Shown here: in pieces, positions 1-64,000 of the stretch
Position numbering within the stretch: the stretch's first letter is position 1
Layout of the letters: each line of letters begins with the position of its first letter
Assembly (NCBI GenBank): GCA_019358855.1
Contig: JAHHII010000003.1
Coordinates: 186,001-250,000, forward strand
DNA length: 64,000 bases
Source: Timaviella obliquedivisa GSE-PSE-MK23-08B
GTDB taxonomy: Bacteria > Cyanobacteriota > Cyanobacteriia > Elainellales > Elainellaceae
Reading direction: 5' to 3'
Position numbers and translations under genes: made by a program
Notes under the pieces: model-generated
The model's database searches: none
What the model was told of the DNA's origin: nothing
The model's input: only the letters and a program-made list of their open reading frames with translations

Positions 1-2
1 GA

Positions 3-350
3 GCTTTTGCAGGAAAAGTTCTGGATGTAATTTCCCAAAACTCCGACTTCTTACCGCGAGCGTTCGAGGTTGAGCAATTGCGCCAAGACCTAGCCACCTT
101 CGATCGCCTCTCCACAATTCAAATGGGGCTAACCCAACTCCACGACTTAATTGATGCCACTCTGATTGCAACAGGTAGCGATGCTTATGCCCAGGCTCTT
201 GAGGCGTATCGCTATGCCAAAGCCAGTGGTCAGGGTGCCAGTCTAGAAGCAATGATGGCAGACATGAGTCAACACTTTGCCCGTAAGCCAAAGAAGTCGA
301 AGGAAGCAGAACCAGCAGGGGTACAACCAAAAATGACAGCGGGTTTATAG
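3..350 (+). CDS. Hypothetical protein, 5' end cut by window edge
   Basis: The reading frame is open from the first bases of the window, so the N-terminus lies outside; a TTG at 78 is internal rather than a convincing start. The 115 visible residues are mostly amphipathic helix, rich in Ala, Leu and Gln, and end in a Lys/Glu-rich tail. No signal peptide or membrane segment is visible in this part. I do not recognise the family. Downstream (351-563) there is no convincing gene before the convergent MFS gene. Confidence 0.55.
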   Translation, partial: AFAGKVLDVISQNSDFLPRAFEVEQLRQDLATFDRLSTIQMGLTQLHDLIDATLIATGSDAYAQALEAYRYAKASGQGASLEAMMADMSQHFARKPKKSKEAEPAGVQPKMTAGL

Positions 351-563
351 CTAAAATTTGGGAAGGTTTCACTCATAGAGCGATCGCTTCCGCAACAAAA
401 CACTCCTGAGTTTGTAAAAGATGTGAATGCGATCGCTTTAAGAGTGCTGTGTTGGGCAATTAGAAAAGGTCATGATCACAATGGAAGTGCTCAATCGGGC
501 GATTGTAGGGGTCTGATTCACAATTGCAAAGGTAAGGATTCCATTTTTTATGATCTCACCCGC

Positions 564-1745
564 CTATCCCATCCTTTTCTGAGGATTCTCGATCAAGCTA
601 ACAAAACTCGCAACCATCGCCAGACCTGCGGTTGCATAGAAAACGGTAGGCAACCCTGCATAGTTCCAAACAAGTCCTAATAGCACTGGAGAAATAAACT
701 GCCCCAAAGAGTTACACCCAGTCCCGATCGCCAACACGCTAGTTCTCAGTTCTGGCGGCGATTCGATCGCGAGAGCATCGTAAAGATTAGGGGTGATAAT
801 GCCAAACCCAACGCCAAAAAGAACGGCAGCAGGAATGATCAGGTAAAGCTGAGTGAGAACAGGAATGGTCGCTAGCGTCATCGCCATGAAGCTAAAGCCT
901 AACGCGATCGCCCTGGCTTGCCCCAATTGTCGAGAAACCTGACTCGCCCCAAAAGCCGATACTAAAACAACTCCGACCAACCGAACTGCCAGAACAAACC
1001 CATTAAGCTGAGGGTCAGCCCCGATCGCCTCTTTAAGATACAAAGGCGTATAGATCACTACAGCGTAGACAATCGCGGCTGCCACCATAATAAATAAATA
1101 GAGCCGCAAAACGTTAGGTTGAACCAAAACTCTCCGCAATTTCTTCGTATCGCCTTCAATGACCGAGGAAGATCGCGTTGATTTTTTCAGAAAAACAGCA
1201 GCCACGATCGCCATGGGCAACCCCAGACCATAGATGTAAAAAGCGTGTTGCCAGTGAGTTTGCCCGACCCATCCGCTTAGCAGAGGACAGACGATCGCCG
1301 AAGTCGCCATAGCACTGGTGGCATAGCCCAAAATACGAGTCCTTGCTTCACCATCGTACATACTGCCCAAAAAACCAATCGTTGCTGCCGCAACGCCACC
1401 ACTGGCAACGCCCAGTATCGCCCGACTCAGAATTAAAGCCGAAAAATTAGTCAGGAAAGCCGGCGCAGTTCCAGCGATCGCATACAGCAGCAAACAGGGC
1501 AGCATGACTCTGAGCTTGCCAACTCGGTCTGCCAAAATTCCAAACAACGGCGTAGAAAGGGCGCTGGTCAGAGCATGAGTGCTGACCAACATACCCACCC
1601 ATTGAGGATCTAGCACCAGTTCCAGCTTCATTTCAGGCAACACCGTTGGCACAACACCCCCCGACATCGTGGTTAGCCAACCAGTAGCGAGTAGAATCAA
1701 AAATTGGTAAAACCGTTCTTGCTTAACGGGTTGTAAAGTTATCAA
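564..1745 (-). CDS. MFS transporter, probable drug or metabolite exporter
   Basis: This 393-residue protein has about twelve hydrophobic segments in two halves, as expected for a major facilitator superfamily permease of the inner membrane. The loop after the second helix reads GILADRVGKL, the MFS motif A (GxxxDRxGxx). The basic central loop (KKSTRSSS region, about residues 188-205) separates the halves. Translation probably starts at a TTG with AGGA just upstream (minus strand). It is divergent from the Rieske oxygenase gene, and an 18-bp palindrome lies 35 bp upstream of the start. Substrate cannot be read from sequence; a product of the neighbouring oxygenase or oxoamine synthase is only a guess. 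Confidence 0.85.
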   Translation of the reverse strand: MITLQPVKQERFYQFLILLATGWLTTMSGGVVPTVLPEMKLELVLDPQWVGMLVSTHALTSALSTPLFGILADRVGKLRVMLPCLLLYAIAGTAPAFLTNFSALILSRAILGVASGGVAAATIGFLGSMYDGEARTRILGYATSAMATSAIVCPLLSGWVGQTHWQHAFYIYGLGLPMAIVAAVFLKKSTRSSSVIEGDTKKLRRVLVQPNVLRLYLFIMVAAAIVYAVVIYTPLYLKEAIGADPQLNGFVLAVRLVGVVLVSAFGASQVSRQLGQARAIALGFSFMAMTLATIPVLTQLYLIIPAAVLFGVGFGIITPNLYDALAIESPPELRTSVLAIGTGCNSLGQFISPVLLGLVWNYAGLPTVFYATAGLAMVASFVSLIENPQKRMG

Positions 1746-1780
1746 GGGAGTCCTTCGTGGAATGCAATAGACAGGTGCAA

Positions 1781-1798
1781 CTTAGATTTAAATCTAAG
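1781..1798. promoter_or_regulatory. 18-bp perfect palindrome, possible operator
   Basis: CTTAGATTT is followed directly by its exact reverse complement. It lies in the divergent spacer 35 bp upstream of the MFS start, where a repressor of an exporter gene often binds. A hairpin in the 5' leader is the alternative reading. No regulator gene is adjacent. Confidence 0.4.
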
Positions 1799-1828
1799 CT
1801 TATTTTGAGTTTCTACGGGCTGACAGCA

Positions 1829-1850
1829 GGTGCAGTTTAGGAACTGCACC
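1829..1850. repeat. Short inverted repeat in the MFS/oxygenase spacer
   Basis: GGTGCAGTT and AACTGCACC form a perfect 9-bp stem with a 4-nt loop. Nearby are two copies of CCTTGCTCAA and two of CTGCCAGAACC. The rest of the 308-bp spacer (1746-2053) shows no credible gene. Function unknown. Confidence 0.4.
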
Positions 1851-2053
1851 TTGACCTTGCTCAAGTGCCCCTTGCTCAACTGCCATCCGATAGGGAAGGT
1901 TAGTTTCCCCTCAGAACCTCTGTTTGTGACTGCCAGAACCCTGGCTGCCAGAACCTTAAGTGCCAGGAGCAAAACCTGCACATTAGGGCTTGTCAAGCCC
2001 TGCCCAATCTAGTTTGATGGCTAAGGTGGACTACTTATCACCGTGAGCAGTAA

Positions 2054-3190
2054 ATGGAACTGGCAACAGAACTTAAAAGTCAGACAGTACAAAATCAGGT
2101 TCGTGAGGTGGGAATTAACCCGAATCACTGGTATCCGGTGGCTTGGGCTGAGCAGTTGAAGGTTGGGCAGGTTATGCCAGTGACCGTATGGCAACAGGCG
2201 ATCGCCGTTTATCGTAATGCTACGGGTCAAGCCTTTGCGTTAGAAGATGCTTGCCCCCACAAAGGCATTGAGCTACACAAAGGCGAGGTTGTGGGCAACT
2301 GCTTGACTTGTCCCTATCATGGCTGGGAGTTTGATAGCGATGGACACTGTGTCAACATTCCTTACTTTCCTAAAAGTCAAATGCTGCCCCGCGCTAATGC
2401 TCGCAGCTATCCGACTCAGGAAAAATATGGCATTATCTGGATTTTTCCAGGCGATCGGGCTTCAGCTAGCCAACATCAACTCCCAGAAGTTCCTGAATTT
2501 GATCACCCCGACTGGGTGTTAGTGCCCATTACCGGAAAGTTCAATGCCCATTTCTCCATCTGCAACGAAAACACGATGGATGTTTTTCATGGCTACCTCC
2601 ACAAAAACCTTCAGGGCTGGTTTGACCCAGTATTGTTGAGCCTAAAAGAAACTGTCGCTTCGGTACAAGCCGATTATCGCGTTCGGTACAAAGGCAAACT
2701 CTCCAAGTTTCTGGGGCTTACGACCCAAAGTGATGGTGTAACGACTCGTATCGTTTCTATTGACTATCAGTATCCTCATTATCACAGCACCTTAGAGGGT
2801 GTCTCATCGCTCTATCTAATGCGGTTGCCTGTAGGAGCACAGGAGACGCGATCGTTCTCGCTACTGTTTCTACAAATTCGTTTGCCAAAGTGGTTGCTAA
2901 AGCCTTTCAGGTCGCTGATTGTGCCTATCATTCGGCACTTTCTGTTCATGCCATTTTTAGAGCAAGATGTGGAAATGATGGAGAGCGAACAGCACAATTA
3001 TCAGGTCAATCCAGAGCGACGATACGTAGAAGTTAATCCTGCTATCATTGCGCTTCAAAGATTAATCATTCGGCAATTTATGCAACAATCTAGTCCATCT
3101 GAAAGTCTAATTGAATACGGTTCTTCTGAAGAGACTCTGACTCTAACGGAAGCGGAAGTTGAGCAGACTCCAGAAAATTCGATGAGATGA
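2054..3190 (+). CDS. Rieske [2Fe-2S] non-heme iron oxygenase, alpha-subunit type
   Basis: A 378-residue soluble oxygenase. The N-terminal Rieske domain carries C67-P-H69 and C86-P-Y-H89, the CxH...CxxH cluster ligands. The catalytic domain has N171...D176-x2-H179-x3-H183, fitting the Asp-bridged mononuclear iron site of ring-hydroxylating oxygenases; the spacing between the two His is one residue shorter than the usual x4. The family includes aromatic-ring dioxygenases and chlorophyll-catabolic oxygenases such as pheophorbide a oxygenase. It needs an external reductase, and none is adjacent. The C-terminal 50 residues are acidic and probably disordered. Substrate unknown; the gene is followed after 242 bp by an oxoamine synthase gene on the same strand. 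Confidence 0.85.
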   Translation: MELATELKSQTVQNQVREVGINPNHWYPVAWAEQLKVGQVMPVTVWQQAIAVYRNATGQAFALEDACPHKGIELHKGEVVGNCLTCPYHGWEFDSDGHCVNIPYFPKSQMLPRANARSYPTQEKYGIIWIFPGDRASASQHQLPEVPEFDHPDWVLVPITGKFNAHFSICNENTMDVFHGYLHKNLQGWFDPVLLSLKETVASVQADYRVRYKGKLSKFLGLTTQSDGVTTRIVSIDYQYPHYHSTLEGVSSLYLMRLPVGAQETRSFSLLFLQIRLPKWLLKPFRSLIVPIIRHFLFMPFLEQDVEMMESEQHNYQVNPERRYVEVNPAIIALQRLIIRQFMQQSSPSESLIEYGSSEETLTLTEAEVEQTPENSMR

Positions 3191-3432
3191 GTGTGACTGT
3201 GCCGTAACTGTAACAGGATAGCTGTCTAGGCTTTTCAACTAATGATAGATATGTGTGTGTCTATTGCCGAGTTCATGACAGGGGTCGCTAAGATCGGGTT
3301 CGGTGTCACAACTTTGGTTGTGGGCTTCTCTGTCGTCTAGCGTTGGACTAAGATTGAGGGCTTAGCCCTGTTGATAGGATCTGCTGTTGAGCAGAACAAC
3401 AAGCGACAAAAAAAAGGTGAGGGGAGTTTACT

Positions 3433-4722
3433 GTGCAAGTTGTAAAGGAATACGTTCAGCGCTGGTATGAAAGTGGACTTGAGCCCGATGAATATATTTG
3501 CCATAGTAAGCAAGGCAATTTTGTCGATATTGAGGAAGCGGAAACCGGGATCAGACGGAAGGTGTTGACTTTCTGTACGAACGACGTTTTAGGTCTTGTG
3601 CAGAACAAAGCGGTGCAGCAAGCGGCAATCGACTCCATTTTGCAGTACGGCACTTCTAATAGCTCCTGTTCAGTGCTGAGTGGTCGAATTGACCTACATC
3701 GACAATTAGAGATTGAAATTTCAGAATTTAAGCATCTAGGTCATACGCAACTTTTCCTCAATGCGTGGCTGGCAATGCAAGCGTTAATGGATGCTTTTTG
3801 CCACTTGGCTATTCCAGTTCCAGGTTTTCAAAATACCCGCGAAACTTTAATTTTTACCGATGTATTGAACCATGGTTGCATTGTCTCAGCGATCGCCAAT
3901 GCAGGTACACGCTCAGGCAAGCTGTTTGGGCATAGCCCTCGGGTTCGCGTACGGGCGTATCGTCACTGCGATATGGACGATTTAGCGCGTAAGATGCAGC
4001 GCTATGTCCGCCCCGACGATCGCGTCATGGTTGTTTCTGATGCCGTCTTTTCAATGGATGGTGACATTGCGCCTCTCCCTGACATGATCGCCATCATGAA
4101 GAACTATGAGGGCAGCGTGTTAGTGATGGATGAAGCCCATGCAAGTGGAGCTTTGGGCGCTACAGGAGGTGGCATTTACGAGCATTTTGGGATCTTGCCT
4201 CAGGACGCGATCGAACAAGGTGTGATTCCGTTGATTATGACCACCTTCTCGAAGTTTGCCGCTTCAGCAGGTGCCGCAATTAGCACTCATGTCGCTGAAC
4301 TTAAGCCGTTGCTGAATGTGTCACCTTCCTCAATCGGCACTATTTCCTTGCCCCCTCCGACTACGGCAGCCGCCCTAGAAAGCATTCGTCAGGTACGCCA
4401 ACATCCTGAGATTGTGCAGCGCCTTCAAGAAAACACTCGCTACTTGCGATCGCGCCTAATTGAGCATGACTTTGATGTAATTGGTGAAACCAACGTTTTG
4501 CCTGTCTTGCTGCCCCCTGACCTTGACCCCAAGGTTTTTGCCCGCAAGCTGCTCATTGAGCATGGCATTTGGGTATCACCCATTTGGTTTATCGCCAAGC
4601 CCCGGATTAGAATTACCGCCAATGCTCTTCACACCAAGGAAGAAATTGACCTGTTAGTCAGCAGCATGACTGCGGTACGAAATGAAATCTATAGCAGCAA
4701 GCCTGCAACCATTAGCGCTTAG
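3433..4722 (+). CDS. Alpha-oxoamine synthase-like PLP enzyme (AONS/KBL family)
   Basis: A 429-residue fold-type I PLP enzyme. The cofactor residues are visible: D233-E-A-H236 (pyridine and imidazole contacts) and Schiff-base lysine K274 in TTFSKF. Members condense an acyl thioester with an amino acid with loss of CO2 (8-amino-7-oxononanoate, 2-amino-3-ketobutyrate, 5-aminolevulinate or sphingoid-base synthesis). The start is a GTG with GGTGAGGGGAG upstream. The GHxSPR and glycine-rich signatures fit the family, but sequence alone does not say whether this is biotin BioF or a specialised acyltransferase; no bio genes are adjacent. A strong terminator follows at 4748-4783. Confidence 0.85.
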   Translation: MQVVKEYVQRWYESGLEPDEYICHSKQGNFVDIEEAETGIRRKVLTFCTNDVLGLVQNKAVQQAAIDSILQYGTSNSSCSVLSGRIDLHRQLEIEISEFKHLGHTQLFLNAWLAMQALMDAFCHLAIPVPGFQNTRETLIFTDVLNHGCIVSAIANAGTRSGKLFGHSPRVRVRAYRHCDMDDLARKMQRYVRPDDRVMVVSDAVFSMDGDIAPLPDMIAIMKNYEGSVLVMDEAHASGALGATGGGIYEHFGILPQDAIEQGVIPLIMTTFSKFAASAGAAISTHVAELKPLLNVSPSSIGTISLPPPTTAAALESIRQVRQHPEIVQRLQENTRYLRSRLIEHDFDVIGETNVLPVLLPPDLDPKVFARKLLIEHGIWVSPIWFIAKPRIRITANALHTKEEIDLLVSSMTAVRNEIYSSKPATISA

Positions 4723-4747
4723 ATCAAAGATTGAGCAAATCATAAAT

Positions 4748-4783
4748 ATCCCGGCTGCTTTAGTTAAAAAAGCCGGGATTTTT
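4748..4783 (+). terminator. Rho-independent terminator of the oxoamine synthase gene
   Basis: ATCCCGGCT pairs exactly with AGCCGGGAT (9 bp, 14-nt loop) and is followed by a T run. It ends against the stop codon of the convergent hisA. Confidence 0.85.
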
Positions 4784-5557
4784 CTATGCAATTGCTGAAG
4801 AACCTAAATCAGGGGGAACATCCTGCAATCGTCCATTCCCGATCGCCCTGACTGCTTCTCGCAGCGACACATCGCCCGTATACAACGCTCGTCCTACAAT
4901 CACGCCAGTTACGCCCAGAGGCTCTAATGCCAACAAACTCAGTAAATCAGTAATAGAACTCACCCCACCCGAAGCAATGACTGGAATAGCGATCGCCTCT
5001 GCAAGCTCTCGTAAGGCTGAGTAATTGGGGCCCTGTAACGTCCCATCCCGATAAATGTCAGTGTAAATAATTGCGGCGGCTCCATAGTTTGCCATTTGCT
5101 GTGCCAGAGCGATCGCCTCCACCTCTGAAGTTTCTAGCCATCCGCGAGTCGCCACTTTGCCATTGCGGGCATCAATACCTACTACAATTTGCCCCGGAAA
5201 CTCTTGGCAAAGCTGCGCGACCAGATCAGGTTGCTCAACAGCAATCGTTCCTAAAATGACGCGCCGCACACCTAATGCCAACAAATCGGCAACACTCTGA
5301 CGATCGCGCAATCCGCCGCCCACCTGCACAGGGACCTCTGTAGAACGAACAATAGCCGCGATCGCCCCCTGGTTCACCGGATGCCCCACCTTCGCACCAT
5401 CCAGATCAACCAAATGCAGCCAAGTTGCGCCTTGCTCTACCCACTGCTGCGCCACCGCTGCCGGATTTTCATTGAACACCTGCGACTGAGCATAATCACC
5501 TTGAAACAGCCGTACACACTTTCCCTCTAGTAAATCGATCGCTGGAATTACATCCAT
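4784..5557 (-). CDS. hisA: HisA, phosphoribosylformimino-AICAR phosphate isomerase
   Basis: Catalyses the Amadori isomerisation of ProFAR to PRFAR, the fourth step of histidine synthesis, in the cytoplasm. The 257-residue (beta/alpha)8 barrel opens with [17 protein letters not shown], carrying the first catalytic Asp; the second half has VGIDARNG with the second Asp, and phosphate-binding glycine motifs VGGGLRD and ASGGVSS. The frame stays open 23 codons further upstream, but that extension runs into the petA terminator at 5610-5642, so the ATG at 5557 is the start. Length is typical. It is a singleton here, not part of a his operon. Confidence 0.95.
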
Positions 5558-5609
5558 ACCTGTTTCTCCAAAAACTAACTCTGCACCTCTCAACCTTAAA
5601 AGGTTGATG

Positions 5610-5642
5610 AAAAAGGAGGCACTCAATAAGCGCCTCCTTTTT
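5610..5642 (-). terminator. Terminator downstream of petA
   Basis: AAAAAGGAGGC pairs with GCCTCCTTTTT (11 bp, 11-nt loop) and has a T run on the minus strand. It lies 18 bp after the petA stop and before the hisA start, and separates the two transcripts. Confidence 0.85.
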
Positions 5643-5659
5643 GTGCTTTTGAACTGAAT

Positions 5660-6673
5660 CTAGAAGGTCATTTCAGCTGCTTGGACTTTTTCAACCTGCT
5701 TCTTCTTTAGCACTAGCATAATCTGGGTTAAGGTTACAGCCGCTAAAAATGCAACTAAACCCTTAATTCGACCTGCGCTTTGCAACACAATTTCAATGTC
5801 CTTCTGACCAAAACCACCCACGTTAGGGTTTGTAGTCAGTGGAGCACCTGCAACCACTTCCTCTCCTTGAGAAACAAGCAACTCAGGGCCGACCGGAATT
5901 GCGTCCGTGACCGTCGTGCCATTCGCTTCTTGAATCGAAACCTGGTAGCCGCCTTCATCGGTTTTGGCGATCGCTGAAATCACGCCGCTTGCCGAAGCTG
6001 TATAGACGGTGTTGTTGCTTTTCTCACCCGTTGGATAAACCTGACCGCGACCTCGGTTTGCACCCAAGTGAACTTGGTACTTGCCAAAGTGCGCTGTTTT
6101 ATCAGCATCAGGGTTAGGAGAAAGCACTGGGAAAACGATTTCTTGGTACTGTTCGCCTGGCAGAGGACCAACGATGTAGATATTATCCTTAGTGTCGCTG
6201 TACTGCTGGAACAAATAGCCAGGACCCACTTCTTCCTTCATTTCTTCAGGAATGCGATCGTCGGGCGCAATTTTGAAGCCTTCAGGCAAAATCAGGACAG
6301 CACCTACGTTGAGAGGCCCTTTTTCACCATTAGCCAACACTTGCTGCGCGCTCAGGTCGTAAGGAATTTTTACGACTGCCTTAAACACAGTATCAGGTAG
6401 AACGGCTTGAGGAACCTCGATTTCAGCGGGTTTTGCTGCCAAATGGCAGTTGGCACAAACAATGCGTCCGGTTGCTTCACGAGGGTTTTCGTAGTTCTGC
6501 TGCGCCCAGAAAGGGTAGGCATGGGCAGCTTGAGGAATGGCGAGGTCGCTAATGAAGAACAGCGAAAAGGTTGCTAGGACAGTTAAAGCGCTTTTAAGGA
6601 TTGTTTTGCGGAGGAGAATCGTGCTGCTCCACAGATACCGCAAGGGTCGCCCCGACCGAAAAGATAATTTCAT
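5660..6673 (-). CDS. petA: Cytochrome f (apocytochrome f) of the b6f complex
   Basis: c-type cytochrome that passes electrons from the Rieske protein to plastocyanin or cytochrome c6 at the thylakoid lumen side. The precursor of 337 residues has a basic N-terminus, a hydrophobic segment and an AxA-type cleavage site (QAAHA) just before YPFWAQQ. The mature N-terminal Tyr is the axial haem ligand, and CANCH is the haem c attachment motif. A single C-terminal membrane helix ([16 protein letters not shown]) is followed by the short stromal tail. It lies 81 bp downstream of petC, the usual cyanobacterial operon order, with a terminator after it. Confidence 0.98.
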
Positions 6674-6754
6674 GGGAATAGGGTTAATGGCAATGGATTC
6701 GGAGAATGAGTGGGATAGAGCTTTTTGCTGAAGGAAAGACCAGAGGAAATATTT

Positions 6755-7297
6755 CTATGCCCACCAAGGTGCTTCGTCAGTTCGGAAGTCGGTTTCGACC
6801 CAGGGGGTGAGAGAAATTTTGCCGCCATCGTCTACCGCTGCGTGGGCAAGTTGCAAAGACAGTGGTGCTGGGCCTCGAACAACTTTTCCTTCGTTGTTGT
6901 ACTGAGAACCATGACAAGGACACATGAATTTGTTTTCGTTAGGGTTCCAGGGGACGACGCAGCCCAGGTGGGTGCAAATAGCGTTCAGCCCATAACTGGC
7001 GATCGCATCGGCACCTTCCACTGTGATATAAGTTGGGTCGCCTTTTAATCCTTGTGTTAAAACGCGATCGCCCACAACGTGGCTTTTCAAGAATTCACTT
7101 GCCACAACATCATTGCCAAGGGCATCTTTCGCAACTACGCCACCCCCCCCACCGCCAGCATTGGTAGGAATAAAGTACTTTACGAACGGATACAACATGC
7201 CTACAACAGGACCGGAAGCAGCCCCGAGTAAGAGAAAATTCATCAATTGACGACGACCCAAATCGGGTACATCTGCATTTCCAGAAAGTTGAGCCAT
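6755..7297 (-). CDS. petC: Cytochrome b6f Rieske iron-sulfur protein
   Basis: High-potential [2Fe-2S] subunit of the b6f complex; its mobile head oxidises plastoquinol and reduces cytochrome f. The 180-residue protein has one N-terminal membrane anchor (about residues 20-43), a glycine-rich hinge ([10 protein letters not shown]), and the cluster ligands in CTHLGC and CPCHGS, whose second Cys pair forms the stabilising disulfide. The N-terminal twin-arginine-like stretch (GRRQLMNF) fits Tat-dependent insertion. First gene of petC-petA. Confidence 0.98.
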
Positions 7298-7501
7298 GGC
7301 TATAGCAAAAGGTTTAAATAGTTAAGCAGTTTTTCTACGAGTATTATGACATGGTATGTCTCTCCTAAGAGTTAACTCAACCCGCGTACCTTGCTAGTCT
7401 CTATGAGAAAATCAGCCTAAATCCTGACGATAAAGTCAGCATAATTAGCTTGACTGTTTTACATCCATCCTGATATGCCCATTACTCTGCGTTAAACTGC
7501 C

Positions 7502-8128
7502 ATGCATCATTCCATCTCTTCTCTGCTTCGTCTTGCTACGGCTCCAGTCGCGATCGCCGGACTCCTGACCATGGGTCTACCTATACAGCCTGTCTCCGCC
7601 AGACTCGATAACGGCTACCAAACCTGTGCAGCAGCCCTACGCGACCTTGGCATTGCAGACGCACAAGTTGCAGCAGCTTGCTCTGCCGCGCTCAGACCAA
7701 GTGATTTAGCAGCCTGTGTGGGTGAAATTGGAGGACAAACCTCCATAGCTGCCTCTGATGCTTTGTCAGGCTGTCGACGAGTGCGTCGTCCTTTAGAACT
7801 ATCAACCTGTGTCGTTAGCATTAATCCAGGAGAAGGTGCAGTTGCAACAGAAGTACTTGACCATTGCCGTCGCAGCCTTCTGCCAGTTCGTTTTTCAGAA
7901 TGTGTAGTCGGCTTAGTTGCCGAAATTGACTACAACACTAATAGAGCCCTGAGAAGTTGCATTGCTTCTACCGATCCTGAACAAGACGGCTTACCCGCAG
8001 CCCCTGACGGGTCAGCGCCTATTCCTGAAGCGACTCCTCCTGAACCCATCACGCCTCAAGTTAGCCCCAGTCCCTCATCGGCTCCTCTACCTATTACACC
8101 AACTCAGCCATCCACTCCTACACCCTAA
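7502..8128 (+). CDS. Exported Cys-repeat protein with Pro-rich tail
   Basis: A 208-residue protein with a clear signal peptide (hydrophobic core about residues 8-28, ending at VSA). The mature region holds three copies of a motif with two cysteines separated by eleven residues, around a central R/L-x-P and ending in CV (for example CSAALRPSDLAACV). The even spacing suggests paired disulfides outside the cytoplasm. The last 50 residues are rich in Pro, Ser and Thr. I do not recognise a named family. It is a single-gene transcript bounded by the terminator at 8137-8169. Confidence 0.75.
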   Translation: MHHSISSLLRLATAPVAIAGLLTMGLPIQPVSARLDNGYQTCAAALRDLGIADAQVAAACSAALRPSDLAACVGEIGGQTSIAASDALSGCRRVRRPLELSTCVVSINPGEGAVATEVLDHCRRSLLPVRFSECVVGLVAEIDYNTNRALRSCIASTDPEQDGLPAAPDGSAPIPEATPPEPITPQVSPSPSSAPLPITPTQPSTPTP

Positions 8129-8136
8129 CCTGACTC

Positions 8137-8169
8137 AAGAGCCTCTCCGTGTCTAGCAGAGAGGCTCTT
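8137..8169 (+). terminator. Terminator of the Cys-repeat protein gene
   Basis: AAGAGCCTCTC pairs exactly with GAGAGGCTCTT (11-bp stem, 11-nt loop) nine bases after the stop codon. The T run is short (TT), so termination may be partial. Confidence 0.75.
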
Positions 8170-8230
8170 AATTGATTAGGCTGCCTTATGAGTCATTAAG
8201 CCATGATTCTACAAGCTAGAATCTGAGCCC

Positions 8231-9187
8231 TTATCGAGGGTTGCCTTCCCAGTTAATCGAGTCATTTTGACTACAGACGTTAGGGTTCTTACCCCGATAC
8301 GACTGAAATGTTCGGCAGCCTTCGCGATCGAGTTGTTCGACCAAGCTCCCTGGCAAAGTACTTTTGCGCTTCCAGGCTTCTCGGAAGGATTTAATGCTTT
8401 CAAGCTGAACTTTCCGCTGCTCTTCGCCCTGAAGTTTATCTGACTTCAGCCGCAGTAACTGAGCATTAAGGTAGTACAACTCCGGGTTATCTGGGTTTTG
8501 TTGAATCAGCGGAGCCAGAGTGTCGATGCCTTCTTGAGAACGCCCCAAATCTCGGTACCCGATCGCAATGCCTCGCTGTGCCAGGTAAGTAGGGTTGGCA
8601 TTTTGTAAGCGTGTAATGGCTTGATCAGGATTGGAGAAGGGTAAATTCACCGCTAACATCAAATCCATATACCCTTTGATGAGATTCAGTTCGGGATCAT
8701 TGGGCGCAATTTTTTCGGCTTCTTTCAGATTATCAAACACCTTCTGAAGCTGACCTAGAACGGCTGGAGTCGATCGCACTGTCCCTTCAGTAGAAAGCGT
8801 GTAAGCTCCCTCTAGAAAATGTCCAGCCGCCATATACAAGTGACCTCGTAAGGGATCAGTTTGTACCAACTTTTCGGCAGTGGTGCGAGTCAAAGTGGCA
8901 TTTTGTCCCATTGCCGCAGTATCTTTGTTAACAAATGACAGCGCAGCCTTCAAAGCAAATGCCAGTGGCTCGGTGTCTTCAGCCGTTTTTAGAAGTTCGG
9001 CAGCTTTGACATAGTTACCTTGTTGAAAGAGGGTTTTGAACGCTGCTTCAGTTTTCTCGCCCACAGCACGGGGGTTAGCAGTGCGGAAGGGATCGGCTGA
9101 GGCTGGGCTGCCCCAGAGACTAAGGGCGATCGCTGTTGTGCCCATTGCTGCCCATTGCTTAAAGCGAAGTGTCATCTTATTTTTCAT
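8231..9187 (-). CDS. TPR-repeat protein, Sll0314/Alr1548 type
   Basis: A 318-residue exported protein: signal peptide ending at ASA-DPF (about residue 31), then helical hairpins of tetratricopeptide type (about residues 45-75, 130-160, 200-260). I recognise it as the cyanobacterial Sll0314/Alr1548-like family by overall sequence, from memory. TPR proteins of this sort act as scaffolds; no specific role can be assigned. The C-terminus has two Cys (CRTFQSY and VCSQND) that could form a disulfide in the periplasm or lumen. Confidence 0.75.
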   Translation of the reverse strand: MKNKMTLRFKQWAAMGTTAIALSLWGSPASADPFRTANPRAVGEKTEAAFKTLFQQGNYVKAAELLKTAEDTEPLAFALKAALSFVNKDTAAMGQNATLTRTTAEKLVQTDPLRGHLYMAAGHFLEGAYTLSTEGTVRSTPAVLGQLQKVFDNLKEAEKIAPNDPELNLIKGYMDLMLAVNLPFSNPDQAITRLQNANPTYLAQRGIAIGYRDLGRSQEGIDTLAPLIQQNPDNPELYYLNAQLLRLKSDKLQGEEQRKVQLESIKSFREAWKRKSTLPGSLVEQLDREGCRTFQSYRGKNPNVCSQNDSINWEGNPR

Positions 9188-9551
9188 TACGTAATCTCAA
9201 ATTTCTCAGATAGTTAACAATGTGGATTAGCAAAAGACAGGAGGAACACGGTGAAGGGCTAAATCATGATCCAATTTCTATTCAACAACATCCGGTCAGA
9301 AACCAAAATATTGCTGGTGTTAAAGCGCCGATTTTAACCCTACCTTGCCTTGAACGATTAGCTAAAAGTTAATGGTTGTTTTAACGGTTTCTTCATCTAG
9401 ATGAGGAGCGATCGCCTCTTATTAGTTCCTTCTACGCATTCGGCAAGGCTTCGCACCTATTGCCCGAATTAGTTTACCCAGTTGCTAAATTTACCCAATT
9501 GCTAACTCAACGCAAAGTTTTTTCAGATCTAGGCTAATATATTTTGAGTAA

Positions 9552-9623
9552 GGGCGATTAGCACAGTGGTAGCGCACATCCTTCACACGGATGGGGTCAC
9601 TGGTTCAAATCCAGTATCGCCCA
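9552..9623 (+). tRNA. tRNA-Val (anticodon CAC)
   Basis: A complete cloverleaf can be folded: acceptor stem GGGCGAT/ATCGCCC, D-arm with AGTGGTA loop, anticodon stem CATCC/GGATG around loop TTCACAC (anticodon CAC, reading GUG), and T-arm ACTGG/CCAGT around TTCAAAT. The discriminator base is A and the CCA end is not encoded. The rest of the 9188-9706 spacer contains no credible gene; an imperfect direct repeat (TTACCCAGTTGCTAA, then TTACCCAATTGCTAA) lies near 9473-9504. Confidence 0.95.
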
Positions 9624-9706
9624 TAGAAATTAGGACTCAATGATTAGAGACTCGACAACTCGTAGGTTAATCGATAGCTTCTAGGTACTAGCTCTCTGCT
9701 TGCTTA

Positions 9707-10192
9707 TTAAGGACATCCTAACGACTCACGGGTTTCAACTCCTGTCTGAGAATTGATTCCCTCTGCTCGCTGACATAGCTCTTTTACCTGTGCACCATCT
9801 AAAATAGCATCGCTAAAGTCTGCTCCTGCAATATCAGCATTCTTAAAGGTCGATCGCAGCAAAATTGCCTCAGTAAAGTTAACATCGCTCAAATCTGCCC
9901 CTGTGAAGTTAACCTGATCTGCCATCGCATTGGTCAAATCTGCACCGTGGAGCTTTGCCTGCGTCATTGTAGAGGCGCTGAAAACGGTACCCCTGGCATC
10001 GGCACCTGTAAAGTTTGCTTGCTCTAAGTGAGCGTTAGAAAATTCTGAGCCTTGAATTTCTTGCCCCGAAAAGTCGTGTTTCGGCAGCGAGGCATTGCTA
10101 TAAGACAAAGGATTTGTCCAATCTGCCCAGGCAGGAGGGCAAGTAGAAAGAATGAGAACCAGCCAGAAAGCGACCAGGCGGAGACAAAGCAT
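9707..10192 (-). CDS. Exported pentapeptide-repeat protein (lumenal TL17-like)
   Basis: A 161-residue protein with a signal peptide ending at AWA-DW (about residue 24), then about sixteen A(D/N)(F/L)xx pentapeptides (residues 40-130) that form a right-handed quadrilateral beta-helix. The tail LCQRAEGINSQTG...LGC with two Cys resembles chloroplast thylakoid-lumen pentapeptide proteins, so a lumenal location is likely. Function of that group is unknown. It is downstream of a TPR gene on the same strand (64 bp). Confidence 0.85.
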   Translation of the reverse strand: MLCLRLVAFWLVLILSTCPPAWADWTNPLSYSNASLPKHDFSGQEIQGSEFSNAHLEQANFTGADARGTVFSASTMTQAKLHGADLTNAMADQVNFTGADLSDVNFTEAILLRSTFKNADIAGADFSDAILDGAQVKELCQRAEGINSQTGVETRESLGCP

Positions 10193-10256
10193 GATGGAGC
10201 GATCGGGTAGAGAACTTTATCCATATTGACAGGATTCCTCACCGTTGACAGAGATG

Positions 10257-11147
10257 CTAAGAACTTGGGTTTTGCGCTTGTTGTAATAATTGACTTGCAT
10301 TCTCTGCCCATTGGGAATTGTTCTGTGCCATGAATAAATCGATCGCATATTGAAGCACTTGTTGAGCATCGGCGTACTGCTTTTGGCTCATAAAGACTAG
10401 CCCCGCACCATAGTACGCATTGGCATAATCAGGGTTGGCTTCTGCCGATCGCCGAAATGCTGCTAATGCTTGGTCAGGCTGGTTTTGTTGTAGCAGAATA
10501 GAGCCAATGCTGTAGTGGGCTTCTGGGTATTTGGGGCTAATAGTGACTGCTTTTTGGAAGGCAGCGATCGCTTCCTCTTTCTTTCCTTGCTGCCAGTAAA
10601 TTTGCCCTAAATGAAATGCTGGCTCCGGAGCGTTAGGACTCAGTTGAATTGCCTGCTGAAATTCAGCGATCGCCCCTTCTGTGTTGCCCTGCTGTTGCTG
10701 CGTTAAGCCCAGGTTGTAGTGCGCTAAACCCAGGTCAGGATCAAGGGCGATCGCCCGCTGCAAATATTCTTCTGCCTGCCGAACGTTGCTGCCCTCTAGT
10801 AGCGCCGCCCCCAAGTTAGCGTATGCCAACGCCATATTCGGATCAGACTGAATGGCTTGGTAAAAGGAGCTTGCCGACTCTTGAAGCTGACCGCGCTGGC
10901 GGTAGGCTAGCCCCAAATTGTAGTGGGCAGGAGCAAAGCTGGGGTCGAGGGTCGCCGATTGCTGAAAGGCAGCGATCGCCTGGTCTAACTGTCCTTGCTG
11001 AATGCGTTGAATCCCCAAAGTGAGTTGCCCCTCTGGTGTCATTGGCGCAGAGTCAGCCCCGATGCTAAGAGACGGTAATTGCGCCAACCCGTTAGGCATC
11101 GGTAGCAAAGAGAGTCCTATCAATAAGCCCAGTAATCGCCCCTTCAT
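10257..11147 (-). CDS. Exported TPR-repeat protein
   Basis: A 296-residue protein with an N-terminal signal sequence (residues 1-22) and about seven canonical 34-residue tetratricopeptide repeats (A-x-Y/H-NLGxxxxxxG...A...ALxLDP), residues 40-285. TPR superhelices bind peptides or partner proteins; the partner is unknown. It sits between two pentapeptide-repeat genes on the same strand (29 bp from the upstream one), so the three are probably co-transcribed with the glycosyltransferase gene ahead of them. Confidence 0.85.
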   Translation of the reverse strand: MKGRLLGLLIGLSLLPMPNGLAQLPSLSIGADSAPMTPEGQLTLGIQRIQQGQLDQAIAAFQQSATLDPSFAPAHYNLGLAYRQRGQLQESASSFYQAIQSDPNMALAYANLGAALLEGSNVRQAEEYLQRAIALDPDLGLAHYNLGLTQQQQGNTEGAIAEFQQAIQLSPNAPEPAFHLGQIYWQQGKKEEAIAAFQKAVTISPKYPEAHYSIGSILLQQNQPDQALAAFRRSAEANPDYANAYYGAGLVFMSQKQYADAQQVLQYAIDLFMAQNNSQWAENASQLLQQAQNPSS

Positions 11148-11176
11148 AAATCGATCCTGCTGCTATTACAAGTTTA

Positions 11177-12148
11177 CTAAGACTGACAATCTCGATTCGT
11201 GACCTTTTCATCGGGCAACGTCGTCTTGCACAACTTAATTGTCGCCATATCAATGCCTGTTAAATTTGCCCCGGTCAAGACTGCTCGGCGCAGGTTTGCC
11301 CCCGTTAAGTTCGCTCCCGTCAAGTTTGCTCCCGTCAAGTTCGCTCGACTTAAGTTAACCGTGCTCAGGTTCGCTCCGGTTAAGTTAGCATTGCTCAAAT
11401 CAACTTCGCCCATATAGGCATTACTTAAATCAGCGCCAGTCAAATTTGCACTACTCAGGTCTGCATCACTAAAATTGGTGTCTTTCAAGATTGCTCTTGG
11501 CAAATCAGCCCGGGTTAAATCAGCCCTCGATAAATTGGCCCGCGTTAAGTCTGCGCCATTAAACCGGGCATTTCGCAAATCAGCATCGCCCAAATCTGCT
11601 CGCCGTAAATCCGATCGCCGCAAATCTGCCCGACTCAAGTTCACTTCTCCCAGGTTCGTGTCTCGCAAACGCGCCCTCGACAGATTAACCCGAGAGAGAT
11701 CGGCTCCTCGCAAGTCGGCATTATCGAAAGTGGCATCTTCTAGATTGCTATCGCCCAGGTAAGCTTTACTCAGTTGAGCTTCGCTTAAGTTTGCTTGCCT
11801 AAGTTTAACGCCGTTCAAAATTGCTTCTGTGAGAATGCTACCGCTCAAATCTGCCTTGGTTAAATTGGCTTCGCTCAGAATTGCCCGAATTAGACTAGCA
11901 CCTTTGAGACTTGCCCCAGATAAGCTAGCGCCTCTCATACTAGAATCTTCTAGGTTGGCATCCTGCAAATTGGCTTTAGTGAGGTCGGCTCCATCTAAAT
12001 CGCACTTGGAGCAGTCTTTGCTGCCTAAAAGTTGGCTAATTCGATGTGCCCTAGCTGCCTGACTCGAAACAGCCCAACCGACCAAGCTTGCCACAATGCT
12101 GAAGAAAATCGCCAGAATTGCGAAAGCACGCATGTTTCGCTTGTCCAC
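11177..12148 (-). CDS. Membrane-anchored pentapeptide-repeat protein
   Basis: A 323-residue protein: short basic N-terminus, one membrane segment (AFAILAIFFSIVASLVGWAV) and about 45 tandem A(D/N)LxX pentapeptides covering nearly all the rest, ending in a short Cys-containing tail. The chosen start is the GTG at 12148: GGAGG lies 8 nt upstream, and the gene then begins 4 bp after the upstream stop. An open extension to 12286 would overlap that gene by 134 bp, and the ATG at 12133 is too far from the GGAGG. Function unknown; pentapeptide helices can mimic DNA or serve as scaffolds. Two Cys pairs (KDCSKCD) precede the repeats. Confidence 0.85.
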   Translation of the reverse strand: MDKRNMRAFAILAIFFSIVASLVGWAVSSQAARAHRISQLLGSKDCSKCDLDGADLTKANLQDANLEDSSMRGASLSGASLKGASLIRAILSEANLTKADLSGSILTEAILNGVKLRQANLSEAQLSKAYLGDSNLEDATFDNADLRGADLSRVNLSRARLRDTNLGEVNLSRADLRRSDLRRADLGDADLRNARFNGADLTRANLSRADLTRADLPRAILKDTNFSDADLSSANLTGADLSNAYMGEVDLSNANLTGANLSTVNLSRANLTGANLTGANLTGANLRRAVLTGANLTGIDMATIKLCKTTLPDEKVTNRDCQS

Positions 12149-12152
12149 GCTA

Positions 12153-13112
12153 TTAACCTCCCCAAACCTTTTGCAAAATTTGATCCGGTTGGATATCGGC
12201 GATGCTGCGACGGGGAGATTGGATGGCGATAAATTTGTCGCTTTGGGGAAGAAACTGGGAAGAGGAGGAAGAACCGAAGAGGGCAAGAGTATAGACTTGG
12301 AGGGCGATCGCCAAGTGCATCGGCACGCTGTTGGGACAAATCATTAAATTTGCGCCAGCTACTATTGCCGACAGTTTGCCGACATCTGCGGGCTTCGTCA
12401 CCTTCAGGCTAGGCACAGCCTGAGTCAGGGCAGTCACCGTCTCTAAGTCCTCTGTTTGCTTAACTAGTACTAGAGGCATGTCGGGCTGTTTTTGCTGAAA
12501 ATCTTGAATAATGGTTAGCCAGTTGGCAACCGGATAACTGGTTTCACCGTCTGCCAGCAGACCTTTGCCAGGATACATCAACACATAGCCTGATCCCTTA
12601 ATGCCTAAACGCTTTTGCTCAGCTTCAGCCCAATCAAGATCGCTTTTAGGAACGCTAATAGAAACGGGAGGGCAAGCTGCTTCAACGCCAACGCCTTGGA
12701 GCAAATCGTAGTTAGACTGGGCACTGTACTGTTCAGCGTTGAAAGGAACAATATCAGTGAGGAAATACTTGCCTGCGCTGCCCTCAGAGCCAATCCGGGT
12801 GGGAACGCCAGTCAGCCAAAGCAACAATCCGGTTCCCCAGTTCTGGCGCAAAGATAGAGCGGCATCGTAGTAGCGATCGCGAATCACCCCCAGCAAATTT
12901 GCCCAATCGGCAGGGCTGCTCCGGTCTTTGAAGTCAAACGTAATTACATCGTTCACAGACTTAGATACCCGATAGGCGGCTTTTGCCCTTGGCTCCACCA
13001 CCACATCAATCTCGGCATCGGGATACTTCTGTTTAAGACCATCTAGGGTTGGGAAGAAAAGGATCTGTTCGCCAACTCCACCAGGAATAAGAGCTACTAC
13101 CCGCATAATCAT
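12153..13112 (-). CDS. Glycosyltransferase family 9 (heptosyltransferase-like)
   Basis: A 319-residue GT-B fold enzyme. The N-terminal IPGGVGEQILFFPTL and the C-terminal CPNSVPMHLAIAL (donor-binding region) match ADP-heptose:LPS heptosyltransferases. Family members transfer a sugar to the LPS core; many cyanobacteria lack heptose, so the actual donor is open. It is the first gene of a minus-strand run with the pentapeptide and TPR genes, 4 bp from the next start. Start could be the ATG at 13112 or the one two codons inside. Confidence 0.8.
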   Translation of the reverse strand: MIMRVVALIPGGVGEQILFFPTLDGLKQKYPDAEIDVVVEPRAKAAYRVSKSVNDVITFDFKDRSSPADWANLLGVIRDRYYDAALSLRQNWGTGLLLWLTGVPTRIGSEGSAGKYFLTDIVPFNAEQYSAQSNYDLLQGVGVEAACPPVSISVPKSDLDWAEAEQKRLGIKGSGYVLMYPGKGLLADGETSYPVANWLTIIQDFQQKQPDMPLVLVKQTEDLETVTALTQAVPSLKVTKPADVGKLSAIVAGANLMICPNSVPMHLAIALQVYTLALFGSSSSSQFLPQSDKFIAIQSPRRSIADIQPDQILQKVWGG

Positions 13113-13219
13113 TATTTCGTTACGAATAACGTCCTCATTGTAGGGGAATCAACCGCTATTCCGAACAAGAGTTTCATGGAGTTGCTATGATCTCCTAGCA
13201 AAGAGGGAAGGGGAACGGG

Positions 13220-14728
13220 ATGATTAGTGGCAATGAAAGCAATGAAGAGAAGAATTTGGACGTAGGTGAAAAGGATGAAATGCATGGAGGGACTGCGATC
13301 GCTACGGCAGAAACCCCTCCAGAGAAGACTATTTTAGAAGAATCTATGAATCCTTGGCAACAAGGACAGTTGCTAGAAACAACGATCGACGATTTGAGCA
13401 ACAGCGGCGACGGGGTGGGTCGTTGGGAAGGGCGGGTGATTTTTGTTCCTGATACGGTAGTGGGCGATCGCATTAGCGTTCGCTTAGTGCGGGTCAAGCC
13501 CCAATATGCCTATGGCAAACTCCACAAAATTTTAGAGCCATCGTCCCATCGCATTCGCCCCGGCTGCATTGTTGCCGACAAGTGTGGCGGCTGTCAGTGG
13601 CAACACATTGACTATGCCTATCAGCGCGAGGCAAAGCGCAATCTGGTGATGCAAGACTTGGAACGAATTGGCGGCTTCAGCAATCCGCCTGTCGATGCCC
13701 TGCTATCAATTCTAGAAGCAACAAGCCTAGAAGAAATGGGGTTTGGCTACCGTAACAAGGTCACATATCCCTTAGCGCGATCGGCAACCAAGCAAGTGCA
13801 GGCGGGATACTACCAAAAAGGCACACATCAACTCATCAACTTGAATCAATGTCCGATTCAGGATGTGCGGCTCAATCCTTTGCTGGCAGAAGTAAAGCAA
13901 GACTTGTATAAGCGGGGCTGGTCGATTTATAACGAAGAACAGCATCGGGGTAAATTGCGTCATTTGGGGCTACGGATTGGGCGACGAACGGGCGAAATTT
14001 TGCTGACGTTGGTGAGTACGGATGGCAACTTGCCTGGACTTGATGAGCAGGCTGAGGAATGGTTGGGGCGTTATCCAGAATTGGTGGGTATTTCGGTAAA
14101 TATTAACCGCGATCGCGGCAACGCTATTTTTGGCAAAGAGACCCGCTGTATCGCTGGGCAATCTTATCTGCAAGAAGAGTTTGCTGGACTAAAGTTTCAA
14201 ATTCAGCCGACGACGTTTTTTCAAGTCTTTACCGAGCAAGCGGAGGCGCTGCTGCTGGCGATCGCGGCTGAGCTAAATCTTCAAGGTCACGAAATCCTGG
14301 TAGATGCCTACTGTGGGATCGGAACATTGACCCTACCGCTGGCAAAGCAAGTTCGACAGGCGATCGGTTTAGAAGTTCAGCCAGAGGCAGTTGAGCAAGC
14401 GCAAGTCAACGCCGAGTTAAATGGCATTACGAACACCACTTTCCAAACAGGAACCGTAGAGACTTTGCTGGCTCAGTTAGAGGTGCAGCCCGATATTGTC
14501 TTGCTTGATCCGCCTCGCAAAGGATGCGATCGTCAAGTCATTGACACGTTGCTGACTCTGCTTCCTGCCCAAATTGTTTACGTTAGCTGTAATCCATCCA
14601 CTCTCGCCCGCGACCTCAAGCTTCTCTGTCAGGGTGGCTATCGACTCAGCCGCGTTCGCCCAGCCGATTTCTTTCCCCAAACTGCCCATGTAGAATGTGT
14701 GGCATTCCTGGTGCGCGACGAGGCGTAA
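13220..14728 (+). CDS. rlmD: 23S rRNA (uracil-C5)-methyltransferase, RlmD/RumA family
   Basis: SAM-dependent methylation of a uracil in 23S rRNA. The 502-residue protein has a TRAM domain (about residues 45-105), a [4Fe-4S] site with C116...C122-GG-C125 and a fourth Cys in NQCPIQD, and a Rossmann methyltransferase domain with VDAYCGIGT, LDPPRKGC and the catalytic Cys in YVSCNPSTLARDL. The first 42 residues are acidic, low in conserved features, and not typical; an ATG at 13346 (MNPWQQGQ) is a plausible alternative start. Sequence does not settle whether the target is U1939, U747 or both. lpxD starts 3 bp after the stop. Confidence 0.9.
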   Translation: MISGNESNEEKNLDVGEKDEMHGGTAIATAETPPEKTILEESMNPWQQGQLLETTIDDLSNSGDGVGRWEGRVIFVPDTVVGDRISVRLVRVKPQYAYGKLHKILEPSSHRIRPGCIVADKCGGCQWQHIDYAYQREAKRNLVMQDLERIGGFSNPPVDALLSILEATSLEEMGFGYRNKVTYPLARSATKQVQAGYYQKGTHQLINLNQCPIQDVRLNPLLAEVKQDLYKRGWSIYNEEQHRGKLRHLGLRIGRRTGEILLTLVSTDGNLPGLDEQAEEWLGRYPELVGISVNINRDRGNAIFGKETRCIAGQSYLQEEFAGLKFQIQPTTFFQVFTEQAEALLLAIAAELNLQGHEILVDAYCGIGTLTLPLAKQVRQAIGLEVQPEAVEQAQVNAELNGITNTTFQTGTVETLLAQLEVQPDIVLLDPPRKGCDRQVIDTLLTLLPAQIVYVSCNPSTLARDLKLLCQGGYRLSRVRPADFFPQTAHVECVAFLVRDEA

Positions 14729-14731
14729 ACG

Positions 14732-15907
14732 ATGAAATTTAGCCAACTCATTTCTCAACTAGAAGCCAATCAGCTAGAAGCCAATCAGCCAAAAGCCAAT
14801 CAGCCAGAAGCTAATCAAACGAGCCTAGCTTCTCACCCTGATCTCGATCCCGATCTAACAGGCGCTGCGCCAGTCGAATCTGCGCCCTCTGGCTCTCTCA
14901 GCTACATCGAAGGGGGTAAGTTTGCGGCACAAATCAATAAGACTAGTGCCAGCGCCTTAATTTTGCCGCAGCACGAGCCCTTTCAAATCCAAGCCACTCA
15001 ACGGGGCATTGCTTGGGTCAGCGTGGCGGCTCCCCGGCTGATGTTTGCCCAGGCGATCGCCCTCTTCTACACGCCCTTCCGTCCTGCTCCTGGCATTCAT
15101 CCCACTGCCATCATTGACCCCACAGCAGTAATTGGTGCAGAAGTTTCTATCGGAGCACACGCAGTCATTCAGGCAGGCGTGACCTTAGGCAACGGGGTCT
15201 GTATTCATCCCAACGTCGTGATTTATCCTGACGTGCAAATTGGCGATCGCACTCTCCTTCATGCCAACTGCGTCATTCACGAACGCAGCCAAATTGGCTC
15301 AGACTGCGTGATTCACAGCGGCGCGGCGATTGGTTCTGAAGGTTTCGGCTTTGTCCCGACTAGTCAAGGCTGGGTCAAAATGGAGCAGTCGGGCTACACC
15401 GTTTTAGAAGACAAAGTAGAAGTCGGCTGTAACTCGGCGATCGATCGTCCAGCCGTCGGTGAAACCCGGATTTCCCGCGACACCAAACTCGATAATTTAG
15501 TCCACATTGCCCACAATTGTCACATTGGTGAAAGCTGTGCATTGGCGGCACAAGTGGGTTTAGCCGGAGGTGTCAAAACAGGTAAGGGCGTGATTTTGGG
15601 TGGACAGGTAGGGGCGGCAAACTTGGCTTATATTGGCGATCGTGCTCAGGCGGGGGCAAAGGCGGGCATTCATGGCAACGTCGAAGCGGGCGCGGTGATG
15701 ATGGGCAACCCAGCCACGCCCTACAAGACGTTCTTAAAATCTTCAGCCATCTACAATCGCTTGCCCGAAATGCACCAATCTCTTAAGCAGATGCAGCAGC
15801 AGATCGAGGAGTTGCAGCAGCAGATGAGAGCGATGGAGGATGACTCTGTAAGGGAGTTGCGTGAAAATAAAACCCCAATAGGATGCATTGACCTATCAGC
15901 CCCCTAA
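14732..15907 (+). CDS. lpxD: UDP-3-O-acylglucosamine N-acyltransferase LpxD
   Basis: Third step of lipid A synthesis: N-acylation with a 3-hydroxyacyl-ACP. The 391-residue protein has the N-terminal uridine-binding domain and a left-handed beta-helix of hexapeptide repeats (about residues 125-330: IGAHAVIQAGVTLG and similar), with the catalytic His in NLVHIAHNCHIG. Two oddities: residues 11-30 are four copies of a 15-bp repeat ([EK]ANQx), and the last 18 codons with the stop come from a palindromic repeat element (15851-15998). The natural C-terminal coiled coil (Gln-rich, QQQIEELQQQM) just precedes that junction, so the enzyme core is intact. Confidence 0.93.
   Translation: MKFSQLISQLEANQLEANQPKANQPEANQTSLASHPDLDPDLTGAAPVESAPSGSLSYIEGGKFAAQINKTSASALILPQHEPFQIQATQRGIAWVSVAAPRLMFAQAIALFYTPFRPAPGIHPTAIIDPTAVIGAEVSIGAHAVIQAGVTLGNGVCIHPNVVIYPDVQIGDRTLLHANCVIHERSQIGSDCVIHSGAAIGSEGFGFVPTSQGWVKMEQSGYTVLEDKVEVGCNSAIDRPAVGETRISRDTKLDNLVHIAHNCHIGESCALAAQVGLAGGVKTGKGVILGGQVGAANLAYIGDRAQAGAKAGIHGNVEAGAVMMGNPATPYKTFLKSSAIYNRLPEMHQSLKQMQQQIEELQQQMRAMEDDSVRELRENKTPIGCIDLSAP
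14762..14821 (+). repeat. Four tandem 15-bp repeats inside lpxD
   Basis: Units of 15 bp based on GAAGCCAATCAGCCA, with 1-3 differences each, encode EANQL, EANQP, KANQP and EANQT. The repeat is in frame and lies before the conserved domain. Confidence 0.9.
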
Positions 15908-15998
15908 ATCCCCCATTCTGGGGAACTTTGACAGGTTCGGAAGTCCCCCAGAATGGGGGATTTAGGGGGTGGTTCGGGGCGTTTAATTGCAACTCCCT
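15851..15998. mobile_element. MITE-like palindromic element, copy A (148 bp)
   Basis: Ends are AGGGAGTTGC and GCAACTCCCT. The inside holds a long inverted repeat (CCCCCTAAATCCCCCATTCT against AGAATGGGGGATTTAGGGGG). There is no coding capacity for a transposase. The same ends and core occur at 33523-33638 and 36458-36619. The left end lies in the lpxD reading frame and supplies its stop. Confidence 0.8.
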
Positions 15999-16043
15999 AA
16001 GGTACTTGTGGGGAAATAAAATATCCCAAGGAGAGGGCGAATC

Positions 16044-16087
16044 GCCATTCGCCCCTATCCCTTCAATACCCTGTAGGGGCGAATGGC
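16044..16087. repeat. Inverted repeat in the lpxD-glyA spacer
   Basis: GCCATTCGCCCCTA pairs perfectly with TAGGGGCGAATGGC (14-bp stem, 16-nt loop). It is a second type of palindrome, next to MITE copy A. The spacer 15908-16535 holds these repeats, a tandem duplication at 16170, and no credible gene. Confidence 0.6.
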
Positions 16088-16169
16088 ACATTTCTCACGT
16101 TGGAACCGAGCCAAAGCTACCCCAAAGCCCCTACGATCGCCCCAAATCCAACTAACGTCGCCCCACTCA

Positions 16170-16211
16170 TAAGATTCTCTTGTATAAAAGTAAGATTCTC
16201 TTGTATAAAAG
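16170..16211. repeat. Perfect 21-bp tandem duplication
   Basis: Two identical copies of a 21-bp unit beginning TAAGATTCTCTTGTATAAAA. A diverged relative (ATAAAATTCCCTTGCACAAA) lies at about 16253-16273, so the region looks like a decayed repeat tract. Confidence 0.8.
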
Positions 16212-16535
16212 TTATTGCGATCGCGATAGATCCTATAGAAGGCGCGCCATTCATAAAATTCCCTTGCACAAAAGCTGCTTTGATCGCGACAGATCTTATC
16301 AACGGGGCGATCGGTATCGCTTTCAGAGCGAGCTTTGCAGTAAAAGCGCCTGAGAAACCATCAATCTGAAGAGAACAACAGGACTTTATCCCGCCGCGCC
16401 CCACTAAAGTATGAACTCCTCGATAAATTTTCGCCAGAATTCAAAGAGAAGGAGTCCCAGCGCTATGATAAATGAGCGCTAAACCCCGCCATTACCCCAA
16501 CTGCTCACCTTCATTGATTTCCTGGGAGTTTGTTT

Positions 16536-17813
16536 GTGACTCATTTAGACTTTTTATCAGAAGCCGATCCAACTGTTGCAGAAATGATGCAACACGAACT
16601 TAAGCGCCAGCGTGATCACTTAGAGTTGATCGCTAGCGAGAACTTTACGTCTCCAGCAGTGATGGCGGCACAAGGCTCTGTCCTGACCAATAAGTATGCC
16701 GAAGGGCTGCCCACAAAACGCTACTACGGTGGCTGCGAGTTTGTCGATCAGGTTGAACAATTAGCGATCGATCGGGCAAAAACTCTATTCGGCGCTGCTC
16801 ATGCCAACGTGCAGCCCCATTCTGGCGCACAAGCCAATTTTGCCGTTTTCCTCACACTCCTCGAACCCGGCGACACTATCATGGGCATGGATTTGTCCCA
16901 CGGTGGACACCTCACCCACGGCTCTCCAGTCAACGTATCGGGTAAATGGTTTAAGGCATGTCACTATGGCGTTAGCCAAGAAACGCAGCAATTAGATTAC
17001 GACCAAATCCGCGAACTGGCACTGACGCACCGCCCCAAGCTGCTAATTTGTGGCTACTCGGCTTACCCCAGAGTCATTCACTTTGATAAACTGAGGGCGA
17101 TCGCCGATGAAATTGGCGCTTATCTCCTGGCAGACATCGCGCACATCGCTGGACTAGTCGCCACTGGGCATCACCCTAGCCCGATCGACCATTGCCATGT
17201 CGTTACCACAACAACCCACAAAACCCTGCGCGGGCCTCGCGGTGGCTTGATTATGACCAACGACGTTGAGCTAGGCAAAAAGCTCGATAAGTCTGTGTTT
17301 CCGGGTAGCCAAGGCGGTCCTCTAGAGCACGTGATCGCGGGGAAAGCGGTTGCTTTTGGAGAAGCACTTAAACCAGAGTTTAAAATCTACTCTGGACAGG
17401 TGATTGAGAACGCTAGAGTCATGGCGGCTCAACTACAAAATCGCGGCTTGAAGATTGTTTCGAGCGGCACCGATAACCACTTAATGTTGGTTGATTTACA
17501 GTCCATTGGCATGACAGGTAAACGAGCCGATCAACTGGTCAGTGGCATTAACGTTACCGCGAATAAAAACACGGTTCCCTTTGATCCTGAATCGCCGTTT
17601 GTCACCAGTGGGTTACGCTTAGGTTCACCAGCAATGACGACTCGGGGAATGGGAACGACTGAGTTTACGGAGATTGCAAATATTATTAGCGATCGCCTTC
17701 TTAGCCCAGAAGATGAAGTAGTGGCGCAAGACTGTAGACAACGTGTAGCCAGACTGTGCGATCGCTTTCCGCTATATCCTCACTTAAACATCCCAGTGCC
17801 AGCATTGGTATAA
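16536..17813 (+). CDS. glyA: Serine hydroxymethyltransferase
   Basis: PLP enzyme interconverting serine and glycine with tetrahydrofolate; it supplies one-carbon units and also serves photorespiratory glycine use. The 425 residues include [10 protein letters not shown] near the N-terminus, the [14 protein letters not shown] substrate region, and the PLP lysine in [13 protein letters not shown]. The GTG at 16536 has GGGAG 7 nt upstream and is preferred; a TTG two codons earlier would sit on the ribosome site. Length is standard. A hairpin terminator follows. Confidence 0.97.
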
Positions 17814-17822
17814 GTTCTAAAC

Positions 17823-17852
17823 GACAAGAGAGCCGCTGGTGGCTCTCTTGTC
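17823..17852 (+). terminator. Hairpin after glyA
   Basis: GACAAGAGAGCC pairs exactly with GGCTCTCTTGTC (12 bp, 6-nt loop) ten bases after the stop. No long T run follows, so it may act as a terminator or as a 3' end stabiliser. Confidence 0.65.
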
Positions 17853-18001
17853 GCATCATGGAATTTTAGACCAGGTTCTACCAGGTTATACCCGACTGAT
17901 GATCCCATCTGTATAATCCTACAAACCTAAAAATATGTGACAAACCTCTTGCGATCGATCTAAACCAGCACAATGTATGGAAAGATTTTCGGCTTTGCTG
18001 A

Positions 18002-18057
18002 ATGAAACCATGAAAATCTGACTCCCCTGCCTTTTTTGGGAAGCAGCATGGTTTCAT
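18002..18057. repeat. Inverted repeat in the 17.8-18.35 kb spacer
   Basis: ATGAAACCATG pairs with CATGGTTTCAT (11 bp, 34-nt loop). I find no gene in 17853-18352. Confidence 0.5.
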
Positions 18058-18246
18058 GCTCATTAGAGGAAAAGTGAAACCCTACTATTTCCCTCACTTT
18101 CTGGTAGATCCAAATCAGCCTATTGACGAAAGAATGGGCTTTTTAGGTTTCCTTCCTCGACGACGAAACAACCCTGCCCCGCCTTTTTCAGGAAGAGTAT
18201 AGGGGTTCGGTTTGGTTGCCGACGCAGCGAGATACACCTCTTCCCT

Positions 18247-18272
18247 AGCCCCTTTCCTAAAGGAAAGGGGCT
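18247..18272. repeat. Tight inverted repeat upstream of the GRP-repeat gene's 3' end
   Basis: AGCCCCTTTCCT and AGGAAAGGGGCT are separated by two A. It lies 80 bp downstream of the minus-strand gene 18353-18916, followed on that strand by AGGGAAG rather than T, so a terminator role is doubtful. It may be a short dispersed palindrome. Confidence 0.5.
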
Positions 18273-18352
18273 TTAAACGAATTCATAGCCGCAGTGAGCA
18301 TTGCCTCACACCACGAGTTAGCAATGCCCCACAAGACTTCTTAGTTTAACTT

Positions 18353-18916
18353 CTAGTCTAAGAAACCCATTAGAGTCTCGCTGTCGTCTACATCATTAGA
18401 GGCGATCGGGCGACCACCGGGTAACATACTGGCTTCTAAAAGCTTAGGGCTGCTAGTGACGACAGGTCGACCACCCGGCAAGGTCAAATCATCGCGGAAC
18501 GTCATGGCATCGGCGAAGACGGGACGATGACCAGGAAGGGCATAGTCCATAACATGAAGATGGCTAGCAGTGATCGGGCGACCGTTGAGAATAGTGCCGA
18601 AAACCTCTAAATGGCTCACGCCGATAGGTCGAATGCCCGCTTCAGAGTACGTCTCGGCAATTTCAAAGGTATCTGCGCCGACAGGACGCTCGGCAATTTG
18701 ACCCGCCGTTCTAACTTGAATTTCGCTTTTAGCCTTAGCTGTTGCGGCTTTGGATTCTGGTTTTTGAGCCAGGTCTAGTTTGCCTGCTTTGGTATCGCCG
18801 GTTGCAATTTGTTCTGTCATAGTTCCCTCCACTTGACCTACCTTGCCTGCATCATTTGTATTTTCGGTAGCAGCAATCGGGGTTCTTGTCCGACGACTGC
18901 TTCTGCTCACTGCCAT
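18353..18916 (-). CDS. Hypothetical protein with repeated GRP motifs
   Basis: A 187-residue soluble protein. The first 70 residues are Ala/Lys/Thr-rich and probably disordered. Residues 75-180 contain five or six imperfect units of about 19 residues centred on (G/E)-x-RP(I/V) preceded by LPG or similar (IAERPVG, IRPIGVSHLEV, NGRPITASHL, PGHRPVFAD, PGGRPVVTS, PGGRPIASN). I have seen similar proteins in cyanobacteria but cannot name a family or function. No signal peptide. The gene stands alone. Confidence 0.7.
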   Translation of the reverse strand: MAVSRSSRRTRTPIAATENTNDAGKVGQVEGTMTEQIATGDTKAGKLDLAQKPESKAATAKAKSEIQVRTAGQIAERPVGADTFEIAETYSEAGIRPIGVSHLEVFGTILNGRPITASHLHVMDYALPGHRPVFADAMTFRDDLTLPGGRPVVTSSPKLLEASMLPGGRPIASNDVDDSETLMGFLD

Positions 18917-19066
18917 AAACTGTTACCCCTAAACCCGCTAGGAATCAATTAAAAAGCTATAAATCAGATTGGAAATTTAGTTTCTAATTGCCTCATATAA
19001 GCGCAGAGCTTCAGTCTGCCCTTCAGAGATCATTATAGGTGCAGAGGGTGACGTATCTTTGAGTGC

Positions 19067-19804
19067 TTAAGATTGAATCGCCTGATAGATGTAATAAGTT
19101 GCCATGGGGATAATGGTAGCCAGGGCTAACAGTACTACGACCAAAATGGTGGCGCTGCGATCGTCGGTTTCTTCGGCAGTGGCAAAGGTGCCTTCGGTAT
19201 TGGTGGTGTCAATGACAACGGGAGGGCCTGGGTCAGGTTCTCCGGTGAGAACGGCAATGAGGCGATCGCTGGCATCAGAAAAAGCCTGGTTATACTTATT
19301 GCCATCGCGCAAGGGCACCATTAGGGTTTCTTGGGCAATGCTCTCTGCCGTTTCTAACGGAAGATTTGCCTGCACTGCCTCACCTGCTTTGATAGCAACT
19401 GAGTTGGTCACATTATCTAGCACGAGCAGCAATTGGTGGTCTTGCTCATCAGAGTTAGGAAACCATTTCTGAAAAAGCTCATTGGTAAAGGTTTCAACGG
19501 TCTCGCCGTAGTCTAGGCGATGAAAGGTCACTAAGCGGACTTCATCGCCCGTCGCCTTGGCTAAATTCTCTAGCTTGGTAGCTAATTCTCCTTGGGTGAG
19601 GCGGCTAAACACCCCTGCTTGATCGAGTACCCAAGTCGGATCACCTGCTTTTAAGTTAGGCATACTGTAGACACCTGTAGCAAGGGCATTGGGGATGTTT
19701 ACAGTCCACAGTCCTGCTACTAGCACTAATCCCAGCAGGCAGGATAGGAGTAGATGGGATAGCCCTGTTCTTGAGCGGTTGACTCGACCTAGAGAATTCG
19801 TCAT
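19067..19804 (-). CDS. psb32: Psb32-like TPM-domain protein (photosystem II protection)
   Basis: A 245-residue protein with an N-terminal hydrophobic signal/anchor (residues 18-42), a TPM domain (about 55-185: VLDQAGVFSRLTQGEL, TGDEVRLVTF, LLLVLDNVTNSVAIKAGEAV) and a C-terminal membrane helix (TILVVVLLALATIIPMA). This layout matches Psb32 (Synechocystis Sll1390), which protects photosystem II during photodamage and speeds repair. TPM domains in plants (TLP18.3) have weak acid phosphatase activity. A thylakoid location with the domain in the lumen is inferred. Confidence 0.85.
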   Translation of the reverse strand: MTNSLGRVNRSRTGLSHLLLSCLLGLVLVAGLWTVNIPNALATGVYSMPNLKAGDPTWVLDQAGVFSRLTQGELATKLENLAKATGDEVRLVTFHRLDYGETVETFTNELFQKWFPNSDEQDHQLLLVLDNVTNSVAIKAGEAVQANLPLETAESIAQETLMVPLRDGNKYNQAFSDASDRLIAVLTGEPDPGPPVVIDTTNTEGTFATAEETDDRSATILVVVLLALATIIPMATYYIYQAIQS

Positions 19805-20087
19805 ATTAATTTATCCTTATGATTTTTTTACAAATCTTACCAAATAAAGGGTTGCCGGATTTGATATGTCTAGTGGAATCGAAACTTTTTCCTAGGCAAT
19901 CCATCCTGTACCGAGGAGTGATAGCTTACTGTTGATACTGAGTGAATGAAGTATTAATTAAGTCCTAGTCCGATTGATGAAGTCTCAGTTAGTGAAGTCC
20001 CAGTCGGTGAAGTCCGGCTCTAAGATTTCTTGTTTCAATTCGCGTAACTGCCTGCTTTAATTTTGCCCCATTGTCTATCCTGGAATT

Positions 20088-20669
20088 ATGTCCACTGTTA
20101 AGCCTTCCGCCCAACCTGATTTGGAAATGCTGCCTCTCGCAGGACAGCCTGACCCCAGTCAGCTTGATAATATTAAGGCGCAACTCGATTTGGTGCTGCT
20201 GGCACTAGAGGCGCTGGTCAACATTGGCTCTGAAGCCATTCTGCAAGCGGCAACAGAGTTGAATTTGGAGGCTGTGGTGGCAGATCGAGTGGCGCTCTGG
20301 CGACTGCGGCAGTCTAGCCCACTGCGAAAGGGGCAGGGGCGGAAACGGTTGGATGTGGAGGAGGCGCGATCGCTAGTCTTAATCATTTGTCATTTGGCAA
20401 AGCAGCAGCAGGAGTTAATTCGGCGGGCGGTGGCATTGCTAGAGCAGTTGACGGAGCAGAACCGGGAGCCACATCAGGTGGCATTGTTGGGAGATTATTT
20501 GGATCGCTTTAGTAATGTGTATCAAGAGCGAATGGAGGAACAGGAGAATACCTCTCAGGCTCAATTAACGCAGTTAGCGCTGAGGCTATTAATTGATTTG
20601 TTATTTTATAGTTCTCCGAGTGGAGCCAGGAGGCTGTGGTTAGCTTTGATAGATCGGGCAACTCACTAA
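20088..20669 (+). CDS. DUF3038 domain protein
   Basis: A 193-residue, mostly helical soluble protein (LDLVLLALEALVNIGSEAIL; conserved VADRVALWRLRQSSPLRKG). It matches my memory of the cyanobacterial DUF3038 family, whose gene commonly precedes a DUF4335 gene, as here (16 bp apart, same strand). Role unknown. The 283-bp spacer upstream has three copies of a short GTGAAGTC-containing repeat (19979-20020) and no gene. Confidence 0.75.
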   Translation: MSTVKPSAQPDLEMLPLAGQPDPSQLDNIKAQLDLVLLALEALVNIGSEAILQAATELNLEAVVADRVALWRLRQSSPLRKGQGRKRLDVEEARSLVLIICHLAKQQQELIRRAVALLEQLTEQNREPHQVALLGDYLDRFSNVYQERMEEQENTSQAQLTQLALRLLIDLLFYSSPSGARRLWLALIDRATH

Positions 20670-20685
20670 TTTCTTTTGAATTCTT

Positions 20686-22104
20686 ATGTCATCATCTGTT
20701 CTACGGCGATATACTCCTCCAACTTGTACCCTTGAAATAGCGGCGATCGGGTCGGCGCTGTCGCGTTGGACTGACCAGGCAGTGCTGAAGAATTTGCGGT
20801 TTGAGTTGAGTTTTGATGATCCCACCCTGACTTCAGATCAGCAGATGACAATTCGGGGCGATCGCAATCAGCTTGAGTCACTTTGGGAAGCAGTTTCAAG
20901 CTACGTACAAACAATTTTGCTTCAGCCCCTAGAAGCGCTGAGGCAGCATGAACCCATTGACCAATTGAGTGCCAGCCAATTGAGTGCAAGCCATTGGGTA
21001 GAGGAAAATGGTTCAGCGGGTCATTTGCATGAGGCGAAAATTAATCTTCAGCCCAAAGGCAGGTTAAGACACGAGTTGCACCTGGGCACTCTGGCAAGCG
21101 AAGAAGCAACGGTCATTCCTTTAACGACTTTGCAGTTGTTTGATTTGGCAAATGCTTTAGATGAATACCATGCTGAGGCATTGACTTTACCCAGCTTGGG
21201 GCGATCGCGCTGGTTGAAACTTGCTCCAACGAGTTGGAAGCAGGTGGCGGTGGCGGCGGTACTTGTCGTGGGGGTTTCGGTGCCAATCGTGAAGTTTGTT
21301 ACCGATCTTTCTGCGCCTCAGATGGCGACGACCGCTTCAACTAAAGATGTAGAAATTAGCACGGCTCCAAGATCAGGAGATTTGCCTGCACCCTTATCTC
21401 CAGGGACAACGCCACCCCCTCTAACTTTGACTCCTCTAAAACCGGCTGTACCCTTGCCGCCTGTTGGAACAACTGTTTTTCCGGCTCCAGTGCCCGGTGC
21501 AGCCTCGGCTCCGCCTCTCTCATCCGCCCCATCTGCTCCTGTAGAAACGGTGCCAGTGCAGCCCAATACTATTGAAATTCCTGGGGAGCCCAGCTTTCCA
21601 GAAATTCCTAGTCGTCCTCTTGAAGCTCCCACGACGGAAGCCCCGCCTCGGTTAGAAGGGACACAGGGTTTTGATAGCGCTTCCCAGGCAGTACCTCAGC
21701 CGTCCCCAGAGTCTAGTAACCTTACCAATGAGCTAGCCTCAGCGGGTTTAGCCCCACCTGAACCTGAGAGTGCATTAAGTAGTCCATTAAGTGCCAATGG
21801 GCGATCGGCAACTCCTGCTTCTAATAATCAAGCAGACGAGGTAAAAACTTATTTCCAACAAAATTGGCAGCCGCCAGAAGGGTTAGTCGAAACATTAGAG
21901 TATCGACTATTGCTCAATCCAGATGGTTCATTGCAAAGGATTCTACCGTTGGGCGATGATTCTGCAAACTTCCTCGATCGCACCAATATGCCTCTATTGG
22001 GTGAGCCGTTTGTTTCACCTACTACAGGTGATCAACAGCCCCAAATCCGCGTGGTGCTAGAGCCAGATGGCAGAGTTCAGACGTTTTTAGAGTATGCTGA
22101 CTAA
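20686..22104 (+). CDS. DUF4335 domain membrane protein
   Basis: A 472-residue protein: N-terminal DUF4335-like domain (residues 1-165; RRYTPPTCTLEI, LSRWTDQ, FELSFDDP), one membrane helix (about 186-206), a long Pro/Ser/Thr-rich linker (about 220-385), and a C-terminal domain of about 90 residues (YFQQNWQPPEGLVETLEYRL). The tail resembles small domains found in other cyanobacterial envelope proteins. Probably bitopic with the C-terminal domain outside the cytoplasm. Likely co-transcribed with the DUF3038 gene; function unknown. Confidence 0.75.
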   Translation: MSSSVLRRYTPPTCTLEIAAIGSALSRWTDQAVLKNLRFELSFDDPTLTSDQQMTIRGDRNQLESLWEAVSSYVQTILLQPLEALRQHEPIDQLSASQLSASHWVEENGSAGHLHEAKINLQPKGRLRHELHLGTLASEEATVIPLTTLQLFDLANALDEYHAEALTLPSLGRSRWLKLAPTSWKQVAVAAVLVVGVSVPIVKFVTDLSAPQMATTASTKDVEISTAPRSGDLPAPLSPGTTPPPLTLTPLKPAVPLPPVGTTVFPAPVPGAASAPPLSSAPSAPVETVPVQPNTIEIPGEPSFPEIPSRPLEAPTTEAPPRLEGTQGFDSASQAVPQPSPESSNLTNELASAGLAPPEPESALSSPLSANGRSATPASNNQADEVKTYFQQNWQPPEGLVETLEYRLLLNPDGSLQRILPLGDDSANFLDRTNMPLLGEPFVSPTTGDQQPQIRVVLEPDGRVQTFLEYAD

Positions 22105-22178
22105 TTGGAGAATAGTCTAACTGTTGATCTAGTTAGGTCTGCTATGCTCAAAATCTAAACCTAATAGCGGCACTCTTT

Positions 22179-23654
22179 ATGATGACTCTCGATCCTGCTC
22201 GCAGCAGCCAGCGTGATTGGCTCCCCATTATTCGAGAACTTGAGGGAGTTCTAGGAAAAAGTGGGGTGGTGAAGCGGCGAGAAGAGCTATTGGTTTATGA
22301 GTGTGATGGCTTAACCAGCTATCGGCAGCGTCCAGAGGTGGTGGTGCTGCCCCGGACAACCGAACAAGTAGCAGCAGTCGTGAAAATTTGCGATCGCCAC
22401 AACGTTCCCTTTATTGCTCGTGGAGCCGGAACGGGTTTATCGGGGGGCGCATTGCCTGTGGAAAACTGCGTGTTAATTGTGACAGCGTTGATGAAGCAAA
22501 TTTTAGAAGTTGATCTTGCTAATCAGCGAGTCGTAGTGCAGCCTGGCGTGATTAACAACTGGGTTACCCAAGCCGTCAGCGGCTCCGGCTTCTACTATGC
22601 GCCTGATCCTTCTAGCCAGATTATTTGTTCTATTGGCGGCAATGTCGCAGAGAATTCTGGCGGCGTTCATTGCCTGAAGTATGGCGTGACCACCAATCAC
22701 GTTTTGGGGCTAAAGATTGTTACGCCCGATGGCGCGATCGTCGATGTGGGTGGCAAAATTGCTGAGATGCCAGGGTTTGACCTAACGGGGGTTTTTGTGG
22801 GTTCGGAAGGAACCCTGGGGATTGCCACAGAGATTACGCTGCGAATTCTCAAGGCTCCGGAGGCAATTCATGTGCTGTTGGCAGACTTTACTAGCGTGGA
22901 AGCCGCAGGGCAGGCGGTCGCTGATATCATCAGTGCAGGCATTATTCCGGGCGGCATGGAAATGATGGATAACTTTAGCATCAATGCCGTTGAGGATGTG
23001 GTGGCTACGAATTGCTATCCACGGGATGCGATCGCCATTCTACTCATTGAGATTGATGGTACAGAGATAGAAGTCGCGGCAAACAGTGAACAGGTCGCAA
23101 CCATCTGTCGGCAAAACGGCGCACGTCAAATTACCACTGCCATAGAACCTCAAGAACGCTTAACCCTTTGGAAAGGACGAAAGGCAGCGTTCGCCGCAAT
23201 GGGTAAAATTAGCCCCGATTACTATGTTCAAGACGGCGTGATTCCGCGCACGCAGCTTCAGTATGTACTTAGAGAAATTGAGGCGCTGAGCGAACAGCAC
23301 GGTTATAAAGTTGCCAATGTGTTCCATGCAGGCGATGGCAACTTACATCCACTCATTCTGTACAACAACGCCATTCCTGGGCAATTAGAGCAGGTTGAAG
23401 CACTAGGCGGTGACATCTTAAAGCTCTGTGTTAAGGTCGGCGGCAGTATCTCAGGAGAGCATGGTATTGGGGCAGACAAACGTTGCTACATGCCGAATAT
23501 GTTTAGCCCCACAGACCTTGAAACGATGCAGTGGGTGCGGCAGGTTTTCAATCCTAAGGAGCTAGCAAATCCAGGAAAAATATTTCCCACACCGCGCACT
23601 TGTGGCGAGGCAGCGACCGCGCAAGCTAATTTTCCTCAGGTCGAGAAATTTTAA
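22179..23654 (+). CDS. glcD: Glycolate oxidase subunit GlcD
   Basis: FAD-linked (S)-2-hydroxy-acid dehydrogenase of the photorespiratory glycolate pathway, oxidising glycolate to glyoxylate. The 491 residues contain the PCMH/VAO FAD-binding domain (RGAGTGLSGGALP, SIGGNVAENSGG, VGSEGTLGIATEITL) and the C-terminal FAD-oxidase domain (NVFHAGDGNLHPL, SGEHGIGADK). Length is normal. No glcE/glcF is adjacent, as is common in cyanobacteria. Either of two adjacent ATGs may start it. Confidence 0.92.
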   Translation: MMTLDPARSSQRDWLPIIRELEGVLGKSGVVKRREELLVYECDGLTSYRQRPEVVVLPRTTEQVAAVVKICDRHNVPFIARGAGTGLSGGALPVENCVLIVTALMKQILEVDLANQRVVVQPGVINNWVTQAVSGSGFYYAPDPSSQIICSIGGNVAENSGGVHCLKYGVTTNHVLGLKIVTPDGAIVDVGGKIAEMPGFDLTGVFVGSEGTLGIATEITLRILKAPEAIHVLLADFTSVEAAGQAVADIISAGIIPGGMEMMDNFSINAVEDVVATNCYPRDAIAILLIEIDGTEIEVAANSEQVATICRQNGARQITTAIEPQERLTLWKGRKAAFAAMGKISPDYYVQDGVIPRTQLQYVLREIEALSEQHGYKVANVFHAGDGNLHPLILYNNAIPGQLEQVEALGGDILKLCVKVGGSISGEHGIGADKRCYMPNMFSPTDLETMQWVRQVFNPKELANPGKIFPTPRTCGEAATAQANFPQVEKF

Positions 23655-23748
23655 AAAGAGCCATTCCAGTCTAAAATTCAATTCTAGGCGGTGTATCAAA
23701 CGAAACCAGGAACTAACTGCATTAGTAGGAGGAAATAGTAGCCATTTC

Positions 23749-26019
23749 ATGCTTATTCAACCTCTAAATCGCCTAATTTCTCGGATTTCTCGAAGAGTTC
23801 CCCTACAAACTTTTCTGACAGTCCCATTTCTGCTACAAATTGTGGCTGTTGCCGGACTGACTGGTGGATTATCTTGGCTTAATGCCCAAAAATCTGTTTA
23901 CGAACTGACCGCTAAACTGCAAGATGAAATTAGTTCTGGCATTCTGCTTGAGCTAAAAACCTATTTGGCAGCCCCTCAATTAGCAACTCGTATTAGTAAT
24001 GATGCGGTGCAATTAGGGCAACTCAGCCTGCAAGATATGCCGTCGCTGGAGCGCTACTTATTTACGCAGTTGACTCAGTTTAAGTCTGTTAGCGGCATTT
24101 GGATTGGCACTGAGCAAGGCAGTTATCGATCGGTCAATCGGCGGGGGGAGTTGCGCTTACAAAGTTCGGACGGATGGGATGAAGGCAAAGTCTATGATTA
24201 TAAGCTAAATGGAATGGGCGATCGCGGAGCGCTTCTCGAATCTTTTATCCGACCGCCAGCGCAAAGGATGAAATGGTACGAAGCTGCAGTCACCGATCGC
24301 AAGCCAACTTGGAGTGAAATTTTTCAAACGACTGATGATCAAGACCTATCGCTCAATGCTAGCTTTCCGATTTACGATCCAGAAACAGGCGAATTACTGG
24401 GCGTGGCTTCGGCAGGTGTAGTTCTCTCTAAAATTAATGCATTCCTCAAAAACTTGCAGGTCAGCGAGTCGGGGTTAGTGTTTGTGGTAGAGGATGACGG
24501 CAAACTGGTCGGCACATCGGCATCTCAACCTGTGTACAATCGCTTTCAGGGGAAGGGCGATACGGTCAGGTTAGAGCGAATTAATGCAGCAGATAGTCGT
24601 GACCCCTTAATTAAGGCAACGGCTCAGTTTTTAATTAAACGCTACGGCGACTTTACAAGGGTAATTGCCGACCAGCGGCTGAACTTTATTAATAATGGCG
24701 ATCGCAATTTTGTAAAAGTTGTGCCGTTTCGAGATGAACTAGGACTTGATTGGTTGATTGTGGTGGTGGTGCCCGAAAATGATTTTATGGCACAAATCAA
24801 TACCAATACCCGCACCACATTTTGGCTATGTGCGGGAGCCGTACTGGGAACCCTGCTGTTAGGCGTGATTGGCTCGAACTGGGTAGCTCAGCCCTTGTTA
24901 CGCTTGAGTCGAGCCAGTCGAGCGATCGCTGAAGGGGATCTATACCAACGCATTCCCGAACAAAACCCTATCAAAGAAATGCAGGTGACTGCCCATGCCT
25001 TTAACCAAATGGCAGAACGGTTAACGGCTTCGTTTGAACAAATTGAGGCGGCTAACGCTAACTTAGAAGGGCAAGTGAGCGATCGTACCGCCCAACTGGT
25101 GCAAGCTGTTGAAGAACTAGAGCGACTAAACCGCATTAAAGATGACTTTTTGAGCACCGTTTCCCACGAGCTACGAACGCCCATGTCTAACATTAAGTTA
25201 TCAACCCAAATGTTAGAAATCAACCTGAAGCGCTTAGGTTTACTAGACTCGGAATCTAGCGCTATTCCTCGATATTTCCAGATTTTGAAAGAAGAAGGAC
25301 AGCGAGAAATTAACTTAATTAACAACCTCCTGGATCTCTCTCGGCTCAACGCTAAGAACGATCCTATTATCCCTACAGCCATTCATTTGAACGCATGGTT
25401 ACCAAAATTGGTAAAGCCCTTTATTGAACGAGCAGATAGTCAAGAGCAAGCTTTTTACTTAGAGGTTGCAGATCATTTACCCACGCTTACGACTGACCTC
25501 TTTAAGCTAGAGCGCATCTTGAATGAACTGCTGAATAATGCCTGTAAGTACACGCCTCCTGGATCAAAAATTATCATGTCGGCACGAGTCACTGAGATGA
25601 CCGACAACGAGGGCATGCAAGAGACAGCAGACAACTGCGAGAACGGCGGCTCACAAAGTAGTCATGACCCGTTAACGTATTCTTCTGTGCAAGCGCCTGC
25701 TACGCTCAGAGCAAGCGCTTTAAAACATCCGCAAGGAGTCGCTTCGAGACATCCGCAAGAGCTTGCCCTCAAAGATTGCCTGCGACTTAGCGTTAGTAAT
25801 TCAGGCGTAGAGATTCCCCCCGAAGAACACCATCGCATTTTCGACAAGTTCTACCGTATCCCCAGCAGCGACCCTTGGAAGCATGGGGGCACTGGATTAG
25901 GATTAGCACTGGTGAAAGGATTGGTAGAGCGCTTGCAGGGCAAAATCACCGTTAGAAGCGCTGAGGGGCAGACTACATTTACGGTCGATCTGCCGTTGGT
26001 CGGGTCGGAAGCCGCTTAG
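23749..26019 (+). CDS. Sensor histidine kinase (Cache-HAMP-HisKA-HATPase)
   Basis: A 756-residue membrane kinase. One N-terminal helix (about 20-42), a large extracytoplasmic dCache-type sensor (about 45-345), a second helix (about 350-375), HAMP, a short coiled coil, HisKA with phosphoacceptor H473 in STVSHELRTP, and the ATPase domain with N-box NELLNNACKY and G2 box GGTGLGLALV. A Ser/Gln/His-rich insert of about 55 residues (DNA 25600-25765) splits the ATPase domain, and the G1 box reads SNSGVEI where DxGxGI is usual. The ATG at 23749 is chosen; an open extension upstream would overlap glcD. No response regulator is adjacent. Confidence 0.88.
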   Translation: MLIQPLNRLISRISRRVPLQTFLTVPFLLQIVAVAGLTGGLSWLNAQKSVYELTAKLQDEISSGILLELKTYLAAPQLATRISNDAVQLGQLSLQDMPSLERYLFTQLTQFKSVSGIWIGTEQGSYRSVNRRGELRLQSSDGWDEGKVYDYKLNGMGDRGALLESFIRPPAQRMKWYEAAVTDRKPTWSEIFQTTDDQDLSLNASFPIYDPETGELLGVASAGVVLSKINAFLKNLQVSESGLVFVVEDDGKLVGTSASQPVYNRFQGKGDTVRLERINAADSRDPLIKATAQFLIKRYGDFTRVIADQRLNFINNGDRNFVKVVPFRDELGLDWLIVVVVPENDFMAQINTNTRTTFWLCAGAVLGTLLLGVIGSNWVAQPLLRLSRASRAIAEGDLYQRIPEQNPIKEMQVTAHAFNQMAERLTASFEQIEAANANLEGQVSDRTAQLVQAVEELERLNRIKDDFLSTVSHELRTPMSNIKLSTQMLEINLKRLGLLDSESSAIPRYFQILKEEGQREINLINNLLDLSRLNAKNDPIIPTAIHLNAWLPKLVKPFIERADSQEQAFYLEVADHLPTLTTDLFKLERILNELLNNACKYTPPGSKIIMSARVTEMTDNEGMQETADNCENGGSQSSHDPLTYSSVQAPATLRASALKHPQGVASRHPQELALKDCLRLSVSNSGVEIPPEEHHRIFDKFYRIPSSDPWKHGGTGLGLALVKGLVERLQGKITVRSAEGQTTFTVDLPLVGSEAA

Positions 26020-26027
26020 AAAAGTTT

Positions 26028-27374
26028 TCAAAGCGTGTAGGTGAAACCCTCGGTTAGAATTCCTGGAACTATCATGCCGCCCGGGTTACGGTTATGGTAA
26101 GTACCCACTTCAGGAATAAATTCTTGGAAGTCGGTGAGCGCCATAAGGTTATCGCCCAAGCATTGATAGAGGCTTTCATCGAATCGGAGGTTTTCGATCG
26201 GAGCAACAATTTCGCCGTTTTCGACCCAAAAACAGGCGTAGCGAGTCATGCCTGTGATCCGTCCGGCGGGGCGATCGCTCCAGTTCAAGTAATGCAAATT
26301 GGAAAGATAGAGTCCTGTGTCTAGCGCTTTGAGAATATTTTCCGCCGGTAAATTGCCAGGAAGGATTTCGGGCGATCGCAAAGACTCGCTACCCGTTGCG
26401 CCATTTGCAACTTTGCCATATTCTTTGGCAGTCCGAGAACTAATTAAGGTATTGACCAATTTACCCGCTTGAATCAACGGTAACTCTATCGGCGCAATGT
26501 CTCCCCACTCATTAAATCGAGGCACCAATCCTTGCTTAAAGCTCTCGGTAATGTGAAACTGAGGTGAGAACTGCTTTTCACCCCGCTGCAATAAAGCAAG
26601 CGCACTACCGCCTCGCTGCAATGACCCTTCACTCACCCCGCCCCACGAGAACATTGAGAGGAGTTCGGCAACTGCCCCCGGAGCTAAGTAAGTGCGATAT
26701 TGCCCTCGAGGAATTGGCTTAGGAGGTTGTGCCAAGCGCTCAAGCTGATTTTTCGCTTCTGCCAATTTTTTAGAGTAGGCGGCAGCATCCCACTCATTTC
26801 CCGCAAAAGTTCCTTTTACCGCCTGCCCATCTTCAGTAAACAGCGAATAATCTACCGAGAAGAACTCGGTGCCAAACCAATGCTTCTGCCCTGCCGAGTC
26901 AGCATATGCCCGCAGCAACGAACCTCCTGCATAGATGCCTGTAAAATCTACTCCCGCCATTTCAGACAATAGCGAAGGTGCCACTGCTTCAGGCTTCAGC
27001 AGTTTTCCAATATGATTTTCGCGGCTCGTTGCTGTGCCTTGAGGCAAGACTAAATGAGGATCTTCAGGCAACTGCGGAATTTCTTGCCGCAGTTCAGTCA
27101 AAGCGAGGGCAGCCTGGTGTTGATCGACCTCCCAATCGCCAGTTAAGGGAAAGCTGCGAAACCCGTTACGCTGATCCTGCATCAACGTCATACTCAACTG
27201 CCCATCTGCTACACAGCCTGCTTGCCGCACCTTGGCTCTATTAAACCGGACAAACTGACTCTGTTCGCCCTTGAGTCCTAGCTTGAGATGTTCGCCCTCC
27301 TTTAACCCATTTAACAATTGCTCTACGAGGCGATCGAAAATCTCTTCCAGCCCCAAATCCTTCCCAGATTCCAT
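26028..27374 (-). CDS. TldD/PmbA-family protein (TldE-like subunit)
   Basis: A 448-residue TldE/PmbA-type protein lacking a HExxxH zinc site. In characterised systems TldE pairs with the zinc protease TldD to trim modified peptides such as microcin B17. Conserved features include LAPGAVAELLSMFSWGG, RFNEWGDIAP and the C-terminal RNPGGMIVPG region. It lies 132 bp downstream of the tldD-like gene, same strand, so a TldDE heterodimer is likely. Natural substrate in cyanobacteria unknown. Confidence 0.85.
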   Translation of the reverse strand: MESGKDLGLEEIFDRLVEQLLNGLKEGEHLKLGLKGEQSQFVRFNRAKVRQAGCVADGQLSMTLMQDQRNGFRSFPLTGDWEVDQHQAALALTELRQEIPQLPEDPHLVLPQGTATSRENHIGKLLKPEAVAPSLLSEMAGVDFTGIYAGGSLLRAYADSAGQKHWFGTEFFSVDYSLFTEDGQAVKGTFAGNEWDAAAYSKKLAEAKNQLERLAQPPKPIPRGQYRTYLAPGAVAELLSMFSWGGVSEGSLQRGGSALALLQRGEKQFSPQFHITESFKQGLVPRFNEWGDIAPIELPLIQAGKLVNTLISSRTAKEYGKVANGATGSESLRSPEILPGNLPAENILKALDTGLYLSNLHYLNWSDRPAGRITGMTRYACFWVENGEIVAPIENLRFDESLYQCLGDNLMALTDFQEFIPEVGTYHNRNPGGMIVPGILTEGFTYTL

Positions 27375-27506
27375 AGTCCATCTCTAAACTTATTTTTTAC
27401 AATCAAAGCGTTGCTGAATGAAAGTATAAACCTGCTCAGGATCCTGTTCTTTCATCAAGTCTCAAAGCTCCTCGCCTGAGGAAGAAGAATTTACAGAGAG
27501 GTCGCT

Positions 27507-28946
27507 CTAAGCGCCTCCGCCAAACACTTCGACATTGGCAAAGACACAGGCGGGAGAGCCATGTCCGACTCGAATAGCTTGATTAGGCTCTCCTTTGCCA
27601 CAATTGGGCGTGCCGTACATTTCCCAAGTGTCGTTGCTGCCGACTCGCACGAGGCTGTGCCAGAACTCAGGCGTGGTGGCGCGATAGTTGGGATTGCGCA
27701 GCGTCTTTGTCAGTTTGCCATTTTCGATGAGCTTGGCATATTCGCAGCCAAACTGAAACTTGTATCGCTGATCATCAATTGACCAAGACCGATTTGCCTC
27801 CATGTAAACGCCGTGTTCAATCTCTTCAATGAGAGCGGGAAACGAGTGCGTGCCGGGTTCTAGGTTGAGGTTTGCCATGCGATCGATGGGCGGACGGTTC
27901 CAAGAAGAAGCCCGTGCACAGGCTACTCCTGGAACGCCCATTCTTGCTTGGCTCTCTAAGCTTCCTAGCCCACGCCTCAGCACGCCATCTTTGATCACGT
28001 ACTCTTTGCTGGCAGGTGCCCCAATATCATCAAAGCTATAGCTCGCAAACTCTCCAGGAACCGTGGGGTTAAAGGTAACGTTCATTAACTCAGAGCCGTA
28101 GGATAGCTGACCAAAATCAGACGGTTTCACAAAACTGCCGCCTGCATAGTTGCGCTCATCGCCCAAAATTCGATCTAGCTCTAAGGGATGCCCAATGCTT
28201 TCATGAATTTGCAGCATCATTTGGTCAGGCGCTAACACTAAATGAGTCGTGGTGGTTGGGCATTCTTCAGCAGTCAGCAGTTCTACGGCTTGTTCTCCAA
28301 CTTGCTGGGCTTTCTCCCAAAGGTTCGGTTCTAAAAACAATTCCCAACCGCCCTGGTAACTGTGAGCAAGGTAGCCGTTATTGCTGCGTTCCTGAACGAT
28401 CGCCCCTTCCTGTGCTGTCGCCCGATATTGAGTTTCGAGCAGAAAAAACTTTTGATAGACTTCTGAGCCATTGCTACTGACAAACCAGTGCTCAGTTTCC
28501 TGCGTAATGGCGCTGGCGCTCGTTTCGACAATTTGCTCAGAGACTTTAAGGTTTTTACAGAGCCGGATTAGTAGCTCATTTACTTCTCCAGGGGTAAGAG
28601 CATCCAAAGTTTTGACAATAGGCGAAATGTACTCACCTACTACTTTGGGGCGAATGGCGGCAGTGTGAGGGTAGATTGCCCACTGGCTGGCAGCGATTGC
28701 CTGTTGATAAGCCATCTCTGCCGCCGCTTGAATGCTGTCTTGCCTTAAGGAATTTGTGGCGCTATAGCCAATTTGACCCTTGACCAATACTTCTACCATC
28801 ACGCCCTGGCTCAAGGCTTTGCCATTACTTTGAGGATTGCCATCCCGAACATTGCGGTAGGCAGTGCTGTCTTTGACGGCTCTCAGACCAATCCAATCGG
28901 CAGAAATATTGAGAGCAGCGATCGCTTTGGATAACTCAGAAATCAT
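27507..28946 (-). CDS. tldD: TldD-family zinc metalloprotease
   Basis: A 479-residue protein with the TldD metal motif HESIGH (HExxxH) in QIHESIGHPLELDRILG and the downstream region YSFDDIGAPA and EANRSWSIDDQRYKFQFGCEYA, which surrounds the conserved Cys ligand. In partnership with TldE it forms a hollow dimer that degrades unfolded or modified peptides. First of the two-gene set. The 5' side is followed by 230 bp without a gene before the divergent cytochrome b-like gene. Confidence 0.88.
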   Translation of the reverse strand: MISELSKAIAALNISADWIGLRAVKDSTAYRNVRDGNPQSNGKALSQGVMVEVLVKGQIGYSATNSLRQDSIQAAAEMAYQQAIAASQWAIYPHTAAIRPKVVGEYISPIVKTLDALTPGEVNELLIRLCKNLKVSEQIVETSASAITQETEHWFVSSNGSEVYQKFFLLETQYRATAQEGAIVQERSNNGYLAHSYQGGWELFLEPNLWEKAQQVGEQAVELLTAEECPTTTTHLVLAPDQMMLQIHESIGHPLELDRILGDERNYAGGSFVKPSDFGQLSYGSELMNVTFNPTVPGEFASYSFDDIGAPASKEYVIKDGVLRRGLGSLESQARMGVPGVACARASSWNRPPIDRMANLNLEPGTHSFPALIEEIEHGVYMEANRSWSIDDQRYKFQFGCEYAKLIENGKLTKTLRNPNYRATTPEFWHSLVRVGSNDTWEMYGTPNCGKGEPNQAIRVGHGSPACVFANVEVFGGGA

Positions 28947-29179
28947 GAGCGCAGAGGGGTAAAGAGGATGAGCACATTTAAGTCATTTATTCTAACGAGT
29001 TCAGTAGAAGTTCAATCGTAAAGATGACAAATTGGTAGCCAGTAGGGCAAATCTGCGAACAATGCCCGCAGATCCCTCTGCAGATGGGCTGCATTTAAGC
29101 TGAGAAATTATTACAATACAGATACAAAACTCAATATTTCTTCTCACTTCTCGAAGAAAACCCTCCTTGTACCCTACCT

Positions 29180-29803
29180 ATGAAAACCCTAGACTATCGC
29201 TTTGCGCTTCAACGAGTCACAACTATCTTGGCAGTGGTTGCCCTATCCCTCGTCCTATTAGCAGGGATTACAGGAATTGCATTAGCTTTTTACTACGAGC
29301 CTACGGCGGGGGGCGCTCACCGCTCATTGGAGTTTATTACTCGCGATGTCTCTGGCGGTGTCATTATCCGTAGCTTGCATAATATTGCTGGTAATGCGCT
29401 GATTGTGGTGGCATTGATACAGTTAGTCGTGATGTTTTTAGGGCGGCAGTTCCGTCCGAGTTGGTTGGGGGCTTGGGTCAGCGGAATTTTTCTGGCGTTG
29501 GTGGCGATCGGTGCCAGCTGGACTGCCATTATTTTGGACTGGGATCAGACGGGCTACTGGCGGTTCAAGCTGGAAATGAAAACAGTTGAGTCGATTCCGG
29601 TGGTCGGTGCCTCGTTACGCGAAATCCTAACGGGTGGAGGGGTCGGTTCGTTGGCAGTGGAGCACATGTATACGATACATAGCTACCTGTTGTCGGCGAT
29701 CGCCGTTATCCTATCGGTGCTACACCTAGCTGCTCTCGTTTACCAAGAGCGCGAACGTCAGCAATTTAGCAAAACATTGGATCAGTTCATCTCTGATTCT
29801 TAG
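29180..29803 (+). CDS. Lone cytochrome b6-like protein lacking one haem ligand
   Basis: A 207-residue, four-helix membrane protein related to PetB: ILDWDQTGYWRFKLE and VESIPVVGASLREIL match the cytochrome b6 loop (WDQxGYW...IPVxG). Haem ligands by alignment are H67, H167 and H182, but the fourth position (14 after H67) is Q81 instead of His. There is no cysteine at all, so the covalent haem c-i of true PetB cannot form. It is not next to petD. Expect one normal b haem (H67/H167) and a second site with a changed or absent haem. Role unknown; a specialised quinone or ferredoxin electron carrier is a guess. Confidence 0.8.
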   Translation: MKTLDYRFALQRVTTILAVVALSLVLLAGITGIALAFYYEPTAGGAHRSLEFITRDVSGGVIIRSLHNIAGNALIVVALIQLVVMFLGRQFRPSWLGAWVSGIFLALVAIGASWTAIILDWDQTGYWRFKLEMKTVESIPVVGASLREILTGGGVGSLAVEHMYTIHSYLLSAIAVILSVLHLAALVYQERERQQFSKTLDQFISDS

Positions 29804-30510
29804 TGAGTGTTCAGCCGCTCCACTTCTCGTTGAACGCTGCGACCAATTCTCAGTGCCTCGTTAAATAACTGTCCATATTCATTCGCTTGGCTGTTCACCT
29901 GAAGATGTTGCAGCCGAGCTATGCTGGTTTCAATGCTGGTAAACAACTCGTAGCGTCTAGCAATGAGTCGCTTGTTTTTTCTAAGAATTTTCTCGGTCAT
30001 GAGTCCACAGCATAAAGACTCTCGCGTTGCGTTCAGAGCATCAATCACGTCAGGGCGATCGATTAGCGCTATGGCTGAGTTCTTAACGCTGCCTAACTCG
30101 TCAATAATATCGATCGCTTGGATAATTTCGTTGTGCTGATCCACTTCATCTAGCAGATGCGCTAAGACTTTTAGGCTTTTGCCTTTGTACCACATCAAAA
30201 CGTTCCAGCAGAGGGCGATCGCCACGGACAGCCCCAGCGTTGTGACCAGAAACCAAAAAGTACTACTGATATCTCCCGATAAATGACCAATGCCACGAGC
30301 CAGCACCAGGCTGATAGGCAAGCAAAAAATTAAGATCAACCCAAAAGTTAAAATCTCGGTCAACGCAAACGAAAGCAACCGACTTCGATATTGAAAAACA
30401 GAAGGTCTGTAAACTCGACCCATAAAGGTATCGCTGATATCCAGACCTGTTAGATTTTCTAGTTCTTTAGGCGTAATTTTGAGAGCTTCTAAATCGGGCT
30501 GCATCCGCAC
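29800..30510 (-). CDS. Two-helix membrane protein, unknown
   Basis: A 236-residue protein with two adjacent membrane helices (about residues 47-73 and 86-107) and a long helical cytoplasmic C-terminal half (about 110-236) with LLDEVDQHNEIIQAIDIIDEL and a probable coiled coil near the end. I do not recognise the family. Its last 4 bases overlap the end of the convergent cytochrome b-like gene. The membrane-protein gene upstream (51 bp) is on the same strand, so the two may be an operon. Confidence 0.65.
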   Translation of the reverse strand: MRMQPDLEALKITPKELENLTGLDISDTFMGRVYRPSVFQYRSRLLSFALTEILTFGLILIFCLPISLVLARGIGHLSGDISSTFWFLVTTLGLSVAIALCWNVLMWYKGKSLKVLAHLLDEVDQHNEIIQAIDIIDELGSVKNSAIALIDRPDVIDALNATRESLCCGLMTEKILRKNKRLIARRYELFTSIETSIARLQHLQVNSQANEYGQLFNEALRIGRSVQREVERLNTH

Positions 30511-30560
30511 TTCGATCCTCTTGATTCAATGCCTAATTCAATGCCTAATTAAACGCTTTG

Positions 30561-31352
30561 TTATTGAGCGCCCAATAAAGTCAACAAACTCCGCCAAACT
30601 TGACTATAAAAGTTGCCTTCTAAGTTTCGGAACAAGTTAAAGGTTTCACCGGGTGCACCAAAGAAAGGGCGCAATGTCCATCCCAATTGGCAGCCCACCA
30701 TTGCGTACAGCACGAGCCAGAGTTGCAGCAGTCGAGTTCGTGTTTTCTGCAATCCATCGTCTGCATCTTCCTCTGCCGAACGGCTAACGGCTTTAGAAAT
30801 TGTTCCACTCGGTAGAAAATCATCAATGGGGGCAACACTAAGATCTGCATCAATCAACCGGAGCCTGTCTTCTGCTGTTGTGACCGATCGCATTCCTTCA
30901 TAGAACATCTTCACGCCGACCAATCCGGTAATTGTGAAAATGGCGACGTTAAACAGTAAGAAGAAATTGTACTCGTGAATGGAAATGAGAAAAAACAGAG
31001 TTACGGGTGCAAAACTGAATAGTAGAACGCTAATGACTGAAACGGTTGTGAGAATGAGTGCAGCATACTGACCGAAGGTAAGCTTAGAACCAAATAAAAT
31101 GTCAAAAAAGTACAGGGTTGGCAAGCAAATTAGCAAGGTAATTAAATACAGCGCAGGCAGTTTAATTGCAGATGAAAGAACCTGTTGCCAGCTACTTGAG
31201 GCACCAATGATAGCTCCATAAACGGCAAAGAAAGCAGAGCTTGCAATTAACAGCGAAGTAATTTTCCGCTCAATTTTTACGTTCTGGCGAATTTCGGTTA
31301 AGAATTTTTTGCGATCGCGCAACAGCGTAATCAAAACGGCAAAGTGTTTCAT
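30561..31352 (-). CDS. Multi-pass membrane protein, unknown
   Basis: A 263-residue protein with five to six hydrophobic helices (about 32-52, 62-85, 95-118, 122-150, 212-230) and a basic N-terminus (RDRKKFLTEIRQNVKIERK). Similar proteins are widespread in cyanobacteria; I cannot assign a function. The cytoplasmic loop before the last helix is acidic (SAEEDADDG). Probably co-transcribed with the downstream two-helix protein. Confidence 0.65.
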   Translation of the reverse strand: MKHFAVLITLLRDRKKFLTEIRQNVKIERKITSLLIASSAFFAVYGAIIGASSSWQQVLSSAIKLPALYLITLLICLPTLYFFDILFGSKLTFGQYAALILTTVSVISVLLFSFAPVTLFFLISIHEYNFFLLFNVAIFTITGLVGVKMFYEGMRSVTTAEDRLRLIDADLSVAPIDDFLPSGTISKAVSRSAEEDADDGLQKTRTRLLQLWLVLYAMVGCQLGWTLRPFFGAPGETFNLFRNLEGNFYSQVWRSLLTLLGAQ

Positions 31353-31507
31353 ATCGCCTATTTTTAGTGACGTAAGGAATGGGTGAGAAATTGAAAATTA
31401 GCCTATAGACTCTGATACACCCAACGTGATTAAGGCTACAAGCTTTGCCTTGACCATTCCGGTTGTGCCAGCCAGAAAATTGGTTTTCTTAGCCAAAGGG
31501 TGCCCAC

Positions 31508-32365
31508 TTATGCTTCGAGGTCAGCCAGGAAAAGCAAAATTTTCTCCGCCATTTCTGCCCCATTTTTTTGCGGCAACGCATGATCGGCGTTGGGAATAAT
31601 CACGAGTTGCGCGCCCAAAATCTCAGTAGCGTAGGTTTGGCTGTGCCACAAGGGAATGGTTTCATCACGATCGCCCGTAATCACTAAAGTTGGCAAACTT
31701 AAGCGATGAATTTCTTTCTCCACTGTATCGATCGCATCTTCAGGACGAAGGCGATCGATCAAAAAAGAACGGGGTGCAGGCTGGGCATTTAGCTCGTGGC
31801 GGAACCCACTAATTTGGGCTAGATTCTGTTGCTTGCCCATTATCCTGGCGAAGGGCTTGGCTAAATTTAGCCCCCAATCTACAACAGGGGTTCGCCAGAG
31901 TAAGGGACGCAGCCAATCGTACCGTCCTGCAAAACTATCGTCTCGGATGCCCGCCGGAGCCGCCAACACTAGCCCTTTTACTGAATCTGGGTACGCTAGC
32001 GCATAGGCAGCCCCTACCCAACCTCCTAGAGAATGCCCCACAATCACAAAAGGCTCCAGCCCCATATCTTGCGTAAACTGATGAACGAAGTTTACTAGTT
32101 TGGCGATGTCGTAGCGAATCATAGGCTTGGAAGACTCGCCAAAGCCAAACAGATCCAGGCTGATGCAGCGATGGGGCTGAAGCTGGGAAACGAGCGATCG
32201 CCAGCACTCACCGTTCCCCATAAAACCATGCAGCAAAAGAATCGGCGGCGCTGTTTCTCCGGCTTCCCAATATGCCGCTTGATAGGCGATCGGTTTTGAG
32301 TTGAGCGTGATAATACGTTTTGAAATTTCCAAGCTGCTGATTCCTGTATTGCGCTCTTGACTCAA
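31508..32365 (-). CDS. Alpha/beta hydrolase
   Basis: A 285-residue alpha/beta-hydrolase. Oxyanion region LLLHGFMG, nucleophile S112 in VGHSLGGW, acid in TGDRDETIP and catalytic His in NADHALP complete the triad. No signal peptide. The family is broad (esterases, epoxide or haloalkane hydrolases, chlorophyll-related hydrolases), so the substrate cannot be named. Stands alone. Confidence 0.85.
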   Translation of the reverse strand: MSQERNTGISSLEISKRIITLNSKPIAYQAAYWEAGETAPPILLLHGFMGNGECWRSLVSQLQPHRCISLDLFGFGESSKPMIRYDIAKLVNFVHQFTQDMGLEPFVIVGHSLGGWVGAAYALAYPDSVKGLVLAAPAGIRDDSFAGRYDWLRPLLWRTPVVDWGLNLAKPFARIMGKQQNLAQISGFRHELNAQPAPRSFLIDRLRPEDAIDTVEKEIHRLSLPTLVITGDRDETIPLWHSQTYATEILGAQLVIIPNADHALPQKNGAEMAEKILLFLADLEA

Positions 32366-32444
32366 GAAAAAATAGCTTCGATCAGCTTACCATAAGGGCT
32401 GAAGCGGTTAATGCTATCTCTCCCGTTTTTAGGAATGCTAACCC

Positions 32445-33452
32445 ATGTCAGATATTCAAACCCATCAGCACTCCGACTTAAAAATTCACCCGTTGCAAAC
32501 GTACCTTAAAGAATTGCACCAAGAACATCAGCCGCTGCAATCGGGAAAAGTTGCAGACTACATTCCCGAACTGGCAAAGATGAATCCAGATTGGTTTGGC
32601 ATCTGTGTTGTCACGGCAGACGGGCAAATTTTTGAAGTGGGAGATACAGACCAACGATTTACGATTCAATCGATTTCTAAGGTATTTGTGCAAGGGCTGG
32701 CGCTGGAGGATCATGGGCGAGAATACTTGCTGTCGAAGGTAGGGGTAGAACCCACGGGAGATGCATTTAATGCGATCGTTTTAGATGAACAATCGAAGCG
32801 TCCCTACAACCCAATGGTGAATGCTGGGGCGATCGCGACTACCAGCCGGATCAAAGGTTCTAGCCACACCGAACGGCTCAATCGCATGTTGGATATGTTT
32901 CGGCGCTACATTGGACATGATGTGTCGGTTGATATTTCTACCTTTGTGTCCGAGAAGACGACCGGATCTCGGAACCGAGCAATGGCGTATTTGATGCATA
33001 ATTTTGGCATGATTGATGTGCGGGTGGAAGAAGCCCTTGATTTATATTTTCAACAGTGTTCGCTTACAGTTACTTGCCGAGATTTGGCAGTTATGGCAGC
33101 AACTTTGGCAAATCGGGGCGTTAATCCAATCACGGGCGATCGGGCAGTTGAGGCGAAATATATTCGAGATATTCTTTCAGTGATGTACACCTGCGGCATG
33201 TACAACTTTGCTGGAGAATGGGGCTATACAGTCGGACTTCCGGCAAAAAGTGGCGTTTCTGGAGGAATTATTACTGTAGTACCCAATCAAATCGGGGTGG
33301 CAGTTTTTTCGCCGCCATTGGATGTGCGAGGAAACAGCGTGCGCGGCGTGAAGGTCTGCGAGGCGTTTTCAGAACAGTTTGGGCTACATTTGTTTGACTC
33401 ATCAATGGGGTGCCAAACGTTTTTAGAGCGACTAGCATCTGGGGTAATTTAG
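32445..33452 (+). CDS. glsA: Glutaminase (GlsA family)
   Basis: Hydrolyses glutamine to glutamate and ammonia. The 335-residue protein has the serine beta-lactamase-like fold with catalytic S76-I-S-K79 (FTIQSISKV), N-x-M-x-N-A-G-A-I (NPMVNAGAI), and the C-terminal [11 protein letters not shown] motif. Length is slightly above the common 305-310 residues because of an N-terminal extension. MITE copy B lies 70 bp downstream. Confidence 0.95.
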
Positions 33453-33522
33453 TGCAATTGAAAAACACATCTCCTCGACATTTGAAGTCCAAACTACACT
33501 GAGATAGTGTTTAGAACTTTTT

Positions 33523-33638
33523 AGGGAGTTGCGTGAAAATAAAACCCCAGTGAGATGCATTGACTTATCAGCCCCCTAAATCCCCCATTCTGGGGGACTT
33601 AGGGGGCGATTCGGGACGTTATTTAATTGCAACTCCCT
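33523..33638. mobile_element. MITE-like element, copy B (116 bp, internally deleted)
   Basis: Same orientation and ends as copy A (AGGGAGTTGC ... GCAACTCCCT), with the left core retained and part of the right core lost. It lies between glsA and the M16 peptidase gene, ending 41 bp before that start. Confidence 0.8.
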
Positions 33639-33679
33639 TAGCTAGTTTTTTCCTCTAACTTCACCTTATTCAGCAAACT

Positions 33680-36457
33680 ATGCCTCTCCGAAAAATTCGC
33701 CCTTACCTACTTATTGGAATGCTGCTCAGCTTACTTCTGGGCGCTTTTATTCCTCCTACGATCGCCCTCCCTCCTTCCCCAGCAACAGCATCGATTACAG
33801 CAGGGGTTCAGAAAAAAGTTTTAGACAATGGCTTAACGGTATTGACCAAAGAAGTTCATATTGCTCCAGTCGTAAGTGTACAGGTTTGGTACAAGGTAGG
33901 CTCACGTAACGAACCCGCAGGTCAGAACGGTATTTCGCACCAGCTAGAACACTTAATGTTCAAGGGTACAATCGATCGCCCGATTCAATTTGGTCGGCTT
34001 TTTAGCGCCTTGGGCAGCCAATCTAACGCCTTTACCAGCTACGACGAAACGGCGTACTTTGGCACAGTCGAGCGCGACAAACTCAATGCACTGCTAGTTC
34101 TAGAAGCCGATCGCCTGGAGAACTCTACCATCGAAGATGCGCAGCTTACCAGCGAAAAACGGGTGGTGATTTCCGAGTTACAAGGTTACGAAAATAGCCC
34201 CAACTATCGCCTCGATCGCGCGGTCATGAAAGCTGCTTTTCCCAATCGCGCTTACGGTCTACCTGTCGGTGGAACCAAAGCAGATGTTCAAAACTTCAGC
34301 CTTCAACAAGTCCAAGATTATTACAAAAAATATTACACGCCTGATAACGCGACTTTGGTTGTAACAGGCGACTTCGATACTGCCGAAACGCTCCAAACCA
34401 TTCAACAAACTTTTGGTAAACTTCCTCAACGCCAAACGATCGCATCTTTACCGCAGATATCTGCATCAAACACAACCTCATCACAAACAGCCTCATCACG
34501 AACAGCCGTGCCGCAAACCTTATCCCAATCGGCTCGTTCTACCCGCGAACCTATTGTTTTGCGAGAACCGGGTAGTTCGCCTCTGTTGCAAATGGTCTAT
34601 CCATTACCCGATATTAAACATCCTGATGTACCCGCAATTGACCTGATGGATATGATCCTGACGGGTGGGCGGAGTTCGCGGTTGTATCAAAATTTGGTGG
34701 AGTCAGGTCTGGCAAGTTCGGTAAGCGCTTATCCAGCGGAAATGCTAGAACCTGGATGGTATAACATTTCTGCAACCGCAGCGCCCGGACAAGAGTTAGC
34801 AACCATTCAGCAGGTACTTCAGCAATCTTTAACCGAAATTCAAGAAAAACCTGTGAGTGCTGAAGAGCTTCAACGGGCAAAAGTGCAGCTTCAGGCGGCG
34901 TTTGTGTTGAACAATCAAGATATTAGTAGCCAAGCCAGTCAGCTTGCTTATAACCAAACAATCGCTGGAGATTATCAATACAGCGATCGCTATTTACAAG
35001 CGATCGAGCAAGTCACGCTTGCCGATATTCAGCGCGTGGCAAAAACTTATCTTGATCCGGCTCAAGGAACCGTGGGCATTTTCGAGCCGACTTCAATAGA
35101 TGGCACGTCTGGCTCATCAAGCAGTGGTCGCATCACTGAAAACTTTAGTCCTGGTGCGCCCGTCGATCCGGCAGAAGTAGCGCGATATTTGCCACCCGCG
35201 ATCGCCATGGATAATCGACCTCAGCCCTTACCCGAAGAGCTAATCTTGTCCAACGGATTGAGGATTTTGTTGCTTAAAGATAGCAGCGCTTCTACAGTTA
35301 ATTTAAGCGGATATGTCGATGCAGGCAGCGCTTACGATAGTGCTGAGAAAGCAGGGATAGCACTTTTAACTTCTGAAAACTTGATGAATGGGACTCAAAG
35401 TCAAGATGCATTGGCTTTGGCAAAGTCATTAGAGGATATTGGTTCTAGCCTGGATTTCAATGTCAATCGAGAAGGTGTGGACATTGGCGGCAGCGCTTTA
35501 GCTAAAGATTTACCACAGCTTGTTTCCACGTTGGCAGATGTGTTGCAAAATGCATCCTTTCCACGTGACCAGATTGAACTAAGCCGCCAGCGAGAATTAA
35601 GCAGCCTTAAATCCCAACTCGACAATCCTCAAGTGTTGGCACGTCGAATCTTTCAGCAAGCCATCTATCCCATCAAGCATCCTTTTCATGCGTTTCCAAC
35701 TGAAGACAGTCTTAAGCAGGTGACTCAAAGTGATGTGGTGCAATTTTATAAAACTCACTATCGACCCGATACAACGTTAGTGGCACTGGTGGGAGATTTT
35801 GAGGTGGCAGCGGTGCGATCGCTTTTTGAAAAAAACTTAGGTACCTGGAAAGCTACTGGCGATCGCCCTAAACTAAATGTTTCAGCAATTTCTTTACCTG
35901 CTTCTACCGCTCGCCTTAACTCAGTAATGCCGGGCAAAGCCGAAGCGGTGACAATGCTAGGATACGGTGGTATTTCGCGTCAAGATCCTCGTTTTTATGC
36001 AGCGTTAGTGATGAATCAAATTTTGGGTGGCGATACGTTGGCAAGTCGGCTAGGAACCGAAGTTCGCGATCGCCAAGGGCTGACCTACGGCATTTATAGC
36101 TACTTCCAAAGTGGCATTTATCCGGGGCCTTTCCTAGTGTTTATGCAAACGTCTCCTGAAGATGCAAATAAGGCAATTGATAGCACAGTTGCGCTGTTGC
36201 GACAGTTTCAGGAAGGCATTACGATCGCAGAATTAGAGGCAGCCAAGCGATCGCTCACCAGCAGCTATCCAGTGGATCTTTCTGATCCCAGGTCTTTAGC
36301 TTCTGAGATTGCTAGCAATGCTGCTTACGGCTTAAGCCGCGATGAAATTCGTCAGTTTCCGCAACAGATCGAAGCTGTGACGATCGCCCAAGTTCAGCAA
36401 ACCATCCGAGAACTCATTCACCCCGACCAACTCGTCATTGTTACTGCTGGGCCCTGA
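33680..36457 (+). CDS. M16 family zinc peptidase, two-domain, exported
   Basis: A 925-residue insulinase/processing-peptidase protein. An N-terminal hydrophobic segment (about 10-30) looks like a signal peptide. The first M16 domain has the inverted zinc motif H87-Q-L-E90-H91 with the third ligand E166 in VVISE. The second half (about 515-925) repeats the fold without HxxEH, as usual for M16 proteins where the second domain is structural. A Ser/Thr/Gln-rich insert (about 253-285) interrupts the first half. Probably periplasmic peptide degradation; the substrate is unknown. The stop codon abuts MITE copy C. Confidence 0.88.
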   Translation: MPLRKIRPYLLIGMLLSLLLGAFIPPTIALPPSPATASITAGVQKKVLDNGLTVLTKEVHIAPVVSVQVWYKVGSRNEPAGQNGISHQLEHLMFKGTIDRPIQFGRLFSALGSQSNAFTSYDETAYFGTVERDKLNALLVLEADRLENSTIEDAQLTSEKRVVISELQGYENSPNYRLDRAVMKAAFPNRAYGLPVGGTKADVQNFSLQQVQDYYKKYYTPDNATLVVTGDFDTAETLQTIQQTFGKLPQRQTIASLPQISASNTTSSQTASSRTAVPQTLSQSARSTREPIVLREPGSSPLLQMVYPLPDIKHPDVPAIDLMDMILTGGRSSRLYQNLVESGLASSVSAYPAEMLEPGWYNISATAAPGQELATIQQVLQQSLTEIQEKPVSAEELQRAKVQLQAAFVLNNQDISSQASQLAYNQTIAGDYQYSDRYLQAIEQVTLADIQRVAKTYLDPAQGTVGIFEPTSIDGTSGSSSSGRITENFSPGAPVDPAEVARYLPPAIAMDNRPQPLPEELILSNGLRILLLKDSSASTVNLSGYVDAGSAYDSAEKAGIALLTSENLMNGTQSQDALALAKSLEDIGSSLDFNVNREGVDIGGSALAKDLPQLVSTLADVLQNASFPRDQIELSRQRELSSLKSQLDNPQVLARRIFQQAIYPIKHPFHAFPTEDSLKQVTQSDVVQFYKTHYRPDTTLVALVGDFEVAAVRSLFEKNLGTWKATGDRPKLNVSAISLPASTARLNSVMPGKAEAVTMLGYGGISRQDPRFYAALVMNQILGGDTLASRLGTEVRDRQGLTYGIYSYFQSGIYPGPFLVFMQTSPEDANKAIDSTVALLRQFQEGITIAELEAAKRSLTSSYPVDLSDPRSLASEIASNAAYGLSRDEIRQFPQQIEAVTIAQVQQTIRELIHPDQLVIVTAGP

Positions 36458-36619
36458 GGAGTTGCATGCAATTAAATAACACCCTGAATCGCCCCCTAAA
36501 TCCCCCATTCTGGGGGACTTTGAAAGGTTCGGAAGTCCCCAGAATGGGGGATTTAGGGGGCTGAAAAGTCAATGCGTCTCACTGGATTTTATTTTCACGC
36601 AACTCCAGAGCAACTCCCT
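36458..36619. mobile_element. MITE-like element, copy C (about 162 bp, inverted)
   Basis: Reverse orientation relative to A and B. The left end (GGAGTTGCATGCAATTAAAT) follows the peptidase stop directly. The right end is duplicated (GCAACTCC then GCAACTCCCT) and its last base is shared with the stop codon of the convergent phosphopantetheinyl transferase gene. The palindromic core would form a strong hairpin in either transcript. Confidence 0.8.
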
Positions 36620-37335
36620 CAAATTGAAAAGTAGTGAATGTCTGGCTGTGAGCCTTTTACCACCAGAGCCGCTGTATATTCTCCTACACCGCCAACATCT
36701 ACACCGCCAGAATTCACCGCTATTTCTTGAACAAACCATTGGGCGGCGATCTGAACATCGCCGTCTATACTAACCAGTCTCATCGGTTCCGTTAGCGCAA
36801 CTTCTACCGATGCCAGTTTTCCTAATCCATCACCCGTGGCTTTGAGATATGCCTCTTTTTGAGTCCAACCTCTAAAAAAAACTTGGTGTTGCTCTGCTCC
36901 AATCAGCGATCGAATCACGATCGCTTCTGAGGGCAAGAAAAATCGCTGGGAAAGGTCAATAGCTTCAATAGGACGGACGTGCTCTAAATCAATGCCGACT
37001 GGACGATTGAGAGCGATCGCATACAGTGCTCTGTTATGGGAATGGGAAACGTTAAAATACAGTTCTCCTAAAGAGTAAACATTGGCGATCGTAGGCTTTC
37101 CTTTGCTGCTGTAAGAAAACAGAACTTGATCGGGTGATAGTGATAGGTAACGCGCCAATATCGTTCTTAGTAACCCACGAGCAACCACAAATTTTTTCTG
37201 ATCTTTCTCGAACCGGAACCGTTCCGATCGCTGTTTTTCGTCGGGAGCAAGAATCTGAATCAATTGCTCAATTTCTGTGGAAGGGCGATCGAGTTCTGCA
37301 TGCCAAACATGGACTTCGGAAGAAGTGATTAACAT
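36619..37335 (-). CDS. 4'-phosphopantetheinyl transferase (Sfp/HetI type)
   Basis: Activates carrier proteins by moving phosphopantetheine from CoA to a serine. The 238-residue length is Sfp-type (two pseudo-repeats). Magnesium and CoA motifs are present: VGIDLEHVRP (GxD with a following acidic residue) and WTQKEAYLKATGDGL (W-x-x-KEA). Cyanobacteria usually have one such enzyme serving fatty-acid, polyketide and nonribosomal carriers. No biosynthetic cluster is adjacent. Confidence 0.92.
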   Translation of the reverse strand: MLITSSEVHVWHAELDRPSTEIEQLIQILAPDEKQRSERFRFEKDQKKFVVARGLLRTILARYLSLSPDQVLFSYSSKGKPTIANVYSLGELYFNVSHSHNRALYAIALNRPVGIDLEHVRPIEAIDLSQRFFLPSEAIVIRSLIGAEQHQVFFRGWTQKEAYLKATGDGLGKLASVEVALTEPMRLVSIDGDVQIAAQWFVQEIAVNSGGVDVGGVGEYTAALVVKGSQPDIHYFSI

Positions 37336-37424
37336 TAAAAGAACATTTTATAGAAAATGTCAATGAACCGATCAAAGCATTTTTCCATCCTATAATTCAG
37401 CAACGCCTAATTTATTCAGAGAAA

Positions 37425-38423
37425 CTATTCTGACTCCAATTCTACTACTGCTGCCGAACCTAAGTCTGGGGTCTTCTCAAACTTTTGTAAAAGCTGTTCA
37501 CGCTGATTAATTAAATAGATGCTGATAAGCGTTAAACCAACGCCAAACCACTGCAACGGATCAAGGGTTTCTGACAAAAATAGGTTGCCAAATAAAAGCG
37601 CAAAGATGGGTGTTAGGAAGGTTAAAGAGCTTAAGCTAGTCAGGTTACCTGTAGCAGCAAAGAAAAAGAATAGAGCATAGGCGATCGCGCTGCCAAACAC
37701 TGTCGAATAAGTCAATGACATCCAATCTGTCCACTGCAAATGTATCCACTGTTCCGACTCCCAGAAACCCGACAAACCAAACAGCGGCAACCCGCCCAAA
37801 ATCATGTGCCAACCCGTCGCCACCACCGGATCAACATAGCGACAGACATACCGCACCATCACAGTGCCCACCGCCATCGACAACGCCGCCAACAGCATTA
37901 ACCACTGCCCGTTTTGTAGCAATTGCTCTAGAAAATCAACGCTAACCGCGCTGCCTCCATGCAACATTCCTGCAATTAAGTCCTGCGGCAATCCTAATAG
38001 GCTAATTCCCAACACGCCAAACGCCAAGCCCAGCCAGCCCCACAGCCCCACTTGTTCGCCAAACAAAAACCGCGCCATCAACGCCACCGCCAACGGCTGC
38101 GAGTCAATCATCACCGAGCCTAAACCCGCCCCAGTTCGCTGCAATCCTTCTGCCAAGAAGCCCTGGAACAAGGTGCCATCGACTAATGCAAATAGCGCAA
38201 TCCACAGCCAAGCCATCCAGGTTTTGGGCTGAGGCTTGCCCATATACCGGGCAGCACCTAAAATCAGCACCCCTGCCGGAACGAGACGAACGCCTGCCAT
38301 GAATAGAGGCGTAGTGTGGTCAATGGTGCCTTTCATTGCCACCATTGCAGTGCCCCACAGGAAGAAGGGCGCAATCAGTAAAAGTGGATTAATAGTTTTA
38401 GATTCGGTAGCGTTGAGCAGCAT
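37425..38423 (-). CDS. EamA/DMT-family transporter
   Basis: A 332-residue permease with ten hydrophobic helices in two EamA repeats (about 13-145 and 172-312) and GGLPLFGLSGF, LSSLTFLTPIFALLFG typical of the drug/metabolite transporter superfamily. Inner-membrane export of amino acids or metabolites is likely; the substrate is unknown. Confidence 0.85.
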   Translation of the reverse strand: MLLNATESKTINPLLLIAPFFLWGTAMVAMKGTIDHTTPLFMAGVRLVPAGVLILGAARYMGKPQPKTWMAWLWIALFALVDGTLFQGFLAEGLQRTGAGLGSVMIDSQPLAVALMARFLFGEQVGLWGWLGLAFGVLGISLLGLPQDLIAGMLHGGSAVSVDFLEQLLQNGQWLMLLAALSMAVGTVMVRYVCRYVDPVVATGWHMILGGLPLFGLSGFWESEQWIHLQWTDWMSLTYSTVFGSAIAYALFFFFAATGNLTSLSSLTFLTPIFALLFGNLFLSETLDPLQWFGVGLTLISIYLINQREQLLQKFEKTPDLGSAAVVELESE

Positions 38424-38699
38424 GGGGGCGATCGCAAGACAATGTTCCCCTTTATATTAATCGGTTCTTATAGTTATGTTAAGCGATCGCCATCTAGAGA
38501 ATGGAGAGGCGGAGATTGGCGATCGCGCTTGACAGACTCGGACAATGAGCGGATTAGGGGGAAACGTCCTAAGATACTCACAGTATTTGAGCCAGATTCT
38601 ATTGAGCTAAATTCACTATGAGCGATCGCCCCTACGTTTTAATCTACCGAGCCATCGGACGATAAGCTTCAAGAAGATGTAGAAAAACTGTTGCCCTGA

Positions 38700-38798
38700 C
38701 TACGAACGATCGAAACCTCGATCCCCACCCCGCCCCTTGATGGTGAAACATTCATCAGTCATTTTCTGGAACGGTTCCAGCAATCACATCAGGCATAA
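38700..38798 (+). pseudogene. C-terminal remnant of a ParD-family antitoxin gene
   Basis: The frame reads ...IETSIPTPPLDGETFISHFLERFQQSHQA and stops. This matches the end of ParD-type antitoxins and the second remnant at 40688-40944 (GETFINRILERFQQLHQA). An in-frame TGA lies just upstream and no start or DNA-binding domain remains. The rest of the 388-bp spacer 38424-38811 shows no gene. Confidence 0.6.
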
Positions 38799-38811
38799 GT
38801 CACTATCCGCT

Positions 38812-39054
38812 TCAGCAACTTTTGCTCATTACAGAAGCAAACTCCTCAAATTGACTTGGAAAAAGAATGACGTTTTCATAGGCAAATCCCCCCACTAGAC
38901 TGTCATCTGGAATAGCAAGATCAACGGCATAGCATTCTGGGTTCTGGTAACACTCCACGATCGCGCCCAATGTCCCACTTGCAATAATGCGACTCGTAAA
39001 CTCGCTTTGGATCTCTTCAAGAGTTTCAATTTTTTGATTAAGCTGATATTTCAC
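38812..39054 (-). CDS. Small protein, DUF4926-like, possible immunity or antitoxin
   Basis: An 80-residue acidic protein of SH3-like appearance (GTLGAIVECYQNPECYAVDLAIPD...), resembling DUF4926 proteins. It lies 10 bp downstream of the DUF6883-like gene on the same strand. In genomes the two families often occur together; a neutralising role is inferred from that pairing and not shown by sequence. Confidence 0.6.
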   Translation of the reverse strand: MKYQLNQKIETLEEIQSEFTSRIIASGTLGAIVECYQNPECYAVDLAIPDDSLVGGFAYENVILFPSQFEEFASVMSKSC

Positions 39055-39064
39055 AGGAGTCTCC

Positions 39065-39526
39065 TCATAAACGATGAACTTCTAACCAGTTTGTAATCAG
39101 TCGAGGGATAGTGCGATCGAGATCAACTTGCCAAATAGTGACCAAAGTACCCATTTTACCAATAGGAGATCGAATAAAGGTTTTAACTTCAAATCGGCAG
39201 CCATGAAGAGTAGGCTTGCCCGCTATGGCAGACGCACTAGGTAGGTTTCGGCGGAGTTGATCGATAATCTGTTGTGCTGCGGCTTGTCGATTCTCTAGAT
39301 CTTTCACATCATATCCAATTTCCTCAAAAGCTTGCCACTTACCCAGATTACGTGGATTATCTGGATTCATCGAGTATTGGTCAAATTTTGCAGGGTCGAT
39401 CTCAGCTTGGAGAGCAGATGGAAGAGGATCTCCCTTTTGCCAGAAGTTGTCAGGACTGGGTTGAGAGCTTGGGTTTGAGTTTTCGCTCATAATAACGTAA
39501 TGCGATCGCATCCCATTATCTATCAA
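39065..39526 (-). CDS. DUF6883-like protein, possible toxin partner
   Basis: Up to 153 residues. The core has IDPAKFDQYSMNPDNPRNLGKWQAFEEIGYD and a C-terminal strand-rich part (CRFEVKTFIRSPIGKMGTLVTIWQVD), the layout I associate with DUF6883, a domain also found at the ends of polymorphic toxins. The start is uncertain: ATGs at 39526, 39511 and 39490 are possible, and the last (MSENSNPSS) gives 141 residues. A HIP1 octamer overlaps the upstream region. It forms a two-gene unit with the DUF4926-like gene. Confidence 0.6.
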   Translation of the reverse strand: MIDNGMRSHYVIMSENSNPSSQPSPDNFWQKGDPLPSALQAEIDPAKFDQYSMNPDNPRNLGKWQAFEEIGYDVKDLENRQAAAQQIIDQLRRNLPSASAIAGKPTLHGCRFEVKTFIRSPIGKMGTLVTIWQVDLDRTIPRLITNWLEVHRL

Positions 39527-39543
39527 TCAGGACTTTTCACATC

Positions 39544-39729
39544 ATGGCACCGAACGTTTTTATTCCTCACACTCCAGCCGAATATGAGCAACTGGTAGAG
39601 CTGCTCGATCGCCTCATCGACCAAGTGGGTGAAGATGAAACCCATCCTCTTGCCTCATTAATGGAAGTTTTCGGAGTTTTAATTGAAAACTACGAAACAG
39701 AAAATGTGCCTGAATTAAAAGCGTTTTAG
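39544..39729 (+). CDS. HigA-antitoxin-like short protein
   Basis: A 61-residue helical protein (HTPAEYEQLVELLDRLIDQ ... LASLMEVFGVLIENYE). The segment ending in LIENYE is typical of the N-terminal part of cyanobacterial HigA-type antitoxins, which normally continue into a helix-turn-helix domain. That domain is absent here, so the gene is probably a truncated relic or a stand-alone dimerisation module. Divergent from the DUF6883-like gene (17 bp). Confidence 0.45.
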   Translation: MAPNVFIPHTPAEYEQLVELLDRLIDQVGEDETHPLASLMEVFGVLIENYETENVPELKAF

Positions 39730-39735
39730 CCTAGA

Positions 39736-39963
39736 TTAAGAAGCGAAGCTAGGTAGGGTGATCAATCCGTTTTTAATCCAGCGCGTCAACTGCCGACTTA
39801 ACCGGAGCAATTCCTCTGCTAAAGCGAGATCAATATCATTCTGCATTGTGTTCAGAGTGGTAATAATCCATTCAGTAAAATGTTGGCACTCCTCCATCAC
39901 CGCGATCGCTTGTCTCATACAAATCTCATGAATCAGGTCATCCCAAGTTGATCCTTCTGGCAA
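39736..39963 (-). CDS. Short hypothetical, start of antitoxin type then diverged
   Basis: A 75-codon frame beginning at a TTG. LPEGSTWDDLIHEICMRQAI resembles the N-terminus of small cyanobacterial antitoxins that accompany RelE/ParE toxins. The frame extends upstream without an ATG, and the second half does not look like that family. Probably a degraded antitoxin gene. No toxin gene is beside it. Confidence 0.35.
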   Translation of the reverse strand: MPEGSTWDDLIHEICMRQAIAVMEECQHFTEWIITTLNTMQNDIDLALAEELLRLSRQLTRWIKNGLITLPSFAS

Positions 39964-40161
39964 TTTAGCAGTGCCAACATTTACTCTAAAATGCTTGTGT
40001 TAATCCTGCCTTTGCCCTTATGCTAATCAACACTGGTTTTGATGCCAGTAAACAGGCTTAAGGTGAGGACGCTGGCTAGAAGTGGTGCAAACACAACTAA
40101 CCAGCTAACCTGACTTTCTGATAGGAGCAGAAGCCTAGGCTGTGACGATCTTATCGTTTCA

Positions 40162-40234
40162 CCTCGCTAATGTTACAAAGTGGTTTAGGAATGCCACGCC
40201 TTAAGCTTTTCATCTCAACCCAACATTAGCGAGG
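40162..40234 (+). promoter_or_regulatory. 13-bp inverted repeat that would hide a ribosome-binding site
   Basis: CCTCGCTAATGTT (40162-40174) is the exact complement of AACATTAGCGAGG (40222-40234). The right arm contains the GAGG Shine-Dalgarno sequence, 7 nt before the ATG at 40242. In RNA the 13-bp helix (47-nt loop) would block initiation. The 278-bp spacer upstream (39964-40239) has no other gene I can support. Confidence 0.7.
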
Positions 40235-40241
40235 AAATAGC

Positions 40242-40466
40242 ATGAGTACAGAGTTCAATGAACTGCTGCCCGTTCCGCACGGCGACAAAGCGCAGGTGTG
40301 GATAGTCGGGACACGAGAGCAGGTAACGCACTTGATCAATGAGTTTTATGTGAAGAAGATAGCGAGCGACCCTTGCGGTATCTGCGGAGCAGCGCGCGTC
40401 AGTTTCACGCCCATCATTCCGGCTCCGTTTGCCAGTGGCAAGTACATGAGCGTCTTGGTGCGCTAG
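40242..40466 (+). CDS. Small hypothetical protein behind a leader hairpin
   Basis: A 74-residue protein (MSTEFNELLPVPHGDKAQVW...) with VWIVGTREQVTHLINEFYV, a CGIC pair and a hydrophobic end. It looks like a compact alpha/beta fold; I have a vague memory of similar cyanobacterial proteins but no name. The start has GAGG 7 nt upstream, which lies within an inverted repeat. Followed by a tandem-repeat tract. Coding bias and the ribosome site support a real gene. Confidence 0.6.
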   Translation: MSTEFNELLPVPHGDKAQVWIVGTREQVTHLINEFYVKKIASDPCGICGAARVSFTPIIPAPFASGKYMSVLVR

Positions 40467-40509
40467 ACAGAACATCAGGGGCTACGTGTAATCTATGCTG
40501 TAGCCCTTG

Positions 40510-40690
40510 CAATGCGATTGTAAGCTGATGCAATGCCATTGTGACTGGTCAACATTCAATTGCGACCTCTACAATGCCATTGTCACCTTACACACTGCCA
40601 TTGTGCTTCTTGCAATACGATTGTAAGTTGATGCAATGTGATCGTGAGTTCTACAATGCGATCGCAACCCGACACAATGCAATGTGACTC
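40510..40690. repeat. Nine direct repeats at 20-21 bp spacing
   Basis: Units based on CAATGCNATTGTNA begin at about 40510, 40531, 40552, 40572, 40593, 40613, 40634, 40654 and 40675. Units differ from one another at 1-4 positions, and the constant phase is about two DNA helical turns. The last unit runs into the ParD remnant and has replaced its start. Too short and uniform in spacing to be CRISPR; no cas genes. Confidence 0.8.
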
Positions 40691-40944
40691 ATTCAGACCA
40701 AGCTTCAGACTGGAAAATATCATTCTGCCCAAGAAGTACTTGAAATTGCCCTGCGGCTGTTAGATAAATGCGATCGCGCTGATGCTGAATGGGTGGAAGA
40801 AGTGCGAGAAAAAATTAATGGGGCGATCGAAATATCAACCCATACGTCGACCATTGATGTGAAACGTTTATCAACCGTATTCTGGAACGGTTCCAGCAAC
40901 TCCATCAGGCATGGGTCGCTACGTCATCAAGCGATCGCCGCTAA
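40688..40944 (+). pseudogene. ParD-family antitoxin pseudogene
   Basis: Reads LIQTKLQTGKYHSAQEVLEI and on through LRLLDKCDRADAEWVEEVRE, the ParD ribbon-helix-helix and linker, but without its first 10-11 residues (an in-frame TGA at 40685 and the repeat tract stand there). After D at 40856-40858 one base is missing: the intact relative has GATGGTGAAAC, here GATGTGAAAC. In the next frame it continues GETFINRILERFQQLHQAWV to a stop at 40942. No ParE toxin remains. Confidence 0.7.
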
Positions 40945-41165
40945 TGCACCTCGAACAATGCTCTCTGCAATCCCGACTGACGGATGATGGATTGCAACGT
41001 ACCAATCCGAATCTCTGAATAATTGGGTACAGGCACAGTAATCGTTGAATCTTCCGTTCGCTTTTGCATGATGATGTGGCTCCCACGCTGCCGCACTAGA
41101 ACAAAATTATTCTGCTCAAGAATGGAACAAACTTGCTGGGCAGACAAAACTCGCAGCCTACCCAA
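40941..41165 (-). CDS. hicA: HicA-type mRNA interferase toxin
   Basis: A 74-residue protein of the HicA double-stranded RNA-binding-like fold: LSAQQVCSILEQNNFVLVRQ followed by GSHIIM with catalytic H30, then TVPVPNYSEIRIGTLQSIIRQSGL. HicA cleaves mRNA and is held by HicB. It is the second gene of the pair and overlaps hicB by 8 bp. Its end overlaps the stop of the convergent ParD remnant. Confidence 0.88.
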   Translation of the reverse strand: MGRLRVLSAQQVCSILEQNNFVLVRQRGSHIIMQKRTEDSTITVPVPNYSEIRIGTLQSIIRQSGLQRALFEVH

Positions 41166-41382
41166 CGTTCACCTCAAGGTTAGTCACAAACACTTCGCCA
41201 TGTAATCTATTTTTTACTTCAGTGCTGTCAGCCGTTTCAAAAAATAATTCAAGCGCTTCGATCAAATTTTTTCGCGCATCTTCAACTGTCTCTCCCTGAC
41301 TAGCAATATCAAGCTGCGGACAGAACGAAACATATCCGTTTCCTTCGCGTTCGATAATTGCAGTGAACTGCTGACTACGCAT
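41158..41382 (-). CDS. hicB: HicB-type antitoxin
   Basis: About 74 residues with the HicB partial RNase H-like fold: FTAIIEREGNGYVSFCPQLDIASQGETVEDARKNL continuing into an EALELFF helix. The ATG at 41382 has AGGTAGG 8 nt upstream and is preferred to a GTG three codons earlier. No C-terminal DNA-binding domain is visible in this short form. hicB comes first, which is the less common order; the pair looks intact. Confidence 0.88.
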   Translation of the reverse strand: MRSQQFTAIIEREGNGYVSFCPQLDIASQGETVEDARKNLIEALELFFETADSTEVKNRLHGEVFVTNLEVNVG

Positions 41383-41495
41383 TTTTAACACCTACCTACT
41401 CATACGTTGATTAGCCGACCTAAAGCGATCAAATTTGGTACAGGACGTGAAATAGAATATTCTCTACAATGCTTGGATTACATCATCTGGTTCCG

Positions 41496-41891
41496 TCATT
41501 GTCCAGGCTTTTTAAGCTGAATTAATTCCACTTTGTAACCATCCGGGTCTTCCACAAACGCAATTACTGTTGAGCCATGTTTCATTGGGCCAGGATCGCG
41601 GGTTATCTTGCCACCCTGAACGCGAATCATCGCACAGGTGCCGTAAATATCATCCACTCCCAAGGCAATATGTCCGTAAGCATTGCCCAAATCGTATTTT
41701 TCTACACCCCAGTTATAAGTCAACTCAATCACAGCATTATCCGACTCATCGCCATAGCCCACAAATGCCAGCGTAAACTCGCCAGCCGGATATTCTTTTT
41801 GGCGCAACAGCTTCATGCCCAGCACCTCACAGTAGAACTTAAGAGACTGGTCTAAGTCACCAACTCGCAACATTGTGTGCAGTAATCGCAT
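41496..41891 (-). CDS. gloA: Lactoylglutathione lyase (glyoxalase I)
   Basis: Converts the methylglyoxal-glutathione hemithioacetal to S-lactoylglutathione. The 131-residue vicinal-oxygen-chelate protein has metal ligands H5 (LLHTMLRV), E in [12 protein letters not shown] in [10 protein letters not shown] and E in GYKVELIQ. Length and motifs are standard. Divergent from eno. Confidence 0.95.
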
Positions 41892-41928
41892 CGTGTGATT
41901 CTCCAGTTTTACCCTTCTAATGATATAA

Positions 41929-43278
<1,350 letters not shown>

Positions 43279-43319
43279 ATCGAAAGTCCAAGGTTTTCCA
43301 GGCTCTCATCCAGGCGCTC

Positions 43320-44207
43320 ATGAACGGTTTTCTCAATCTGAATAAGCCCTTCGGACTCACCTCCCACGACTGCGTGGCACGGGTACGAAGGTTGCTACAC
43401 CTTAAACGAGTGGGGCACGGCGGCACGCTTGATCCAGCGGCGATCGGGGTTTTGCCGATCGCTGTCGGTCGGGCAACTCGCCTGCTGCAATATCTGTCGC
43501 ACGATAAGGCATATCGGGCGACGGTGCGGTTTGGGGTGCGAACGGCAACGGATGACATGGCGGGAGAAGTGCTGGCGGCTGATCCCTGCCCGCATTTGAC
43601 CTTGCCCGAAGTGCAGAAGTTTCGGCCCCAGTTTCTCGGTAAAATCCAGCAAATTCCGCCCAGCTACAGCGCCATTCAAGTCGGCGGTAAGCGGCTGTAT
43701 GAGTTGGCGCGCGCCGGAGAAGCGGTGGAGGCTCCGGTACGAACGGTGGAGATTTTTGATATTGAGATACTGGACTGGCGATCGGGAGATTATCCAGAGT
43801 TAGACGTAGCGATCGCGTGTGGTACAGGTACGTATATTCGGGCGATCGCGCGGGATTGGGGCGATATGCTGGGCTTGGGCGGTACGCTGTCGGCATTAGA
43901 GCGGACTCTTAGCAGTGGGTTTGCTCTGCCCCATAGTTTGACATTAGAAAGTTTGGCTGAGCAAATAGAAATGGGAACGTTTGAGGCGATCGCGCCTGAC
44001 CTGGCATTGCAACATATCCCGCAATTAACTCTGGGGGCAGAAGTTTCAAAACGCTGGTGCCAGGGTCAAAAGATTGCAAGTGATGGCTCCATTAATCTAG
44101 GCTTCTACCAAGTTCGTCATGAAGACGGAAATTTTCTGGGAATTGGGGAACAGGTTGAAGCTGGGGAAGAACTTTTACTAATTCCTAAAATGGTATGGGC
44201 GGAATAA
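43320..44207 (+). CDS. truB: tRNA pseudouridine(55) synthase TruB
   Basis: Isomerises U55 in the T-loop of tRNAs. The 295-residue protein has NKPFGLTSHD, the catalytic Asp in GHGGTLDPAAIGVLPI, and YRATVRFG; the C-terminal part carries a short PUA-like region. It begins 41 bp after eno, same strand, so partial co-transcription is likely. The spacer after it (44208-44444) has no gene but contains a stray copy of the 40.5-kb repeat unit at 44390-44407. Confidence 0.95.
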   Translation: MNGFLNLNKPFGLTSHDCVARVRRLLHLKRVGHGGTLDPAAIGVLPIAVGRATRLLQYLSHDKAYRATVRFGVRTATDDMAGEVLAADPCPHLTLPEVQKFRPQFLGKIQQIPPSYSAIQVGGKRLYELARAGEAVEAPVRTVEIFDIEILDWRSGDYPELDVAIACGTGTYIRAIARDWGDMLGLGGTLSALERTLSSGFALPHSLTLESLAEQIEMGTFEAIAPDLALQHIPQLTLGAEVSKRWCQGQKIASDGSINLGFYQVRHEDGNFLGIGEQVEAGEELLLIPKMVWAE

Positions 44208-44444
44208 GGCACTGCTTTCTCCGCGCCTGCCACTGCGCTGACTGCGCATCCAACATCGCTGATGCAACAGACCCAACAGTTCGCCTTCGTTCTTAACTCC
44301 AAGGCAACTCTGCACCTTAATGCCTTGATGGGTTCCTTGATAGATGAAGCCTAATCCCATGCTGTGCATCAATGGCTGTCGTAACCCTCGCAATGACAAT
44401 GTCACCTCAGTCACTCCAGCAAATTCTTTAGCAATAGCACAAAT

Positions 44445-45011
44445 TCAGGCAATACCTCTTCCCCAGAAAGCGTCGTAGGGGGCTGTCAGTACCTCAACGG
44501 GTTTGCCGAGGCGATAAATTTCCACTTGCTGATCTTGAGGATTGAGTATCCACCCCAAACGCACCCCATTAGCGATATATTCCTGCATTTTCTGCTGCGC
44601 TTCCTCCAGATCATCAGTACGAGAACAGAGTTCTACTACAAAATCAGGAGCTATAGGGGGAAAGCGTTCCTTTTCTCTGGCAGTGAGGGTTTCCCAGCGA
44701 TCGCGCCTTATCCAGGCGGCATCAGGAGCGCGGGTTGCGCCATTGGGCAATTTAAATGCAGTAGACGAGTCAAATCCTAAGCCTGTTCCGTCTTCCTCAA
44801 CCCACAACCAAAGCTGTCCTAAAAGACTAAAATTACGATTCCCTGTCTCTCCCCCAGTTGGCGGCATAATAATTAGTTCTCCCTTTGCTGTTTGCTCAAA
44901 CTGGAGTGCTGTTTGCTCAAACTGGAGGTCTGGATTGTTCCGACAAAGTTCGTAAAACTGATCATCGGTGAGATCAATAGTCGGTTTCAAGCTCACAGTT
45001 AAGGCAGTCAT
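44445..45011 (-). CDS. Uma2-family (DUF820) putative endonuclease
   Basis: A 188-residue PD-(D/E)XK-fold protein of the family greatly expanded in cyanobacteria. Core features: LTDDQFYELCRNNPDLQFE, IIMPPTGGETGNRN, APDAAWIRRDRW and DFVVELCSRTDDL (acidic residues of the active site), GWILNPQDQQVEIYR. A 21-bp tandem duplication gives LQFEQTALQFEQTA near residues 30-43. Biological role unknown. Singleton. Confidence 0.85.
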   Translation of the reverse strand: MTALTVSLKPTIDLTDDQFYELCRNNPDLQFEQTALQFEQTAKGELIIMPPTGGETGNRNFSLLGQLWLWVEEDGTGLGFDSSTAFKLPNGATRAPDAAWIRRDRWETLTAREKERFPPIAPDFVVELCSRTDDLEEAQQKMQEYIANGVRLGWILNPQDQQVEIYRLGKPVEVLTAPYDAFWGRGIA

Positions 45012-45067
45012 ACCATGCCTCCAAAGGATATGTGGACAGCTTGATTTTATCGTTAGAAGCGAGAAGT

Positions 45068-46399
45068 TTAGTTATCGCTTGGACGGTTCGATCGCTCCCG
45101 CCTTACTCTTTCTACTCTCTCTAGCTGGCTAGATTCTGGCTGGCTAGATTCTGGAGGAGCCGCAATGCGAGTGAGCGAAACTCTGCCAGGACGATCGGCT
45201 GAACCAATGAGCATCGCTTGAAAAGCATCATCCCGATCGCCCAACGACTCATAAAAGAAAAAGGAGAAGCCTGAGAAACGGCGATCGCGGGCAGTTTGCA
45301 CCTGTTTCTGAATTTGGCTAATGTCAATGTTCATTACCCGCAGCCCCGTCAAAATGCCCACGCTTACCGGAATGCGCCGCCGAATACTGACCATTTCAGG
45401 GCGGTTAAAATCTGCTAGCTCATACAAATATCGGCTGAAATCATTGCGATAAACTTGCACAATTAGCTCATCAACAAACCCCAACCGTGCCCAGCTTGCC
45501 CAGTCTTGTAGGAACATCTCGTAAGAAAACTCCCTCGGATTGGGAGACACCGAAACGATGCAATTGGGCTTGCGTGTTTTGATTCCTGAGTAAATTGTCA
45601 GCATCAGATCAGTCACCTTGCTGGCACGCCACCGCATCCAAGCCTTATTTTTGGGATCAGCCGGTGGTGCTTTGCCTTGGTGTTCCTTTTTATAAAGCTC
45701 TATCGTGTAATCGTCGTAGCCCAACTCTACTGGCATGCCAAAGTGATCATCAAGCTGAACACCATCGACATCGTACTTTTGAACCACCTCAATCATCATG
45801 TCTCGAATAAAGTCCTGAACGTCTGGATGCGCAGGGTTAAGCCACACCATTTGCTTGCTGTGCATGGTGTAAATTTGGCTCCCGTCTTTGCGTTTGCCAA
45901 TCCAATTCGGGTGCTGTCTCACCAGTTCCGACTCTGCCGGAGCCATTAACCCAAATTCAAACCAGGGAATAACTGTCAAGTTTTTTTTGTGCCCTAGTTC
46001 GATCGCCTCCTTCAAAACGTCTCGTCCCTCCAATCTAGGGTCGGGGTCAAGCTTAATGCCCGTTACCCGTTCTGCAACTTCGCTCGGATAAAGGGTGTAG
46101 CCCTCATTCCACACCGTAGGATAAATAGTGTTGAACTTGAGGCTTTCGAGACGCTCAATACCTTGCTTAAGATTGCGTTTAGAAAATAAAACGTCGCTGT
46201 CTACGTCAGTAAGCCACACGCCTCTGAGTTCTGAGACTGGAAGATTTGAAGCCTCTTGAGCGATCGCCGCCAGTGGCAAGTGAACTATGAGAGCAACAGC
46301 TAGACCTGTGATCACGAGCATGAGCCGCCTTGAGATGCCTGTAAGGAAGCCTTCTCTGCCCCAAATCCCGATTCTTGATAAAGTTTTTTGACTCCCCAT
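45068..46399 (-). CDS. Exported GH10-like glycoside hydrolase (GHL10/DUF187)
   Basis: A 443-residue protein with a signal sequence (hydrophobic residues about 25-46, ending AIAQEAS) and a TIM-barrel catalytic domain of the GHL10 family: LRGVWLTDVDSDVLF, YPTVWNEGYTLYPS, WFEFGLMAP, WLNPAHPDVQDF, VDGVQLDDHFG (likely catalytic Asp), SVSPNPREF. These proteins are thought to act on cell-surface polysaccharides. The C-terminal tail contains a short duplicated PESSQ segment and is rich in Arg and Ser. Acts outside the cytoplasm. Confidence 0.85.
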   Translation of the reverse strand: MGSQKTLSRIGIWGREGFLTGISRRLMLVITGLAVALIVHLPLAAIAQEASNLPVSELRGVWLTDVDSDVLFSKRNLKQGIERLESLKFNTIYPTVWNEGYTLYPSEVAERVTGIKLDPDPRLEGRDVLKEAIELGHKKNLTVIPWFEFGLMAPAESELVRQHPNWIGKRKDGSQIYTMHSKQMVWLNPAHPDVQDFIRDMMIEVVQKYDVDGVQLDDHFGMPVELGYDDYTIELYKKEHQGKAPPADPKNKAWMRWRASKVTDLMLTIYSGIKTRKPNCIVSVSPNPREFSYEMFLQDWASWARLGFVDELIVQVYRNDFSRYLYELADFNRPEMVSIRRRIPVSVGILTGLRVMNIDISQIQKQVQTARDRRFSGFSFFFYESLGDRDDAFQAMLIGSADRPGRVSLTRIAAPPESSQPESSQLERVERVRRERSNRPSDN

Positions 46400-46533
46400 A
46401 CCTCAGACTGCCATGCCTCCCGAAATTCAAAAGCCAATGCTTTTATGTTCTTCGGCATAAGATATGTCATTTCTGAGCCATTTTTTTATTTTTTTATTCT
46501 ACAGCTTAGGTTTTAAAGTAGCCTTTAGTCCTC

Positions 46534-46684
46534 AGAGGATGTCTGAGAAGTCTAGATTGCTGTCCGATCCGCCCCCTAAATCCCCCATTTTGGGGGACTT
46601 TGAAGGAGCATTGGTTCGGAAGTCCCCCAAAATGGGGGTTGGGGGGCGAGTGTAAGAATCTTTGATACTTCTCAGACATCCTCT
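46534..46684. mobile_element. MITE-like element, copy D (151 bp, different ends)
   Basis: A perfect 18-bp terminal inverted repeat (AGAGGATGTCTGAGAAGT ... ACTTCTCAGACATCCTCT) surrounds a core that closely resembles the inner palindrome of copies A-C (CCCCCTAAATCCCCCATTTT). No transposase. It lies in the promoter region of typA, which has no other gene between 46400 and 46877. Confidence 0.8.
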
Positions 46685-46877
46685 CAAGCCTCTAATTAAT
46701 CGATTCTGTCGGAATAAACTCACACGAGTTGTCAAGTCCTACGCTAGAATTATTGAGGCTTCTTAACTAAAATCCTTAATTAAGTTTAAAGAAATCAACC
46801 TGCAAGGGATGCCTTGTATCGATCTCGGAAGCCAGTACCCATTTAGACTTTTTGTCCCCTACGCTGGAACCATTCTT

Positions 46878-48671
46878 ATGACTCTGCCTATTCGCAATGT
46901 TGCCATCATTGCCCACGTTGACCACGGCAAAACAACTCTGGTTGATGCACTGTTGAAACAATCCGGCACATTTCGAGAGGGCGAAGAGGTTCCGATCTGT
47001 GTAATGGATTCCAATACCCTGGAGCGAGAACGGGGCATTACTATTTTGTCTAAGAACACTGCCGTTAACTATGGTGACACCTTAATTAACATTGTAGATA
47101 CCCCCGGACACGCCGATTTTGGTGGCGAAGTGGAACGGGTTTTGGGCATGGTAGACGGCTGCATCTTAATCGTCGATGCGAACGAAGGTCCTATGCCTCA
47201 GACTCGCTTTGTCCTTAAAAAAGCGTTAGAAAAAGGCTTACGTCCCATCGTAGTAGTCAACAAAATCGATCGCCCCCAAGCCGACCCTCACGGAGCCGTT
47301 GATAAGGTTCTTGACTTGTTCTTAGAGCTAGGCGCAGATGATGCTCAGTGCGAGTTCCCTTACCTGTTTGCATCGGGCTTGGCGGGCTACTCCAAGGATC
47401 GGATGGATGAAGAAGGAACGGACATGAAGCCCATGTTCAACGCCATTCTTAACCATGTACCGCCTCCGGTGGGCGATCCGCTGAAGCCTTTGCAGTTGCA
47501 AGTGACAACGCTAGATTACTCTGATTACTTGGGGCGAATTGTCATTGGGAGAATTCACAATGGCGAAATTAGAATGGGTCAGCAGGCGGCGCTGGTGACT
47601 GAAACAGGGGCGATCGTTAAAGCCAGAGTTACAAAGCTACTGGGTTTCAAAGGTTTGAACCGAATCGAAATTGAGTCAGCCACGGCTGGCAACATTATTG
47701 CAGTTGCAGGTTTTGCTGACGCTAACATTGGCGAAACTATTACTGACCCTAACAATCCTCAAGCCTTGCCGCTGATTAAGGTGGATGAGCCAACGTTGCA
47801 GATGACTTTCTTAGTAAATGATTCGCCGTTTGCGGGTCAGGAAGGTAAGTTTGTCACGTCGCGGCAGTTGCGCGATCGCCTGTTCCGTGAGCTAGAAACC
47901 AACGTTGCGCTGCGAGTGGAAGAAGCCGATTCTCCCGATCGCTTTTCTGTGGCAGGTCGAGGTGAACTACACCTGGGTATTTTGATTGAAACTATGCGCC
48001 GTGAAGGCTACGAGTTCCAAGTTTCCCAACCCAAGGTCATTTACCGCGAAGTCAGTGGTCAACCCTGCGAACCCTTCGAGCAACTCGTTCTTGATGTGCC
48101 CGAAGATAGCGTCGGCGGCTGTATTGAGCGATTGGGTCAACGCAAAGGCGAAATGCAAGACATGCAGGTCAGTGCCAACGGCGGTCGCACCCAGCTAGAG
48201 TTTATTATTGCAGCACGGGGCTTGATTGGTTTCCGGGGTGAGTTCATGCGCTTAACCCGTGGTGACGGCATCATGAACCACAGCTTCCTCGACTATCGAC
48301 CCATTACTGCTGCGATCGATGCTCGTCGGAATGGGGTGCTAATTTCTTTTGAAGAAGGCACTTCGACTGCTTACTCCATGAAGAATGCTGAAGATCGAGG
48401 TGCATTCTTTATCTCTCCTGGAACCAAGGTCTACAAGGGCATGATTGTGGGCGAACATAACCGCCAGCAAGACCTGGAGATCAACATTTGTAAGTCTAAG
48501 CAACTTACAAACCACCGCGCATCGGGCGGTGAAGAGCTAGTGCAGCTTCAAACTCCGATCGATATGGGTCTGGAGCGGGCGCTGGAGTACATTGGACCAG
48601 ATGAGCTTTTAGAAGTTACCCCAGATTCTATTCGTTTGCGAAAGATGTCTAAGAAACTAGTTAAGCGTTAG
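46878..48671 (+). CDS. typA: Ribosome-associated GTPase TypA/BipA
   Basis: Translational GTPase involved in stress responses and ribosome assembly. Starting at ATG 46878 ([11 protein letters not shown]) it has 597 residues: P-loop [10 protein letters not shown], switch I region with [22 protein letters not shown]-Tu-like domain II; EF-G domains III and V; and the specific C-terminal domain. An open extension of 23 codons upstream is not typical of the family. A terminator follows at once. Confidence 0.95.
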
Positions 48672-48694
48672 AAATTCCTAGCTTAATTAAATTT

Positions 48695-48722
48695 AAGGGG
48701 TGGGCAATGCTCACCCTTTTTT
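48695..48722 (+). terminator. Terminator of typA
   Basis: AAGGGGTGGGC pairs with GCTCACCCTT (10 pairs with one bulge) and runs into a T tract, 24 bp after the stop and just before the end of the convergent ParB-like gene. Confidence 0.8.
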
Positions 48723-48727
48723 CTTAG

Positions 48728-49480
48728 CTAATTCCAGCGATCGATTACTTCTAGCATTTTTGCTTCGGATAAAAGGCTCTCTCCCCGAATTGCCTCTAAA
48801 ACCTCTGCAAAGCTTCTAAACTTTTGCTCAGGGTTTTTTTGTTTGAAAGCTTGCAGCTTTTGAACAATTTTTTGAGGCTTTTTGCCGCCTAAAAATGCAA
48901 TTTTACTGGTCGTGTCGCGGGCGATCGCGGGTTCTAAGATTCGATTAAAGGCTTCAAGTGGTAGAACAGACTGCGGAAGTTTTGTATCGCTCTCGTTTTT
49001 CTCATGAGCTTCTCTTTCTGTTGATAAATCGCGCTTTAGTTCTAGAAAATCAGCTTTAAGCTGATCAATCGCCTTAAGCATTTGCTCAGAAGTTTGCGTT
49101 ACTTGACCCTCTAGATTGCCTAGTTTAAGGTCTGTATCCCCAGAACCGCCCCCAGACACTTGACGAATTTTTTCTGTAACTTCTAGCTGACCGCGAATGT
49201 CATCCTCATTTTTGGCATCCATGATGAACACCATCAGTTGCTCAGGAAGTTCCTCATCTAATTCTCGTGCTTTGAGATACGCGTAGTAAGTCAAGTGTTC
49301 TGAAACAAGTTCGTATTCGTCAATGCCAAGCGATCGCACTACTGGAATATGAATCGAAGCTTCTAGATGCAAGATTTTCCGTGCTAAAGCTTCGATTTCT
49401 GTTGCGTGCGATTCGGGTTCAAAGTCAGAGTCAGGAACTCTAATACTCTCTAAGTCAACAATGGAAGTGAACAATGCCAT
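48728..49480 (-). CDS. Degenerate ParB-like protein, partner of the ParA-nuclease fusion
   Basis: A 250-residue protein. Residues 25-90 look like a ParB/Srx N-terminal domain: ATEIEALARKIL, IPVVRSLGIDEYELVSEHLTYYAYLKA, where standard ParB has PIVVRPxGxxYELVaGERRyrA; the arginine-rich box that binds CTP in true ParB is not conserved. A glycine linker (SGGGSGD), a coiled coil (about 120-165) and a C-terminal domain (FRSFAEVLEAIRGESLLSEAKMLEVIDRWN) follow. No obvious helix-turn-helix. It lies 59 bp downstream of the fusion gene on the same strand, probably one operon. Confidence 0.65.
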   Translation of the reverse strand: MALFTSIVDLESIRVPDSDFEPESHATEIEALARKILHLEASIHIPVVRSLGIDEYELVSEHLTYYAYLKARELDEELPEQLMVFIMDAKNEDDIRGQLEVTEKIRQVSGGGSGDTDLKLGNLEGQVTQTSEQMLKAIDQLKADFLELKRDLSTEREAHEKNESDTKLPQSVLPLEAFNRILEPAIARDTTSKIAFLGGKKPQKIVQKLQAFKQKNPEQKFRSFAEVLEAIRGESLLSEAKMLEVIDRWN

Positions 49481-49539
49481 AGACTAACACCTCGGAAATC
49501 TAGTTCTTTCTACTTGCCTCTCATTGTTCAGACAATAGT

Positions 49540-50889
49540 TCAAGATTGGATTAAGCTCAGCACTTCTTGTGCTAGTTCTTCAAACTCTTCTGCGGCTTGA
49601 GAATTTGGTTTGTAGTCCAAAATTGAGGTTGGATTCGGAATCTCCAAATCACCGATCTCTATAGACTGCTCCACGGCTGCGGACGTATCACGGCGCTCGA
49701 AAATTCTTGATTTAAGCAGTGAGAACCCATACTGTGAACTGACGATGGCTTCCATTTTTGGTAAAGTGTATTCTACAAACTTAGCGGCAGTGCTGATCTT
49801 AGAAGGCAGTACTCCTAATATTTCTAAAGCACTCCGACCCATCGACTCTCGAAACTCGTTAACATCAGTCACGAACCGCCATACATTCCGAAGTCCTTCA
49901 TTAGCAAAAGGGCGTAAATCAGAAGGAATGAGCAGATAATCTGCGGAAATCAGCGCAATTCGGGCATAGAGATTTAGGGATGGTGGTGTGTCAATTAAAA
50001 CAATATCGTAGGAGTTTTCTACATCTTTAAGCTTCTTAACCAAACGAGTTAATGCCGCTGGAAGTTGAATTAGCTCCTGCTCATGCTCCATGAAGTCAAT
50101 ATGGCTGGGAAGTACATCAAAAGGAGGAGTTGTAAAATCTGAGCGCCGGACAACTTCGTGAATCGGGAATTTGTTCTTCTCAACAATGACGTGATAGACG
50201 TAGTTACTTTTGATCGTATCGCTCAACTCGTCTTGGAACTTTACCAGCCCAGTTGCGAACGTAGTGTTTGCTTGGCTGTCCAAGTCAATTACTAGTACTC
50301 GCTTTTTCTGTTTACTTAAAGCGGCGGCTAGGTTAACGACCGTAGTAGTTTTGCCAACGCCACCTTTGTTGTGATAAATCGCGATCGTTTTCATGGGTTG
50401 CTTTTCCTGCTGTTTTGAAATGGGAAAATCTGAGGGCGAAGGCAGCGGCTTTTGCTGTAAAGCTTGTCTGCCAACTAATGCTTGTAGTTCATCAATTCGC
50501 TGAGGAACTTCCTGTCCTAAAATTTGTAGCCGTAGATGCAATCCTTCTGAGGTGCGCTCATAGATTCTGATTTGCCGACCGTTGGTTAACAAGCCATAAC
50601 GCACATTTAATTCATCAAGGTAACGGCGAAACTTCCGAACATGGTGCGACAGGTTTTGCTTAGGATGCTTTGCCTCAATGACGACCATCAGATGACCGTT
50701 CCAGCCGAACAGCGTGGAAGCAATCGCCAAAAAATCTAAGCGAATATTTTCAAACGTAACTTCTTGATGCCAAGTTTCCGGCGGGTAGCCTAAAGCAGGC
50801 AACAAATACTGAACAATAAATTTACTCTCAACCTCCGACTCATTTCTACAGTTCTCTGGATCATAGAAACTAGGCAAGGGTTGAAACAT
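49540..50889 (-). CDS. HsdR-N-type nuclease domain fused to a ParA ATPase
   Basis: A 449-residue two-domain protein. Residues 1-125 resemble the HsdR N-terminal (PD-(D/E)XK) nuclease module: helix with ESEVESKFIVQYLLPALGY, then D52 in IRLDFLA, and E72-A-K74 in LMVVIEAKHP, then GLLTNGRQIRIYER. Residues 166-449 are a ParA/Soj ATPase: deviant Walker A KGGVGKTTT (175-183), IDLDSQAN, Walker B-like IVLIDTPPSLN, and SADYLLIPSDLRPFANEGL. The hinge (about 140-165) is Gln/Lys/Pro-rich. ParA proteins move DNA or protein cargo; the nuclease-like domain might tag or cleave DNA, or might be inactive. Chromosomal context, no plasmid genes. Confidence 0.8.
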   Translation of the reverse strand: MFQPLPSFYDPENCRNESEVESKFIVQYLLPALGYPPETWHQEVTFENIRLDFLAIASTLFGWNGHLMVVIEAKHPKQNLSHHVRKFRRYLDELNVRYGLLTNGRQIRIYERTSEGLHLRLQILGQEVPQRIDELQALVGRQALQQKPLPSPSDFPISKQQEKQPMKTIAIYHNKGGVGKTTTVVNLAAALSKQKKRVLVIDLDSQANTTFATGLVKFQDELSDTIKSNYVYHVIVEKNKFPIHEVVRRSDFTTPPFDVLPSHIDFMEHEQELIQLPAALTRLVKKLKDVENSYDIVLIDTPPSLNLYARIALISADYLLIPSDLRPFANEGLRNVWRFVTDVNEFRESMGRSALEILGVLPSKISTAAKFVEYTLPKMEAIVSSQYGFSLLKSRIFERRDTSAAVEQSIEIGDLEIPNPTSILDYKPNSQAAEEFEELAQEVLSLIQS

Positions 50890-51022
50890 TTCAGGTTCAG
50901 CGTCTCATCAGGTAAGCTCGACCCTCAGTGTACCCGTACTTTACTAAGCTATAGCTTGAGGATGCTATGAAGAATCTCTTAACTTATATAAAGTTAGTCC
51001 TCTAAAAACTTCCAATAATTAT

Positions 51023-51046
51023 GGGGTAAGGCGATCGCCTTACCCC
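51023..51046. repeat. 24-bp perfect palindrome centred on HIP1
   Basis: GGGGTAAGGCGA followed by its exact reverse complement, 39 bp downstream of the minus-strand gene 51086-51613. No T run on that strand, so a terminator is possible but not clear. It shows how a HIP1 octamer can sit in a larger palindrome. Confidence 0.6.
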
Positions 51047-51085
51047 ACACTTGCGCTTAACACGCTTCATAGGTACTAGACAAAC

Positions 51086-51613
51086 CTATCGCATGAACCT
51101 GCCAGCGATCGACATTAGATCCCCTAAATCAGTATCTCCATCCTGATCGCCATCCAAGAAAGCATTTAATAAGGGATTTCCACCACTCGCACCCGGCGCA
51201 CCACCCTGGGTCATAGCTCCAGATTGCAACATACTCATAATTACAGGAATTAAAGCAGGCAGCATCGCCTGAATGGTGTTGGCATTAACGCCCGATTGCT
51301 GTGACACCGACTGAACCACCTGCTGCTGATTGCCGCCAAAAATTGCATTCAGCGCTCCTGCACTAGGGGCTGTGCCGCTCAGTTGACTCACCATTGATGC
51401 GACTCCGTCTGCGCCATTGGTCTGCTGTTGCTGCTGCAAAGCCATTTTGACATGACCGCCCAGCGCCGATAACACCGACTGGGTTGCAGATGGAGCAACG
51501 CCCTGATTTCCAGATATTTGTTGAACTGCATTGAAAATAGCGCCAAGCTGGTCAGGGTTAGCTTGCTGGTTAGGATTGCTGACTGCACCCATGAGTTGAT
51601 CTAAAAGTCCCAT
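51086..51613 (-). CDS. DUF937-like protein with acidic C-terminal loop
   Basis: A 175-residue Gln/Ala/Gly-rich helical protein. MGLLDQLMGAVSN, SALGGHVKMALQ and the NANTIQAMLPALIPVIMSML segment match DUF937/YidB-like proteins. The end has DGDQDGDTDLGDLM, a 12-residue Asp-rich loop like an EF-hand or dockerin calcium loop. No signal peptide. Role unknown. Confidence 0.75.
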   Translation of the reverse strand: MGLLDQLMGAVSNPNQQANPDQLGAIFNAVQQISGNQGVAPSATQSVLSALGGHVKMALQQQQQTNGADGVASMVSQLSGTAPSAGALNAIFGGNQQQVVQSVSQQSGVNANTIQAMLPALIPVIMSMLQSGAMTQGGAPGASGGNPLLNAFLDGDQDGDTDLGDLMSIAGRFMR

Positions 51614-51915
51614 GATTTATTTTTTCCTTTTGCTTTGAGATCTTGGTCTTAGTCCGAACCTATCAAAAATTAACTAGAAACTAACAGACGAGTCTAATGA
51701 ATCATGTAACCCGAAAGTTAGAGGATTTTGAGGCAACCCACCGAAAATCTTAAGACTTTTGGATATTACGAACTTTAAAGTTTTGCAAGCATTCTCAGAA
51801 CTGCGTAAAAGCACTACTGTAAACTGGTTTCGATTGGAGAACTCAGGGTGCGGTTTATTGTGGGAATTTAGCATCTTGTGTGAGTTCCAGCAGTAAAGCC
51901 GTACACATCAAATAG

Positions 51916-52179
<264 letters not shown>

Positions 52180-52221
52180 GATGGCGAATTAGGGCGCTTG
52201 ATCTAAGCGTCTTTTTATAAT

Positions 52222-52250
52222 AAAGCGGGGGAGTTCCCCTGCTTTTTTTT
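52222..52250 (+). terminator. Terminator of psaC
   Basis: AAAGCGGGGG pairs with CCCCTGCTTT (one mismatch, 4-nt loop) followed by eight T. Confidence 0.9.
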
Positions 52251-52280
52251 GTGAGCCATTCTCTTTATCTATGAATAAAC

Positions 52281-53018
52281 ATGACGCTTGATTTTTTGGG
52301 TAAAACCAGCGGAACGTGGATTAATGTCGCGACAATTCTAGTCGGTACGGGGCTGGGGTTAGGAGTGCGGGGGCGGCTGCCAGAGAAGATGCAGCAGGTC
52401 ATTACTCAAGGGGTGGGGCTGACGGTAATGGTGGTGGGAATTGGCATGGCAAATAGCTTGGGGAAGGTGCAGGTAGGGCGCTGGGATGGGGTGATTTTGG
52501 GGATGGTGGCGATGGTAGTAGGAGGATTATTAGGAGAATGGTGGCGGCTAGAAGAGCGGTTAGAGGCGATCGGGCATTGGCTCAAACGAAGGTTTAAGGG
52601 CGAGGGCGGATTTACCGAGGGGTTTGTAACCGCGAGTTTGCTGTTCTGCATCGGACCGATGGCAGTAATTGGTAGCCTGAGTAATGGGTTAACCGGAGAT
52701 AACACGGTGCTGGTGCTCAAGTCGGCAATTGACGGGTTGGCAGCGATCGCCCTGACCAGCAGCTTTGGCATAGGAGTCGGTTTTTCCAGCCTGCCGATTC
52801 TGCTTTATCAAGGTGGGCTTTCCCTCACTTCAGGGCTTTTAACCTTGCCCAATCCGGCTACGGCTCCACCTGTAATTTTGATTACGGGAGTCGGCGGATT
52901 AATCATTGTAGGCACCGGATTAAACTTGCTAGCCGTCACGAAAATTCGGCTAGCGTCCTTCTTGCCAGCTCTAGCGATCGCCCTGATGCTCTACTGGTTA
53001 ACCGATCGATTGACTTAG
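52281..53018 (+). CDS. DUF554 membrane protein
   Basis: A 245-residue protein with six to seven membrane helices, matching DUF554 (YqgA/YdfK family): WINVATILVGTGLGLGVRGRLPEKM, GIGMANSLG, LLFCIGPMAVIGSLSNGLTGD, LYQGGLSLTSG, ITGVGGLIIVGTGLNLL. Transport function is presumed from topology; nothing specific known. Starts 31 bp after the psaC terminator. Confidence 0.85.
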   Translation: MTLDFLGKTSGTWINVATILVGTGLGLGVRGRLPEKMQQVITQGVGLTVMVVGIGMANSLGKVQVGRWDGVILGMVAMVVGGLLGEWWRLEERLEAIGHWLKRRFKGEGGFTEGFVTASLLFCIGPMAVIGSLSNGLTGDNTVLVLKSAIDGLAAIALTSSFGIGVGFSSLPILLYQGGLSLTSGLLTLPNPATAPPVILITGVGGLIIVGTGLNLLAVTKIRLASFLPALAIALMLYWLTDRLT

Positions 53019-53114
53019 GGACTTTACTTGAACACCACGGTAAAATAAGCGCTATTAGAGGGCAGAGCCACTGAAGTGCCCAAGTTCTATCGAAAAATTC
53101 AATGGAAAGCATTC

Positions 53115-53777
53115 ATGAATATCCCCTCTGAAACATCCTCCATTCGGGTCTTAATTGTTGAAGATGATCCAATGATGCAGTTGGGCTTAGAACAGTCTCT
53201 CTCTAATGCTGAAGGTCTAACTGTTGTGGGACAAGCAGAGGACGGTTATCGAGCAATAGAAGCGGCTACGAGACTTCTGCCAGACGTGATTGTGATGGAT
53301 ATTGGCTTGCCCCGGATGGATGGCATCGCCGCAACCCAGAAAATTAAGGCAACATTGCCCACTGTACGAGTAGTCATGCTAACGTCTCATACTGCTAATA
53401 ATGAGGTAATTGCTGCTCTAGCCAGTGGGGCAGATGCTTACTGCGTCAAGGGAACAAGCGTGGATGGACTGATACGGGCGATCGCATCTGCCCATGAAGG
53501 AGCCAGCTACCTCGATCCGATCGTTGCTCGTCAAGTGATGGAGCAACTCAAGCCCCCCCATAGCAGTGCTGAATCTACGGCTGTAGGACAGCTTTCACCC
53601 CGAGAAGTAGAAGTGCTGAAGCTGATGGTCGAAGGGCGCAGTAACCCCGAAATTGCAACAGTTTTGTACCTTAGCCCCAATACAGTTAAGACTCATGTCC
53701 GAGGCATCATGAACAAGCTTGCGGTAGACGATCGGGTACAGGCGGCAGTTGTGGCTCTTCGCGCTGGATTAGTTTGA
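53115..53777 (+). CDS. Response regulator, NarL/FixJ family
   Basis: A 220-residue regulator. Receiver domain (about 8-125): VLIVEDDP acidic pocket, phosphoacceptor Asp in DVIVMDIGLPRMDG, T in VVMLTSHT and K in YCVKG. LuxR-type helix-turn-helix (about 152-220): LSPREVEVLKLMVEGRSNPEIATVLYLSPNTVKTHV. The ATG at 53115 is preferred to a GTG 13 codons earlier. No partner kinase is adjacent. Confidence 0.92.
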   Translation: MNIPSETSSIRVLIVEDDPMMQLGLEQSLSNAEGLTVVGQAEDGYRAIEAATRLLPDVIVMDIGLPRMDGIAATQKIKATLPTVRVVMLTSHTANNEVIAALASGADAYCVKGTSVDGLIRAIASAHEGASYLDPIVARQVMEQLKPPHSSAESTAVGQLSPREVEVLKLMVEGRSNPEIATVLYLSPNTVKTHVRGIMNKLAVDDRVQAAVVALRAGLV

Positions 53778-54193
53778 ACAGGTTAAGCCACTGACTTTTT
53801 TGTGAATGCCTGCCTTAAAATAAATTGACTTGAAACGACACAAAATAAAATACTAACTTTTTTCGAACTTGATAAATCTCTGTCAACGGTTTATTTATAA
53901 GGGATGCGATCGCTTTTCGCTTCACTCATAAAACCTGGACTTGGTTAAAAATTAATGAGAAATCGCCCGCACTCATCCCACAAATCCCACTATCAGGACT
54001 AAGATAGCATGACGGCTTGTAAAGACAGGCAGCAATGCCTGCCAGGGAATCACTACAATGAGACAATTATTAAGTAGCAACCATTGGGAGTAACCCATTA
54101 CTACTAAACCTACCTCATTTTTTTAGCTCGGTCTCGCTCTCTGTGTTTCTTCTTGGCTAGCTTTAATCTAATTTCTCTTTACACAAGTAGAGC

Positions 54194-54215
54194 AAGTGAT
54201 TCTGTCGAATCACTT
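54194..54215. repeat. Short hairpin in the 53.8-54.5 kb spacer
   Basis: AAGTGATTC and GAATCACTT form a perfect 9-bp stem with a TGTC loop, followed by TTAGATT. The whole 712-bp spacer 53778-54489 has no credible gene on either strand; an unannotated small RNA with this as its end is possible but not shown. Confidence 0.4.
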
Positions 54216-54489
54216 TTAGATTGAAGGAAAATCAAGGTTGTTGCCGGGCTTCTTCGCTCTTTCGCTTTTTGACGCTGCCCTGAGCTTGAGTTAACTAAGC
54301 TCTAAACGCACGCTCATAATGTCCCCATAGCGTGAAGTTTCCCTTCGGCTGGCATTGGTTTTTAGATTGGGTCAGTTTCAGTTATTGCAAAAAGATGTGC
54401 AAATTGATTCAGAATCACTGAATCATGGGTTAAATCTTTGCTCAAAAAACTGCCAGCGTTGAATTGTCCACTGGGTTAGGTAAGCAATT

Positions 54490-54852
54490 ATGACTACATT
54501 CGACGATATTCACCAATTCTTCCGTAATCCACCCCCGTTCTATCTCAACAAAGAACTAGCAGTCTGCTATGTGCTGGCTGTGCTACTTCGTCGAGATTCT
54601 TATGGAACCGAACTGATTAGCCTTTTAGAGCACGAGTACCCGACCTATCGCTTGTCGGATACGGTGCTCTATAGTGCTCTTAAGTTTTTGGAAGATGCCA
54701 ACACCATTACGGGTTACTGGAAAAAAGTTGAGGGTCGGGGTCGTCCTCGACGGATGTACCAAATTAGTCCTGACTGGCAACAGCAGGCGAATGAACTCTC
54801 TCGTCTTTGGCAAAGTTATGCTGGTAAATCTGTTCAAGCAGCATCGCATTAG
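54490..54852 (+). CDS. PadR-family transcriptional regulator
   Basis: A 120-residue winged-helix protein: LAVCYVLAVLLRRDSYGTELISLLEHEYPTYRLSDTVLYSAL and the wing GYWKKVEGRGRPRRMYQIS are PadR hallmarks. In cyanobacteria a PadR protein of this kind (Pex) represses kaiA; this protein lacks nearby kai genes, so that identity is only possible. It is shorter than repressors with a C-terminal dimerisation helix but still has SRLWQSYAG. Confidence 0.85.
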   Translation: MTTFDDIHQFFRNPPPFYLNKELAVCYVLAVLLRRDSYGTELISLLEHEYPTYRLSDTVLYSALKFLEDANTITGYWKKVEGRGRPRRMYQISPDWQQQANELSRLWQSYAGKSVQAASH

Positions 54853-54986
54853 TACCGGGTGAAAATGATGCGGCTGGGTTAGGCAATGCTTAATCCAGTC
54901 GTTTTGTCTGTCTAAAGCTTTGGGATGGCAGTTCCGGGTAAGCTGAAGTGATCGGGTTTTGCCTTGTCCTCTACGCCAATATCTCT

Positions 54987-55541
54987 ATGCCTGTTCTTTC
55001 ATCCACGGTTCTGCTCACTGCTTTGATGGTGATTGGGCTATTTTTCTTCATTCGTGCTTCTACCAAAGATCGCATTGAGGTCATTAGGTTAGTGACGCAA
55101 TTGCCTGAGGAGCCTTTACGAGAAAAAATTCAGCAGTACTTTACCCAGCGATCGTATCGAATTGCGTCGGTAGATGCGGCTCAGAGTTTGGTAACGTTTG
55201 AGGGTCTTGTGCGTCCTAGTGCTTTTTTGGCAGTATTTCTGACGTTGATAGCTGCCAGCGGAAGTTTCTGTGCGGCGCTGGTATTGGCTTATCTGTTCCC
55301 GCAGGGGGCAAGGTTTTTCCCGGCACTGGTGGTTGTGGCTCCAGTAGCAGGTATTTTTTACTGGAATAAGTCGGGGCGGCAGGAGCAAGTTGCTTTAAAG
55401 GTGGAGTCTTTGACGGTAGAGGGAATGCCCGAGCAACGTCTGTTGACGGTAACTGCTCACCGGGATGAGTTAGCAGAGTTACGAAGCGCGCTGGGCTTTG
55501 AGATATTTGAGCCGTTGGAGTCTTTATCGGGAAAGGAATGA
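54987..55541 (+). CDS. Cofactor assembly of complex C subunit B (CCB-like)
   Basis: A 184-residue membrane protein with three helices (about 5-25, 75-95, 100-120) and the signature STVLLTALMVIGLFFFIRASTKDR. I recognise it as the cyanobacterial CCB family protein, related to plant CCB factors that attach haem c-i to cytochrome b6. ATG 54987 fits the family; a GTG 13 codons upstream is less likely. The 3' end overlaps that of convergent tyrA by 18 bp. Confidence 0.75.
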   Translation: MPVLSSTVLLTALMVIGLFFFIRASTKDRIEVIRLVTQLPEEPLREKIQQYFTQRSYRIASVDAAQSLVTFEGLVRPSAFLAVFLTLIAASGSFCAALVLAYLFPQGARFFPALVVVAPVAGIFYWNKSGRQEQVALKVESLTVEGMPEQRLLTVTAHRDELAELRSALGFEIFEPLESLSGKE

Positions 55542-56366
55542 GGGACGATCGCCCTGGGTTTTCTCTAACTTTCTCTCTAATTCTGTCCAGTTTCCTTGCT
55601 TTATTTGTTCAATCAATTGGTCGATCTCATGGCGGTAGGCATAGAGCGATCGCACCATTTCTGCCTGGTTATATCGTGCCATCATGACTCCTAGCTCTGG
55701 GTTACCGCCGCCGACTCGGCTAGTATCTTTAAAGCCAGAACTCGCAAATTTTTGAGCTAAATCTAAAACAGTTGGGTCAACCTCAGCCATGCAGGCAGAA
55801 ATCAAACTGGCGCTGATCATGACGGGCAGATGGGAGATCCAGGCGACGGCGCGATCGTGATCAGTTGGGTGACACTGGTAGACTTTAGACTGAAGCGACC
55901 GGGCAATCTCAGCCACGACTTCTACTGCGGCAGGTGGAGTCTTAGAGGTGGGCGTAAGGACGTAGGCGCGATCGATGAAGAGACCTGAGAGGGCTGCATC
56001 TAGACCACTTTCGGCGGTGCCTGCCATGGGGTGTCCTCCCACAAAGTTTTGCCAGAGGGGCGCGATCGCTTCAACCACAGAAGCTTTAACTGAACCTACA
56101 TCGGTCAGGATAGTCGCGGAGTTTAGGTGAGGGATCAGTTGTTTGACGGTAGATTGCAGGGCTGCAATCGGCGTACAAAGAAAAACGACTTCAGCAGGAG
56201 CAAGGAGGCTCAGTTCTGGGCTGGCTTGGTGAGCGATATTACGGGCGATCGCTGCTTGGCAAGTTTGAGGGCTACGGCTGACACCCAAAATCGTGTGACC
56301 CAGTTGGCGCAGGTCGATCGCCAGGGAGCCGCCAATCAGTCCTAAGCCGACAATTCCAATTTTCAT
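55524..56366 (-). CDS. tyrA: Prephenate/arogenate dehydrogenase TyrA
   Basis: Tyrosine synthesis, oxidative decarboxylation of arogenate (in cyanobacteria) with NADP. The 280 residues start MKIGIVGLGLIGGSLAIDL (Rossmann GxGxxG), then LCTPIAAL, GGHPMAGT and HxPxxxSA-like SHLPVMISASL. The ATG at 56366 overlaps the TGA of queG (ATGA), giving translational coupling. An open extension upstream lies inside queG and is not used. Confidence 0.92.
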   Translation of the reverse strand: MKIGIVGLGLIGGSLAIDLRQLGHTILGVSRSPQTCQAAIARNIAHQASPELSLLAPAEVVFLCTPIAALQSTVKQLIPHLNSATILTDVGSVKASVVEAIAPLWQNFVGGHPMAGTAESGLDAALSGLFIDRAYVLTPTSKTPPAAVEVVAEIARSLQSKVYQCHPTDHDRAVAWISHLPVMISASLISACMAEVDPTVLDLAQKFASSGFKDTSRVGGGNPELGVMMARYNQAEMVRSLYAYRHEIDQLIEQIKQGNWTELERKLEKTQGDRPSFLSR

Positions 56367-57400
56367 TTTGTATTTCTCAAATTTGCTTGAGCATTGCGTC
56401 TGAGCATCCGAGGCTTGATGCGGCGCAAAGCCGAGGCAGGAAATCGTTGGTTCCAATCTTCATCAGTAATCTGGGCGATCGCTTCTAACGTTGGGGCAAT
56501 GTTTTGGGGATAGGGCTGAAATTCGGCAACGTTGGTTTCTTGGGCAAAGCGTTGGTTCCAGGGACAAACATCTTGGCAAATGTCGCAACCTGCAACCCAA
56601 CCCTGGAGATGAGGAGCGATCGTCGGAGGAATTTCTTCGGCTCGGTTTTCAATGGTGTGGTAAGCAATGCAGCGATTTGCATCTACTACAAAAGCGGGGC
56701 TAATAGCTTGGGTAGGGCAAGCTTCAAGGCAGCGGGTGCAGGTGCCACAGTGGGCAGTATGAGGGCGATCGGGGGTGAGTTTAGCGTTGGTTAAGACTTC
56801 GCCCAAAAAGACCCAGGAGCCGTATTTGCGGGTGATAACGTTGCTGTTTTTGGCGATCCAGCCCAGTCCAGCACGTTCTGCCCAAACTTTGTCTTGAATG
56901 GCTCCAGTATCGGCATAGTAACGGGCCTGAATAGAGTCGTTTGGAGTTACGGTTTGGGTTTCGCTCTGAGCTTCTAGCCAAAGGGCTAAGGCTTTTAGCT
57001 TTTTGTGCAAAATCCGGTGGTAGTCGCGTCCCCAGCCATAGCGGGAAATTTTGGCGTATTCTTTGCCAGAGGGGCGATCGTGGGGAGTATAGTAATTGAG
57101 CGCCACACAGATTACAGACTGTACCGAAGGCATTAACAGTCTAATATCTTGCCTCTGAGGATGCTCCATCCAGCCCATATCCGCATGATATCCTGCTGCT
57201 AACCAGGTCGATAGGTGAGTGTTGGCTTCCGAACAAGAGGCACGATCGGCTTCGTCGTTACCGCAAGGGTCGCCCTTCTTCTGATAGTCTACAGGGTTTA
57301 ACTGCTCGTCTGCGATCGAGTCATCAACACTTGCAATTCCTACTAAATGAAACCCTAAATCTAGGGCTTTTTGCTTGACTAAAAGATGCAAATTAAGCAT
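56363..57400 (-). CDS. queG: Epoxyqueuosine reductase QueG
   Basis: Last step of queuosine synthesis: reduces epoxyqueuosine in tRNA, using cobalamin and two [4Fe-4S] clusters. The 345-residue protein has the N-terminal cobalamin region (GYHADMGWMEHP, CVALNYY, YGWGRDYH), and ferredoxin-type motifs CGTCTRCLEACPT and CDICQDVCPWN. It precedes tyrA and overlaps it by 4 bp. An insertion of about 17 residues in the N-terminal region (KKGDPCGNDEADRASCSEA) is unusual for the family. Confidence 0.93.
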   Translation of the reverse strand: MLNLHLLVKQKALDLGFHLVGIASVDDSIADEQLNPVDYQKKGDPCGNDEADRASCSEANTHLSTWLAAGYHADMGWMEHPQRQDIRLLMPSVQSVICVALNYYTPHDRPSGKEYAKISRYGWGRDYHRILHKKLKALALWLEAQSETQTVTPNDSIQARYYADTGAIQDKVWAERAGLGWIAKNSNVITRKYGSWVFLGEVLTNAKLTPDRPHTAHCGTCTRCLEACPTQAISPAFVVDANRCIAYHTIENRAEEIPPTIAPHLQGWVAGCDICQDVCPWNQRFAQETNVAEFQPYPQNIAPTLEAIAQITDEDWNQRFPASALRRIKPRMLRRNAQANLRNTK

Positions 57401-57529
57401 AAAGCACCACCAACCATACTCAAAACTGATAGTTCTCTGGGGTTAAATCCTATCGATTTTGATCCCCAGTAGGAAGTATTTTAGTAATGGCGTTATCGCC
57501 AGCCACATTATCCTGACTCCCTTCTAATT

Positions 57530-58006
57530 ATGAGGTTCTTTCAAAACTTTTTTACGTCTGTTAGAGCCGCTGGCAGCGATGAGAGCTTTTTGGCTGCCCT
57601 GAGGGAAGTAGAAAAATGGGTTTCTAAAATACTCTCGATCGCCATGGTTGGCGTTTTGCTAACTACCGTCGTTGAATTGTTCTTATTTCTAATCAAAGAA
57701 ATTATTTTTAATGATAGCTTTACCGAACCTGACAAGCTCTTCAGCGTGACTATTATTGAAATATTTGGCTTATTTTTAAACGTTTTAATTGCGTTAGAAG
57801 TTCTCGAAAATATCACCGCTTATCTTAAAAACCATACGGTTCAGCTTGAGTTAGTGGTAGTGACTTCTTTAACAGCAGTGGCTCGAAAAATTATTATCTT
57901 TGACTTTGCTAAAGACAATGGCTTTCAGCTAATTGCTTTAGCAACTGCTATTTTTGCGCTTTCTATCAGCTACTGGATTGTTCGGCGCGCGACTCGTCAT
58001 TCGTAG
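57530..58006 (+). CDS. PsiE-like phosphate-starvation-inducible membrane protein
   Basis: A 158-residue protein with four hydrophobic helices (about 36-58, 75-95, 105-125, 133-152). The order and the region LLTTVVELFLFLIKEI fit the PsiE family. Function unknown; no Pho box is evident upstream. Confidence 0.7.
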   Translation: MRFFQNFFTSVRAAGSDESFLAALREVEKWVSKILSIAMVGVLLTTVVELFLFLIKEIIFNDSFTEPDKLFSVTIIEIFGLFLNVLIALEVLENITAYLKNHTVQLELVVVTSLTAVARKIIIFDFAKDNGFQLIALATAIFALSISYWIVRRATRHS

Positions 58007-58149
58007 AGAGTAACAGGATCATGGGGCAGGCTAGACTTTACCACGAATGATAGTTTTGTTAGCATCAATCGTAGTCATAGAAAAACTTTATCCCTTAATT
58101 CTTCGGAAGCTTGCTAAGTTTTAAACTGCCTTAAGTGGAGGTTAGAAAC

Positions 58150-58461
58150 ATGGTCATGATTGCAAAGTTTCCTAAGGTTTTGGTAGTAGCTAGCGTAGTA
58201 TTTTTGACAGGTATGGGGCTTCTGACAGGCTGCGGTCAGCCTTCAGGTCAAGAAGAGTCAGGTAGTCCTCAAACCGTTCAAGAGAACAAAGCGGATCGGG
58301 ATGATGATCCAAATACGCCTCAACAAAATGGGGAGAACGATGATAACGATGAGCAGAACTCTGAGCAGCAAGGACAGGACAACGACGATGACGACGGGGA
58401 TGAGGACGATCGAGATTCTGAGCAGTCGGGGTGGGGTAACAACAATAAGGATGGAGATTAG
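58150..58461 (+). CDS. Small acidic lipoprotein
   Basis: A 103-residue protein: signal peptide with lipobox LLTGC, so the mature chain is lipid-anchored at its Cys. The rest is rich in Asp, Glu, Asn and Gln with runs of Asp (QGQDNDDDDGDEDD), probably disordered and perhaps cation-binding. Start at ATG 58150, with GGAGG 8 nt upstream. Family not recognised. Confidence 0.75.
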   Translation: MVMIAKFPKVLVVASVVFLTGMGLLTGCGQPSGQEESGSPQTVQENKADRDDDPNTPQQNGENDDNDEQNSEQQGQDNDDDDGDEDDRDSEQSGWGNNNKDGD

Positions 58462-58611
58462 GGGGTAAGTTGTTGCCTTTGTCCATTGGGTCTTATAAAC
58501 ATCTACCAGGCGATCAGCATTTGTACCATAAAATCATTTTTGCTGAATAAAGTCAGATCTGCTGGGAACGCATTTCGTATAATGAAGAGCATTCCCTGAG
58601 TAGGCGTAGAT

Positions 58612-60240
58612 ATGTCCACCGCAGAATCCCCAAACTTAGCTGAGGCGATCGCCCATCGTCGCAACTTTGCCATCATTTCCCACCCCGATGCTGGGAAAAC
58701 AACGTTGACTGAAAAGCTGTTGTTGTACGGGGGTGCCATTCACGAGGCAGGCGCAGTCAAGGCGCGGCGAGCACAGCGACACGTCACGTCTGACTGGATG
58801 GCGATGGAACAGCAACGGGGTATTTCGATCACCTCGACGGTGCTGCAATTTGAGTACAGCAACTACTGGATCAATCTGCTGGATACGCCGGGACACCAAG
58901 ATTTTAGTGAAGATACCTACCGTACTCTTGCTGCTGCTGATAATGCGGTCATGCTGGAAGATGCGGCGAAGGGCTTAGAGCCGCAAACTCGCAAGCTGTT
59001 TGAGGTTTGCCGAATGCGGGGAATTCCTATTTTTACATTCTTCAACAAGCTCGATCGCCCTGGGCGTGATCCGTTTGAGCTAATGGACGAAATTGAGAGC
59101 GAATTGGATTTGAAGACCTACGCTGTCAACTGGCCGATTGGCATGGGCGATCGCTTCAAAGGCGTGTTCGATCGTACAACCCGTAAAATTCATTTGTTCG
59201 AGCGTAGTGCCCACGGTAGCCGCGAAGCTACCGAGACGGTGATTGATTTGGGCGATCCCCGCATTGAAGATTTGCTGGAACAGGATCTGTATTACAAGCT
59301 CAAAGAAGATCTAGAGATGTTGGACGGGGCTTGCTCTGAATTTGATTTGGACTTGATTCATCAAGGCAAAATGACTCCCGTGTTTTTTGGTAGCGCCATG
59401 ACTAATTTTGGAGTAGAGCTTTTCCTCAACTCGTTTTTAGACTACGCTCTGAAGCCCGGTTCTCGTCGTAGTACTTTGGGCGACATTACTCCTGAATATC
59501 CGGAGTTTTCAGGATTTGTGTTTAAGCTGCAAGCGAACATGGATCCCAAACACCGCGATCGCATTGCTTTCATTCGCGTCTGTTCTGGCAAGTTTGAACG
59601 AGATATGGTGGTCAGTCATGCTCGCACGGGTAAATCGGTGCGCCTTTCCCATCCTCAAAAGCTATTTGGGCAAGATCGGGAATCGGTGATCGAAGCGTAT
59701 CCTGGCGATGTAATTGGTTTGAATAACCCTGGCGTTTTTGCCATTGGCGACACCATCTTTAACGGGCAGAAAATGGAGTACGAGGGCATTCCTTGTTTTT
59801 CGCCAGAGTTATTTGCTTACCTTAAAAATCCTAACCCTTCCAAGTTCAAACAATTCCGCAAGGGCGTGAACGAATTGCGGGAAGAAGGCGCAGTTCAAAT
59901 TATGTACTCTGCCGATGAAGCTAAGCGCGATCCGATTCTGGCAGCAGTCGGGCAACTGCAATTTGAAGTGGTGCAGTTTCGTCTACAAAACGAGTATGGT
60001 GTTGAAACCATGCTGGAAGCCTTGCCCTATAGCGTTGCCCGTTGGGTCGTGGGTGGCTGGGAAGCGCTGAAAAAGGCAGGTCGTTTGTTCAATACTGTGA
60101 CGGTAAAAGATAGCTGGGGGCGACCTGTATTGCTGTTCCGGAATGAGTGGAACTGTCAGCAGGTGGAGGGCGATCATCCAGAGTTACAGTTGAATGCGAT
60201 CGCGCCTGTGGTGTCTGGGCAAGAGCCTGAGTCGCTATAG
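58612..60240 (+). CDS. prfC: Peptide chain release factor 3
   Basis: GTPase that recycles RF1 and RF2 from the ribosome after termination. The 542 residues contain [19 protein letters not shown] (P-loop), [34 protein letters not shown] and the RF3-specific C-terminal domain ([18 protein letters not shown]). Length and order standard. Confidence 0.97.
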
Positions 60241-60256
60241 CAGTTCCTATCACCGA

Positions 60257-60475
60257 CTATACATCTGGATGGGACAGGGCATGTTGAATCAGTCTCATCA
60301 ACAGGCGCAATCCTTCATTAAATGACCCAGAATCTGGAAAAATTGTCGCCACATCAGGATCTAACTGGATAGTTAGGGCAGATTTTTTGCGTCCTTGACC
60401 ACATGCTACAACAGAGAGTTGAGTAAAGTCGTATTCAGGGCGTAAATCATCATCCATTTCAAAGGTCTGACTCAT
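60257..60475 (-). CDS. Small antitoxin-like protein
   Basis: A 72-residue protein starting MSQTFEMDDDLRPEYDFTQL, then GQGRKKSALTIQLDPDVATIFPDSGSFNEGLRLLMRLI. The acidic DDDLRPEYDFxxL motif followed by a short ribbon-helix-helix-like stretch is typical of cyanobacterial antitoxins of the BrnA/VapB sort. No toxin gene adjoins it. Start at 60475 with AAAGGA upstream; a longer frame to 60511 exists. Confidence 0.55.
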   Translation of the reverse strand: MSQTFEMDDDLRPEYDFTQLSVVACGQGRKKSALTIQLDPDVATIFPDSGSFNEGLRLLMRLIQHALSHPDV

Positions 60476-60544
60476 GAGCTTTACGTTCCTTTCGGGTAAC
60501 TGAACGGGCACTGATTAGGCTCATGGGATTTGCACAGTCAGTAT

Positions 60545-60644
60545 AAGCGCATAACGGCAGGCGCGTCACCGGACGGCATTGCACTTTGCATCATAACTAA
60601 TTGCATAAACCTCTGTTCCGAGTACACACACTTGTTAGGCGCTT
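60545..60644 (-). repeat. Integron attC-like site
   Basis: Read on the minus strand: AAGCGCCTAAC (60644-60634) and GTTATGCGCTT (60555-60545) pair with one mismatch. The outer left core is GCCTAAC (RYYYAAC consensus), the right is GTTATGC (GTTRRRY, one deviation). Inner segments TACTCGGAAC and GTCCGGTGAC also pair with gaps, as L''/L' boxes do. Span is 100 bp. It follows the stop of the 60645-61067 gene immediately, as in a gene cassette. No integrase gene is in the window. Confidence 0.55.
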
Positions 60645-61067
60645 TTAGTACAGCGTATTTTGAACCATGTTGCCCCACATGGCAGTTCGCTGCAACTCTT
60701 CGTCTTGAAAAATTACTGTACCAAATGTGTCATCCACAATTCGCCTACCGTTTTCGTATACATGAACATGTATTCCTTTTTCTTGCGGACGTTCTGCTGT
60801 CCACAAGACTGCTGGAGTAGATGCCCATATTTCAAATTTTAGTCCAGCATAATCATCTAGGCATAAAGTTCTATCAGGAACAGTATAGGTATTGCTATTA
60901 CTAAACTGATCATGTAATGGCTTGAGTGGAGTGGAAACGATGGGTTCGGTGCTCCAAATGCTGTCGGTTCCACAGTTCCCACAAAAATGCTTTTTGTGGG
61001 GGCTAGTCGCAAAGTCACCTAAATCAAGATGTGGGTAGCCACACTTTTTACACGTAATACAAGACAT
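60645..61067 (-). CDS. Zinc-ribbon protein with IHVH domain, cassette-like
   Basis: A 140-residue protein. N-terminal zinc ribbon with C6xxC9 and C29xxC32. The C-terminal part (about 75-125) has FEIWASTPAVLW and GIHVHVYENGRRIVDDTFGTVIF, shared with the next gene (61122-61775). I do not recognise the family. The stop is at the border of an attC-like site. The gene lacks HIP1 octamers and is AT-richer than its neighbours by eye, which fits acquisition from elsewhere. Confidence 0.65.
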   Translation of the reverse strand: MSCITCKKCGYPHLDLGDFATSPHKKHFCGNCGTDSIWSTEPIVSTPLKPLHDQFSNSNTYTVPDRTLCLDDYAGLKFEIWASTPAVLWTAERPQEKGIHVHVYENGRRIVDDTFGTVIFQDEELQRTAMWGNMVQNTLY

Positions 61068-61121
61068 TGTTCGGTCTTCCTCAATCGACCGGACAAACTC
61101 AAATGCAGCGGGAGGTGTTAC

Positions 61122-61775
61122 CTAAATTCTTGTGATCTCTGGATTTTTAAATAAGCTAAGTTTCTCATTGTAAGAACAAACAATAGCGTCAAAATCTCTA
61201 TCTACAGTCTTATTTACCCTGCTGCTAAATCGCTTGTGTACATGAATTTTGGGAGCCCTTTTTTCGATACACTCTGAGGATAAAGCTGGAGGAAGAGAGC
61301 ACCAAATGCCAATTTCTTCAAAGTCCTTAAACTCTATTTCCAATGGGTTAATTACATAGCTCATCTTGGTGAGATGATTGCTGCATCTCACTTCCCCTGA
61401 TTCAGATGCGGCTGCGTAATCAGCTTTTACCCCCCAGTGTATTTGATGGGTTTTGCAGTACCACCGTTTTGCTCCATTCCGAAACTTGCCAGCAGGAATT
61501 ATCTGACAAGGAAGAATAGCATCATCACCAGAGGCTCCTTCAAACATACCGAAGGCTTCCTCTGAGCTAACTGCAATATTTCCGATCGTTCTGCCTGGAG
61601 CCCAACAAACGGCATCGGCTGCATTATAGTCATCGTGCGAGAAGTCAATGGCTTCTTCGTCACCCAAATTGCGAATGTATTCCTTTTTCGCCACTCCGGT
61701 GCCTTTGTTTGACCACTCACATTCCCAGACTTCAACTTTCTGAGTATCCTTATTAATTCTCCTGGAGTAAAACAT
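61122..61775 (-). CDS. Relative of the zinc-ribbon protein, extended N-terminus
   Basis: A 217-residue protein. The N-terminal 100 residues have no recognised fold (MFYSRRINKDTQKVEVWECEW...). Then CKTH...CSNH (about 108-135), a possible zinc site in the place of the neighbour's ribbon. It ends with EIGIWCSLPPAL and PKIHVHKRFSSRVNKTVDRDFDAIV, aligning with the neighbour's C-terminal domain. So the two adjacent genes are diverged relatives. No attC-like site is evident in the 54 bp between them. No HIP1 octamers. Confidence 0.65.
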   Translation of the reverse strand: MFYSRRINKDTQKVEVWECEWSNKGTGVAKKEYIRNLGDEEAIDFSHDDYNAADAVCWAPGRTIGNIAVSSEEAFGMFEGASGDDAILPCQIIPAGKFRNGAKRWYCKTHQIHWGVKADYAAASESGEVRCSNHLTKMSYVINPLEIEFKDFEEIGIWCSLPPALSSECIEKRAPKIHVHKRFSSRVNKTVDRDFDAIVCSYNEKLSLFKNPEITRI

Positions 61776-61886
61776 ATTTCTCAGAAAATTGATGTTCTAT
61801 CTGTAAGTTCCCAAACAACTTGCTTCACCCGCTGCTAGTGATCTTTTAGACTCAAGCCACCACCGGAACCAAAGCCACATAACAAC

Positions 61887-62558
61887 CTAGTTAAATTGCT
61901 GGCTTAACGTCACTGGATTATGAACTGTGATCTTTTTCTTGTGAATAGAAATCATTTCATCGGTGCGCAAGTCGCCTAGCAAACGAGTCACAGTAACACG
62001 GGTAGAACCGATCGCCTCTGCGATCGCCTGGTGCGAAAGCTTTAAATCGATGGTGATCCCTTCTCCTGTAGGAGTTCCAAAATCTCGGCACAAGATCAGC
62101 AAAAAGCTTACCAACCGCGAACCCATATCTCGGTGTGCCAATGTCTCAATCATCATCTCTGTTTGCAGAATCCGAGACGACAAACCTCGCAGCATAATCA
62201 GGCAAAGTTCGGGGTTGTCTCTGAGTGCTTTTTCAACCTGCTCAATCGGCACTGACAGCAATTCTACGGGGGTGAATGCGACTGCATGGTAGAAGCGATC
62301 GGCTCGTTGCCCCGTAATGAGGGATAGCACGCCAAACACGCTGTTCTCTCGCAGCAGAGCAACCGTGATCTCTTCACCCGCTTCGTAAACCCGCGATAGC
62401 TTCACTGCGCCCTTGACTAAAAAGTAGACTCGCTCTGCCGGATCACCCGGAAAGAAAATCGTTTTGCCGCGATCGAAGGTTTCTAGGATAGGCGGGCAAG
62501 CACTCCCCCCGAGTTGACGGAATACATTCGCTAATGGTCTATCTTGTAACGCTACCAT
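61887..62558 (-). CDS. ntcA: Global nitrogen regulator NtcA
   Basis: CRP-family activator that senses 2-oxoglutarate and controls nitrogen assimilation genes. The 223-residue protein has the cyclic-nucleotide-like effector domain ([57 protein letters not shown]) and a helix-turn-helix [25 protein letters not shown]. Sequence is near-consensus for the family. It is divergent from fabI-ureA; the spacer has repeats and a CRP-type site. No clear GTA-N8-TAC self-binding site was found by eye. Confidence 0.97.
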
Positions 62559-62627
62559 GCAGTTTTTCCCTAACAGCGAGCTTAGAACACCAATTAGAAG
62601 GATTCAGAAATAGCCATTAAGCATTTT

Positions 62628-62683
62628 CTAAATTGTTCACTTGTGAACATAATCACACTAAATTGTTCGCGTGTGAACATAAT
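62628..62683. promoter_or_regulatory. Two 26-bp direct repeats with a CRP-consensus site
   Basis: CTAAATTGTTCRCKTGTGAA followed by CATAAT occurs at 62628-62653 and 62658-62683, 30 bp apart. The first copy contains GTTCACTTGTGAAC, an exact 6-2-6 palindrome. TGTGA-N6-TCACA (62642-62657) is a perfect match to the CRP/SyCRP1 consensus. It lies 70-125 bp upstream of ntcA and 300 bp upstream of fabI. The remainder of the 62559-62989 spacer has no gene. Confidence 0.65.
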
Positions 62684-62940
62684 TGTTCCGAGATTTAATT
62701 TCTGTGAGCAACCTCTGACTTTAAAACACTAAACTTAACTTTCGGAGTATTTTACGTATTAAAAATTACATATTTCTTTCTTCATCCGCTTTAGCAGAGA
62801 AAATCAGTAAGAATTTGTCAAAAAGAGAGAAGGGTTCAGTATTCTGCCATGAAATTTAGAGACACAAAGTTTTCCTATCCTTAATCCTGCCTCTATCTCA
62901 TCTTGCCTCTATGCATCTGCACCATTTTTCAGTATTCTCC

Positions 62941-62974
62941 ATAGGTGCGCCAAATTGATAGGTGCGCCAAATTG
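62941..62974 (+). repeat. 17-bp tandem duplication upstream of fabI
   Basis: ATAGGTGCGCCAAATTG occurs twice in succession, 16 bp before the fabI ATG. It creates an apparent longer reading frame upstream of fabI. Confidence 0.85.
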
Positions 62975-62989
62975 CTGGGAGCAACGGAC

Positions 62990-63766
62990 ATGCTGAATTT
63001 GACTGGGAAGAATGCTTTGGTCACGGGGATTGCCAATAACCGCTCGATCGCCTGGGGAATTGCGCAACAGCTTCATGCGGCAGGGGCAAATATTGGGGTG
63101 ACCTATTTACCCGACGAGAAGGGACGGTTTGAAGGGAAAGTCGGAGAACTGGTAGAGCCGTTGAATCCCTCGTTATTTGTGCCGTGCAATGTTCAAAACG
63201 AGGCTCAGGTACAAGCAACTTTCGACACGGTGAAAGAGAAGTGGGGCAAGCTCGATATCCTCATTCACTGTCTGGCGTTTGCTAGTAAAGATGCGCTCGT
63301 GGGAGATTTCAGCAATGTCTCGCGGGAGGCTTTTACTCAAGCACTCGATATCAGCGCCTACTCCTTGGTAAGCCTCAGCCATGCCGCTAAGCCCTTGATG
63401 ACGGCAGGGGGAAGCATCGTAACTATGACCTATGTGGGCGGTGTGAAGGTCATTCCTAACTACAACACTATGGGAATTGCCAAGGCGGCGCTAGAGATGA
63501 ATGTGCGTTACCTGGCGGCTGAAATGGGGGGTCACAATATTCGAGTTAATGGCATTTCGGCAGGACCGATTCGCACCCTGGCATCTTCGGCGGTGGGTGG
63601 AATTTTAGATATGATTCACCATGTGGAGAAGGTGGCTCCGCTGCGGCGGACGGTGACGCAGAAGGAAGTGGGCAATACGGCAGCATTTTTATGTAGCGAT
63701 TTAGCCAGCGGCATTACGGGACAAATTGTATACGTAGATGCTGGTTACGAAATTATGGGAATGTAG
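62990..63766 (+). CDS. fabI: Enoyl-ACP reductase FabI
   Basis: Last reduction of each fatty-acid elongation cycle, NADH or NADPH dependent. The 258 residues show the short-chain dehydrogenase fold with [13 protein letters not shown], and the catalytic Y148...Y158-x6-K165 set ([14 protein letters not shown]). ATG 62990 has GGGAG 8 nt upstream; the earlier GTG-type start lies in a tandem repeat and is unlikely. ureA follows after 7 bp. Confidence 0.95.
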
Positions 63767-63773
63767 GTTAACC

Positions 63774-64000
63774 ATGCAGCTTACTCCTCAAGAAAAAGAC
63801 AAATTGCTGATTTTTACTGCCGCGCTAGTTGCCGAACGGCGGAAAGCTCGGGGCGTTAAGCTGAACTATCCGGAGGCGATCGCCTACATCTCTGCGGCTA
63901 TTCTTGAAGGCGCCAGGGATGGGCGCACGGTTGCCGAACTCATGAGCTTTGGCACAACGCTGCTAACCCGGACAGAAGTCATGGAAGGCATCCCTGAAAT
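63774..64000 (+). CDS. ureA: Urease gamma subunit UreA, 3' end cut
   Basis: The visible 75 residues ([50 protein letters not shown]) are typical of UreA, which normally has 100 residues; the rest lies beyond the window. It begins 7 bp after fabI, on the same strand. Nearby ntcA fits nitrogen control, though no NtcA site can be pointed to. Confidence 0.93.

Follow-up and report, generated by a model that had tools for sequence, protein, structure and literature searches.

A ParA ATPase joined to an HsdR-type nuclease domain and its ParB-fold partner: a putative DNA-cutting module of cyanobacterial chromosomes

Closest described systems

ParA ATPases are known for the positioning of plasmids, chromosomes, carboxysomes and chemoreceptors. 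The two-gene locus described here, found in a window of 64,000 nucleotides (the whole stretch of DNA that was analysed), resembles the ParABS systems (Soj-Spo0J, type Ia/Ib) in having a ParA with a deviant Walker A motif, encoded in an operon with a ParB-fold partner that is predicted to be a coiled-coil dimer. However, ParA here carries a nuclease domain, and its partner has a helix-hairpin-helix (HhH) domain, or in relatives a SAP/HeH domain, in place of the HTH. The partner also lacks both the GERRxRA box and the LG-R/K-GL motif, and near the pair in the window there is no convincing iteron or palindrome array of the parS kind.

The ParB fold is known in other company. PadC of Myxococcus is a ParB-like adaptor that recruits ParA to bactofilins (PMC5703909, PMC12704722). 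Like the partner, to which it is a structural match, it has a ParB-fold domain without HTH, which may serve as a ParA docking site; in contrast to PadC, the other end of the partner is predicted to bind DNA, and the ParA is fused to a nuclease. Kaljevic et al. 2025 surveyed ParB-CTPase-fold fusions (PMC12704722), which likewise recombine the ParB fold with other domains; consistent encoding with parA was found there for ParB-DUF3850 fusions only, and a nuclease-ParA with an HhH-bearing partner does not figure in that survey. With the N-terminal domain of HsdR from type I restriction (HSDR_N_2, PF13588) the fusion shares fold and active site, although ParA stands where HsdR has its SF2 motor, and neither hsdM nor hsdS is found among the ORFs at 44-56 kb of the window.

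A further likeness is to ARMADA (PMC12458937) and BREX, since cyanobacterial ParA-partner pairs without the nuclease occur as parts of such operons. No ParA or ParB gene is mentioned in the text of the paper on ARMADA (PMC12458937), and the BREX survey of 2026 does not name ParA. Among open-licence papers we found no description of a nuclease-ParA with such a partner, and no model in PADLOC-DB 2.0 covers the two together; the fusion itself gave only partial matches in that database, to PDC-M28B (residues 159-204) and mad2. The pair looks like an undescribed device for the destruction of DNA, and the DNA that it would attack is probably invading DNA.

Architecture of the fusion and of its partner

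The original prediction held that a nuclease-like module and a complete ParA share one reading frame, and this is borne out by the frame itself, by Pfam and by an AlphaFold2 (AF2) model (Table 1). That model, built on a 50-sequence alignment, has a mean pLDDT of 91.7 and a pTM of 0.77. Profile searches, which had been named as the check on both halves, gave AAA_31/ParA for residues 166-345 (4.7e-55). For residues 1-125 they gave two matches above cut-off: PF13588 (HSDR_N_2) at residues 24-113 (E 5.9e-7; 30.0 bits against a cut-off of 25) and PF04313 (HSDR_N) at residues 64-115 (27.1 bits against a curated cut-off of 25.1). When the AF2 model was compared by Foldseek, residues ~166-448 superposed on Soj with a TM of 0.91, normalised to 9a6n, and the ParA fold also matched McdA, with a TM of 0.81. 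The motif KGGVGKTT is invariant across 50 fused proteins, including those of the second family discussed below.

Table 1. Features of the two-gene locus (positions are those of the window)
Feature	Position	Strand	Description	Basis
HSDR_N-ParA fusion gene	49540..50889	-	449 aa, single uninterrupted frame	
PD-(D/E)XK (HSDR_N_2-type) nuclease domain	50515..50889	-	residues 1-125; E17, E21, D52, E72, K74	Pfam, 50 homologues, AF2 topology
ParA/Soj ATPase domain	49543..50394	-	residues 166-449; deviant Walker A KGGVGKT (175-181)	
Partner gene	48728..49480	-	250 aa; separated by 59 bp from the fusion gene upstream of it; same strand	
ParB_N/Srx-fold domain of partner	49181..49480	-	residues 1-100, arginine box lost	family Pfam, profile search, Foldseek
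Long coiled-coil helix of partner	48983..49135	-	residues 116-166	AF2 model
HhH DNA-binding domain of partner (predicted)	48734..48961	-	residues 174-249	family Pfam, pattern, AF2 helices

In the model, residues 17-113 fold as a-b-b-b-a-b, which is the PD-(D/E)XK core (helix 17-32; strands 40-46, 49-56 and 68-73; helix 80-94; strands 98-102 and 106-113), with D52 in strand 2 and E72-x-K74 within strand 3 or at its end. The catalytic residues had been proposed to be E19/E21, D52 and E72-x-K74. D52, E72 and K74 stand and E21 is nearly invariant, but E19 is conserved in the closer fusion family only, and the invariant glutamate of the helix is E17. Among distinct close fused homologues E17, D52, E72 and K74 are identical in 33 of 33 and E21 in 32; in a larger set of 50 fused proteins, which takes in 13 members of the second family at 26-30% identity, the same four residues are invariant throughout and E21 nearly so. 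Free variation of the D/E/K residues, the outcome that would have spoken against a nuclease, is thus not what is seen. When the whole model was searched by Foldseek, the top 50 matches were all ParA with no nuclease structure among them, so that it is Pfam, the topology and the residues, not a structural match, on which we base the assignment of a nuclease fold. On these grounds we read the N-domain as being of nuclease type, with an active site that is complete and strictly conserved, and it presumably cleaves.

The partner of the window, taken alone, has no match in NCBIfam, PADLOC or the PDB and no significant match in Pfam; its family is more informative. Members match ParB_N (30 of 35) and HHH_6 (14 of 35), with DUF655 and HHH_3 among the further Pfam matches. 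The AF2 model (pLDDT 89.6) has an N-domain that Foldseek finds similar to ParB, Noc, PadC and sulfiredoxin, a 51-residue helix and a C-terminal five-helix bundle. The ParB-like N-domain of the original prediction is therefore upheld. It had further been called degenerate: the arginine box is indeed lost, but the loss is family-wide. ParB box II (GERRxRA) is replaced by GH-x-EYYAA in 48 partners and, because this holds throughout the family, the loss must be ancestral rather than decay in the window. By inspection, the LG-R/K-GL motif for ParA binding is absent from the partner N-termini.

What the original prediction missed is the C-terminal HhH domain. The family pattern at this end, LexFNxxsxxeLxxKLxxxGIxgKxAxxIxxxIxxeRxxxxFxSlxDVvxrVkGLgxkxMLxIIDxW, is one that we take, by recognition, to be a ComEA-like helix-hairpin-helix, and the HHH_6 and HHH_3 matches agree with this. 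The central HTH of ParB is absent, and the HhH domain, or SAP/HeH/Rho_N in the sister family, is found instead.

A separate observation concerns PDB 9k3a_B, where a ParB-like stretch (residues 1338-1404) of a 1717-aa protein annotated as a tail protein gives a stronger match to the partner profile (E 5e-8) than the ParB structures of cellular origin do.

Pairing, distribution and loss of the nuclease domain

That the two genes form one system, as had been proposed, can be stated plainly. A partner-seeded search of the class found the partner in 88 of 390 cyanobacterial species genomes and 51 of 160 genera, and a ParA adjoins it in all 30 loci that were fetched; reciprocally, a partner adjoins ParA in all 29 loci newly fetched by a ParA-seeded search. 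The order ParA-partner is kept in 59 of the 61 larger loci, where the two genes stand a median of 2 bp apart and often overlap by 4 bp, and of the two exceptions one stops at a contig edge and the other is a lone N-domain fragment. The neighbours beyond the pair vary almost everywhere. Fusion and partner are one conserved unit, obligatorily paired and co-occurring far beyond chance, which is single-copy and chromosomal.

A contig scan with an alignment matched 205 contigs, of which 80 were kept, all cyanobacterial, while the same scan with a single protein as query gave no match. The named carriers are, among others, Microcoleus, Nostoc, Oscillatoria, Fischerella, Chlorogloeopsis and Symploca. 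Searches of 72,556 plasmids and 50,697 phages did not turn up the pair; the matches to the fusion in these sets are to its ParA part, and at most one plasmid record covers 80% of it, at 25% identity. IMG/VR yielded no nuclease-ParA domain and no complete partner. It did yield a stand-alone partner N-domain of 101 aa with the ParB fold (L224:6001-6306), on a 55.8-kb contig with phage genes; it is up to 56% identical to cellular partners and is followed by a tiny coiled-coil frame. This viral N-domain could be a decoy against the pair.

A second, distant family of HSDR_N-ParA fusions (~450-530 aa) is present in 40 of 390 genomes (about 10%). A same-strand gene of 240-330 aa follows the fusion in 18 of 20 fetched loci; its products are ParB_N-like in 12 of 16 cases, have coiled coils and carry an HHH_3, Rho_N, HeH/LEM or SAP-like domain at their end. 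The N-domains of the two partner families are homologous (hhalign probability 96.5, E 8e-10). The likeness of the two families points to a common plan, in which a nuclease-ParA goes with a partner made of a ParB fold, a coiled coil and a DNA-binding domain without sequence specificity. The last element appears to be the constant one, because second-family partners end in domains, HhH or SAP/HeH/Rho_N, that are predicted to bind DNA in this way. In one genome (L117) both fusion families occur within about 3 kb of each other.

Further ParA genes were seen at some loci. At 10 of 37 fused loci (L068, L070-L073, L075, L082, L105, L106 and L116) a member of a second, divergent ParA family (~294-323 aa) is found no more than a few kb from the fused ParA, usually in opposite orientation; these copies are 50-84% identical to one another where compared. 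At L080:9330-11943 a nuclease-less and a fused ParA gene stand in tandem before one partner gene.

Loss of the nuclease domain has occurred at least five times. Eight changes of architecture are needed on a tree of 63 ParA domains, five of them forced by well-supported branches, and a single clade of nuclease-less ParA is rejected (p-AU 3e-36), the loss being polyphyletic. The fusion is likely ancestral because the outgroup family carries the fused form.

The nuclease-less pairs keep different company. Defence or helicase-nuclease contexts surround 9 of 19 nuclease-less loci against 0 of 37 fused ones (Fisher p 1.2e-5), a comparison which is counted by locus, owes its signal to no more than 2-3 contrasts that are phylogenetically independent (by a sign test, not significant) and takes its zero from nearest-gene PADLOC/Pfam scans and neighbour-family labels rather than from an exhaustive search. 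Five of the nine loci lie inside an array with a DrmD/DpdE-like helicase, a DrmMI/IIG methylase, variable cargo, the ParA-partner pair and then two helicases, one of the UvrD type, whose N-domain is ParE/RelE-like, and one that is DruE-like. In the cyanobacterial ARMADA-like arrays L087, L088, L092, L095 and L102 the cargo between methylase and UvrD helicase includes GmrSD, an OLD-like ATPase, a kinase and an unknown 1026-aa protein. The gene set of the array corresponds to ARMADA as described (PMC12458937), and of some 22 close ARMADA homologues only about 5, a quarter or so, have the pair adjacent. Two loci are BREX operons of the order PglZ-BrxL-ParA-partner, the pair lying directly behind BrxL and PglZ. 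At the remaining two (L084 and L085) the pair follows, by 14-36 bp, genes for a UvrD helicase and for a PDDEXK_1 nuclease that is a protein of its own, as judged from a family search on the L084 genes and from matching frame sizes in the same order in L085; in the tree these two pairs are among the nearest relatives of the window's pair after G233. One nuclease-less pair has upstream of it a gene for a 1118-aa Tubulin_2 protein (L089:5944-9300).

No defence operon was seen at the 37 fused loci, which have housekeeping neighbours, and a defence island around the window's locus or the other fused loci was rejected: PADLOC matches near them are no richer than in genes more than 5 kb away. Genes of ARMADA or BREX are absent from the window's own locus. 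A gene of 188 aa at 44445-45011 of the window is, by eye, presumably of the Uma2 type (putative restriction endonuclease), and a relative of it also adjoins BipA in a sister genome. A scan for promoters and terminators gave no more sites than shuffles did.

In four genomes (L034, L065, L091 and L121) the ParA gene is broken by a nonsense codon, frameshifts or fragmentation and the partner frame is intact, which suggests a system that is dispensable or costly. Programmed frameshifting at the break point shared by L034, L065 and L121 was considered and rejected, as the three lesions differ.

Possible function of the pair

Our tentative choice, in which our confidence stays somewhat short of even, is that the two proteins make up a DNA-cutting module of cyanobacterial chromosomes, switched by ATP, whose most likely use would be the removal of foreign or damaged DNA. 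The partner, as a coiled-coil dimer, would hold DNA of any sequence by means of its HhH domain, going by the domain type. Its ParB-fold N-domain would then dock ParA, by analogy with PadC, the usual ParA-binding motif being absent. An ATP-dependent sandwich dimer on DNA is established for the ParA family, and the motif residues for it are all present in the fusion; such an ATP-bound dimer may unite two PD-(D/E)XK domains so that DNA marked by the partner is cut, as the fusion and its invariant active site suggest. Hydrolysis of ATP resets ParA-family complexes, and here the partner would stimulate it. In nuclease-less lineages the steps up to dimer formation may serve to bring in or control the operon's own helicases and nucleases; a pair taken into a larger defence operon (ARMADA, BREX, or UvrD helicase and nuclease) would find its built-in nuclease redundant and lose it.

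We count in favour of the DNA-cutting module the invariant catalytic residues, the adjacency, the polyphyletic loss of the nuclease, the operon contexts and a pair-free BipA-psaC slot that holds other genes in two relatives. Two genomes of the same family keep the order psaC - 175-aa gene - BipA without the pair; the slot contains an unrelated 194-aa frame in L232 and, in L233, what we take by eye to be PIN/UPF0175 toxin-antitoxin-like genes. Against it we count that a nuclease which cuts without specificity would be a danger to its own cell and that no signal for telling self from non-self was seen, that the fused loci have housekeeping neighbours, that independent contrasts and ARMADA carriers are few, that PADLOC has no model, and that neither the fusion nor a complete partner has a copy in IMG/VR, phages or plasmids. 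The idea of an anti-phage or anti-plasmid role, present in the original prediction, gains indirectly from the nuclease-less relatives in ARMADA and BREX and loses from the fused loci, where defence genes are not enriched. As fused loci have housekeeping neighbours and PADLOC matches are equally rare near and far, we take defence to be the best reading but an unproven one. It is possible, if doubtful, that we are dealing with a categorically new mechanism of immunity or DNA surveillance, in which the ATP-driven dimerisation cycle of ParA, otherwise a positioning clock, switches on a fused nuclease on partner-coated DNA and which was repeatedly plugged, without its nuclease, into defence operons.

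The same housekeeping neighbours suit a nucleoid module that positions or resolves the polyploid chromosome, or acts in recombination and repair, its nuclease trimming entangled or broken DNA. In its favour, the fused pair is single-copy, chromosomal and next to core genes (BipA, NadA, pantothenate kinase and others), and the complete pair is absent from the plasmids and phages searched; the UvrD helicase and PDDEXK nuclease before some nuclease-less relatives could be repair-like, and Pfam detects no ParB_N protein in the genome from which the window comes. However, ParB_N proteins occur in 254 of 390 genomes of the class, and many carriers of the pair also have canonical ParB hits, so the pair neither strictly replaces ParB nor excludes it. 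The patchy distribution (88 of 390 species), contexts that differ almost everywhere, the embedding in ARMADA and BREX and the broken ParA genes of several carriers also speak against a nucleoid role, which we regard as unlikely but still worth serious attention.

An improbable variant is that the module is directed against plasmids, with the partner coating small or freshly entered DNA that the ParA-nuclease then destroys. The predicted DNA binding without sequence specificity, the kinship of the ParA with plasmid partition proteins and the zero copies on 72,556 plasmids would fit, but many carriers hold several ParB-like genes, some of them on small contigs that are possibly plasmids. The other reading of the original prediction, a relic of a plasmid partition locus whose HSDR_N-like domain binds DNA without cutting it, has the ParA/ParB-like gene order and the Soj-like fold on its side, but we reject it as very improbable: catalytic residues are invariant down to 26-30% identity, the partner lacks the HTH, the CTP-binding arginines and the ParA-binding motif, no parS-like array is near the pair in the window, and fusion and partner have no homologues on the plasmids searched. 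An ATPase of the McdA kind that positions non-DNA cargo is just as remote, for despite the fold match and the cyanobacterial setting a nuclease active site and a partner with an HhH/SAP domain make no sense for protein cargo, and no carboxysome gene lies beside the fused loci scanned.

To return to the DNA-cutting module: if this reading is true, the ParA cycle can gate the destruction of DNA as well. The pairs found in ARMADA and BREX operons offer a route to ask whether ParA/ParB-like modules are an overlooked component of immunity. The organisms concerned include bloom-forming Microcystis, Nostoc and Microcoleus, whose phages matter ecologically.

Follow-up and report, generated by a model that had tools for sequence, protein, structure and literature searches.

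Clusters of attC sites and single attC sites without an integrase are described, under the names CALIN and SALIN, in passages of PMC12690207 and PMC8618304, and the latter text gives the loss of a recognisable intI as one of their origins. It also names Cyanobacteria in its list of integron-carrying phyla, and according to an excerpt of PMC8352920 a Cyanobacteria attC model exists already. The insertion of cassettes at attG sites is cited from Loot et al. 2024 in parts of PMC12901181 and PMC12444791. A search of the open PMC library for a dedicated paper surveying cyanobacterial integrons found none. The integron integrase, IntI, recombines attC sites as folded single strands and cuts them at G^TT.

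The attC site and its relatives

The DNA analysed here, referred to as the window, is a 64,000-nucleotide stretch of the genome of Timaviella obliquedivisa GSE-PSE-MK23-08B. The original prediction, made from the sequence letters, placed in it an attC-like site of 100 bp in which 10 of 11 outer bases pair, directly after the stop codon of a gene. Inspection of the minus strand (60644-60545) bore this out: the ends read AAGCG-CCTAAC ... GTTATG-CGCTT, the outer bases pair at 10 of 11 positions, and the 100-bp form (60545-60644) begins immediately 3' of the TAA of the ORF at 60645-61067. The R'' and R' boxes (GCCTAAC and GTTATGC) form six of seven possible pairs. The sequence occurs as a single copy in the genome, and the dispersed repeat that the prediction had allowed for can be set aside. 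An Rfam scan of 60200-62000 gave no match at E<=1, and promoter and terminator scans gave no signal, with two matches each where shuffles gave 3.5 and 1.3. The coordinates of the site, its parts and its surroundings are collected in Table 1.

Table 1. Coordinates of the attC site, the cassette gene and the flanking features in the window
Feature	Position	Strand	Basis or remark
attC site (R'' to R')	60549..60640	-	covariance model R1 and homology to L055:13439-13530
R'' box GCCTAAC	60634..60640	-	sequence; aligned to model
L'' box region GTGTGTGTACTCGGA	60617..60631	-	eroded relative to GCGCGTG(C/T)ACACGGA of the two closest relatives
L' box region TCCGGTGACGCGC	60561..60573	-	same sequence as in the G022 relative
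R' box GTTATGC	60549..60555	-	predicted crossover G^TT between 60555 and 60554
Cassette gene, 376 codons and stop	60645..61775	-	in-frame TAG at 61124-61122
Inferred cassette, ~1,261 bp	60555..61815	-	between the crossovers of attC-1 and attC-2
Putative decayed attC-1 (loop, L', R'; 3' half)	61811..61852	-	42 bp matching own-genome attC C5:252021
Flanking gene, Crp-family regulator (presumably ntcA)	61887..62558	-	Pfam; gene order
Flanking gene, peptide chain release factor 3 (presumably prfC)	58612..60240	+	ORF; order in relatives

The site was scored with a home-made covariance model, R1, which describes R, L and inner stem and was built from 27 attC-like sites located near cyanobacterial integron integrase genes, with the window site excluded. 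The training sites were hand-picked for pairing and clear orientation from 69 rows (both strands counted) and from further array sites. Left out of the training were L038:19669, L045:12148, L049:14754, L051:4924, L055:14303, L056:4720 and L083:17018, as well as two sites in L086, L092:3928 and 15420, and near-copies in L072 and L088. In the R1 alignment, 91.1% of the pair cells held standard pairs (71.7% in shuffles) and 16 of the 21 pairs showed changes on both sides (11.0 in shuffles), figures that are biased upward because the sites were picked for pairing. The window attC aligned with the full length of the model and scored 32.9 bits (E=1e-5 in the window, E-values being rough), the best of 16 rows, with the next at 16.9; in a search of the whole genome, its E-value was 7.7e-4. 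The check by covariance model that the original prediction had proposed therefore gave a significant result, although with a home-made model. When R1 was run on seven proteobacterial genomes (40.5 Mb) as a control, a single match at E<=1 was obtained. On 627 kb of loci holding homologs of the cassette gene it gave four matches, three of them immediately behind the homologous gene. Elsewhere in the window (36494-36558), a strong G+C-rich inverted repeat reached 16.9 bits (E=0.071) without having AAC/GTT ends; it is probably a hairpin and not an attC.

Pairing and folding were compared with chance. Three sites in the window had AAC/GTT ends, nine or more of 10 pairs and spacings within set limits; shuffled windows held a mean of 1.7 such sites per 64 kb. 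The fold of the minus strand, also put forward as a check, gave no support: with its flanks, the strand folded no better than shuffles (z -0.78 and -1.11), and the bottom strand of the bare site gave a z of +0.69, its hairpin being lost. The window site thus lacks the inner L''/L' pairing and the bottom-strand hairpin with extrahelical bases, while the related site in G022 (another genome of the family) still forms the attC hairpin (z -1.89). Among the 12 sites folded, two from the own genome (L101 and L105) had good scores yet poor folds (z +0.33 and +0.90), so that poor folding alone is no proof of decay. Strict attC patterns were too unspecific to help, occurring at four places in the own genome and at two in the control. 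Strict pairing scans near integrases gave few matches because R boxes are often imperfect, and were replaced by a combined scoring of R and L boxes. With outer pairing at the level of chance and folding no better than in shuffles, other evidence was needed, and it is the covariance score and the homology to other attC sites that place the window site above chance. Since its L'' box is eroded and its hairpin gone, the site is classed by homology as a decayed attC rather than a working one; it is homologous to attC sites that keep the hairpin, and is itself probably impaired.

The closest relative among 130 collected attC rows was that same G022 site (L055:13439-13530), identical at 73 of 92 positions. 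It lies behind a glutathione S-transferase-like gene (Pfam), and roughly 0.9 kb away is an integrase gene in the opposite orientation that is itself interrupted. A BLAST search of plasmids found a further copy on pNe_5 of Nostoc edaphicum (75.9% identity over 87 bp), located 15 bp behind a gene named DUF2934 in the record. R1 scored this window-like copy at 29.0 bits and a second site beside it at 51.5 bits. A search of phage records with the window attC gave no match. The three copies have different neighbours and share a common body from R'' on; they diverge right after CGTTA, next to G^TT, in accord with a cassette boundary at this crossover.

The cassette gene and the place of insertion

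The 140-codon gene named in the original prediction does exist as an ORF (60645-61067), but it turned out to be only the 3' part of a 376-codon frame broken by an in-frame TAG. The TAG leaves ORFs of 217 and 140 aa, and both halves are otherwise open. The frame is uninterrupted in the homologs of a Pseudanabaena sp. (G220) and of Nodosilinea nodulosa (G273). The 140-aa C-terminal part is present in 11 of the 388 genomes of the class, the own genome included, and shows 89, 84 and 81% identity to homologs in other families; among the matches listed, the own genome is the only one of its family with a homolog.

Several of these homologs are followed by attC sites. In genome G089, an attC (78.2 bits) lies 8 bp 3' of the gene, within an array. 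Some 4.7 kb away, in the opposite orientation, is an integrase (model positions 64-313, 380.9 bits) that the first part of this array faces. The G089 copy of the gene is interrupted near its own 3' end. The Nodosilinea homolog also has an attC behind it (67.0 bits), and the Pseudanabaena homolog has none there. A search of a genome collection gave 55 loci (L154-L208), with identities of about 70% in Burkholderia, Pseudomonas, Nitrospira and others. In 30 of these loci the 3' side was inspected. Three had an attC-like site behind the gene, namely Nodosilinea, a Nitrospira MAG (20.4 bits, E=0.1) and a Sphaerotilus MAG (35.8 bits), and one had an R''-like start only. In the other 26 no attC was visible behind the gene, which is therefore not always a cassette: it travels as one in several lineages, but not exclusively. 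That the window site marks an integron cassette, as had been proposed, is thus supported by the R1 score, by the homologous attC sites and by the status of the gene in relatives.

The 376-aa protein matched no Pfam, NCBIfam or PADLOC family over the cut-off. It contains a zinc-ribbon-like CxxC...CxxC stretch and two HVH-containing repeats. Its sequence profile gave a best E-value of 0.73 against the PDB. A structure was predicted with a mean pLDDT of 81, and searches with it gave no Foldseek match at E<=0.001 (best 0.31) and a best VIA-align Z of 3.2 over 41 residues. These results do not show a new fold. The gene is of interest as a member of a family that has no Pfam, NCBIfam or PADLOC model over the cut-off and whose members in Proteobacteria and Nitrospira are about 70% identical.

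The cassette gene and its attC lie between a Crp-family regulator gene, which we take to be ntcA, and a gene for peptide chain release factor 3, which we take to be prfC. At 30 ntcA loci of the family, prfC was directly convergent in six (28-246 bp), followed after 763 bp in one and was in tandem in one; in the remaining 22 it was outside the examined stretch, which was shorter in a few. This order in relatives points to the interval between the two genes as having received additional DNA in this genus. On the ntcA side, a stretch of 42 bp aligns to an attC of the own genome (C5:252021) with a local score of 56, reached by none of 200 shuffles. The corresponding flank of a sister species (G001) matches the loop part of the same attC with a score of 36 (two of 200 shuffles). 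On this sequence comparison the 42-bp stretch is read as a decayed attC (attC-1) that would be older than the split of the two sister species. R1 gave no match at 61811-61852, so the 5' border of the cassette is less sure; from the alignment it would lie at G^TT, 61816/61815. On the prfC side, homology with the sister species breaks off within the final bases of the attC (TAAGCG|CATAAC). Both flanks of the sister locus continue into other sequence and lie on separate contigs with contig ends, so that no clean empty site is shown there.

Two further observations concern the flanks. A 79-aa ORF on the minus strand between the attC and prfC (60257-60496) has a weak match to BrnA antitoxins (E=0.032, under the cut-off), and its DNA is conserved, with indels, in the sister species. 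In both the window genome and the sister species, ntcA has AAC as the final sense codon before its TAG (61887-61898), where the other 28 ntcA loci compared have ACN (Thr). Speculatively, this AAC may derive from a former R'' box.

Integrase and attC sites in the genome and in cyanobacteria

As predicted, the window holds no integrase, and hence no functional intI with an attI beside an array, as a complete integron would have. The search of the genome for an IntI-type integrase, made with model TIGR02249 at its curated cut-off, yielded one trace only. This is a C-terminal piece under the cut-off (122.8 bits, model positions 222-313) in a frame of 93 codons at C3:403339-403620, which lies 157 kb from the attC site. 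The sister species has a full-length integrase gene (468.9 bits), convergent with a gene that is presumably lepA. The remnant occupies the same position next to this gene, and the two genomes are 88-89% identical in DNA across the remnant and the lepA side. A remnant in the place of the full-length intI of the sister indicates that the species lost its integrase by truncation. Truncated fragments of integron integrases are also frequent elsewhere in the family (several in one genome, G003), and decay of the integrase therefore looks recurrent. In the sister species, a 77-bp inverted repeat with perfectly paired ends (L018:2587-2663) lies a short way upstream of the intact intI; R1 does not recognise this repeat, which could be part of an attI or a different element.

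The other half of the genome search, for further attC sites, was successful: R1 gave 16 matches at E<=0.001 on seven contigs, with a group of three on contig C16 and another group on C5. The window site is thus not the stray cassette that had been suspected. In 12 of 19 own-genome attC loci, an ORF on the same strand, 50 aa or longer, ends no more than 160 bp before the site. Among six such ORFs compared with Pfam, two matched GNAT acetyltransferases and one each a methyltransferase, a flavodoxin-like reductase and a YafQ-like toxin from a toxin-antitoxin pair; the sixth had no family. Such mixed gene content is usual for cassettes.

Integron cassettes had been thought untypical of cyanobacteria, which does not hold: an integrase over the curated cut-off is present in 26 of 60 related genomes (and the phylum is already among those listed for integrons). 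In the same 60 genomes (G000-G059), R1 matches at E<=0.001 were found in all 36 of the family and in 22 of the 24 others of the class, that is, in 58, with up to 123 per genome; these counts rest on a short calibration of R1. They were also found in 23 of 25 genomes without an integrase match at E<=1e-25. The median number of matches was 29.5 in genomes with an integrase over the cut-off and 10.5 in those without (Mann-Whitney p=0.004, relatedness and assembly quality being ignored). The breadth of attC sites in cyanobacteria may be less expected than the window site itself. We tentatively consider, as a possibility on balance doubtful, that the cyanobacterial integron consists for the most part of cassettes scattered through the genome, with attC sites, single or in small groups, in nearly every genome. 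These would outlast the integrase, and there may be supply in trans, through plasmid-borne attC or the IntI of neighbours, unless the sites are kept for another role. If so, the fossil cassette of the window would be one of many such events. R1, which has matches in 58 of the 60 genomes, opens the persistence of integrase-free cassettes to direct testing.

Origin of the cassette and comparison with known systems

We are highly confident that the window carries a genuine but eroded attC, which forms the end of a ~1,261-bp cassette between ntcA and prfC, and which would now be a CALIN/SALIN fossil that the genome's own integrase is unable to move. The element is accordingly best described as a decayed cassette that is probably immobile. 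This reading builds on established points: the attC is homologous to others, the gene is a cassette in relatives, half an attC lies at the opposite end, the genome holds 16 matches, and the intI remnant has an intact ortholog in the sister species. The steps that led there are reconstructed. An ancestral integron would have stood beside lepA. Its IntI would have folded the bottom strand of an attC and cut it at G^TT, and the circular cassette would have been placed at or beside an earlier attC-derived site next to ntcA, of which 61811-61852 would be the 3' half. Afterwards, intI would have been truncated, the cassette gene would have acquired its nonsense codon, and the L'' box would have eroded until its pairing was lost, leaving a fossil attC without integrase. 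What was an isolated oddity thereby becomes a readable history, in which one species keeps the platform intact, its sister has it truncated, and the cassettes are variously decayed.

The main rival concerns the mode of arrival. A single cassette, never part of an array, may have been inserted straight into a non-attC site beside ntcA (attC x attG). This process has reportedly been described by Loot et al. 2024, and it would suit the scatter of 16 matches over seven contigs and the end of the prfC-side homology with the sister species at the end of the attC. We regard it as unlikely, since the ntcA-side border carries 42 bp of an attC 3' half, a shorter part of which is found in the sister species too, suggesting that an attC was there beforehand; nor was an exact empty site seen in that species, where other sequence and contig ends occur.

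Placement at an earlier attC followed by decay also has to be weighed against a cassette that is still mobile or expressed, the TAG being read through or an assembly error and IntI being supplied in trans from a plasmid or another strain. The otherwise open halves of the frame and the presence of the same attC lineage on a Nostoc plasmid would agree with this, but the L'' box is eroded, the site is unfolded while its G022 relative folds, and the intI is a remnant; such a cassette is improbable. An ordinary inverted repeat or terminator-like hairpin that resembles an attC by accident would account for the chance-level outer pairing and the poor folding; it is very improbable given the score of 32.9 bits, an attC body common to two other cassettes with all three ending at GTTA, the other attC sites found behind the gene elsewhere and the lack of an Rfam match. 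A site used by some other recombinase (Xer-like or a transposon end), as the original prediction had considered, would fit a genome without an intact IntI, but nothing points that way, and with sites of the same kind in arrays beside IntI genes in G022 and G089 and an intact intI in the sister species this is hardly credible.

Among known systems, the complete sedentary chromosomal integron is represented by G089, where a homologous gene is a cassette; the window locus differs from it in having no functional intI with an attI beside it. The attC sites of cyanobacterial chromosomal integrons (G022/L055 and the G089 array) share with the window site the R''/L''/L'/R' order, a length of about 90 bp, a position directly behind a gene and the GTTA end, although in the window L'' is unpaired, the preceding gene is broken and no intI is nearby. 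CALINs and SALINs differ in that the window genome keeps an integrase remnant elsewhere and that one of its two attC sites is only half preserved; like them, the window presents an attC without a neighbouring integrase, in a genome over which such sites are scattered.
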